This document shows positions 1 through 42,694 of a DNA stretch of 42,694 nucleotides, piece after piece (position 1 is the stretch's first letter; each line of letters starts with the position of its first letter). Where the stretch lies: the NCBI GenBank assembly GCA_029007315.1, contig JAQXHO010000068.1, positions 1-42,694 on the forward strand. The letters are read 5' to 3'. The notes beneath the pieces are model-generated. The model saw only the letters and a list, made by a program, of their open reading frames with translations. It did not search any database and was not told the DNA's origin. The position numbers were made by a program, and so were the translations under genes. Source of the stretch: Oscillospiraceae bacterium (GTDB lineage Bacteria > Bacillota > Clostridia > Oscillospirales > Ruminococcaceae).

Positions 1-729
1 CTTGCCTTTGCTTTCGGGGTCTGCGGCTCTGCACATATACACCTTAAATCCGCACTGCTGCCTGAACTTTTCAAACTCATAGGTCAGGATAATATCGCCG
101 CTGTTTTCCGAAACGCATACGATACTGTCCTGATCGAAAACGATTTCATCGGGCATACCGTCAAAGTATCTGAAGCACTCGGTCATTGCTGCTACCAGAT
201 CGACCGTGTGAAAGGGTCTGCTTTGAAAATATGCAAATTTGTAGCGTGAGTGAGAAAGTACAAATACGGCAAATCTGACCTTTGTTTTGCCTGTTCCTCC
301 TGCATTCGGCATATACATTTCGCCAAAATCGACCTGCATCTGTTTTCCGGGAGGAAGCTCCGCAACAGCCGTATACTCTCGGGGAGGGGCTGATTTGGGA
401 ATGCCGAGCTGTTCTCTTAATGCCTTCACAAATCGGCTGACAGTGCGTTCCTTGAAGTCCTCTGCATAATCCTCTTTCAGCCAGTCGCAGATCTGTGCCG
501 CCGATATGCAGGGATACTTATGTATCCAGCTTTCGATAACGGTACGGTAAGATTCAAGGACGCTGATACGCTTAATCTTTTCGCTGTATTCACGATATTC
601 GTCAGCTGTCATGTTCCAGTAACGGTTTACTGTGTCCCTATGAATGTTCAAGTAATTTGCCGTTTTATTTTTACTGAAGCCCTGTGCCTTCATTTCCTGT
701 ATTTTTGTGTACATCTGTATTCCTTTCAT
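1..729 (-). CDS. istA: IS21-family transposase IstA, N-terminal part (runs off the left edge)
   Basis: Minus-strand frame is open from CAT at 727-729 (alternative start 712-714) to the window edge with no stop (codons checked by eye). The translation contains the HTH-like MYTKIQEMKAQGFSKNKTANYLNIHRDTVNRYW and DDE-type motifs MQVDFGE, DEIVFDQDS and DPESKGK. Confidence 0.9.
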   Translation of the reverse strand, partial: MKGIQMYTKIQEMKAQGFSKNKTANYLNIHRDTVNRYWNMTADEYREYSEKIKRISVLESYRTVIESWIHKYPCISAAQICDWLKEDYAEDFKERTVSRFVKALREQLGIPKSAPPREYTAVAELPPGKQMQVDFGEMYMPNAGGTGKTKVRFAVFVLSHSRYKFAYFQSRPFHTVDLVAAMTECFRYFDGMPDEIVFDQDSIVCVSENSGDIILTYEFEKFRQQCGFKVYMCRAADPESKGK

Positions 730-784
730 TCTCTTGTGTACCTGCCTTTTATGACTTTTTTCTTATTATATCATAATCGGCTTG

Positions 785-860
785 CTTGTACACTTCCTGG
801 CGAGATCCTGTACACTTTTTGGCGAATTCCTGTACATTCCTTTTGGCGGTTTTCTGTATG
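785..860. repeat. IS21-type multiple terminal repeats (transposase-binding repeats at the right end of the IS)
   Basis: Three copies of a TGTACA-led unit (TGTACACTTCCTGGCGA, TGTACACTTTTTGGCGA, TGTACATTCCTTTTGGCG) start at 787, 809 and 831, exactly 22 bp apart, just upstream of the transposase start. Confidence 0.75.
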
Positions 861-946
861 TTTTATTATACTGCTTACAGTCGTACCCGGAAATGAAATG
901 CCTGTAAATTTTCAGCACTTATTTATCTGAAATTTGCATTAAATGC

Positions 947-975
947 TTGAAATTAAGTGGAAAATGTAGTATAAT
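947..975 (+). promoter_or_regulatory. Sigma-A-type promoter upstream of the DUF1015 gene
   Basis: TTGAAA (947-952), 17-bp spacer, TATAAT (970-975). Confidence 0.6.
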
Positions 976-1067
976 CAAAATAGTTTTGAAAAGATGCAGT
1001 CTGCCTTTTCTGAATTACGATGAAATTGCCGCTGTCAGCAGTTATGCAATGACGCAAATGCGGCAGA

Positions 1068-2345
1068 ATGGAGAATAATATGAATAGTACAGCTTTTCAT
1101 CCTGCGGATATTCTGATTCCGAAAAAAGAATGTGATTTCAGCAAATGGGCTGTTGTTGCCTGCGACCAGTATACAAGCGAACCTGAATACTGGGACGATG
1201 TTTATAATGAGGTGGGTGACGCTGATTCCGCACTGAATCTGATATTGCCGGAGATATACCTTGAAAATGAGGACGTTGACAGCCGTATAAGTGCAATTCA
1301 CCGGTGCATGGAAAAGTATATCGAAAAGGATATTTTTGAAAAGTATAGCAATTCTGTGATTTATACTGAGCGTACTCAGAGCAACGGGATTCTGCGGCAG
1401 GGAATTATCGGAAAAATCGACCTTGAGGAATATGATTTTTCAAAGGGCAGCACATCGCAGGTTCGTGCAACTGAAGCTACTGTAATTGAACGCATACCGC
1501 CGAGAATAAAGGTCAGACAGGAGGCAGCTCTTGAGCTTCCGCATATAATGATACTTATAGATGACCCGGAAGGAAGCGTTATTGAGCCGCTTGGCAGACA
1601 GACTGATAATTTTGAAAAGCTTTACGATACTGAGCTTATGCAGGGCGGCGGCAGTATCAGGGGATATCTGGTATCACGTGAAGCACAGGAAAAAATCAAT
1701 GAAGCATTGTGCTGCCTTGCAGATCCGGAAAGATTCTGCCGCAAATACGGTCTTCAGAATGAGCCGGTTCTTTTGTTTGCCATGGGTGACGGCAACCATT
1801 CTCTTGCCACTGCGAAGGAGTTCTATGAGCAGCTTAAAGCCTCTCAGCCTGATAAGGATTTCTCATCACATCCGGCAAGGTATGCTCTTGCTGAGATCGT
1901 TAATCTCCACAGTCCGGCACTTGAATTTGAAGCTATACACAGGCTTGTTTATGATGTTGACTGTGAGGCTCTCATAAATGCCATGACGAATGAATTGCAG
2001 CTTTCTGAAAATCCTTCAGAGCAGTTTTTCACATATGTCTGCGGCGGACAGGAGAAGAAGGTGTATATCGGAAAAACCTCTTCCAATCTTTCTGTCGGTT
2101 CACTTCAGAATTTCCTTGACAGATTTGTCAGAGAGAATAACGGCAAAATCGATTATATTCATGGTTCGGATACTGTTAAGGCACTGGCTGAGAAGCATAA
2201 CGGAATTGCATTTATTCTGCCGGATATGGATAAATCCCAGCTTTTCCCTACGGTTATAAGAGATGGCGCACTTCCACGGAAGACTTTTTCTATGGGACAC
2301 GCTGCTGATAAAAGATACTATATTGAAGCAAGAAGTATAGTTTAA
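1068..2345 (+). CDS. DUF1015 family protein (SerK-like family)
   Basis: 425-aa ORF; the AFHPADILIPKK...VVACDQYTSEPEYWDDV start and the LLFAMGDGNHSLATAKEFYE motif are typical of DUF1015. Confidence 0.85.
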   Translation: MENNMNSTAFHPADILIPKKECDFSKWAVVACDQYTSEPEYWDDVYNEVGDADSALNLILPEIYLENEDVDSRISAIHRCMEKYIEKDIFEKYSNSVIYTERTQSNGILRQGIIGKIDLEEYDFSKGSTSQVRATEATVIERIPPRIKVRQEAALELPHIMILIDDPEGSVIEPLGRQTDNFEKLYDTELMQGGGSIRGYLVSREAQEKINEALCCLADPERFCRKYGLQNEPVLLFAMGDGNHSLATAKEFYEQLKASQPDKDFSSHPARYALAEIVNLHSPALEFEAIHRLVYDVDCEALINAMTNELQLSENPSEQFFTYVCGGQEKKVYIGKTSSNLSVGSLQNFLDRFVRENNGKIDYIHGSDTVKALAEKHNGIAFILPDMDKSQLFPTVIRDGALPRKTFSMGHAADKRYYIEARSIV

Positions 2346-2418
2346 AAAAATGCACAGCAGATATATGCTGTGCATCTGAATTAGTTATAATAAAAAGGAG
2401 GAAATTTCCGTAAAGGAA

Positions 2419-2784
2419 ATGAAAATTATGGATCTTTTAGTATTGAAGCAGGCGGGTATAAATACAGACAGCGCCCTTGAGAGATTTATGAATAATGAAG
2501 CTCTCTACATGAGAATGATGAAAAAATTTCTGGACGACAAAACATTTATAAGTCTTGTTGAAGCAGTATCTCAGAATGACGGCAAGGCTGCTCTGGAATC
2601 CTCTCATACTCTCAAAGGAGTGTGTGGAAATTTGTCTATTGACAATCTTTTCACACTATTTTCCGAACAGGTTGTTCTTATGAGAGCAGATAAATGGGAC
2701 GAGGCATATTCCATGATGTCTGAGATAACGGAAAAATATACTCAGGTAACAGACGCAATCAAAACATGGATTGACGGTCAGTAA
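2419..2784 (+). CDS. Hpt (histidine phosphotransfer) domain protein
   Basis: 121-aa ORF with the SSHTLKGVCGNL Hpt active-site motif; RBS-like AAAGGAGG at 2394. Confidence 0.8.
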   Translation: MKIMDLLVLKQAGINTDSALERFMNNEALYMRMMKKFLDDKTFISLVEAVSQNDGKAALESSHTLKGVCGNLSIDNLFTLFSEQVVLMRADKWDEAYSMMSEITEKYTQVTDAIKTWIDGQ

Positions 2785-3708
2785 TTATCTTATAGTCTTC
2801 TTTGCAGGGTTGACGTGAACCATAATATGCTTTACTTTGGGAAAATTTTTCTCAATATCATCATGCACAGCCTCTGCAATGTGGTGTGCTTCCTGTAAAG
2901 TGTATGAAGCGTCAGCCTGAATTTCCACATCTACATAAATTTTGTTGCCGAAAATACGGGTCTGAAGCAGATCAATGCCTAAAACGTTTTCATTATTGAT
3001 AACGCAGTCATAGATCTGCTTTTCTGTTTCTTCATCACAGGAATGGTCTACCATTTTATCCATAGCGTCCTTGAAAATCTCAAAGGAAGCTTTTGCAATA
3101 AACACAAATATTACCAGACTGGCAACAGAATCCATTACAGGAAAGCCAAGTCTAGCACCGGCAATTCCTATCAATGCTCCTACCGAAGAAAATGCGTCTG
3201 AACGATGGTGCCACGCATCTGCCATCAATGCACCGGAATCAATTTTTTTTGCATAGTGCCTTGTATACCAGTACATTCCTTCCTTGCTGACAATGGATAC
3301 AGCAGCAGTGATGAGTGCCAGAATTCCGGGTATCTGAAGTTCGCCGTAATTACCGCTGATAATGTTATTAAAAGCGTCCATTCCAATTCCAAGTCCGGTA
3401 ATCAGGAGAACTACCGCAAGAATAATTGCCGCCACGCATTCCATTCGCTCATGTCCGTAGGGATGTTCTTTATCCGGTTCCTTTGCCGCAAGCCTTATGC
3501 CTATAATGACAACGACTGTACTGAAAACATCAGACGCCGAGTGTACAGCGTCGCTTATCATTGCACTTGAATTTGCAATTATTCCCGCAAGAAATTTGAT
3601 TACAGAAAGTGCAAGATTTCCAATGATAGTAATGACCGACACCCTGTTGGCTGTTTTCTGAAAATCTGCTTCTGTAATAGTATTTGATGTTGTTTTGTTC
3701 TTTTCCAT
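2785..3708 (-). CDS. Cation diffusion facilitator (CDF) family transporter, likely Co/Ni exporter
   Basis: 307-aa ORF with CDF motifs (SAMISDAVHSASDVFSTVVVIIG, HPYGHERMECVAA, DAWHHRSDAFSSVGALIG). Its leader carries a NiCo riboswitch. Confidence 0.92.
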   Translation of the reverse strand: MEKNKTTSNTITEADFQKTANRVSVITIIGNLALSVIKFLAGIIANSSAMISDAVHSASDVFSTVVVIIGIRLAAKEPDKEHPYGHERMECVAAIILAVVLLITGLGIGMDAFNNIISGNYGELQIPGILALITAAVSIVSKEGMYWYTRHYAKKIDSGALMADAWHHRSDAFSSVGALIGIAGARLGFPVMDSVASLVIFVFIAKASFEIFKDAMDKMVDHSCDEETEKQIYDCVINNENVLGIDLLQTRIFGNKIYVDVEIQADASYTLQEAHHIAEAVHDDIEKNFPKVKHIMVHVNPAKKTIR

Positions 3709-3791
3709 ATTGGTTACCTCCGTTTATTCAGGATAACTCTATGGCACTGAACATGAGGGAATTTAAATAAACTGTTTTTATAAAAAAGCAT

Positions 3792-3900
3792 AAAAAAACA
3801 CCCACGAATCAGTAATAGCAACTACTGTCCCGTGGATGAAGAATTCCACTGTCACTTAATGTGACCCGACTCCATGACAACCTGTCACGGTCTGCTCAGT
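3792..3900 (-). ncRNA. NiCo (czcD motif) riboswitch with overlapping intrinsic terminator
   Basis: The minus-strand RNA is ACUGAGCAGACCGUGACAGGUUGUCAUGGAGUCGGGUCACAUUAAGUGACAGUGGAAUUCUUCAUCCACGGGACAGU. It has P1 (ACUG/CAGU), P2 (UGACA/UGUCA), P3 (GUCAC/GUGAC), P4 (GUGGA/UCCAC) and the conserved GAGCAG, CGGG and GGGACAG elements. CCACGGGACAGUA...UACUGAUUCGUGG plus a U-tract follows. Confidence 0.9.
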
Positions 3901-3940
3901 TTGTACTGTAGATTTATATGCAGTGCAAAGAGTTTCTTGT

Positions 3941-3969
3941 ATTATATCATATGAATCAATGTTTGTCAA
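3941..3969 (-). promoter_or_regulatory. Sigma-A promoter for the riboswitch-CDF transcript
   Basis: On the minus strand: TTGACA (3969-3964), 17-bp spacer, TATAAT (3946-3941). Confidence 0.8.
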
Positions 3970-4086
3970 GGTTATTTTTACAAAAAAATCTTTTGCGGTG
4001 ATAATGCTGAAAAGTGATGTTGTTTACATTTTTTTGCATAATTATGTATTCTTTTTAATCCTAACGCTGAAAAATAAGCTAAAGGT

Positions 4087-4115
4087 TTGACATTATGCTG
4101 AAAATAGGATATAAT
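4087..4115 (+). promoter_or_regulatory. Sigma-A promoter upstream of the lipoprotein gene
   Basis: TTGACA (4087-4092), 17-bp spacer, TATAAT (4110-4115). Confidence 0.75.
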
Positions 4116-4166
4116 AATCCTTGCAGACAAGCAAAAACTATATTTTTATTTGAAAGGATTTTTACA

Positions 4167-4904
4167 ATGATAAGTTTTAAGAAGATTGCAGCACTGCTTT
4201 GTGCATTAAGCGTTATGACAGCAGCAGCCGGCTGTGGAAGTGATAAGGATAAAGAAACTGACAAAGCTGCTACAGAAACAGCGGAGGTGACTGTTTCTAC
4301 AGAAGAGGTAACTGAAGAAACAACTGAGGAAGAAATAGAAGAGGAAACAACTGAGGAAGTTACTGAAGAAGCAACTGAGGAAGAAACAACTGAAGAAGTG
4401 ACTGAGGAAGAGGATGAAGATTCTGAAAATACATCTTCTGATGTTGATTTTGACCTTGACGGTACAATAGGTACAATGAATTACAAGTACAGTTCCGACT
4501 GGACTGAGTCTGTGTCCGGTGAACAGTTTACCTATACTCTCAGTGACCTTTCCGGTGCTATTATCATACAGAAGCATGACGCTTCTGAGTTTGGTTCTCT
4601 TGATGAAGATCTTATGATCGAACTTCTTGCTTCACAGAGTGAAAAAGCCTGGGAATCACTGGACGGCATGGAGGTTGTAAGCAGTAAATGGGTTGAAAAT
4701 GTTGTTAATGGAAAGAAATGCTACGCAATAACTTATACCTATAACATTTCCAGCATTCTTACAACAAACACAACTTATTTCTTTGCTAATTTCACGGACT
4801 CCGCCAATGACCTTTTTGCAATAACAAGTACTGCACTGACTGAAGATTCCAGCGTTGATGCTGCTGCAAAGGATTTTCTTTCCAAACTTTCATTCAGCAA
4901 ATAA
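4167..4904 (+). CDS. Lipoprotein with a Glu/Thr-rich linker
   Basis: Start placed at 4167 (MISFKKIAALLCALSVMTAAAGCGSDKD: signal peptide with a lipobox-like AAGC). TEEVTEETTEEE repeats separate the lipobox from a globular C-terminal domain. Confidence 0.75.
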   Translation: MISFKKIAALLCALSVMTAAAGCGSDKDKETDKAATETAEVTVSTEEVTEETTEEEIEEETTEEVTEEATEEETTEEVTEEEDEDSENTSSDVDFDLDGTIGTMNYKYSSDWTESVSGEQFTYTLSDLSGAIIIQKHDASEFGSLDEDLMIELLASQSEKAWESLDGMEVVSSKWVENVVNGKKCYAITYTYNISSILTTNTTYFFANFTDSANDLFAITSTALTEDSSVDAAAKDFLSKLSFSK

Positions 4905-4912
4905 ATAATTTT

Positions 4913-4955
4913 AAAACGGATTGCTGCAGGGCATTGCTCCCGGACAGTCCGTTTT
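4913..4955. terminator. Candidate bidirectional terminator between convergent genes
   Basis: AAAACGGA (4913-4920) ... TCCGTTTT (4948-4955), between convergent genes. Confidence 0.55.
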
Positions 4956-6015
4956 ATTTGTGCTGATTTTTGCTTTCTGCACTGAAAATCAGCATAAAGG
5001 TCATGATTATAAGCAGAACGGAAGGCAGAGGAGAATTGATATATGCCCGGGAGTTTACCGCTGAAAATGAGGCAAATGCTTCTTCTGACCGGACAGGAAG
5101 AAATTTGCATCTGAGGAAAAGAAGTATCCATGTTATAAAAGCTGCGGCTATTCTGATAAGAAGCACATATCCGATATGTATTTTACCCTTTGTAATGGCA
5201 GAAAGCTGTAAAAGTACGCACACTCCGCCAAATGAAAGTGCTGCGCCTATAATTGGCAGGGTTCCATATGAACATGGAAAAAACGTTGTAATACGGCTTA
5301 TTTCAAGAAAGCCAGCTAACGCTTTTCCATAGAGATTTTCTGTGAGGAAACCGAAAACAGGCATTTCACACAGACTCATAAAACCGCCGAACATTATTAT
5401 CATGGCACATATTTTCAGTACAGCTTTTCCGCTTTGAATAACGGAATCCGTAATAAGCTCTGACGGAGTTTTTGCTGCAGAATCAGCTTTGTCTGTGTTT
5501 TTTTCGCAGCGTATATTCGTTAAACGGCTTATAATTATAAATAAAACAAAATTTGACAGAAGACCTGCCAGAAATACTGCCGCAGCGTCTTCTTTTTTTT
5601 CTGCAAAAAGTGAGGATATGAAAACCGGCCCTCCGGCGAAACATACCCCGGACAATAGGGACGCCTGTTTTTTTGTAAGCTGACCTCTTTCTTCCATTAG
5701 TACAAGCATTCTTGTTCCCACAGGATAACCGGCAGTTTGGCTGAATAAAAACACTGCAAGTACCTGACCACTGCATCGGAACAGGTACTTTCCCGGAATT
5801 TTCAGAAATCTTCCAAGAGTATTGCAGAAATTACTTTCAATAAACAGTTCGCTCAGTATCATCATGGCATAAAGTGAAGGAATCATAGTTTCAAGACATA
5901 CTCTGAGGGCATTCTGCATTCCACGGAAAACAAGAGTGCTGTTTATGAGAGTGCATATCAGCAGAAAAACATAAAAGATATTGAAAAACATTCGTACCTG
6001 CAGCTTCTTTAACAT
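4954..6015 (-). CDS. ylbJ: YlbJ-like sporulation integral membrane protein (nucleoside recognition/Gate domain)
   Basis: 353-aa polytopic protein; LETMIPSLYAMMILSELF, FSQTAGYPVGTRMLVLMEERGQLTKKQASLLSGVCFAGGPVF is typical of YlbJ. Confidence 0.8.
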   Translation of the reverse strand: MLKKLQVRMFFNIFYVFLLICTLINSTLVFRGMQNALRVCLETMIPSLYAMMILSELFIESNFCNTLGRFLKIPGKYLFRCSGQVLAVFLFSQTAGYPVGTRMLVLMEERGQLTKKQASLLSGVCFAGGPVFISSLFAEKKEDAAAVFLAGLLSNFVLFIIISRLTNIRCEKNTDKADSAAKTPSELITDSVIQSGKAVLKICAMIIMFGGFMSLCEMPVFGFLTENLYGKALAGFLEISRITTFFPCSYGTLPIIGAALSFGGVCVLLQLSAITKGKIHIGYVLLIRIAAAFITWILLFLRCKFLPVRSEEAFASFSAVNSRAYINSPLPSVLLIIMTFMLIFSAESKNQHK

Positions 6016-6094
6016 TATAACAACTCCTTTTGAAAAGCATATGCCCTTTTCAACTGTACTATTCCATTGAAGAAATACATAGAATGCAATTGAG

Positions 6095-6370
6095 GTGATG
6101 GCAGTGAAGGAATCTTCGGCAGAAAAATGGCGAAAGTTTACATACAGAGATAGTGTAGTGACAGTGACTGCCGGGAAAAATGTTTATCTCGAAAACTGCC
6201 GCCGCATTCTTGAATATAATGACATACGGATTGCGGCAGAGCTTACAGATTCACAGATCTATATCTGGGGCAAGGATCTCCGGGCAGATTGCTGTTCTTC
6301 AGATACCCTTATAGTATATGGTGACATTTCATCTGTTGAGTGGATAAAGAAGGGAGCAGCGAAAAAATGA
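6095..6370 (+). CDS. yqfC: YabP/YqfC family sporulation protein (YqfC)
   Basis: 91-aa ORF directly upstream of yqfD; VTVTAGKNVYLENCRRILEYNDIRI resembles YqfC. Confidence 0.8.
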   Translation: MMAVKESSAEKWRKFTYRDSVVTVTAGKNVYLENCRRILEYNDIRIAAELTDSQIYIWGKDLRADCCSSDTLIVYGDISSVEWIKKGAAKK

Positions 6371-7596
6371 ATTATCCTGAAAAGTCTTTCTTTGAACGCT
6401 CTATCAGAGGGCTGTTCCATGGCACGGCAAAGGGAAGTGCATTGTATAAGTTTATTAACAGCCTGAAAACAGACGGCATTCTTCTGAAAGAACAAAGAAT
6501 GAAGGGTGATACTCTTCATTTTACCGCAAAAAGAGGTGACAGAAAATATATAAAACACAAAGCAGAGGAATTATCCATTGAACTTGTGCTGGAAGAAGAA
6601 CCTTCGCTGGCGTCATGGCTTTTCAGATACAGGAAACGCTTCGGTATTCCCATTGGCATTGTCCTGGGTGCAGTTCTCCTCATATATTGCTCAAACGTTG
6701 TAATGGTTATTGATATTGAAGGGAACAATGCAGTTTCAGATAAGGAGATTCTTTCAGCTCTTGAGGAGTGCAGTGTTCGAAAGGGTACATTTATTGGCGA
6801 TATAGACTTCTACAGAACCGAGCTTCATATAAGATCATGCTTTGATGAGATAGCATGGGCAGGTATGCGTCACACCGGAAATCGCCTTGTAGTGGAGGTA
6901 ATGGAGTCAAATCAGAAGCCTGAAATGCTTAATGACCGTGTGCCTTGTCATATAGTTGCAGATAAAACTGCCCAGATAACTCATACAAGCGTAAGCGCAG
7001 GACAGCTTGTAAAAAAAGAGGGCGAAGCAGTAAAGAAAGGAGAGGTTATAGTAAACGGTATATGGGCAGATGAGCATGGACATCTGAACTTTTATCATTC
7101 AGCAGCTTCTGTAAAGGGCATATATGAGGAAGATGTGACATTTTTCTGCCCGTCACAAAAAACAGAGAGAGTATCTTCGGGAAATATTACTGAGGAAAAA
7201 ACACTTGATATTTTTTCATTTAAAATACCCATTACATTTAATGATAATCCCTATGATGAGTATAATGTTAAAACAGAAAGCACACCACTTACTCTTTTTG
7301 GAAAAAAGCTGCCAATAAGTCTTGATAGAAGGCTTTATGTGGAATATAACAGTGTAGAAACTGTTCTTGATAAAGATGATATGAAAAGGGAACTGGATAA
7401 GCAGATGCAGCTTTACGAAGAGAATTTCCTGTCTGATTGCAGAATAATAAAAAGAAAATGCAGTACAACAGAAAAAGAGACTGCCATGGTGATGACAGTC
7501 TCTTATGTACTTGAAGGTGAGATCGGTACTGAAAAGGACCTGTTTCTCAGAGATAACAGAAAGCCCTATGTAGCGGGCAGCAAAAAAACAGATTAA
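6367..7596 (+). CDS. yqfD: Sporulation protein YqfD
   Basis: Start at 6367 overlaps the yqfC stop; single TM ([29 protein letters not shown]) followed by an extracytoplasmic YqfD-type domain. Confidence 0.85.
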
Positions 7597-8657
7597 TCGA
7601 GAAAATCCTTGACTTTTTTGCTGCGGCTGGGATGACGCAGCTTTCTGAGAGCTTTTGCTTCGATCTGGCGAATACGTTCTCTTGTGACTTCAAATTCCTT
7701 GCCTACTTCTTCAAGGGTACGTGAACGTCCGTCCTCAAGACCGAAACGCAGACGAAGAACCTTTGCTTCACGTTCTGTGAGAGTGTTCAGAACTTCATTG
7801 AGGGTTTCCTTCAGCATCATGAGAGATGCTGCGTCAGCCGGCTCCGGAGCGTCATCGTCAGGGATAAAGTCCCCAAGGTGGCTGTCTTCCTCTTCGCCGA
7901 TAGGTGTTTCAAGTGAAACGGGATCCTGTGCAATACGCATTATTTCACGAACTCTGTCAGCAGGCATTTCAAGCTTTTCAGCAATTTCTTCCGGTGACGG
8001 ATCGTGACCTGTTTCATGAAGGAGCTGGCTTGAAACCTTCTTTACCTTTGTGATCGTTTCAACCATATGCACGGGAATTCGTATAGTTCTTGCCTGGTCT
8101 GCTATGGCACGGGTTATAGCCTGTCTTATCCACCATGTTGCATAGGTGGAGAACTTAAAGCCCTTTGTGTAATCGAACTTTTCAACAGCTTTGAGAAGAC
8201 CCAGATTGCCTTCCTGGATAAGATCAAGGAACTGCATTCCTCTGCCTACGTATTTCTTGGCAATACTTACAACAAGACGCAGATTTGCCTCTGAAAGGCG
8301 TTTTTTTGCAGCTGAATCGCCGTCTGCCATACGCTGTGCAAGCTCGGTTTCCTCGTCCGGATTGAGAAGAGGTACTCTGCCTATTTCCTTCAGATAGATC
8401 TTTACCGGGTCGTCAATGGCGATGCCTTCAGTGGAAAGAGAAGCCTCCAGATTTTTCATCATATCAAGAGCGTCTTCTGTTGACACATCATCAATAACAG
8501 CAATGTTCATGCGCTCGCAGGCGTCATAAAAAGCGTTTATCTGGTCGGCGTCAAAATCCATTTCATCAAGAGCATCGCTGATTTCCTTTGTTGTCAGCTT
8601 GCCGGCGGTTTTGCCCTGTTCAAGGAGTTTTTCAATGGTGGTTTTAGTGTTTTCCAT
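7593..8657 (-). CDS. rpoD: RNA polymerase primary sigma factor RpoD/SigA
   Basis: 354 aa with [67 protein letters not shown] and [20 protein letters not shown]. Confidence 0.98.
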
Positions 8658-8658
8658 A

Positions 8659-10404
8659 TTAAGTTCCTTTCATGTTTTTATCTCTTTTTCTTTTTATTTC
8701 AATAAGCTTCAGCAGATCGTCATCACTGTCAAATGAAAGCGATTTTTCGCTGCATATTGTATTTATGCAGTCCGAAGCTACCTGATCGGTCAACTTTATA
8801 TTTCTCTGTTTTTCCAGGATCCTGGAAAGTCTTGCCATTTCATCTGTGGAGAGATTTTCGCCCAGTGCAGACAATGAAGCTGTTTTATGGTTTTGCTCCA
8901 GAGAAAGCATTTCGCTTATGATTTTCTCAAAAAACGGAGTTTTCCTATCGGCGCTTCTGAGCTTTTCCGCTGTGGAGGCAACCTCTTCCGGGTGAGTGAG
9001 CAGATATCCCAGCAAGGTTTCTTCTGCCTTTTCAAGGTGCTGAAGATTTTCGCCCTCAGGCGTCCTCATTGATAAAGGTGCTGCCTGCTGTTTTATTCTG
9101 TCCCAGTTGTTTTTTTCACGTTTTATTTTTTCTTTGCGGTTATATATCTCGATCTGACTCCGCAGTACATCGGGAGAAACATTTGTTTCCGAAGCAGCTT
9201 TGGAAATATACACATCTCTTGTAAGAGCATTCGGGATATTCGCCAGTACATCTATGAGCCTGTTGAGCCATTTTCCCTTATCGCTGTCACTGCTCAGATC
9301 AAGGCCGGATTTGCACTGTTCCATCTGGAACGCTATGGCGTCACCGGATTTTTCAAGCAGCAGTCTGAATCTGTCCGACCCGAATTTACGTATATATTCA
9401 TCCGGATCCTTGGCATTTTCAATATGAAGTATCCGGGCAGTAAGTCCCACTTCATTGAAGTGTGCCACTGCTTTTTTTGTAGCATTCTGACCTGCGCTGT
9501 CGCTGTCATATGCGATAATGACTTCTGATGCGTAACGGGAAATTATTCTTGCCTGTTCTGCCGTTATGGCAGTTCCGAGAGTGGCAACAACATTTGAAAA
9601 TCCTGCCTGGTTTATTGCGATTACGTCCATATAACCCTCAGCCAGTATCAGTATATTGCTGCTGGAATCCTTGGCAAAGTTTAGTGAGAAAAGGTTTCTT
9701 CCCTTGTCAAAAACAGGCGTCTGGGCAGTATTGAGATACTTGGGAGTACTGTCATCCATTACTCTGCCGCCGAATCCTATTACGCTGCCTCTTGTATCAA
9801 CAATAGGAAATATCACCCGGTTCCTGAATACATCATAAATGCCGCCGTTTTTTGAACGGTGACATACGCCTGCAGTAACAAGTTCCTCTTCTGTGAATCC
9901 TTTGCTCAGAAGATGTCTGGAAAGGCTGTCCCATTTGTCGGGAGCAAAGCCAAGACCGTATTTTTTTATTGTGGCAGGAGAAAGCTTTCTGCCTGCAAAA
10001 TAAGACAGACCTGTTTTGTCACTGCCTGAAAGATTTCTGTAGTAGAAATTTGCCGTTTCCCTGTTTATTTCAAATGTTCTTGCTCTGAGCTGAGAGCGTT
10101 TTGCTTCTTCCTTGTTTTCCGGAATTGCAAGTCCGCAGCGTTTTGCAAGCATTTCCACCGCTTCCATAAAAGAGAGGTTCTCTATCCGGCGGATAAATGT
10201 TATTGCGTCGCCGCCTGCTCCGCAGCCATAGCAGTAAAAGCTTTGCTGTTCAGGGTATATTGTACATGACGGTGTTTTTTCTGAATGAAAAGGACAGCTG
10301 CAAACATATGTCCGCCCTCTTCGTATGAGATTTACATAACTTCCCATAACTGTTTCGATAGGGCAGGCTGTTCTCAGCTCCTCAAGGAATACATCGGAAA
10401 GCAA
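8659..10404 (-). CDS. dnaG: DNA primase DnaG
   Basis: Zinc-binding [34 protein letters not shown] and Toprim [29 protein letters not shown]; directly upstream of rpoD. Confidence 0.97.
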
Positions 10405-10417
10405 TCTCTGTTTTCAC

Positions 10418-11413
10418 CTACTTCCACTCCTTAGGGACAAAGAGTTCCCTGTAAAGATCAATTGCGTAGCCGTCGCTCATTCCGGAAATATAGTCGCAGA
10501 CTGCACGATGCTCATCAAATTTTTTAGCAATGGCAAGGTAATTTTCCGGCAGCTTATCAATATGTTCAATGTAATAGCAGTACAGTCTTATAAGAAGATC
10601 CTGCGCTTTTTCTTCCTCATGCTTTGCAATTGGATTATAGTATACGTGCCTGAACATAAATTCATGCAGAATGTTCTGGGCATTTTCAATATGACTGTCC
10701 ATGCCGATAGTTTCTGCTCCATGTTCTATTACAGAACCCACTACTGTTGTTATCCTCTGGGATTTGGTTACTCCTAAAACATCAGTGGCTTCTTTCGGAA
10801 GTTCATCGTGTCTGAGTATATTCGCACGTACAGCGTCTTCTATATCGTGATTGATATATGCAATTCTGTCTGCCAGTCTTACAACATTTCCTTCACGGGT
10901 AAGAGCTTTTTTATTAGTATGACAAAGAATCCCGTTTCGTACAGCTTCTGTAAGATTAAGTCCAAGACCGTCCTTTTCAATGTAATCCACAACTCTTACG
11001 CTTTGTTCATAATGTCTGTAACCATGAGGGCATACGCTGTTGAGAGCGCTTTCTCCGCTGTGGCCGAAGGGTGAATGACCCAGGTCATGTCCGAGAGCAA
11101 TAGCTTCTGTAAGATCCTCATTAAGCATAAGTGCACGGGAAATTATTCTGGCAATTTGTGAAACCTCCAGCGTATGGGTAAGACGTGTACGGTAATGATC
11201 TCCTGTAGGTGATAAAAACACCTGGGTTTTCCTTTTCAGTCTTCTGAATGAATTGCTGTGAAGTATTCTGTCACGGTCACGCTGAAAATCAGTTCTGTAG
11301 GGACAGGGTTCTTCTTCACGCAGCCTTTTTGTAAGTTTAGGTTCTCTGCATGAGCAGGCGTATTTACCGAGATAATTCGCTTCCAGCATTTCCTGCTGCA
11401 TTCGTATATTCAT
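10418..11413 (-). CDS. dgt: Deoxyguanosinetriphosphate triphosphohydrolase (dGTPase), HD superfamily
   Basis: HSNSFRRLKRKTQVFLSPTGDHYRTRLTHTLEVSQIARIISRAL...AIALGHDLGHSPFGHSGE. Confidence 0.95.
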   Translation of the reverse strand: MNIRMQQEMLEANYLGKYACSCREPKLTKRLREEEPCPYRTDFQRDRDRILHSNSFRRLKRKTQVFLSPTGDHYRTRLTHTLEVSQIARIISRALMLNEDLTEAIALGHDLGHSPFGHSGESALNSVCPHGYRHYEQSVRVVDYIEKDGLGLNLTEAVRNGILCHTNKKALTREGNVVRLADRIAYINHDIEDAVRANILRHDELPKEATDVLGVTKSQRITTVVGSVIEHGAETIGMDSHIENAQNILHEFMFRHVYYNPIAKHEEEKAQDLLIRLYCYYIEHIDKLPENYLAIAKKFDEHRAVCDYISGMSDGYAIDLYRELFVPKEWK

Positions 11414-11498
11414 ATAATCCTCCTTTCGGATATATATGGACAGTCGTTATAAGTATATACGAACAAAAAAGAAAAAAACCTTTCAAACAACAAAAAAT

Positions 11499-12137
11499 TC
11501 ACATATCTTTTACAATTTCAGAAAAATCTGCATACTGTTTTTCGCCTGTTTCAATTGTTATCTGACCGTTTGTAAGGTCTGTAAGATCTGCTTTAAGTTT
11601 CTCTGCTGTTTCTGACTGAACAAGAAGAGTAAGTACTACATTATTGCCGAAATCCGAATCTGTCTGAAGTACGCCGTATTGCGGAAGTATGTAGCTTACC
11701 TTTCCGTAAAGCGAATAATCCATGGTAAGGGTCACAGGTACGCATTCACGCATCACCATGATTTTTGATTCCTGGACTGCAAGAGAGGTGCTGCCGGAAT
11801 ATGCACGTACAAGACCACCTCCGCCCAGGAGAATACCGCCGAAGTATCGTGTCACAACACAGCATATATCAGTGAGCTGATTTTTCATGAGGACGTCCAG
11901 CACCGGCATACCGGCAGTACCCTGAGGTTCTCCGTCATCGGAATATCGGCTTGTATTCTGGTCACGGACTATGTAGGCATAGACATTATGTCTTGCCTTG
12001 CGGTGATTTTTTTTCACAGATTCAATGCAGGCAATTGCCTCTTCACTTGTTTTTACAGGAAAAAGCTGTGCGATAAACTCAGATTTTTTTTCAGTCAGAG
12101 TTGCAGCAGATGCCTGTGCAATGGTACGATATTCCAT
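11499..12137 (-). CDS. YigZ/IMPACT family protein
   Basis: Likely start MEYRTIAQ at 12137; KKSEFIAQLFPV, KARHNVYAYIV, RYSDDGEPQGTAGMPVLDVL and TRYFGGILLGGGGLVRAYS are hallmark motifs. Confidence 0.93.
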   Translation of the reverse strand: MEYRTIAQASAATLTEKKSEFIAQLFPVKTSEEAIACIESVKKNHRKARHNVYAYIVRDQNTSRYSDDGEPQGTAGMPVLDVLMKNQLTDICCVVTRYFGGILLGGGGLVRAYSGSTSLAVQESKIMVMRECVPVTLTMDYSLYGKVSYILPQYGVLQTDSDFGNNVVLTLLVQSETAEKLKADLTDLTNGQITIETGEKQYADFSEIVKDM

Positions 12138-12159
12138 GGAAACACTCCTTTGATATAGC

Positions 12160-12192
12160 AAAAAGGACGGTAACATAATACCGCCCTTTTGA
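12160..12192 (-). terminator. Intrinsic terminator downstream of rpmE
   Basis: AAAAGGGCGGTATTATGTTACCGTCCTTTTT on the minus strand. Confidence 0.65.
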
Positions 12193-12196
12193 TAAC

Positions 12197-12400
12197 TTAC
12201 TTGCCCAGATTGAAACGCTTCTTGAAACGATCAACACGTCCGCCAGTATCAACAAGCTTCTGCTTGCCTGTGAAGAACGGGTGGCACTTGGAACAGATTT
12301 CAACCTTGATGTCCTTCTTTGTGGACATTGTTTCCATTACATTGCCGCAGTGACAGGTAATAGTGGTCTTCTCAAATACCGGATGGATACCCTCTTTCAT
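12197..12400 (-). CDS. rpmE: 50S ribosomal protein L31 (zinc-binding form)
   Basis: [63 protein letters not shown]. Confidence 0.97.
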
Positions 12401-12511
12401 GATTTTCACCTCTTTCAAACTGTTTTCCTATAAATAAACAGCAGCCCATCGGATCATGACGCCGACAGTAGTCCTGTTGATTCCATATTTTCGGGGCAAA
12501 AGCCCTCACGA
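12401..12511 (-). ncRNA. Candidate structured L31 leader (ribosomal protein autoregulatory leader)
   Basis: About 100-nt leader between a strong promoter and rpmE, with a GGGCUUUUGCCC hairpin and further complementary segments. L31 leader RNAs are known in Firmicutes, but the exact consensus was not tested here. Confidence 0.4.
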
Positions 12512-12517
12512 TTAAAT

Positions 12518-12546
12518 ATTATATCATATTTGCTCCGGCTTGTCAA
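12518..12546 (-). promoter_or_regulatory. Sigma-A promoter for rpmE
   Basis: On the minus strand: TTGACA (12546-12541), 17-bp spacer, TATAAT (12523-12518). Confidence 0.8.
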
Positions 12547-12610
12547 GTGTTTTTTTCTATTTTTCTCCTATTCTGCATAAAATGAATGAAGAGCAAAAAG
12601 GAGGACTGCT

Positions 12611-14140
12611 ATGAATACAAGAAGCATTCGGAAGGACACTATAAAACTTACTGTAATACAGTTTGCACTTGAAGTCATGGGTCTGGGAGCAAACTTGTGG
12701 CTTTCCCGGAACGCTGGTTCAGCAGCAGTGGGAATGATAGCACTGGTTGGTGCATTTTTCGGGCTTGCTTCAATGGCGGCAGGAGGAAGCGGATATCTGT
12801 GTGCCAGCCGGTTTGTTTCAGAGGAGCTTGGCAGACAGAAGGGCAGTCCGGAGGGTATGCTTCGGTATGTTACGGTGCTGAGTCTTATTCTCGGAGTACC
12901 GGGCTGTATACTTATAATGTGTTTTTCCCCTGTGATCGCAGAATGTTTTTTTCACAGCAGAGACATGGCAGAAACAGTATGTATTCTCGGAGCTGTTCTT
13001 CCTTTTGTAGGAATTGCCTCCTGTCTTAAAGGCTGGTGCAATGCTGTATGCAGAGTGAAGCTGACAGCATTCTGTGATGTGAGTGAATTTCTTGTGAAAA
13101 TGCTTGTTCTTGCAGTGTTTATACTCAGAACAGGTGTAAAGGACGCAGGCAGTATCTGTACTGCGCTGGCATTCAGTATGGTGGCAGGAACGTTTGTCAG
13201 CTTAATAATACTCATATCTGACTTTCTGACTCACAGAATGAAAACCTCAGAAAGCACATCAGTAAAATTTTCAGGGTATATACGCCTTGCACTGCCTGTT
13301 ATAATCGGCGGCTGTCTTACATCGGCTCTCAGTACTGCAAATGATGCTCTCATTCCCATGACACTGAGGCAGTCAGGCAGTACAGCAGAAACGGCTCTTG
13401 CTCATTTCGGTGTTTTTGAGGCAATTGTGATACCTGTGCTGTTTTTTCCAACAGCGGTATTATGCGTATTATCAGGGATACTTATACCGGAAGCAGCACG
13501 TGCTGTATCCGGCGGAAAAAAAGAACGCCTTCAGTATCTGACGAAGCGTTCTCTGAAATTTACTATGCTGTTTTCAGTATTTGTTTCCGTGTGCTTCCTT
13601 GTATTCGGAGAAGAGCTTGCCCGGATTCTTCATGAAGATCCACTTGCCGGAAAAATGATCAGACTTCTGGCACCGGTAGTGCCGTTTATCTATCTGGAAA
13701 TAATTCTTGAAGCCATAATAAAAGGTACAGGCAGACAGCAGTTTTCCATGCTGAATTATCTTGCTGAATATGCAGTGAGAATATCAGCTGTCCTTGTATT
13801 CGTGCCTGTAATCGGATTTTACGGGATTGTTGTGTCATATTATGCCAGCAATATTTTCGGAAACTGTATGCGTCTTGTTAAAACATTCAGAATAACCGGG
13901 CTGTCGCCGGACTGGAAGGAACTGCTTGTTTATCCGCTGTTTGGTGCTGCGGCTGCATTTTACCTTCCCTACACCCTGTTCCATTTTACCGGAACAGAAA
14001 TAAATGGCTCGCTGCCGCTGTCTGCTGTATATATCTTTCTTGCCGGTGTTATATACATAACAGTGTCGTCAATGCTTCAGGGTTCATACTATAATATCCG
14101 CAAGTGTAAATTTAACAACACGGCTGAGAACTTCAAGTGA
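12611..14140 (+). CDS. SpoVB-like MATE/MurJ-type flippase (oligosaccharide flippase family)
   Basis: 509-aa polytopic protein with MATE-like repeats (NLWLSRNAGSAAVGMIALVGAFFGL, SALSTANDALIPMTLRQSG, IIKGTGRQQFSMLNYLAEYAVRI). Confidence 0.75.
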   Translation: MNTRSIRKDTIKLTVIQFALEVMGLGANLWLSRNAGSAAVGMIALVGAFFGLASMAAGGSGYLCASRFVSEELGRQKGSPEGMLRYVTVLSLILGVPGCILIMCFSPVIAECFFHSRDMAETVCILGAVLPFVGIASCLKGWCNAVCRVKLTAFCDVSEFLVKMLVLAVFILRTGVKDAGSICTALAFSMVAGTFVSLIILISDFLTHRMKTSESTSVKFSGYIRLALPVIIGGCLTSALSTANDALIPMTLRQSGSTAETALAHFGVFEAIVIPVLFFPTAVLCVLSGILIPEAARAVSGGKKERLQYLTKRSLKFTMLFSVFVSVCFLVFGEELARILHEDPLAGKMIRLLAPVVPFIYLEIILEAIIKGTGRQQFSMLNYLAEYAVRISAVLVFVPVIGFYGIVVSYYASNIFGNCMRLVKTFRITGLSPDWKELLVYPLFGAAAAFYLPYTLFHFTGTEINGSLPLSAVYIFLAGVIYITVSSMLQGSYYNIRKCKFNNTAENFK

Positions 14141-14569
14141 TGTTTCCAGCTGATGACCTATTTTTCCTGCACTGAAAAGGATGGTATCGTAATCTGCGGC
14201 AGTTTTGTGTATAACTGTAGGAAACTGCTTTTTCATTCCGACAGGTGAACAGCCTCCGTGAACATAACCTGTAATCGGCAGAAGCTCTTTGGATTTAAGC
14301 ATGGAAAGAGCCTTTTCATTTACGGCTGATGCAGCTTTTTTCAGATCGAGTGTTTCTGCCACAGGTATCATAAAAACATAATATGCCCCGGATTTTGATT
14401 CTGTAACCAGGGTCTTGAAAACCTGTCCCGGGTCCTGTCCCAGTGCCGCCGCCAGTTCAGTGCCGGTATTTTCCGCAGTGGCATTTTCCCAGCAGCGGTG
14501 AATGTAGGTTCCCTTTGAACGGTCCAGTATGCGCATAGCATTTGTTTTTTCTGTTTTGTCTTTAGCCAT
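14084..14569 (-). CDS. ybaK: YbaK/EbsC-type Cys-tRNA(Pro) deacylase
   Basis: KTNAMRILD, VFKTLVTES, VHGGCSPVGMKKQFPTVIHKTA. Confidence 0.92.
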   Translation of the reverse strand: MAKDKTEKTNAMRILDRSKGTYIHRCWENATAENTGTELAAALGQDPGQVFKTLVTESKSGAYYVFMIPVAETLDLKKAASAVNEKALSMLKSKELLPITGYVHGGCSPVGMKKQFPTVIHKTAADYDTILFSAGKIGHQLETSLEVLSRVVKFTLADIIV

Positions 14570-14586
14570 TGTTATTACCTTTTAAA

Positions 14587-15501
14587 TCAGAATACAGAAG
14601 ATACACGCTCTGATGAGGAGAAATATTCTTCGAGAATGGCAATATAAGACCGGAAACATGGTGTGCCGTTCAGATAAAGCACATCGTTCTGCTCCGGAAC
14701 TCCAAGATCTTCTAATGTGCTGTCGGACAGATCCCTCAGATAAACGTCTGCGTCATCGGCGTAACCGAGAGATGATTTTGCTTCAGAGGAAAGATCAATT
14801 ATAACACTGTCGGATATTTCGTTAAGCTCCTTTGTGATTTCGGCACGGCTTACTGTTTTCCATTCAAGAGTGATCTCATTCTGAACAGGGCGTTCAATAT
14901 AAACAGTACGCTCATAGCCTTCTGCAAGAAATGAGATTACTGAAAAGCTTATGTCCATATCATTGGGAGAAATCTCGACCTTGGTGCTTCCTCCGGAACT
15001 GTCTTCAGTATTTACAAGCGAATATCTGTATGAACCGGAGTCGGATACACGGGATTCCAGCAGTGTTGAAACGCTTTGTGTGGCGAAAAGTGAAACTGCA
15101 AGGAAATACCCGAGAGATCCAAGGACATAAATAAGCAGGTAGACGGTTCCGAAAATGGTCTTTGGTGTTTCCTGTACGCCTGAAAAGAAGAACATAAGAA
15201 GGCAGGTCACTGCAAGGGGTACGATAAGGGACCATTCGTGGAAATTTATAAGCACTGTAGGCAGCAGGCAGGGCAGAAGCAGCATACAGCTGAGCTTTGT
15301 CAAGAAATGATTGCGGGAGTAAAGCATTGCAGCGATTGCCAGCAGACCGATAAGGGAAAGGGCAATAGTAAGAAGGGGTTTGTTGGGAATGCTTACCGTA
15401 TACAAAGCTGAAAGAACGCTTATTCCGGCAATGATGAAAAGATAGATTAAACTTACGCAGGCAAGAAGAAGCTGCGTCGCTTTAGAAGATGTCTGATTCA
15501 T
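14587..15501 (-). CDS. Multi-TM membrane protein of unknown function
   Basis: Likely start MNQTSSKATQ at 15501 (longer ORF to 15588); several hydrophobic segments followed by a polar C-terminal domain. Confidence 0.65.
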   Translation of the reverse strand: MNQTSSKATQLLLACVSLIYLFIIAGISVLSALYTVSIPNKPLLTIALSLIGLLAIAAMLYSRNHFLTKLSCMLLLPCLLPTVLINFHEWSLIVPLAVTCLLMFFFSGVQETPKTIFGTVYLLIYVLGSLGYFLAVSLFATQSVSTLLESRVSDSGSYRYSLVNTEDSSGGSTKVEISPNDMDISFSVISFLAEGYERTVYIERPVQNEITLEWKTVSRAEITKELNEISDSVIIDLSSEAKSSLGYADDADVYLRDLSDSTLEDLGVPEQNDVLYLNGTPCFRSYIAILEEYFSSSERVSSVF

Positions 15502-15559
15502 AATATAATGTTCCTTGCTCTGAGCAAGGCTCCTTTCCGGGATATAATATACCAATTTT

Positions 15560-15588
15560 ATTATACCACCTTTTTCCGTTTGTTGCAA
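15560..15588 (-). promoter_or_regulatory. Sigma-A-type promoter for the membrane protein gene
   Basis: On the minus strand: TTGCAA (15588-15583), 17-bp spacer, TATAAT (15565-15560). Confidence 0.6.
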
Positions 15589-15637
15589 GGGATATTTGGA
15601 AAAAATTTATTACTGCGTATTATAATGGATTTTGTTC

Positions 15638-15666
15638 TTGCAAATTAAAGAAATGTGTGTTATAAT
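15638..15666 (+). promoter_or_regulatory. Sigma-A-type promoter for fbp
   Basis: TTGCAA (15638-15643), 17-bp spacer, TATAAT (15661-15666). Confidence 0.65.
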
Positions 15667-15722
15667 ATATAATGTATTGGAATATGATCGGTAAATAGAA
15701 AACTATTATTTCAGGAGGAACA

Positions 15723-17678
15723 ATGGCTTATACAAAATCACATTATCTGGAACCGCTTGCTGAGATATTTCCCACAATCGGACGTGCTACGACAGAGATC
15801 ATAAATCTTCAGTCTGTGCTTAATCTTCCTAAGGGAACAGAGCATTTTTTGTCCGATATCCATGGAGAATATGAAGCTTTTTCCCATGTGCTGCGGAATG
15901 GTTCCGGTGCAGTACGAAAGAAGATAGATGATGTCTTCGGGCATACCCTCGGTACAAATGAGAAGATCGCTCTTGCATCTCTTATATATTATCCCAAGGA
16001 ACGAATGGAACTTATAAAAGATACAGAGTCTGATATGGAAAACTGGTACAGGGTGTCCCTTTACAGACTTATTGAGGTGTGCAAGGTGCTTTCCTCAAAA
16101 TATACAAGAGAAAAGCTCAGACGTGCCCTGCCCCGGGATTATGCCTATGTTATCGAGGAGCTTATTACAGAAAAACCGGAAGTTCTGGATAAAAAAGCAT
16201 ATTACGATTCAATTGTGGACACAATTATAGAAATAGGCTGCGCTGAGAATTTTATAGTAACTCTTTCAAGGCTCATACAGCATCTTGTAATAGATCATCT
16301 GCATATTATCGGTGATATCTACGACAGAGGTTCAGGTTCACATTTTATTATGGACAGACTTTGCAGTTATCATTCCCTGGATATACAGTGGGGCAATCAT
16401 GATGTTGTCTGGATGGGTGCGGCTTCCGGTCAGACCGCCTGCATTGCTGCTGTTGTCAGAAACAGTCTGCTTTGCGGAAATTATGATACCCTTGAAGACG
16501 GATATGGCATAAGCCTTATGCCCCTTGCAAGATTTGCACTGGAGGTTTATTCGGAGGATCCCTGCAGTCAGTTCAAAATCAGAGGAAAGGCAAAGGAACG
16601 CAGTGCGGAAGTGGGCCTTGCCATGAGAATGCACAAGGCGATTGCAGTCATACAGTTCAAGCTGGACGGTCAGCTGGAGGAAGAATATCCGGAATTCGGA
16701 ATGGAAGACAGAAGGCTTCTTCATAAAATGGATCTGAAAAAGGGAACTGTGGAGATAGACGGCAGGGAATACGAGCTGCTGGACAGAAATTTCCCGACAA
16801 TAGACCCCGAAAATCCCTATGAGCTTACAGAGGGTGAAAAGGCTGTTATCAAAAAACTTCAGTCTGCTTTTGTACACTGCGAAAAGCTTCAGAGGCATAT
16901 CCAGCTTCTTCTGAAAAAAGGCGGACTTTATAAAATATACAACGGCAATCTTCTGTATCATGGCTGTGTTCCGATGAATGAGGACGGCAGTTTCCGTGAG
17001 GTTTCCGTCGGCGGCAAAAAATACAAGGGCCGTATGCTTTATGATGTTCTTGAAAGCTATGTCCGCAAGGCATTTGTGTCCCTTTCCGACAAAGAAAAGA
17101 AATTCGGCAGGGATATTATGTGGTTCTTGTGGAACGGACCGGATTCTCCGCTTTTCGGAAGAAGCAAGATGGCTAATTTTGAAAGATATTTCGTGAAAGA
17201 GGAGGAAACTCACCGTGAGGTGAAAAATCCTTACTATTCCTTTATGGACGATACGGAAGCGGCAGAGCGTATACTAAAGGAATTCGGCCTTGAAAGTGAT
17301 AATTCACATATTATAAACGGTCATGTTCCTGTTCACCAGAAAGAGGGTGAAAGTCCCGTTAAATGCGGAGGAAAGCTTCTGGTAATTGACGGCGGCTTTT
17401 CGAAACAGTACAGAAGTGTAACGGGAATTGCCGGGTATACACTTATTTATAATTCCTATGGACTTATGCTGACTGCCCATGAGCCTTTTGAATCAAAGGA
17501 AAAGGCTGTCAGCGACTGTTCGGATATAGTATCAAGACGTGTAGCTGTTGAACATACAGCCAGACGTATTTCAATCGGAGATACTGACGAAGGCGCACGT
17601 ATCAAAATGCGTATTGCGGATCTGAAAAGCCTTATTGACGCTTACAGAAAAGGTATTATCCAGGAACATGATGATTAA
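15723..17678 (+). CDS. fbp: Fructose-1,6-bisphosphatase, class III
   Basis: 651 aa; HFLSDIHGEYEAF, IIGDIYDRGSGSHFIMDRL, DIQWGNHDVVWMGAASG, IINGHVPVHQKEGESP match class III FBPase. Confidence 0.95.
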   Translation: MAYTKSHYLEPLAEIFPTIGRATTEIINLQSVLNLPKGTEHFLSDIHGEYEAFSHVLRNGSGAVRKKIDDVFGHTLGTNEKIALASLIYYPKERMELIKDTESDMENWYRVSLYRLIEVCKVLSSKYTREKLRRALPRDYAYVIEELITEKPEVLDKKAYYDSIVDTIIEIGCAENFIVTLSRLIQHLVIDHLHIIGDIYDRGSGSHFIMDRLCSYHSLDIQWGNHDVVWMGAASGQTACIAAVVRNSLLCGNYDTLEDGYGISLMPLARFALEVYSEDPCSQFKIRGKAKERSAEVGLAMRMHKAIAVIQFKLDGQLEEEYPEFGMEDRRLLHKMDLKKGTVEIDGREYELLDRNFPTIDPENPYELTEGEKAVIKKLQSAFVHCEKLQRHIQLLLKKGGLYKIYNGNLLYHGCVPMNEDGSFREVSVGGKKYKGRMLYDVLESYVRKAFVSLSDKEKKFGRDIMWFLWNGPDSPLFGRSKMANFERYFVKEEETHREVKNPYYSFMDDTEAAERILKEFGLESDNSHIINGHVPVHQKEGESPVKCGGKLLVIDGGFSKQYRSVTGIAGYTLIYNSYGLMLTAHEPFESKEKAVSDCSDIVSRRVAVEHTARRISIGDTDEGARIKMRIADLKSLIDAYRKGIIQEHDD

Positions 17679-17697
17679 CACGGAGGTATGATTTATA

Positions 17698-18765
17698 ATG
17701 AAGGATTACGGAAATGCAGGTGCGCTTTGCGGAGCATTGGGATGTATGCTTATGCTCCTTGTAAGTATGCACTTCGCAAAAGATGATGACAAGCCAAAGG
17801 CGGAAAATGCGTCAGCAGAAGTGGTGTTTGATGAAAATGATATTTCCGGCAGCACTGACGCACCGGAGAAGGAAAATTCTTCTGAAGCCACAACTGTTTC
17901 AGATGAAAACATTTCAGACTCAGACACTGAAACAACTGAAACTACAGAAACTACAGATTCTTCAGTATCCTTTGTGGGTCCTCACGGTAAAGACTCTGCG
18001 CAGAGAGCAGATTCTCTTTATGATACTGAAGTGCTGAGAAAGGTTTATCCCCAGCAGCTTTCCATAGTAGGCGACTCTATTGCCAGCGGATTCGGAGTAT
18101 ACGGAGTTCTTGACAATCCTTACGATTTTGCAACAGGCAACATGGGTTCACGAAGCATTAACGACTATACATTTGATTATGAAGGGACAAACGGTGTTTA
18201 TACTGAGGTTCTGAAGCTTTCACAGCCCGGCTATATCTATATTTCCATGGGAATGAATGATGTAAATATGATAACATCTGATCAGTACGCTGAAAATTAC
18301 AGGGAGATAATAACATCTGTAAGAGAGATATGTCCTGATTCCTGCATTATTGCGGCGGGTATTACACCTATTTCCGCAAGTTCAACATTTACAGCATCAA
18401 GCACGATTGAAACTTTCAATGAAAAGCTTAAAGAAGCAGTAAGCGAGTTTGATTCACCCTATGTACGTTATTTTGACGCAGGCAGCTATTTAAAGGATAC
18501 GGCTTCAGGAGGACTCAGTTCCGAATACAACGGCGGTGATGGAATACACCTTTCCGGAAAGGCTTATTATTTACTGCTTGAAAATCTGTATCTGCTTCTT
18601 GATGAAATGCCTGTTCCGTCTTCGGTTCAGAATATTATTGAGGAGCAGGGAATCACCGCGGATACAAGTGATGAGGGCAGTGATGACGAAACGACAACAG
18701 ATACAAGCGATGAAGTCACTGGTGACGAAACGCCAACAGAAACAAGCGGCGAAAGTGTACAGTAA
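17698..18765 (+). CDS. SGNH/GDSL-family hydrolase, membrane-anchored
   Basis: N-terminal hydrophobic segment, Thr/Ser/Glu-rich linker, LSIVGDSIASGFG (block I) and GGDGIHLSGKAY (GDGIHL block V), acidic/Thr-rich tail. Confidence 0.8.
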   Translation: MKDYGNAGALCGALGCMLMLLVSMHFAKDDDKPKAENASAEVVFDENDISGSTDAPEKENSSEATTVSDENISDSDTETTETTETTDSSVSFVGPHGKDSAQRADSLYDTEVLRKVYPQQLSIVGDSIASGFGVYGVLDNPYDFATGNMGSRSINDYTFDYEGTNGVYTEVLKLSQPGYIYISMGMNDVNMITSDQYAENYREIITSVREICPDSCIIAAGITPISASSTFTASSTIETFNEKLKEAVSEFDSPYVRYFDAGSYLKDTASGGLSSEYNGGDGIHLSGKAYYLLLENLYLLLDEMPVPSSVQNIIEEQGITADTSDEGSDDETTTDTSDEVTGDETPTETSGESVQ

Positions 18766-18769
18766 ACAA

Positions 18770-18812
18770 AAAAGCTGCTGCAATATTTCATGCAGCAGCT
18801 TTTTAATTTTTT
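18770..18812. terminator. Intrinsic terminator between convergent genes
   Basis: AAAAAGCTGCTGCAATATTTCATGCAGCAGCTTTTTAATTTTTT. Confidence 0.85.
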
Positions 18813-19044
18813 AATCGAACGAATCAAAATCAATCTCGTTTATAATATCCCTCAGAGCCATAACCTCTTCTGCGGAAAGAGTGATACCCTTTCTCATTCT
18901 GGTGTGATCAGCGTTCCAGTCACGCAGATCGTACTTGGGTTCACGGTCATTCCAGCTTACAAGATTAAGCTCCTTTGACCAGCCTCCTGCCATTTCCGCC
19001 AGAACACCGATATGTTCTGTGATTTCATACTTGAGTTCAGCCAT
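18811..19044 (-). CDS. YdbC family protein (PC4/p15-like fold)
   Basis: 77 aa; ITEHIGVLAEMAGGWSKELNLVSWNDREPKYDLRDWNADHTRMRKGITLS matches the YdbC/PC4 family. Confidence 0.88.
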   Translation of the reverse strand: MAELKYEITEHIGVLAEMAGGWSKELNLVSWNDREPKYDLRDWNADHTRMRKGITLSAEEVMALRDIINEIDFDSFD

Positions 19045-19284
19045 TTTCTTTTCTCTCCTTATACATTTTTATCACTGTCTGATGCAGTTTCTTATATTAT
19101 ACATTAACAAGTGAAAAATAGCAACAGGTTTTTGCTATTTTTCTGAAACTTAAAAATATTTTTCTCATTGCTGTAAAATTCGTAGAAACATTTAAGATTG
19201 GTTTAAGTTTACTCAGTTATAATAACAACAAAAGCTAAGGAATGTTAAGTTCAGGGAAAAATGAGGTTAAACGGAGGTGAGTTT

Positions 19285-20034
19285 ATGGCTATAGAAACTT
19301 TTGAACGTAAGGAAATAAAGTTTATGCTGTCAGGCAGACAGTATGCTGCATTGTCAGAGCTTCTTCCGAAATATATGGAACCGGATCCTTATTGCAGAGA
19401 TGGAAAAACATACGGCATTTACAATGTGTATTACGATACACCCTGTGATGATCTCATACGCCAGTCAATAGAAAAGCCTTATTATAAGGAAAAGCTCAGA
19501 CTCAGAAGCTATATGTCGCCTGCTGCACCGGAGGACAGGGTTTTTCTTGAAATAAAGAAGAAAATCGGCGGTGTTGTCAATAAGCGGCGTGTGGTTTTAA
19601 CTCTGGAAGAGGCAGAACAGTACATTAGCTGCGGAGCGTATCCCGAGGATAACGGAAAGTATCTAAGAAAACAGGTTTTAAGCGAACTGGATATACTTTT
19701 TCAGCGTTATGACCTGGCACCCAAGCAGTACATAAGCTATGAACGTGCGGCTTACTTCGGAAAAGAGGATAAGAACTTCCGGCTCACATTTGACAGAAAT
19801 ATCACTGCAAGGAGATATGATGTTACACTTTCAAAGGAAAGCTTCGGCGAAAAGCTCATCTCTCCGGATTCTTACCTTATGGAAGTAAAGATAAGCGATT
19901 CAATGCCGGTCTGGCTTGCAGAACAGCTTGCGGCTCTGAAAATTTATAAAATAAGCTTTTCGAAATACGGAACAGCTTACAAAAATGAAATACTGCGAAA
20001 TTTAAACCAAAGGAGAGTTATATCTTATGTTTGA
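19285..20034 (+). CDS. VTC-domain polyphosphate polymerase-like protein
   Basis: MAIETFERKEIKFMLSGRQYAAL...YYDTPCDDLIRQSIEKPYYKEKLRLRSY...VFLEIKKKIGGVVNKRRV...YLMEVKISDSMPVWL: VTC/CYTH tunnel motifs. Confidence 0.9.
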   Translation: MAIETFERKEIKFMLSGRQYAALSELLPKYMEPDPYCRDGKTYGIYNVYYDTPCDDLIRQSIEKPYYKEKLRLRSYMSPAAPEDRVFLEIKKKIGGVVNKRRVVLTLEEAEQYISCGAYPEDNGKYLRKQVLSELDILFQRYDLAPKQYISYERAAYFGKEDKNFRLTFDRNITARRYDVTLSKESFGEKLISPDSYLMEVKISDSMPVWLAEQLAALKIYKISFSKYGTAYKNEILRNLNQRRVISYV

Positions 20035-20773
20035 TAATCTGAAAACTATGGCGGCAACTGCTGCAAATAATCTTTTTTCAACAGCCGATGCAGCAGGAAC
20101 AGCTTCCGAAGTGGGAATTATTGATATGCTTTCGGCAATGGGTCTTGGCGTACTGATGGGCATTCTGATCAGTGTTCTTTATATGTTTACCCACAGAAAA
20201 AGCAGCTATTCTTCAAGTTATGTGCTGACAATACTCATTCTTCCTGTTATTGTTTCCGTTGTGCTTGTTATGATTAATTCTATGGCAAGTGCGTTGAGCC
20301 TTGCAGGTGTGTTCACCCTTTGCCGTTATCGTACAGTTCCCGGCGACCCGAAGGATATTACATATGTATTTTTTGCAATGGCTGTAGGCGTTATCTGCGG
20401 TATAAACAGAAATGAATATATATGGTTTGTCTTTGTGTTCTATGCAGTTGTTGCAGCAGTGCTTCTTATTGTTGATATTTCAAGCTTCGGCAAGTGCAAA
20501 ACAAGCTCCATGACCCTTAAAATCACTATTCCGGAAGATATGAATTATGTTGGTCTTTTTGACGGAATTCTCAATCACTATACAACAAGCTGGAAGCTCA
20601 GAAGAATCAAGACAACAAATTTCGGTTCCCTGTTTGAGCTTGTATACAGCCTTGAAATGAAAAACGACGCAGACCAGAAGCAGTTTATTGATGAACTGAG
20701 AAGACTCAACGGCAATCTTACGGTAGTGCTTACCCTTTTCCGTTATGATGATAAGGTTTATGAGCAGAACTGA
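20027..20773 (+). CDS. DUF4956 domain-containing membrane protein
   Basis: 248 aa, about four TMs; SLAGVFTLCRYRTVPGDPKDITYVFFAMAVGVICG is the DUF4956 signature region. Confidence 0.88.
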   Translation: MFDNLKTMAATAANNLFSTADAAGTASEVGIIDMLSAMGLGVLMGILISVLYMFTHRKSSYSSSYVLTILILPVIVSVVLVMINSMASALSLAGVFTLCRYRTVPGDPKDITYVFFAMAVGVICGINRNEYIWFVFVFYAVVAAVLLIVDISSFGKCKTSSMTLKITIPEDMNYVGLFDGILNHYTTSWKLRRIKTTNFGSLFELVYSLEMKNDADQKQFIDELRRLNGNLTVVLTLFRYDDKVYEQN

Positions 20774-20797
20774 TTGCGTCAGACGAGGTGAAACAGT

Positions 20798-22144
20798 ATG
20801 GGTTACAAAAAAATAATTGTATGTATGGTGCTTTTTGCAATGGCGGCAGGACTTTGCGGCTGTAATGGCAATAGTGATGCCGACGAAGACAGCGCAAAGA
20901 TCACGGCAAAAGAAATTGAAATAGCTGAGGGCGCAGATGTTCCGGAGGCTGAAGATTCCGATAATGAAACAAGTGAATCCACGGAAACAGCATCTGTAAC
21001 CACGACGACTGTAACAGGCAGCAGTGTTTCTTCCGAAACAACTGTCACAACATCAAAAACAACAGCAGTTTCCACTACAAGCAAAAAGGCGGTTACAACG
21101 GTTAAGAAAACAGTTTATATTAATGGCGGCGGCAATTCTAATAATGGCGGCAATGCCGTTACTGCGGCTCCTAAAACTACAGCTAAAAATACAACTACAA
21201 CAACAACAGTTACAGAACCTGTTGCTCCGGAGGATGTGGACAAGTACATTGATTTTGCTTCAGCTTCAAGCGGCGATGGATATACCTTTGATGGCAGCAC
21301 TCTGAATATTTTCTCAGCAGGAACATATCATCTTTCCGGCGGTCTTGCAGGTATGGTATATATTAATGTAAGCAACGAGGAAAAGGTAAAGCTCAGACTT
21401 AACGGCGTTGGAATAGAAAATACAGGCGCTCCCTGCATTCAGGTTGAGAATGCAGACAAGGTAACGGTAAATGCTGTAAGCGGTTCTTCCAATTATCTGA
21501 AATGCTACAGCACTAATGCTGAGGGTGACGCTGCTCTTTTCAGCAAGGACGATCTGAAGATAAAGGGCGAAGGCTCTCTTTATGTATTCTGTGATAATGA
21601 GCATGGCATTTCCTGTAATAATGACCTTGAAATAGAGGAATGTCAGCTTACAGTCGACGCTGAAAAAACCGGAATCACTTCTCATAAAACCATATCCATT
21701 TATTCCGGAATCATAAATACAAACGGTGACAACTGCGGCATACGTTCAAGAGATTATATCGGAATAGAAGGCGGATATGTTGCTGCCTGCGGAGGAAAAA
21801 AGACCGGCGCAGACAGAGGCGGCATTATTTCTGATACCGGTAATTTCTGCATTGCAGGAGGTACTGTTATTGCTGTAGGTACAAATCAGACTGTTCCTTA
21901 TGGTCAGAATACAGCAGTGTTCTCTTTCCCTGAAGTAATACCCAAGGAAAATACTCTTGCAGTATCTGTAAACGGTATGACCCTTGCCTCAGTTCAGCCG
22001 AATAAAAAATATACCTGTGCCCTTATAAGCGACCCGAATCTAGGCATTGGCGTTCTTTGCGACGTATGGCTTGCCGACGTATGGTATGATAATTTTACGC
22101 TTACTGACGGAATAACACAGGCTGCACTTGATGGTGTGCAGTAA
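20798..22144 (+). CDS. Carbohydrate-binding beta-helix lipoprotein (Cthe_2159-like family)
   Basis: Lipobox (MAAGLCGCNG), Thr/Ser-rich linker, then beta-helix-like repeats (NVSNEEKVKLRLNGVGIENTGAPCIQVENADKVTVNA...CDNEHGISCNNDLEIE). Confidence 0.8.
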   Translation: MGYKKIIVCMVLFAMAAGLCGCNGNSDADEDSAKITAKEIEIAEGADVPEAEDSDNETSESTETASVTTTTVTGSSVSSETTVTTSKTTAVSTTSKKAVTTVKKTVYINGGGNSNNGGNAVTAAPKTTAKNTTTTTTVTEPVAPEDVDKYIDFASASSGDGYTFDGSTLNIFSAGTYHLSGGLAGMVYINVSNEEKVKLRLNGVGIENTGAPCIQVENADKVTVNAVSGSSNYLKCYSTNAEGDAALFSKDDLKIKGEGSLYVFCDNEHGISCNNDLEIEECQLTVDAEKTGITSHKTISIYSGIINTNGDNCGIRSRDYIGIEGGYVAACGGKKTGADRGGIISDTGNFCIAGGTVIAVGTNQTVPYGQNTAVFSFPEVIPKENTLAVSVNGMTLASVQPNKKYTCALISDPNLGIGVLCDVWLADVWYDNFTLTDGITQAALDGVQ

Positions 22145-22176
22145 AATTTGCTTTCTTTCTTTCATTCACTACTATA

Positions 22177-22223
22177 TAAAACGTGCATATTTTAAGCTAA
22201 ACGCTTTGAATATGCACGTTTTA
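22177..22223. terminator. Intrinsic terminator after the VTC/DUF4956 operon
   Basis: Perfect 15-bp stem TAAAACGTGCATATT / AATATGCACGTTTTA. Confidence 0.7.
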
Positions 22224-22277
22224 CTTTTATATAGGATTAAAAAACAAAAACTTGTAGCTGAGATTATATAATGCTAT

Positions 22278-22305
22278 TGACAAATTATATAATTGTGGTA
22301 TAATA
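22278..22305 (+). promoter_or_regulatory. Sigma-A promoter for the RHH-clpB operon, embedded in palindromic operator-like repeats
   Basis: TTGACA (22278-22283), 16-bp spacer, TATAAT (22300-22305); palindromes at 22264-22273, 22284-22295 and 22299-22312. Confidence 0.75.
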
Positions 22306-22342
22306 TTATACAAGAACAGATGAGAGAAAGAAGGTGCTGCCT

Positions 22343-23005
22343 GTGAAGAAAAGTGTATACAGCGTTGTGCTTATGGATCATGTGGTACAGGCAATTGATG
22401 AGCTTGCTGCAAGGCAGGGTACCAGCAGATCCAATCTGATAAATCAGATACTTGCGCAGCACGTTTGCTGTACTACTCCGGAAATGCAGATGCAGTCGGT
22501 ATTTTCCGTAATGGAAGAGCAGATGAACAGAATGTTCCGCATAGAAGCACAGGCGTCTGAAGCCATGCTTTCAATGCACAGTGCCTTGAGGTACAAGTAT
22601 AGACCTGCACTGAAGTACAGCGTGGAGCTTATGCGTGAGCCTACTGATATGCAGCTGGGCTGGCTGAGAATATCCTGCCGCACTCAGAGCAAGCCTTTGC
22701 TTCTTGCAATGGAGGATTTTTTCAGACTGTGGATAAGTCTGGAGATATCTGCCTTTCCCGAATACAGAAATATTGAAGGAATGTATGTTCTTGCACCGGG
22801 CAGAATGACAAGGTGTATTCTCCGAAGCGGTGACAGAACAGCAGAGGAAACCGGTGAAGCTATAAGCAAATATATAAATGTATTTGACAAGCTGATCCAG
22901 ATGTATTTTTCTGGAATGCAAGAGGGTGTTCCGGAGGAGATACTGAAAAAACAAACCGCAGAGGGCTATAAAAAGCTGGCTGCAGAGGAAAAAGAATTAA
23001 TTTAA
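22343..23005 (+). CDS. Ribbon-helix-helix N-terminal domain protein, putative regulator
   Basis: GTG start at 22343 behind AGAAGG; N-term KKSVYSVVLMDHVVQAIDELAARQGTSRSNLINQILAQHV is RHH-like; conserved-looking C-terminal domain of unknown function. Confidence 0.65.
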   Translation: MKKSVYSVVLMDHVVQAIDELAARQGTSRSNLINQILAQHVCCTTPEMQMQSVFSVMEEQMNRMFRIEAQASEAMLSMHSALRYKYRPALKYSVELMREPTDMQLGWLRISCRTQSKPLLLAMEDFFRLWISLEISAFPEYRNIEGMYVLAPGRMTRCILRSGDRTAEETGEAISKYINVFDKLIQMYFSGMQEGVPEEILKKQTAEGYKKLAAEEKELI

Positions 23006-23020
23006 AACGGAGGTATTGTT

Positions 23021-25618
23021 ATGAATGTACAGAAGCTTACAGAAAAATCCCTTGAAGCAATAAGAAGTGCAAATGAACTGGCGGCAGAGTATAATCATAA
23101 TGCCATTGAACAGGAGCATATACTTCACGCACTGCTTTCACAGGAGGGCGGACTTATCCCGGAACTTTTTAAGAAAATGGGAAAGGAAACCGAAAGCATA
23201 AAAAAATCCGTTGAAGCAAAACTGAGGGCAATGCCTTCAGTAACGGGTTCCGGAAGAAACCCCGAAAGCGTTTACGTTTCAAGAGATGCAGACAGCGCAC
23301 TTTCAGAGGCTGAAAAGCAGGCTGCCAGAATGAAGGATGAATATGTCTCAGTGGAACATCTTATGCTGGGCATATTTGAAACAGCAGACAAAAATGTTAA
23401 AGAGATATTCAGGACATTTAATATTACTAAAAATGATTTTCTGAAAGCACTTATGGAAGTGCGTGGAAATCAGCGGGTTACAGGACAGAATCCGGAGGAA
23501 ACCTATGATGTGCTGAAAAAGTACGGTCAGGATCTTGTGGAGCTTGCTAAAAACGGAAAACTGGATCCGGTTATCGGACGTGACAGCGAGATAAGAAACG
23601 TTATCCGCATTCTCTCCAGAAAAACAAAGAATAATCCTGTGCTTATCGGTGAACCCGGTGTTGGTAAAACCGCTATTGCAGAGGGACTTGCATTGAGAAT
23701 AGTGAGAGGCGACGTTCCTGATAATCTGAAGGACAGAAAAGTATTCTCCCTTGATATGGGCGCACTTGTTGCAGGTGCTAAATACCGTGGTGAATTTGAA
23801 GAGAGATTCAAGGCTGTTCTTTCTGAAATTAAAAAGAGTGAGGGCGGTATAATCCTCTTTATAGATGAACTGCATACTATTGTTGGTGCTGGCAAATCTG
23901 ACGGTGCAATGGATGCAGGCAATCTTCTGAAACCAATGCTTGCAAGAGGTGAACTCCACTGCATCGGTGCAACAACTCTTAATGAGTACCGCCAGTATAT
24001 CGAAAAGGACGCTGCCCTTGAAAGACGTTTCCAGCCTGTAATGGTTGATGAGCCAACTGTTGAGGACGCAATATCCATTCTCCGTGGCTTAAAGGAAAGG
24101 TATGAGGTTTTCCACGGCGTTAAGATACAGGACCAGGCTCTTATTGCTGCGGCAACTCTTTCCGACAGATATATTTCTGACAGATTCCTGCCGGATAAGG
24201 CTATTGACCTTGTGGATGAAGCCTGCGCTCTTATAAGGACTGAAATGGATTCCATGCCTACTGAACTTGATGAGATACAGAGAAAGATCATTCAGCATGA
24301 GATTGAAGAGGCTGCACTTAAAAAGGATGACAGCGCATTGTCCCAGGAGCATTTGAAAGAGGTTCAGCAGGAACTTTCTGAGATGAGAGAGCAGTTCCAT
24401 GAGATGAAGGCTAAATGGGAAAATGAGAAAAGCGATATTTCAAAGGTTCAGAAACTGCGTGAGGAGCTTGAAAAGATCGGTGGAGAAATCGAAAGAGCAG
24501 AACGTGACTATGACCTTAACCGTGCGGCAGAGCTTAAATACGGAAAACTTCCTCAGCTGAAGAAGGAACTTGCCGAGGAGGAGGCAAAGGCTGAAAAGCA
24601 GAAAAATGAGGGTACGCTTCTTCGTGACAAGGTGACGGAGGAGGAAATTGCCAAGATAGTTGCAAGGTGGACGGGCATACCGGTTTCAAAGCTTATGGAA
24701 GGCGAAAGAGAAAAGCTTCTTCATATGGAAGACATTCTTCATAAGCGTGTTATCGGTCAGGACGAAGCTGTAAGAAAGGTAAGCGACGCTATCCTTCGTT
24801 CACGTGCAGGCATTCAGGATCCCAACAGACCTCTCGGTTCGTTCCTGTTCCTTGGTCCTACAGGCGTGGGAAAGACCGAGCTTGCAAAGGCTCTGGCAGA
24901 AGCTCTCTTTGATGATGAGTCAAACATTGTCCGTATCGACATGAGTGAATACATGGAGAAATACAGTGTGAGCCGTCTTATCGGTGCACCTCCCGGATAT
25001 GTTGGATATGAAGAGGGCGGTCAGCTCACAGAGGCTGTCCGGAGAAAGCCGTATTCCGTTGTACTGCTTGATGAGGTCGAGAAGGCACATCCCGATGTAT
25101 TCAACGTTCTTCTCCAGGTGCTTGACGACGGACGCATTACAGACTCACAGGGCAGAACAGTTGATTTCAAGAATACTATAATCATTCTCACATCAAACCT
25201 TGGTTCACACTATATACTTGAAGGAACAAATGAGGACGGTACTATTTCTGATGAGGCAAGAAAGGATGTTGATGCACTCCTTAAACAGTCATTCAGACCT
25301 GAATTTCTCAACCGTCTTGATGAGATCGTATTCTATAAACCTCTTACAAGAACAGAGATCTACCGCATTGTTGACCTTATGCTGGAGAGTCTTAAAAAGC
25401 GTCTGGCTGACAGACAGCTTGGACTTGAAGTTTCAGACAAGGCAAAGGAATATATAGTGTCCCAGGGATATGATGTAAGCTTCGGAGCAAGACCGCTGAG
25501 AAGATTTATTCAGCAGAAACTTGAAACCCTTGCTGCCCGTATGATAATAGAAAAAGACCCGGTTCCCGGCAAAATTATACATGTTGATTTTGACGGACGT
25601 GAACTTACAGCCGAATAA
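23021..25618 (+). CDS. clpB: ATP-dependent chaperone ClpB
   Basis: 865 aa; two AAA modules ([31 protein letters not shown]), long coiled-coil middle domain, Clp N domain. Confidence 0.97.
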
Positions 25619-25702
25619 TGCCATGAATACGTGTATTTTTCAATAAAAATTTGCTCAAAATACAGCCATATTCCGTGCAAACGTCAGTTTTCTCCGAAAA
25701 TC

Positions 25703-25731
25703 TTGACAAACCCGGAATAATAGTATATAAT
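25703..25731 (+). promoter_or_regulatory. Sigma-A promoter for the HU gene
   Basis: TTGACA (25703-25708), 17-bp spacer, TATAAT (25726-25731). Confidence 0.85.
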
Positions 25732-25763
25732 TCCAGTAGACTAAAAATTTGGAGGAAAACACA

Positions 25764-26039
25764 ATGACAAAAGCAGAACTGATTCAGGCGATGCAAATAA
25801 AGAATGAATGCACCAAGAAGGATGCAGAGAAGGCTGTAAACAGTGTATTTGCTGTAATTACAGAAGCACTGTCTGCCGGTGATAAGGTGACAGTATCAGG
25901 CTTTGGTTCTTTTGAAGTGCGTGACCGCAATGCCAAGGAGTGCAAGAATCCTAAGACTGGTGAAACAATCCAGGTTCCGGCATCTAAGGCACCGGTATTC
26001 AAGGCAAGCAAGAATCTTAAGGAAGTTGTAAACAAGTAA
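25764..26039 (+). CDS. hup: HU family DNA-binding protein
   Basis: MTKAELIQAMQIKNECTKKDAEKAVNSVFAVITEALSAGDKVTVSGFGSFEVRDRNAKECKNPKTGETIQVPASKAPVFKASKNLKEVVN. Confidence 0.97.
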   Translation: MTKAELIQAMQIKNECTKKDAEKAVNSVFAVITEALSAGDKVTVSGFGSFEVRDRNAKECKNPKTGETIQVPASKAPVFKASKNLKEVVNK

Positions 26040-26058
26040 TAGTCAGGAGGATTTTAAA

Positions 26059-26427
26059 ATGGCTGCAAGAAAGAAGACAGTTGCTGCTGAGGTTAAGTCA
26101 GCAGAAACAAAGGTTACTGACAAGGCTGAAACAGCTGTAAAGGCTGCTGAAACAAAGACAGCTCCTAAGGCTGCTCCCAAGGCTGCTCCAAAAGATGCTG
26201 AAGCAAAGCCGGCTGCAAAGAAGGCTTGCAAGAAGGTTAGCATTGAGCTTCAGTATGCTGATAAGTGCGTAGATGTTGCTTCACTGGAAAGCAAGGCTGT
26301 AGCTGCATGGGCAGAAGCAACAGGTAATGCAAAGACTGCTGCAAAGAGCATTAATCTCTATGTAAAGCCTGAGGAAGATACCCTTTACTATGTAATTGAG
26401 GGTGACACAGGTATGGTTGAGCTTTAA
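26059..26427 (+). CDS. DUF6465 family protein with Lys/Ala/Pro-rich N-terminal tail
   Basis: 122 aa; tail AETKTAPKAAPKAAPKDAEAKPAAKKACKK followed by KVSIELQYADKCVDVASLESKAVAAWAEATG; strong RBS (GGAGG). Confidence 0.75.
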   Translation: MAARKKTVAAEVKSAETKVTDKAETAVKAAETKTAPKAAPKAAPKDAEAKPAAKKACKKVSIELQYADKCVDVASLESKAVAAWAEATGNAKTAAKSINLYVKPEEDTLYYVIEGDTGMVEL

Positions 26428-26447
26428 TCTGAAAGCTTGTGTTATAA

Positions 26448-26483
26448 GAGCCGTATCGTCTGAAAAGACGGTGCGGCTTTTTG
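26448..26483 (+). terminator. Intrinsic terminator after the HU/DUF6465 operon
   Basis: AGCCGTATCGTCTGAAAAGACGGTGCGGCTTTTTG. Confidence 0.8.
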
Positions 26484-26504
26484 TTTATCCGAATATAAAA
26501 TGTG

Positions 26505-26538
26505 CTGTCGCAGACTTAAAGCACTGCGGCAGTTTTTT
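26505..26538 (+). terminator. Second tandem intrinsic terminator
   Basis: CTGTCGCAG ... CTGCGGCAGTTTTTT. Confidence 0.6.
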
Positions 26539-26603
26539 ATGCCCTGTCCATGAAATGACTGTTCTATATCCGGAGTTCAGCGCATAGTATTAAGCAGACA
26601 AGA

Positions 26604-26709
26604 TAATACTAATCCCTCAAACATCAATAGACAAACTTGCGGTATTCTCCTATATTGACAAAATTTTTGCTCGCAATCTTATCTATTTCAATTTAAGGGA
26701 TTAGTATAA
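26604..26709. mobile_element. MITE-like element with imperfect ~36-bp terminal inverted repeats
   Basis: Perfect 12-bp ATACTAATCCCT (26606-26617) / AGGGATTAGTAT (26696-26707). The similarity continues inward (ATACTAATCCCTCAAACATCAATAGACAAACTTGCGG vs ATACTAATCCCTTAAATTGAAATAGATAAGATTGCGA). A flanking TA dinucleotide is possible at each end. Confidence 0.6.
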
Positions 26710-26721
26710 AGAAAGGACTGT

Positions 26722-27669
26722 ATGAGTATGGCAGAGCAAACAGATAATACAAGCCTTTGGACAAGATATTTTTCATATTTATCACCAAGAATTCGAAGTG
26801 CTGTTCAGTCAATGAAAAAGGCGGATTCGGAAAAACTCCAGGAGATCAGAATACGTGCAGGAAGACCTCTTTCAGTGACTATATGCGGAAAAGAATATTT
26901 TCTTATGATCAGCGGAAATCTTACTGCATATCCGGAACAGGCTGTACGGGTCACAAAGGCGGAAACTGAGGAAACATTCCGCAGTGTGTGCGAATATTCA
27001 GTATACAGCTTTTCAAAGGAACTGCGTGAAGGATATATAACTCTCAAAGGCGGTGCAAGAGTAGGGATATCCGGTACGGCGGTATATGAAGAGGGAAAAC
27101 TGTCAGGTATGCGTGATGTCAGCAGTCTGTGCTTCAGGCTTCCAAGAGAAGTAAAAAACTGTGCTGCCGGACTTGCACGGGAAACGATTATGATGGGCGG
27201 AGGAGGACTTCTCATAGCAGGTAAAGCCGGCAGCGGCAAAACCACTATGCTCCGTGATCTGTGCAGGATTTTAGGAAGCTGTTACCGTGTGTCCCTTGTG
27301 GATACAAGAGGAGAAATAGCAGGTATTCTCCATGGCATTCCTCAGTATGATGTAGGACATCACACTGATGTTTTTGACGGCTTTCCCAGAAGCGGCGGCG
27401 CTGTTATGGCACTGCGTTCAATGACTCCGGAATACATAGTCTGCGATGAAATAAGCACACGGGAAGAGGCGGACGCCCTTCTGCAGGTTTTCGGTTGTGG
27501 TGTAAATATTATTGCGTCGGCTCATGCAGGCAGCTTTGCTGATATAATGAAGCGTGAAACCCTTAAACCTCTTATAGACGCAGGAGTGTTTACCGGTGCA
27601 GCACTTCTTGAAGACTGCTCAAAGCCTGGAAGTATTGTATCTATACAGAAGATGAGCGCCTTATGCTGA
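26722..27669 (+). CDS. spoIIIAA: Stage III sporulation protein AA
   Basis: GKAGSGKTTMLRDLCRIL Walker A; EIRIRAGRPLSV; first gene of the spoIIIA operon. Confidence 0.96.
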   Translation: MSMAEQTDNTSLWTRYFSYLSPRIRSAVQSMKKADSEKLQEIRIRAGRPLSVTICGKEYFLMISGNLTAYPEQAVRVTKAETEETFRSVCEYSVYSFSKELREGYITLKGGARVGISGTAVYEEGKLSGMRDVSSLCFRLPREVKNCAAGLARETIMMGGGGLLIAGKAGSGKTTMLRDLCRILGSCYRVSLVDTRGEIAGILHGIPQYDVGHHTDVFDGFPRSGGAVMALRSMTPEYIVCDEISTREEADALLQVFGCGVNIIASAHAGSFADIMKRETLKPLIDAGVFTGAALLEDCSKPGSIVSIQKMSALC

Positions 27670-28166
27670 AGATTCTGGGAATTATTTTCATCATACTCAG
27701 CGGTGCGGGAATAGGTGCGCAGGCTTCCGGAAAATTAAAAAAGAAAACAGAAATGTGCCTTTCCGTAGGTGGATTTCTGAGGGAACTGTCTGTTATAATG
27801 AAGTACAGCTGCGATACCCTGTTTATACTGCTTTCTGAACTGTCAGAAAGAGAGAGTATGAAAAATCTGGCTTTTTTATTCTGTACTATTGATAATATGA
27901 ATAAAGGTCTGCCTTTCCCTGCAGCATGGAGAGTATCTGTAGAACGTGACAAAGCACTTGATAAAGAGCTATCAGAAATGCTTTTCTCATTGGGTGAATG
28001 CCTTGGCACAAGCGATATGGAGGGACAGCTTATGTGCATAAAAAGGGCTGAGGAAGAGCTGTCTGCAATATATGAAAATGCTTTGTGCCAGTACCGTAAA
28101 AAAGGCAGGCTCTACCGTTCAATGGGACTGCTGGGAGGAATGACGGCAGCACTGCTGCTTTGCTGA
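27663..28166 (+). CDS. spoIIIAB: Stage III sporulation protein AB
   Basis: Operon position; LKILGIIFIILSGAGIGAQASGKLKKK...YRSMGLLGGMTAALLL. Confidence 0.93.
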   Translation: MLKILGIIFIILSGAGIGAQASGKLKKKTEMCLSVGGFLRELSVIMKYSCDTLFILLSELSERESMKNLAFLFCTIDNMNKGLPFPAAWRVSVERDKALDKELSEMLFSLGECLGTSDMEGQLMCIKRAEEELSAIYENALCQYRKKGRLYRSMGLLGGMTAALLLC

Positions 28167-28182
28167 AAGAAAGGGATCATAA

Positions 28183-28377
28183 GTGGAAATTGACTTGGTG
28201 TTTAAAATAGCCGGAGCAGGCATAATAGTAGCTGTTCTGAATCTGGTGCTTCGCCGTGCTGAACGTGACGAACAGGCAATGATGACAACTCTTGCAGGTC
28301 TGATAGTTGTGCTTATGCTTATTGTTGATGAAATATCAGACCTTTTTGATAAAATAAAATCGGTGTTTGGCTTATGA
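28183..28377 (+). CDS. spoIIIAC: Stage III sporulation protein AC
   Basis: 64 aa, GTG start; EIDLVFKIAGAGIIVAVLNLVLRRAERDEQAMMTTLAG. Confidence 0.95.
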   Translation: MEIDLVFKIAGAGIIVAVLNLVLRRAERDEQAMMTTLAGLIVVLMLIVDEISDLFDKIKSVFGL

Positions 28378-28766
28378 TGGGTGATACAGTAAGTGCTGCT
28401 GCGCTTTGTGTTATAGGTGCGGTAACAGCAGTTCTTTTAAAGCAATACTGCCGTGAACACGCATTAATGTCTTCAATAGCCATATGTGTAATGGTGATAC
28501 TGGCAGCTCTTGCATTTGTGTCGCCTGCAATTGAAAAGATGGAGGCTTTGTTTGGCAGGACGAGTCTTGACAAGACATATTTCAAAGCTCTTATCAAAGC
28601 AGTTGGCATATGCTATATGACCGGTATAGCTTCTGATATATGCCGTGACAGCGGCGAACACGCCCTTGCTTCTGCCGCAGAGATATGGGGCAGAATAGCT
28701 CTGCTTCTGCTGGCTCTGCCTATGATAGACTCGCTGCTTTCGCTTATAACCGGAGTCCTGGAATGA
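28374..28766 (+). CDS. spoIIIAD: Stage III sporulation protein AD
   Basis: Operon position; YFKALIKAVGICYMTGIASDICRDSGEHALASAAEIWGRIALLLLALPM. Confidence 0.95.
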   Translation: MMGDTVSAAALCVIGAVTAVLLKQYCREHALMSSIAICVMVILAALAFVSPAIEKMEALFGRTSLDKTYFKALIKAVGICYMTGIASDICRDSGEHALASAAEIWGRIALLLLALPMIDSLLSLITGVLE

Positions 28767-29917
28767 AAAAGATTATAAAAATTCTTTCTGTATTTTTTGT
28801 ATGTATTATCAGCATTCTGATGTTATGTACAGGCGTCTGTGCGGAGGATAATGAATATGAAGTGTCTGATTCCCTTGTTTCCGCAAGCGGAGCAGATAAT
28901 ATTACTGACGATCTTTCTTCTGATGTTCAAAGCATTCTTGAAAAGTATGATATAAGAGCAGATAATCCTGATTCAGTTGATTCCTTCGGCGTAGGTGAGA
29001 TACTGGAGTACATATATGATATTGCATCATTAAAACTTGCATCTCCGCTGAGAACTTTTTTTACTCTTACGGCAGTGATCGTTTTCACAGCATTCATGGA
29101 ATCCTCAAAGGGCGGACTGAAGGGCGGTACTGAACACATAAGCGGAATTATAACTGCAATGGCAGGAGCGTCGGCTGTAATTCCTGATGTATGCAGCTGC
29201 TTTCTGAGAGTGCGTGAAACAATATCTCAGAGTTCTGATTTTATGATTTCTTTTACGCCTGTCTTTGCCGGTATAATCATAACAAGCGGCAGTCCCGGTG
29301 CAGGAATGTGCTATAACATGACTGTTTATGCAGTTGTAAATATTATAATACAGATAATTGATAAGGCTCTGCTGCCGGTTCTGAGTATGTGCCTTGCCCT
29401 TTCCATAACAGATGCAGTTACAAGGAATGGTTCCACTGGAGGACTGCAAAGGTTTATGAAAACTATTGTAACATGGACTCTCGGCTTTCTTATGACAGTA
29501 TTTACAGGCGTTCTGTCAGTGCAGGGAATAGTGAAAGGTACAGCGGATACATTTGCTTCAAAAACAGCTAAATATGTGGTTTCAAATTTTGTACCCTTTG
29601 TAGGCGGTGCTGTATCTGACGCCTACGGAACAGTTCTTGGCAGTCTGAAAATACTTAAAAGCTGTACCGGTTTCGTAGGGATAGTGACTCTCTGCATACT
29701 CCTGCTTCCTGTTCTGCTGGAACTTATGCTTTACAGGCTTGCAGTAAGCGGAGCTGCCGCTATAGGAGAAATTTTCGGTTCAGACAGCATGGTCAGACTC
29801 CTCCGGGGAGTTGAGATATCCCTTAAAATGACCTTTGCTGTGCTAATATGCTTTTCGGTAATGTTTATTGTGGCTATTGCTGTTGTGCTTCTTATGACAG
29901 GCAGTGCGGGAGGTTAA
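28763..29917 (+). CDS. spoIIIAE: Stage III sporulation protein AE
   Basis: Start ATG 28763 overlaps the AD stop; large polytopic protein with SpoIIIAE-type sequence. Confidence 0.95.
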   Translation: MKKIIKILSVFFVCIISILMLCTGVCAEDNEYEVSDSLVSASGADNITDDLSSDVQSILEKYDIRADNPDSVDSFGVGEILEYIYDIASLKLASPLRTFFTLTAVIVFTAFMESSKGGLKGGTEHISGIITAMAGASAVIPDVCSCFLRVRETISQSSDFMISFTPVFAGIIITSGSPGAGMCYNMTVYAVVNIIIQIIDKALLPVLSMCLALSITDAVTRNGSTGGLQRFMKTIVTWTLGFLMTVFTGVLSVQGIVKGTADTFASKTAKYVVSNFVPFVGGAVSDAYGTVLGSLKILKSCTGFVGIVTLCILLLPVLLELMLYRLAVSGAAAIGEIFGSDSMVRLLRGVEISLKMTFAVLICFSVMFIVAIAVVLLMTGSAGG

Positions 29918-29921
29918 TATT

Positions 29922-30389
29922 TTGGAAGCTTTAAAGGAAATGGTTTTGCAGATAAGTATACTCAGTCTGATAACCGGAGTGATAACATCGTTAAAACCTT
30001 ATGGAAAGTTCACTCCGCAGCTGAAGCTGTTTACTGCTCTTATCATGTTTACAGGAATACTGTCGCCGTTTTTCAGCAGTATAAAAAATATAAATACGGA
30101 TTTTGACTGCAACATCACCCCGGAAAAAAACGTACAGGAGCTTAACGCTGCCGCAGATGAAGCTGTTCTCAGGCTTGCGGAAGATGAACTTGAACGGGAA
30201 CTGAAATTAAAACTTGCGGAGGAAGCAGTTCCATGCAGTGAAATAGAGGTGAATATGAATACAAATGAAGATGAAAGCATAAATATTAGCAATGTAACAA
30301 TTATAAGCACAAAGCCTGCGGAAGCAGAAATGATTATCCGTAATGAACTTGGAGAGGAAGTGGAAATCTATGCTGAAGAAAATTACTGA
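29922..30389 (+). CDS. spoIIIAF: Stage III sporulation protein AF
   Basis: Likely TTG start at 29922 behind GGGAGG; operon position; two N-terminal TMs. Confidence 0.88.
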   Translation: MEALKEMVLQISILSLITGVITSLKPYGKFTPQLKLFTALIMFTGILSPFFSSIKNINTDFDCNITPEKNVQELNAAADEAVLRLAEDELERELKLKLAEEAVPCSEIEVNMNTNEDESINISNVTIISTKPAEAEMIIRNELGEEVEIYAEENY

Positions 30390-30918
30390 CCGGCTGTCGG
30401 ATTTTATGAAAAGCGAAAATTCAATGCGGCTTCTTGTGCTTGCAGGCCTTGGAGGACTTGTATGCATTCTTCTGTCATCATTTTTTTCGGGCAGTGATGA
30501 GGAGTCAGACATACTTCCGGATGAAGCGGGAAATGAATCCTTGCTTTCGGATACTGCTTCTGAATATGCAGATGTACTGGAACAGCGGCTTGAATCCATA
30601 CTTACAGAAATTGACGGAGTAGGCTCCTGCAGCGTTATGGTTACTGTTTCAGGCAGCAGTTCCTATTCCTATGCCCAGAATGCTGAGCAGCAGTACGGCG
30701 AAAACATAAGGGAAACAAAGCGTCAGCACGTTATTCTGGACGAGAAGTCCGGAGATTCTCCGCTGGTGGAATGCGTAAGAAATCCGGAGATAGTGGGCGT
30801 AATAATAGCCTGTGAAGGAGGAGATCACAATGTAGTGAGGGAAGAGATAATAAGTGCAGTAGGTGCTGTTCTGGAAATTCCGTCAAACCGAATATGCGTT
30901 GCAAAAAAGAATCACTGA
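30370..30918 (+). CDS. spoIIIAG: Stage III sporulation protein AG
   Basis: Operon position; LEQRLESILTEIDGVGSCSVMVTVSGSSSYSYA and IIACEGGDHNVVREEIISAVGAVLEIPSNRICVAK. Confidence 0.93.
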   Translation: MLKKITDRLSDFMKSENSMRLLVLAGLGGLVCILLSSFFSGSDEESDILPDEAGNESLLSDTASEYADVLEQRLESILTEIDGVGSCSVMVTVSGSSSYSYAQNAEQQYGENIRETKRQHVILDEKSGDSPLVECVRNPEIVGVIIACEGGDHNVVREEIISAVGAVLEIPSNRICVAKKNH

Positions 30919-30933
30919 AAGAGGTAACCTGTT

Positions 30934-31599
30934 ATGAAAAAACCATCATTTATTATCGGGAAAAAGCAGATAATCCTGTCCTGTCTTACATTAATGCTGG
31001 CAGCAGCAGTTTATGTTAATTATGCCATTACAAAGGATGACATAGGAACATCCGGTGAGAAAACAGCGGAACTGAAGGGTACTGTTTCCTACGGAGATAC
31101 AGAATTCGTGAATGCCCCTTCTTCCAAAACCGATGAAAAGTCTGCAGAGGATAAGGAAAATGACAAAAAAGAAAATAAATCAGAAGCAGATGTGGATAAA
31201 CAGGAAGCAACCGGCGATATTCCGTCAGAGCAGGCAGAAGGGCAGTCGGCAGAGGAATATTTTGCTCAGGCACGTCTTGAAAGGACAGCCAGCCGTGATG
31301 AAAGCGTTGCAGCTCTTCAGTCAATAATGGGCGGCGGCGACAGAACAGAGGACGAACTCATTACCGACGCCATAGCGGCTGTGCAGACTTCAAAGCTCAT
31401 TGAAAGCGAAAGCAATATTGAATCAATTGTGAAATCTATGGGATATTCCGACTGTATTGTGTACCTGGATTCCGACAGCGCTAAGGTCGTTGTGCAGACA
31501 GAGGGTCTTGATCCGGCAAAAGCTGCTGCCATAAAAGACGTTATTTTAGGTGAGGTTACAATTCCCGCAGAAAATATCAGACTTTTTGAGGTGAAATAG
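30934..31599 (+). CDS. spoIIIAH: Stage III sporulation protein AH
   Basis: N-terminal TM and conserved C-terminal YscJ/FliF-like ring domain region (AEEYFAQARLERTASRDESVAALQSIM). Confidence 0.95.
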   Translation: MKKPSFIIGKKQIILSCLTLMLAAAVYVNYAITKDDIGTSGEKTAELKGTVSYGDTEFVNAPSSKTDEKSAEDKENDKKENKSEADVDKQEATGDIPSEQAEGQSAEEYFAQARLERTASRDESVAALQSIMGGGDRTEDELITDAIAAVQTSKLIESESNIESIVKSMGYSDCIVYLDSDSAKVVVQTEGLDPAKAAAIKDVILGEVTIPAENIRLFEVK

Positions 31600-31628
31600 T
31601 TGTAATTTCAGAATTTTTTTGGTATAAT
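31600..31628 (+). promoter_or_regulatory. Sigma-A promoter for the nusB operon
   Basis: TTGTAA (31600-31605), 17-bp spacer, TATAAT (31623-31628), immediately after the spoIIIAH stop. Confidence 0.7.
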
Positions 31629-31680
31629 AAAGATATGTAGCCTTGAATGGCAGTAAAATGATGAATAAATAATTAACAAC

Positions 31681-31719
31681 AGGCGGTGTGCTGCTAAAAA
31701 GCAGCATTTCCGTCCGCCT
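31681..31719 (+). promoter_or_regulatory. Stable two-tier hairpin in the nusB 5' leader
   Basis: AGGCGG...CCGCCT enclosing GCTGCTAAAAAGCAGC; no U-tract follows. Confidence 0.55.
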
Positions 31720-31745
31720 TGTCGAGTTAAATACAGGAGGTAATT

Positions 31746-32189
31746 ATGACAGGTAATGCAGCAATGACAAGACATGAAGTTCGGGAGTGTGCGTTTCTTA
31801 TTCTTTTTGAGATGTCATTCCGTGAAGATGAAACAACAGAGGAGATGTATGCACTTGCTGAAGAGGTACAGGAGCTTAGAGTAACCGAAGCAGTGAGAGA
31901 GATGGTTGAGGGCGTTCTTTTACATAAGGAGGCTCTTGATGAGATCATTGCAAAATACAGCACCAAAAGAAGCATTTCAAGACTTCCGAGGCTTAATCTT
32001 ACAATACTCAGACTTGCGCTTTTTGAGATACTCTATGATGAATCAATGCCCGATAATGCAGCTATTTCCGAAGCTATAACACTGGCAGGCGAATATACCT
32101 ACCAGGAAGATACAGCATTTATAAATGGCGTACTGGGTTCATATGTGCGTGAGAACCGCATACAGGAGCAGCAGGAAGAAAATGCCTGA
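31746..32189 (+). CDS. nusB: Transcription antitermination factor NusB
   Basis: MTRHEVRECAFLILFEMSF...RLPRLNLTILRLALFEILYDESMPDNAAISEAITLAGEYTYQEDTAFINGVLGSY. Confidence 0.95.
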   Translation: MTGNAAMTRHEVRECAFLILFEMSFREDETTEEMYALAEEVQELRVTEAVREMVEGVLLHKEALDEIIAKYSTKRSISRLPRLNLTILRLALFEILYDESMPDNAAISEAITLAGEYTYQEDTAFINGVLGSYVRENRIQEQQEENA

Positions 32190-33150
32190 ATATCTGGGGC
32201 TGGACACCAGCAATTATACTACCTCCTGTGCAGTGTTTGACACTGAAAAAAATGTTCTCAGACAGGAAAAAATGCTTCTTCCAGTCAAAACAGGAGAAGC
32301 AGGATTAAGGCAGAGCGACGCTGTGTTTCATCATGTAAAGCAGCTTCCGGAAATAATGGAAAAACTTTTGCCTGGAAAGCTTTGCAGCCTTGCCGCAATC
32401 GGCGTTTCTGTAAAGCCGAGAAATATGGAAGGTTCGTATATGCCCTGCTTCTTGTGCGGACAGACTATGGCAAAGGGAATTGCGGCGGCAACAGGTGCTA
32501 AGCTGTATGAAACATCTCATCAGACAGGACATATTCTTGCTGCGCTTTATTCTGCAAATAAACTTTCACTTATAGAAAAGCCTTTTATTGCATTTCATGT
32601 AAGCGGCGGTACTACAGACTGCCTTTTATGCAGACCGTCGGATGATACTCTTATTGATATAAAGGAAATAGGCTCTTCCCTTGATTTAAAGGCAGGACAG
32701 GCTGTTGACAGAGTGGGACTTATGCTGGGACTCAGATTTCCCTGCGGCAGAGAGCTGGAAAAGCTTGCGGAAAAAAGCGAACGCAAATGGAAAATAAAGC
32801 CGGTTATAAAGAATGGAAACTGCTGTCTTTCGGGACTTGAAAATCAGTGCAGAAAGCTGATATCTGATGGTGTATCGCCTGAGGATACAGCACTTTACTG
32901 TCTGAAAACCATAGAAGCGTCAATTGCCGCTATGACCAGAGAGGCATTGCTGAAGACAGGAGATGTTCCTGTTATATATGCAGGAGGCGTAATGTCTGAC
33001 AAGCTTATAAGAAACGGTCTTGAAGCAGAATTCGGAGCATTTTTTGCAGAGCCGGAGTTTTCCTGCGACAATGCCGCCGGTACAGCATTATATGCAGCTA
33101 TTATGAATGGAGGAATGCAGATTGAGCATACTGACAATATCACAGCTTAA
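32182..33150 (+). CDS. TsaD/Kae1-like (peptidase M22 superfamily) paralog of unknown function
   Basis: MPEYLGLDTSNYTTSCAVFD, SHQTGHILAAL (HxxxH), FIAFHVSGGTTDCLL; ATG overlaps the nusB stop. Confidence 0.85.
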   Translation: MPEYLGLDTSNYTTSCAVFDTEKNVLRQEKMLLPVKTGEAGLRQSDAVFHHVKQLPEIMEKLLPGKLCSLAAIGVSVKPRNMEGSYMPCFLCGQTMAKGIAAATGAKLYETSHQTGHILAALYSANKLSLIEKPFIAFHVSGGTTDCLLCRPSDDTLIDIKEIGSSLDLKAGQAVDRVGLMLGLRFPCGRELEKLAEKSERKWKIKPVIKNGNCCLSGLENQCRKLISDGVSPEDTALYCLKTIEASIAAMTREALLKTGDVPVIYAGGVMSDKLIRNGLEAEFGAFFAEPEFSCDNAAGTALYAAIMNGGMQIEHTDNITA

Positions 33151-34330
33151 CAGATATGTTGCATTTCGCCTTAAAGAGGACAAGGCTGTACAGAATATAC
33201 TTGTCAGAGGAGAAATATCCAATTTTACACATCATGCAAGATCGGGACACTGTTATTTTACACTTAAAGATTCAGAATGTGCAGTTAAGGCAGTGATGTT
33301 CCGTTCATATGCAGAAAGAATAAAGTTCAGACCGAATGACGGTATGCACATTATAGCAGCCGCTTCCGCTTCAATATATGAGCGTGACGGCAGTTTCCAG
33401 CTCTATGTTACGGATATGCAGGAGGACGGCATAGGTCAGCAGCAGCTGAATTTTGAAAAGCTAAAACAAAAGCTTTCTGAAATGGGAGTATTTGATCCTG
33501 CTGCAAAACGTCCTGTGCCTTCATGTCCCGGAAAGGTTGGGGTTGTGACTTCCGGTACGGGAGCAGCTCTGCAGGATATTATAAATGTTATCGGCAGACG
33601 GTATCCATTATGTGAGCTTCATGTTTTTCCTGCACAGGTCCAGGGTGAAGCTGCTCCTGAATCAATAGCAGGTTCCATTGCAAGAGCAGAAAGGTTTGGC
33701 TGTGACGTTCTTATTGTGGGACGAGGCGGCGGTTCGGCTGAGGATCTCAGCGCATTTAATACGGAACGTGTTGTTATGGCAGTATATAACTGCTCTGTTC
33801 CTGTAATATCCGCAGTGGGACATGAAACAGATGTGTCGCTGACAGATGCGGCAGCTGATCTCAGAGCGCCGACTCCATCGGCAGCTGCAGAGCTTGCTGT
33901 GCCGTCGGCTGATGAACTTGCGCAGGCTGTAAAAAGGGAGACAAGACTTTTAAAGCAGGTATTCGAAAAAAATACAGAGCAGCTTGAAAACCGTCTGCAA
34001 AGACTTGCGGAGCGTCTTGCAGCCCTGTCACCGGAGCAAAGGCAGAAGGCTGCCAGTCGTGATTTTGAGATCCTTTCGGATAAGCTTCATGAGCTTATGA
34101 AATCAAAAATCCAGCGCTGCGAAAACAGCCTGCAGAAGGAGCTTGTGCGGCTGGACGCACTTAGTCCGCTTAAAATTCTAAATAGAGGTTATGCGCTTGT
34201 TTACAAGGACAGCAGCATATTGCATAGTGCTGAAGATGCCGATGAGGGCGATGAGCTTTATATAAAGCTCGGCAGCGGACAGATCCATGTAAAAGTGCTT
34301 GACAGAAAGGAAGATACAGATGAATTTTGA
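33107..34330 (+). CDS. xseA: Exodeoxyribonuclease VII large subunit
   Basis: ISNFTHHARSGHCYFTLKDSECAVKAVMFR, VTSGTGAALQDIINVIGRRYP, VGRGGGSAEDLSAFN; the true start may be TTG at 33122. Confidence 0.95.
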   Translation: MEECRLSILTISQLNRYVAFRLKEDKAVQNILVRGEISNFTHHARSGHCYFTLKDSECAVKAVMFRSYAERIKFRPNDGMHIIAAASASIYERDGSFQLYVTDMQEDGIGQQQLNFEKLKQKLSEMGVFDPAAKRPVPSCPGKVGVVTSGTGAALQDIINVIGRRYPLCELHVFPAQVQGEAAPESIAGSIARAERFGCDVLIVGRGGGSAEDLSAFNTERVVMAVYNCSVPVISAVGHETDVSLTDAAADLRAPTPSAAAELAVPSADELAQAVKRETRLLKQVFEKNTEQLENRLQRLAERLAALSPEQRQKAASRDFEILSDKLHELMKSKIQRCENSLQKELVRLDALSPLKILNRGYALVYKDSSILHSAEDADEGDELYIKLGSGQIHVKVLDRKEDTDEF

Positions 34331-34508
34331 AGAAAATCTCAGCGCTCTTTCAGATATAACAAAAAAACTTGAAGAGAATACACTCAGCCTTGAAGAATCC
34401 GTGGAGCTTTATCAGAAGGGACTCCGCCTGTCAGCAGAATGTGCTAAGCAGCTGGAAAATGCTAAGCTGAAAATAGAGGAGCATTCAGAAAAGGAGGAAA
34501 AGATATGA
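34320..34508 (+). CDS. xseB: Exodeoxyribonuclease VII small subunit
   Basis: FEENLSALSDITKKLEENTLSLEESVELYQKGLRLSAECAKQLENAKLKIE. Confidence 0.95.
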   Translation: MNFEENLSALSDITKKLEENTLSLEESVELYQKGLRLSAECAKQLENAKLKIEEHSEKEEKI

Positions 34509-35398
34509 AGGAAATACATATTGAGCAGATAAAAAAGGATATTGAAATTATAGAAGATGCTATCAGAGAATTTATTCCCTGTGAAGAGAGCATTGTCCGT
34601 CAGAAGAGAGTCCGGGACGCTATGCTTTATTCCCTGGAAGCAGGCGGAAAACGCATAAGACCTGTTCTGGTTATGGAATTCTGCCGTATGTGCGGCGGCA
34701 GACCGGAGGATGCGGTTTCTGCTGCGGCAGCTATTGAAATGATCCATACATTTTCACTTATACATGACGATCTTCCTGCTATGGATGATGATGATTACCG
34801 AAGAGGAAGAAAATCATGCCACAGGGAATTTGACGAAGCAACAGCCATTCTTGCAGGTGACGCTTTGTCTATTCACGCATTTTCCGTGATAGCAAAGGAC
34901 AAAAGGCTGAGCCTTGACAAGAGAGTGAAGCTTATGGAAATCCTCGCTGAATGCGCCGGATATAAGGGTATGATAGGCGGTCAGATCATTGACATGGAAA
35001 ACGAAAAGCGTGATGATGTTGATATTGAAAATCTTCGTGCCATGTGCGCAGGAAAAACAGGAGCGCTTATCAGATGTGCCTGCCGTATGGGCTGCATTGC
35101 AGCAGGTGTTGATGAAGATATTGTCGCAAAGGCAGACAGATACGGTTCCTGTGTTGGTCTTGCTTTTCAGATAATTGACGATGTACTTGACGTTACAAGC
35201 ACTACAGAAGTTCTTGGAAAGCCTGTGGGAAGCGACGCTGCTTCCAATAAGACAACTTTTGCAACACTTTTAGGAATTGAAAAGGCAGACGCTCTTGCGG
35301 CAAAGCTGACAGAAGAGGCAATAGGAATACTTGGTCAGTTTGAAGGACACGAATTTCTGAAGGATCTGACCCAGGATTTACTGGTGCGAATAAAATAA
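34505..35398 (+). CDS. ispA: Polyprenyl synthetase (farnesyl diphosphate synthase type)
   Basis: SLEAGGKRIRPVL, LIHDDLPAMDDDDYRRG (first DDxxD), FQIIDDVLD (second DDxxD). Confidence 0.95.
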   Translation: MKEIHIEQIKKDIEIIEDAIREFIPCEESIVRQKRVRDAMLYSLEAGGKRIRPVLVMEFCRMCGGRPEDAVSAAAAIEMIHTFSLIHDDLPAMDDDDYRRGRKSCHREFDEATAILAGDALSIHAFSVIAKDKRLSLDKRVKLMEILAECAGYKGMIGGQIIDMENEKRDDVDIENLRAMCAGKTGALIRCACRMGCIAAGVDEDIVAKADRYGSCVGLAFQIIDDVLDVTSTTEVLGKPVGSDAASNKTTFATLLGIEKADALAAKLTEEAIGILGQFEGHEFLKDLTQDLLVRIK

Positions 35399-35431
35399 GG
35401 GGAAAGCGGCTGGAGCCGCAGAAACAGATAT

Positions 35432-37348
35432 ATGAAAACCACAACCGGAAAAAAGACTCTGACGGCTGATGCGGGTATGCTTGATACTCTGCATTTTCCG
35501 GAAGATGTAAAAAAACTAACTTTACAGCAATGTGATAAGCTTTGTCAGGAAATCAGAACAAAGCTTATCTCCACAGTATCAAAAACAGGCGGACATCTGG
35601 CTTCAAATCTTGGCGTAGTCGAGCTTACTGTTTCACTGCACCGTGTTTTCGATTCGCCGAAGGATAAATTTGTCTGGGACGTAGGTCATCAGTGTTATAC
35701 ACATAAACTTTTAACCGGAAGAAATGACAGCTTTGATACTTTAAGACAGGAAAACGGTATATCAGGCTTTCCGAAGCCATCGGAATCTGAGCATGACTCA
35801 TTTATAAGCGGTCACAGCAGCACTGCAATTTCCGTTGCGGCAGGCATAGCTGAAGCCAACCGTCTGAAAGGAAACAGCCGGTATACCATAGCAGTTGTGG
35901 GCGACGGCGCCATGACCGGCGGTCTGACGTATGAAGGACTTAATAATGCGGGCAAAGTGAAAAACAACAGGCTGATAGTTGTGCTGAATGACAATGAGAT
36001 GTCAATTTCCAGAAATGTTGGTTCACTTGCAAAATATCTCGCTTCTATACGAGGCTCTGAAAATTACGTTAAAACAAAGAAACGTGTGGAAAAAAAGCTT
36101 ACAAGCAGCGCAATTGGTGTGCCGGTTGCGAAATTTATAAAGAACTCCAAGGACGTTCTGCGTGAAACGGTTCTGGGAGTTTCCACAATGTTTGAGGATC
36201 TGGGTTTTGTATATCTGGGTCCTGTGGACGGACATAATATTGAAGATCTTGACGATGTGCTGCAGGCTGCCAAAAGCTATGGCTGTCCGGTACTTGTTCA
36301 TGTAAATACAGTAAAGGGCAGAGGATATAAGCCCTCTGAAAATAATCCCGGTGAATATCACGGCGTATCGAAATTCGATATTGAAACAGGCAATCCGGAA
36401 GCAGCCTGCAAGGATACTTTTTCTGATATGTTCGGAAAATTTCTTGTACAGGCAGCACGAAAGGATTTGTCCCTTTGCGCTGTAACAGCAGCAATGGAGC
36501 ATGGAACAGGACTGCATCATTTTTCAAGGGCATTCCCAAGGAGATATTATGATGTAGGCATTGCCGAGCAGCACGCTGTAACATTTTCAGCTTCACTTGC
36601 AAAGCAGGGACTTCTGCCTGTGTTTGCAGTCTACTCCTCATTTCTCCAGAGAGCCTATGACCAGCTTATACACGATGTGGCAATCAGCGGCGCTCATGTG
36701 GTTCTGGGAATTGACCGTGCAGGCGTAGTGGGAGAAGACGGTGAAACTCATCACGGAATGTTTGACGTGGGATTTTTAAGCACCGTTCCGGGAACTGTTA
36801 TATATTCACCGTCATGTTATGACGAGCTTTATCTCTGCATGAAACGTGCTATGTATGAAGATACAGGACTTGCCTGCGTCCGTTATCCGAGAGGTTCCGA
36901 TCACACTGAATTTGACAAGACTGCTCTTAATTCTGATTATACCCATATCGCAGGCAAAAAGACAGATACCCTTCTGATATCCTACGGCAGGATATATGAC
37001 CATCTGTTCAAAGCTCATAAAATGGCTGAGGAAGAAGGCGTGAGCTGCGATATACTTAAACTTACAAGAATTTTTCCCATAGATAAAATGGTTGTTGAAA
37101 TTGCAGAATCATATAAGAAGATTATTTTCTTTGAAGAAGCCTATGATATGGGAAGTATTTCCCAGCAGCTTGGAGCGCTTTTAATGGAAAACGGCTATAA
37201 TGGAAGATATAAGCGTGTAACTGCCAGGGAATTTATCCGGCAGGCGTCAATGGCTTCACAGCTTGAGAAACTGGGACTCAGCACAGAAGCAATGCTTAAA
37301 ACAATACTGGAATTTGCAGGAGAGGACAGGGAAAATGCCAAGGCTTGA
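35432..37348 (+). CDS. dxs: 1-deoxy-D-xylulose-5-phosphate synthase
   Basis: 638 aa; GGHLASNLGVVELTVSLHRVFDSPKDKFVWDVGHQCYTHKLLTGR, GDGAMTGGLTYEGLNNAG, DVGIAEQHAVTFSA. Confidence 0.97.
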   Translation: MKTTTGKKTLTADAGMLDTLHFPEDVKKLTLQQCDKLCQEIRTKLISTVSKTGGHLASNLGVVELTVSLHRVFDSPKDKFVWDVGHQCYTHKLLTGRNDSFDTLRQENGISGFPKPSESEHDSFISGHSSTAISVAAGIAEANRLKGNSRYTIAVVGDGAMTGGLTYEGLNNAGKVKNNRLIVVLNDNEMSISRNVGSLAKYLASIRGSENYVKTKKRVEKKLTSSAIGVPVAKFIKNSKDVLRETVLGVSTMFEDLGFVYLGPVDGHNIEDLDDVLQAAKSYGCPVLVHVNTVKGRGYKPSENNPGEYHGVSKFDIETGNPEAACKDTFSDMFGKFLVQAARKDLSLCAVTAAMEHGTGLHHFSRAFPRRYYDVGIAEQHAVTFSASLAKQGLLPVFAVYSSFLQRAYDQLIHDVAISGAHVVLGIDRAGVVGEDGETHHGMFDVGFLSTVPGTVIYSPSCYDELYLCMKRAMYEDTGLACVRYPRGSDHTEFDKTALNSDYTHIAGKKTDTLLISYGRIYDHLFKAHKMAEEEGVSCDILKLTRIFPIDKMVVEIAESYKKIIFFEEAYDMGSISQQLGALLMENGYNGRYKRVTAREFIRQASMASQLEKLGLSTEAMLKTILEFAGEDRENAKA

Positions 37349-38123
37349 CGCAGAGCTTGTAAGAAGAGGACTTGCTCCCAGCCGTGCAAGGGCACAGGAG
37401 TTTATAAAAGGCGGAATTATAAAAGTTGAAGGCAATGTCTGCACAAAGCCTTCAAAGCAGGTTGATGAAACATCTTCCATTGTCATGGAAGGAGAAGGGC
37501 TTGCGTATGTGGGCAGAGGCGGACTGAAACTGGAACGTGCAATAGATTTATGCGGCATAAACCTGGAAGGCTGCGTCTGCATGGATATCGGAGCGTCAAC
37601 AGGAGGTTTCACCGACTGTATGCTTCAGAAAGGTGCAGAAAAAGTATACGCTGTTGATGTGGGACATGGCCAGCTTGCAGAAAAGCTGTGCAGGGACAGC
37701 CGTGTTGTCAACCTTGAGGGTACTGACATCAGAAAGCTTGAAATGGACATGGAAGCTGAACCTATAGATTTCATATCCGCAGATGTATCCTTCATATCCC
37801 TTACGCTTATACTGCCTTGCATAGCAGGTTTTCTCAGAAAAGGCGGCATATGCGCAGTTCTCATAAAGCCTCAGTTTGAAGCCGGCAGAGAAAACGTCGG
37901 AAAAAACGGACTGGTAAAATCACCCGGAGTACATCTGAATGTTCTTATGAAGATAACAGAGGAGATCCGCAAGAACGGACTTTCTCTTAAAGCCCTGTGT
38001 CCATCGCCGGTAAAGGGCGGTTCGGGAAATATCGAATATCTCGCAGTTGCAGTAAATTCTGATGAGCCGTCTGTAAGCATTGATTTGAAGGCTGTAGCAG
38101 AAGAAGCATTTTCACAGAAATAA
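37335..38123 (+). CDS. tlyA: TlyA family rRNA 2'-O-methyltransferase (S4 domain plus FtsJ-like)
   Basis: MPRLDAELVRRGLAPSRARAQEFIKGG; MDIGASTGGFTDCMLQKGAEKVYAVDVGHGQLAEKL. Confidence 0.95.
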   Translation: MPRLDAELVRRGLAPSRARAQEFIKGGIIKVEGNVCTKPSKQVDETSSIVMEGEGLAYVGRGGLKLERAIDLCGINLEGCVCMDIGASTGGFTDCMLQKGAEKVYAVDVGHGQLAEKLCRDSRVVNLEGTDIRKLEMDMEAEPIDFISADVSFISLTLILPCIAGFLRKGGICAVLIKPQFEAGRENVGKNGLVKSPGVHLNVLMKITEEIRKNGLSLKALCPSPVKGGSGNIEYLAVAVNSDEPSVSIDLKAVAEEAFSQK

Positions 38124-38142
38124 TTACAAGGAGTACAGAAAC

Positions 38143-39039
38143 TTGAAGGCTGTTATTTTTCCAAATTTGCAAAAGGTAAATGCGCTTTCCTGCGCAAGAA
38201 ATGCCTGTGACGCATTAAGCGGCAATGGTTTTGAGGTTATTGCCGATCCCAGTCACCGTGCGCTTTTTTATGACAAACCCTTTGTAAAATATGTTCCCTT
38301 TGAGGAATCGGTTAAGGAAGCGGATTTTGCAGTGGCAATAGGCGGAGACGGTACTATTCTTCGCTGTGCAAAGGCTCTTGTGGGTTATGACACAAAGCTC
38401 CTTGGCATTAATACAGGAACCCTCGGCTTTATGGCATCAATTGAACCCTCACAGCTTCATGAGCTTGAAAGACTAAGCACAGGTGATTACCGTGTGTCCA
38501 AGAGAATGATGCTCTGCGGTGAACTTACAGATGAAAAAGGCTATGTATTCCAGCATTTCAATGCCCTCAATGATATAGTACTTGGCAGACAGTTTGCAAG
38601 GGTAATTGACTTTTCCGTATACAGAAATGAAGTGCTTCTCGGACAATACCGTGCTGACGGTGCAATTTTCAGTACGCCTACAGGTTCAACAGCATATGCC
38701 CTTTCAGCAGGCGGAAGCGTTATTGAGCCTGAATTTTCCTGTATAGGATTTACTTTAATATGCCCTCATTCCCTGGCGTCAAGACCTATTTTGTTTTCAC
38801 CGGAAAGCAGACTCTGCGTAAGGCTTTCCGTAAAAGACGGAAGCGAGGTATATATATCCTCCGACGGAGAAACTCCTGTTCCCTTCGACGCCGGAAGTCA
38901 TCTAACAATATATCGTTCCGAGCATACCATACAGCTGGTGGATCTCAGCGGAAATACTTTTTTTGATTCACTGAACAGAAAGATAACACATTCACTTAAA
39001 GGAAACGGCTGCCCTGACGGCAGCGGAGGTTCTATATGA
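38143..39039 (+). CDS. nadK: NAD kinase
   Basis: FAVAIGGDGTILRCAK, GINTGTLGFMASI, TPTGSTAYALSAGG; TTG start. Confidence 0.95.
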   Translation: MKAVIFPNLQKVNALSCARNACDALSGNGFEVIADPSHRALFYDKPFVKYVPFEESVKEADFAVAIGGDGTILRCAKALVGYDTKLLGINTGTLGFMASIEPSQLHELERLSTGDYRVSKRMMLCGELTDEKGYVFQHFNALNDIVLGRQFARVIDFSVYRNEVLLGQYRADGAIFSTPTGSTAYALSAGGSVIEPEFSCIGFTLICPHSLASRPILFSPESRLCVRLSVKDGSEVYISSDGETPVPFDAGSHLTIYRSEHTIQLVDLSGNTFFDSLNRKITHSLKGNGCPDGSGGSI

Positions 39040-39479
39040 AAAAAGAAAGGCATACACTCATTCTTCGACTCATTGCTGAAAATGAGGTTCATACACAGGA
39101 TGAGCTTCAGAAACTGCTTATTGGAAACGGCATAAATGTTACACAAGCCACCCTTTCAAGAGATATTCATGAACTCAGACTCATAAAGCAGCACGTAGGC
39201 GGAACCATACGCTATGTGCGTCCCGACGCTCCGGCTGCAATGGACGGGATTATCCGTGAAGCAGTACTGGACGCTGATTTTGCCGGACATACTGCTGTTA
39301 TACACTGTCGTCCCGGTATGGCACAGGCTGCCTGTGCGGCATTTGACGCAATGAAAAAAAGCGGCGTGGTGGGAACTATAGCCGGAGATGATACAATTTT
39401 TGTGCTTATGCGTGAAGAGCAGCAGGCGGAGAAGCTTGCTTCACAGTTCCGTATAGGCGGAATTTCAGATATAGATTAA
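39036..39479 (+). CDS. argR: Arginine repressor ArgR
   Basis: ILRLIAENEVHTQDELQKLLIGNGINVTQATLSRDIHELRLIK; C-terminal GTIAGDDTIFVLMRE. Confidence 0.95.
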   Translation: MKKERHTLILRLIAENEVHTQDELQKLLIGNGINVTQATLSRDIHELRLIKQHVGGTIRYVRPDAPAAMDGIIREAVLDADFAGHTAVIHCRPGMAQAACAAFDAMKKSGVVGTIAGDDTIFVLMREEQQAEKLASQFRIGGISDID

Positions 39480-39497
39480 GGAAATTGAGGCGTTTTT

Positions 39498-41183
39498 ATG
39501 CTTACTGAAATTTATATTGAAAATCTGGCTGTTATAGAAAAGGCACAGATTCCTCTGTGCCGAAATTTCAATGTATTCACTGGTGAAACAGGTGCCGGTA
39601 AATCTATTCTCATTCATGGCATCAATGCGGTCCTGGGACAGCGTGTTACAAAGGATATTGTACGTACAGGCTGTGAAAAGGCTGTGATTTCCGCACTTTT
39701 TCAGAATATTGATGAAAACGTCAAGTCAGTGCTGTCAGAACTTGGTTTTGATGATGATGATGAACTTCTTCTGACCCGTGAAATCTTTGCAGACGGCGGC
39801 AGCACTGCAAGGATAAACCATAAAACTGCAACTGTAGGAGCGCTTAAACGTCTGGGTGAACTGCTCATTGATATACACGGACAGCATGACACGCAGCTGC
39901 TTATGTCTTCAGACCGGCATATGGAGATGATAGACAGATTCGGCGGTGATGATTCTCTGCTGCGGTCATATCAGGAAAGCTTCCGCACACTTCAGAAAAA
40001 GGCAAAGCGTCTGAGCCTGCTTGTGAAGCAGTCACAGGAACAGCAGAAAAAGGCTGATTATCTGAAAACACTTGTGGCAGATGTTGAGGAAATCGGACTT
40101 AAAATGGGCGAAGAGGATGAGGTGGCAAATTCTCTGGAAAGGCTCATGCAGTCGGAGAATATTATTTCCGCACTGAGATCTGCCGCAGCAGCCATTGAAA
40201 ATGATGATTCATCAAATGCTGTCAGCCTTATACGTGATGCGGAAATTTCTCTTGATTCCCAGTCGGAATATGTAGATGAAGCTGAAAGCCTTGGAAGCAG
40301 GCTCAAAACCACAGAACTGGAATTGAGAGATATTTCCGAAACCCTCAGAAATATTGCGGATAATATGGAGCTTGACGAAATGAAGCTTGCACAGCTTCAG
40401 AGCAGAAGCAGCGTTATAAGAGAACTTACACGCAGCTATGTCTGCACAGGTGATGAACTTGTAAGACGCTGCGAAGAGGCAAAGGCAGAGCTTCAGAATA
40501 TGGAGGACAATGCCTCTGAAATTGAAGAATTAAGACGTGAAAAGGCACAGCTTCTGACTGAGGTTTCAAACCGTGCAAAGGCACTGAGCAATTACAGGCT
40601 TGAAACAGCAAAGCGTTTTACCACGTCAGTAGCAGAGCAGCTGCAGTTTCTTGATATGCCCGGAGTACGTCTTGAGGTTGCCCACAGTGCAGGAAAGCTT
40701 ACACTCCAGGGTATGGACAGAATGGAACTGATGATATCTGCAAATAAGGGTGAATCTCTGAAACCTCTTGCGAAAATAGCCTCCGGCGGTGAGCTTTCAA
40801 GAATAATGCTTGCTCTGAAATGCGTAATAGCAGATAAGGACAGCATTCCCACCATGATATTTGATGAAATTGATACAGGCGTCAGCGGACGTGCCGCACA
40901 GAAGATAGGAATAAAACTTCGTGAACTTGGAAGTGTAAGACAGGTTTTGTGTGTAACCCATCTTTCCCAGATAGGCATAATGGCGGAGCATCATCTTAAA
41001 ATTGAAAAGAAACAGGAAAATGAACGCACATCCACAAAGGTAACTCCGCTTGATTTTGAAGGACGGGTGCGTGAAATAGGACGTATAATGTGCGGAGAAC
41101 CGCCCAGTGAGCTTATTCTGAAAAGCGCAAGGGAAGAGCTTATAAGGGTGCATCCGCAGTTTGCTAAGGAGAACACAAATTGA
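39498..41183 (+). CDS. recN: DNA repair protein RecN
   Basis: MLTEIYIENLAVIEKAQIPLCRNFNVFTGETGAGKSILIHGINAVLG; IASGGELSRIMLALK; FDEIDTGVSG. Confidence 0.97.
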   Translation: MLTEIYIENLAVIEKAQIPLCRNFNVFTGETGAGKSILIHGINAVLGQRVTKDIVRTGCEKAVISALFQNIDENVKSVLSELGFDDDDELLLTREIFADGGSTARINHKTATVGALKRLGELLIDIHGQHDTQLLMSSDRHMEMIDRFGGDDSLLRSYQESFRTLQKKAKRLSLLVKQSQEQQKKADYLKTLVADVEEIGLKMGEEDEVANSLERLMQSENIISALRSAAAAIENDDSSNAVSLIRDAEISLDSQSEYVDEAESLGSRLKTTELELRDISETLRNIADNMELDEMKLAQLQSRSSVIRELTRSYVCTGDELVRRCEEAKAELQNMEDNASEIEELRREKAQLLTEVSNRAKALSNYRLETAKRFTTSVAEQLQFLDMPGVRLEVAHSAGKLTLQGMDRMELMISANKGESLKPLAKIASGGELSRIMLALKCVIADKDSIPTMIFDEIDTGVSGRAAQKIGIKLRELGSVRQVLCVTHLSQIGIMAEHHLKIEKKQENERTSTKVTPLDFEGRVREIGRIMCGEPPSELILKSAREELIRVHPQFAKENTN

Positions 41184-41881
41184 GACTTGGATTCAGAAGA
41201 GGACTTATTCACGGAATACCTATAGCGCTGGGATATTTTTCAGTATCCTTCGGCTTCGGCATAATGGCGGTACGTGCAGGACTTACGGTTTTGGAGTCTG
41301 TCTGCATTTCAATGACTAATCTGACTTCGGCAGGTCAGGCGGCAGGAGTTGGCATAATAGCTGCCTGCGGAACATACATAGAAATGGCAGTAACACAGCT
41401 TGTAATAAACATTCGCTACTCGCTTATGGGAATATCTCTTTCCCAGAAACTTGATGATTCCTTCAATACGCCACACAGACTGGCAGTATCCTTCGGAATA
41501 ACTGACGAGATATTTGCCATGGCGTCCGCCCAGCCCTCAAAGCTGACACCACGCTATATGTACGGAATGATACTTATATCTTTTATCGGCTGGAGCAGCG
41601 GAACACTTCTTGGAGCAGTTGCGGGAAATATTCTTCCCGGGGCAATAACTGACGCAATGGGAATTGTACTTTACGGAATGTTCCTTGCAATAATCATTCC
41701 TGCAGCTAAAAAAAGCATGAAGGTTCTCATGGTAATAATTACTGCGGCGGTGCTGAGTACGATTATGTATTATGCTATGCCTTTTATTTCCGGAGGATTT
41801 GCCGTAATAATCAGTGCGGTGATTGCGGCGGCAGCGGCGGCATTGATATTCCCGGTGAGTGAAGAGGAGGAAAAGGCATGA
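41180..41881 (+). CDS. azlC: AzlC family branched-chain amino acid export subunit
   Basis: GIPIALGYFSVSFGFGIMAVRAGLTVLESVCISMTNLTSAGQAAGVGII; followed by an azlD-like gene. Confidence 0.92.
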   Translation: MRLGFRRGLIHGIPIALGYFSVSFGFGIMAVRAGLTVLESVCISMTNLTSAGQAAGVGIIAACGTYIEMAVTQLVINIRYSLMGISLSQKLDDSFNTPHRLAVSFGITDEIFAMASAQPSKLTPRYMYGMILISFIGWSSGTLLGAVAGNILPGAITDAMGIVLYGMFLAIIIPAAKKSMKVLMVIITAAVLSTIMYYAMPFISGGFAVIISAVIAAAAAALIFPVSEEEEKA

Positions 41882-42177
41882 GCATAGCCATATACATTGC
41901 TGTAATGGCAGGCGTGACATATCTTGTGAGAATGATTCCCTTTACGCTGATGAGGAAGAAGATAAAGTCAAGATTCCTTCGGAGTTTCTTCTATTATATA
42001 CCCTATGCCGTACTCAGTGCCATGACAATCCCTGCAATATTCTATTCCACGGGAAATATTATAACAGCAGCGGCAGGCACAGCGGCGGCGGTTATACTTG
42101 CATATTTCGGTCTGCCGCTGATAGTGGTTGCACTTGCCGCTTCCGGAACGGCGTTTGCGGTGGGGTTATTTGTATGA
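41878..42177 (+). CDS. azlD: AzlD domain protein
   Basis: 99-aa polytopic protein overlapping azlC; VTYLVRMIPFTLMRKKIKSRFLRSFFYYIPYAVLSAMTIPAIFY. Confidence 0.92.
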   Translation: MSIAIYIAVMAGVTYLVRMIPFTLMRKKIKSRFLRSFFYYIPYAVLSAMTIPAIFYSTGNIITAAAGTAAAVILAYFGLPLIVVALAASGTAFAVGLFV

Positions 42178-42241
42178 AATGGATAGGAATTTGTGCGAAT
42201 AATGTAAATTAGATAAATCGGAATTTAGGTGGTGACAATAT

Positions 42242-42433
42242 ATGTCAAGAACTCGTGTATGGATAGAAGCAATGGAAGAATATCTGATTCGGAACAATCT
42301 TGCTGAAAGAGAAAAAATCACAAAGTTATCTGATGACGAGTTAAGTGAACATTATCACAAAGTGATCAAGGAAAAAGGAATAGAAAATGATGCTGAGAAA
42401 TTCACGCATAGATGGTGTATGCAATATAAGTGA
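42242..42433 (+). CDS. Small conserved-looking hypothetical protein (63 aa)
   Basis: ORF behind a GGTGGTGA-like RBS; charged helical sequence; no family recognised. Confidence 0.5.
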   Translation: MSRTRVWIEAMEEYLIRNNLAEREKITKLSDDELSEHYHKVIKEKGIENDAEKFTHRWCMQYK

Positions 42434-42466
42434 TTCTGATTTATATAACAAAAGCTAAAAAATATA

Positions 42467-42499
42467 AGCCTGAGAATCACCACGATTCCCAGGCTTTAA
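42467..42499. terminator. Bidirectional intrinsic terminator between convergent genes
   Basis: AAGCCTGAGAATCACCACGATTCCCAGGCTTT. Confidence 0.75.
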
Positions 42500-42504
42500 T
42501 CATA

Positions 42505-42694
42505 TTATTCAGGCATTACAATTTTTTCTCTTTCAAAGAGTTTTCCCACAGCTATAATGGAGATAAATGAAAACAGGATATTTGAAACACAGGTTATAAG
42601 AACATAAGACGCAGAATAATCCAGCTTTGTAATATCCTGCATAACTATCATTGTGTTCCATGCAGGAATAAAGGCATTTATGATCCCTAAGTCT
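42505..42694 (-). CDS. C-terminal end of a membrane protein, probably an ABC-2-type transporter permease (partial)
   Basis: The minus-strand frame ends ...NAFIPAWNTMIVMQDITKLDYSASYVLITCVSNILFSFISIIAVGKLFEREKIVMPE*, which resembles the C-terminus of ABC permeases. Confidence 0.55.
   Translation of the reverse strand, partial: DLGIINAFIPAWNTMIVMQDITKLDYSASYVLITCVSNILFSFISIIAVGKLFEREKIVMPE

Follow-up and report, generated by a model that had tools for sequence, protein, structure and literature searches.

A conserved 38-bp dyad marks a candidate RHH autorepressor operon with clpB in Ruminococcaceae and related Clostridia

Results

An RHH gene directly precedes clpB

The window (the entire 42,694-nucleotide stretch of Oscillospiraceae DNA that was analyzed) carries on its forward strand a gene for an RHH regulator (22334 to 23005) followed by clpB (23021 to 25618). 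The RHH open frame begins at nucleotide 22334, its likely start is a GTG codon at 22343 (VKKSVYS...), and the protein is encoded up to 23002. This gene is recognized by a Pfam RHH_1 score over the cut-off, by its membership in a conserved family of 220-amino acid proteins, and by structure models. The second gene encodes a full ClpB orthologue (TIGR03346, 1351.8 bits versus a cut-off of 1232.1; Pfam Clp_N, AAA, and ClpB_D2-small). A preliminary description of this DNA placed the end of the RHH ORF 15 nt before clpB, and this is indeed the distance from the stop codon to the clpB ATG.

The N terminus of the window protein matches RHH_1 (PF01402) at 20.6 bits versus a gathering cut-off of 20.5, and 24 of 26 RHH family members match this profile at E values up to 0.1. 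The ribbon strand of RHH proteins forms only in the dimer. The N terminus was modeled as a monomer only, wherein a stretch spanning residues 5 to 13 (with the invariant Y9 and S10) precedes helices at residues 15 to 27 and 32 to 44. CopG and NikR chains are among the weak PDB sequence matches of the protein, and no HrcA model (PF01628) matched it.

The C-terminal ~170 amino acids, which include invariant residues Y89, P91, Y95, R116, and F129, are also conserved within the RHH family, and no convincing Pfam or NCBIfam model was found for them. AlphaFold2 predicts this domain with a mean pLDDT of 93.9 and a pTM of 0.90 as a helix, three strands, a helix, two strands, and helices. The best PDB match for both C-terminal models is DR1245 (best TM-scores 0.39 and 0.44), and the predicted fold weakly resembles YbjN and type III secretion chaperones. 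All PDB fold matches of the domain are weak (E values 0.03–0.07, TM-scores 0.35–0.44, rmsd above 6), and because E values and TM-scores in these ranges are too weak for such an assignment, we do not claim membership in the YbjN/type III chaperone group.

Several neighboring features were also observed. Just upstream of the RHH operon, at 19261 to 22223, a VTC-domain gene, a DUF4956 gene, and a gene for a Cthe_2159-type carbohydrate-binding protein lie in a row. A strong inverted repeat resembling a terminator (AACGTGCATATT...AATATGCACGTT, ~22179 to 22223) is kept in close relatives. Directly 3′ of clpB, the region from 25700 to 26427 holds a gene for an HU-family DNA-binding protein, which apparently has its own TTGACA-type promoter, and then a DUF6465 gene.

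The linkage of RHH gene and clpB is nearly invariant

Among 60 relatives, 26 genomes (that of the window included) carry the RHH gene. Leaving aside the genome of the window, clpB is the next gene in 24 of the other 25, and the contig ends in the remaining one. The same arrangement was seen at 80 named loci from GTDB genomes: clpB lies directly 3′ of the RHH gene at 74 and beyond one intervening gene at four, and two sequences end too soon to tell. Thus, wherever the flanking sequence of a named locus is long enough, clpB follows the RHH gene (78 of 78). In a class-wide sample, clpB follows all 23 strong RHH matches, 19 of which lie outside the order, down to an RHH identity of ~27%. This constant linkage, seen in many families and beyond the order, makes the RHH gene practically a gene of the clpB operon. 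Six genomes of the order with domain-only RHH matches (E ~1e-4) were left out of the counts.

The intervening gene at three of these loci (L098:855-2168, L100:3696-4997, and L108:3575-4873) is a 430-amino acid gene with a possible C-terminal zinc ribbon, and a different gene of 162 amino acids separates the RHH gene and clpB at an R. flavefaciens locus (L113).

The promoter region contains a single conserved dyad

The RHH–clpB operon has a promoter that matches the sigma-70 consensus at 12 of 12 positions, with a −35 box TTGACA at 22277 to 22282 and a −10 box TATAAT at 22299 to 22304 on the forward strand, a 16-nt spacer, and a TG ahead of the −10 box. The −35 box is conserved in nearly all relatives, and the −10 box aligns among them with spacers of 16 to 17 nt.

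The preliminary description interpreted this region as three AT palindromes interleaved with the promoter. Three perfect palindromes are indeed present, each one base lower than originally placed: ATTATATAAT at 22263 to 22272, AATTATATAATT at 22283 to 22294, and GTATAATATTATAC at 22298 to 22311. The distance of 21 bp between the centers of the first two was given correctly. When the surrounding 133-bp stretch, which is 74% AT, is shuffled with its dinucleotides kept, 0.6% of the shuffles contain three perfect palindromes with a length of 10 bp or above, and 2.5% contain one that reaches 14 bp or above. These frequencies place the palindromes only modestly above chance.

To identify conserved bases, we aligned the promoters of relatives on the −35 box. 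The resulting footprint does not bear out an anatomy of three palindromes and instead reveals one 38-bp dyad, AAnTYG-N9-TTATATAA-N9-CRAnTT, centered on the first palindrome, a larger conserved element that had gone unnoticed. Palindromes 2 and 3 were rejected as independent operators because they are not conserved in relatives: only the left half of the second and the TATAAT portion of the third are kept. Judged by this alignment, palindrome 2 is a partly conserved spacer and palindrome 3 is the putative −10 box.

In the window, the candidate operator AACTTG-N9-TTATATAA-N9-CAAATT spans nucleotides 22249 to 22286 and matches the pattern (AAnTYGN9TTATATAAN9CRAnTT) without a mismatch; with up to two mismatches to a stricter pattern, it is the only site in the genome. 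Its center TTATATAA (22264 to 22271) lies within the first palindrome. The left arm AACTTG (22249 to 22254), whose conserved form AAnTYG lies 16 bp from the dyad center, falls outside the −35 and −10 boxes, and the right arm CAAATT (22281 to 22286) overlaps the −35 box. The arm centers are 32 bp apart, or about three helical turns. Among 81 unique sites, each of the eight central positions is 95 to 100% conserved, and the arm positions are mostly 93 to 99% conserved, with T/C and A/G tolerated at one position of each arm.

The dyad, with an 8- or 7-bp center and up to two mismatches, was found 5′ of 105 of 106 RHH genes, and the upstream DNA of the sole gene lacking it is only 79 nt long. This set combines the 26 relatives with the 80 named loci, such that some genomes are represented twice. 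The center has 8 bp at 91 of these genes and 7 bp (TTAATAA or TTATTAA) at 14. Within 230-nt upstream regions, a site of the 8-bp form with no more than two mismatches is present at 67 of the 80 named loci, where none is expected from shuffled sequences. Across families and orders, the 9-bp spacings stay fixed and both arms are kept, and the dyad is partly degenerate in family f72.

In the usual layout, the dyad center lies ~10 bp upstream of the −35 box, with one arm overlapping this box and the left arm clear of both promoter elements. The conservation of the right arm alone therefore proves little, since it overlaps TTGACA. However, three genomes (G065, G159, and G117) carry the complete dyad immediately 3′ of the −10 box, where the right arms (TTATCGAGTT, TTATCAAGTT, and TTCAACAAGTT, respectively) contain no −35 box, and the right arm CRAnTT is likewise kept without TTGACA at L090, L130, and L244. 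The fact that the dyad keeps its inner geometry while shifting relative to the promoter suggests that it is an operator rather than promoter sequence, and a position downstream of the −10 box would fit repression.

The dyad tracks the RHH gene and takes the place of CIRCE

The possible regulon was sought by a pattern search across genomes. A search of 247 genomes of the order found the dyad, with up to one mismatch, in 33 of 42 with the RHH gene versus 6 of 205 without it, and the latter frequency equals the rate of a control pattern. The additional dyads seen at htpG come from genomes that have the RHH gene. Two further matches with one mismatch, in G005 and G011, adjoin unrelated genes (an unclear ORF and an ABC-transporter ATPase gene), may be due to chance, and were set aside.

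HrcA and its operator CIRCE are widespread in these bacteria, with HrcA in 57 and CIRCE in all 60 of 60 relatives. The genome of the window encodes HrcA as a gene separate from the RHH gene (G000:C25) and has two CIRCE sites, neither of which is inside the window. The absence of CIRCE and CtsR-type sites from this locus had been remarked on before, and searches allowing up to three mismatches for each indeed found no CIRCE site and no tandem GGTCAAA box anywhere in the window. Upstream of the RHH genes CIRCE is also absent, with at least five mismatches at all 106 genes examined.

CIRCE with zero or one mismatch stands 5′ of clpB in 8 of 11 genomes that lack the RHH gene versus 0 of 19 that carry it (Fisher p = 3e-5, a value that overstates the evidence because the genomes are related). 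A ninth RHH-less genome has a decayed CIRCE copy and a tenth a CtsR-like box at clpB, and the dyad is absent 5′ of clpB in all 11. The region upstream of clpB in G017 (L182) was observed to have neither the RHH gene nor CIRCE, a CtsR box, or the dyad. On a clpB tree, the two states (RHH dyad or CIRCE) need four changes, at least two of which are forced by well-supported branches. The tree supports two to four exchanges at clpB, not dozens.

A second exchange was found at htpG, which encodes Hsp90. The two genomes sampled from genus g78 each carry a second dyad 39 to 42 nt before the htpG start codon (L157, G146:C9:20646-20683; L158, G101:C3:45237-45274), and CIRCE is missing from this gene. 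CIRCE with zero or one mismatch is present at htpG in 12 of 13 other RHH genomes with a locatable htpG start, the exception being G053. Because CIRCE is exchanged for the dyad at both clpB and htpG, the two sites seem to serve the same function.

A gene for CtsR (PF05848) was not found in the genome of the window, which is 85% complete, or in its 15 genus members. Among the 247 genomes, CtsR and the RHH gene occur together in 5 versus ~20 expected (p = 1e-7, uncorrected for relatedness). The five genomes with both (G050, G119, G121, G209, and G224) are possibly intermediates of regulator replacement.

Discussion

A proposed repressor circuit for clpB

Taken together, sequence conservation, the linkage of the two genes, and the exchange of CIRCE for the dyad strongly support the suggestion, made in the preliminary description, that clpB is under RHH-based rather than CtsR- or HrcA-based control at this locus. 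We consider it likely that the RHH protein represses the RHH–clpB operon through the 38-bp dyad, that proteotoxic stress relieves this repression, and that the system has replaced HrcA/CIRCE or CtsR at clpB. The best reading of these genomic patterns is that members of the RHH family are autorepressors of clpB that would be functionally equivalent to HrcA/CIRCE.

In the proposed circuit, the RHH protein would bind the dyad as a multimer and thereby block RNA polymerase at the near-consensus promoter, so that it would control both its own gene and clpB. When heat or a similar stress causes non-native protein to build up, repression would be relieved and ClpB would be made. The RHH/dyad pair would thus replace HrcA/CIRCE (or CtsR) at clpB, and HrcA/CIRCE would stay in use for other targets. 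Three elements of this circuit we infer from different observations. The RHH protein as ligand follows from the co-occurrence of its gene with the dyad, which is missing where this gene is missing. Its role as a repressor rather than an activator follows from the relocated dyads, and proteotoxic stress as the signal from the nature of the target genes and the replacement of CIRCE.

How the signal might be perceived is a more speculative matter. It is attractive to imagine that the C-terminal domain senses unfolded protein. The RHH protein might then be a one-piece proteostasis sensor whose chaperone-like C-terminal domain binds non-native polypeptide or ClpB and thereby frees the RHH domain from the dyad, a proposal that we hold only tentatively and judge rather doubtful at present.

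Other explanations for the dyad

The RHH protein could instead activate the operon from the dyad in the manner of class II activators, which bind near −41. Indeed, the dyad center is usually ~44 bp before the expected start site, where activators also bind, and the usual placement relative to the −35 box is compatible with such a role. However, a promoter that matches the consensus at all 12 positions and has an extended −10 element should need no help, the dyad of genus g46 lies downstream of the −10 box where an activator is implausible, and the site for which the dyad stands in, CIRCE, is a repressor site. We therefore regard activation as unlikely.

It is distinctly improbable that another conserved regulator binds the dyad and that the RHH gene is a co-regulated passenger. 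HrcA and further regulators are present in these genomes and could in principle serve, but the dyad is missing from the clpB promoters of the 11 RHH-less genomes. Moreover, the dyad tracks the RHH gene genome-wide, its extra htpG sites occur in RHH genomes, and RHH domains are what repressors of this type use to bind DNA.

The conserved block might also reflect nothing but promoter architecture (an UP-element, the −35 box, and the −10 box) with chance symmetry. In favor are its AT-richness, its overlap with the −35 box, and the ease with which AT palindromes arise here (a mean of 0.31 per shuffle). Nevertheless, we rejected the dyad as an UP-element or −35 artifact, and very little probability remains for this explanation: spacings of 9 bp and two arms are held across families and orders, the arms persist where TTGACA is lacking and where the dyad lies 3′ of the −10 box, and an UP-element would neither track one gene nor replace CIRCE.

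Finally, it is barely credible that the RHH protein belongs to an antitoxin-like module with ClpB as a mere neighbor. The RHH domain does match antitoxin models (NF050181 and NF050104) weakly, all far below cut-off, yet its partner is always clpB even at ~27% RHH identity, no toxin gene adjoins the RHH gene in the window, and the conserved 170-amino acid C-terminal domain lies outside the stretch matched by antitoxin models.

Implications of the proposed repressor circuit

RHH repressors and repressor-type heat-shock circuits are each of a known kind. In the literature searched, which took in only a minority of subscription journals, we found neither the 38-bp operator nor clpB repression by an RHH protein described. 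RHH proteins reported in a C. difficile heat proteome and in T. denticola stress arrays were considered and are unrelated to the RHH–clpB regulator. The textbook view assigns clpB of Firmicutes to CtsR and/or HrcA. A large group of gut Clostridia, including Ruminococcus, R. flavefaciens, R. callidus, Caproiciproducens, Merdimmobilis, and others, seems to rely on an undescribed putative repressor with a precise and predictable operator. The exchange of operators at the same promoter of two genes, clpB and htpG, presents a clear case of regulator replacement, and the system offers a directly testable stress switch in important fiber-degrading gut bacteria. If the sensor proposal were true, the RHH family would constitute a third class of heat-shock repressors in Firmicutes beside HrcA and CtsR, one that has been swapped with HrcA/CIRCE several times.

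Comparison with known systems

One close parallel is HrcA/CIRCE. Like the RHH dyad, CIRCE (TTAGCACTC-N9-GAGTGCTAA) is a long, spaced, near-perfect dyad at the promoters of chaperone operons, and in sister genomes it occupies the place of the dyad at clpB and htpG. However, the two elements share no sequence, RHH genomes keep a separate HrcA, and HrcA is a winged-helix protein of a family other than RHH.

CtsR is also a winged-helix protein, and its box consists of direct GGTCAAA repeats. The genus of the window has no detected ctsR gene, and the clpB locus of the window has no CtsR box. The likeness to the RHH system lies in the targets, as CtsR regulates Clp ATPase and ClpP genes in Gram-positive bacteria (PMC3472708).

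The C-terminal model agrees in its order of elements with the fold shared by DR1245, YbjN, and type III secretion chaperones (PMC3575483), and differs from it by weak scores and extra helices.

With the repressors CopG, Arc, MetJ, and NikR, the window protein shares an N-terminal RHH domain (PF01402), and these proteins typically repress their own genes by way of a symmetric operator. In contrast, the RHH–clpB operator spans 38 bp with three conserved blocks, its target is a disaggregase, and the protein adds a C-terminal region of 170 amino acids that has no convincing counterpart among Pfam and NCBIfam models.
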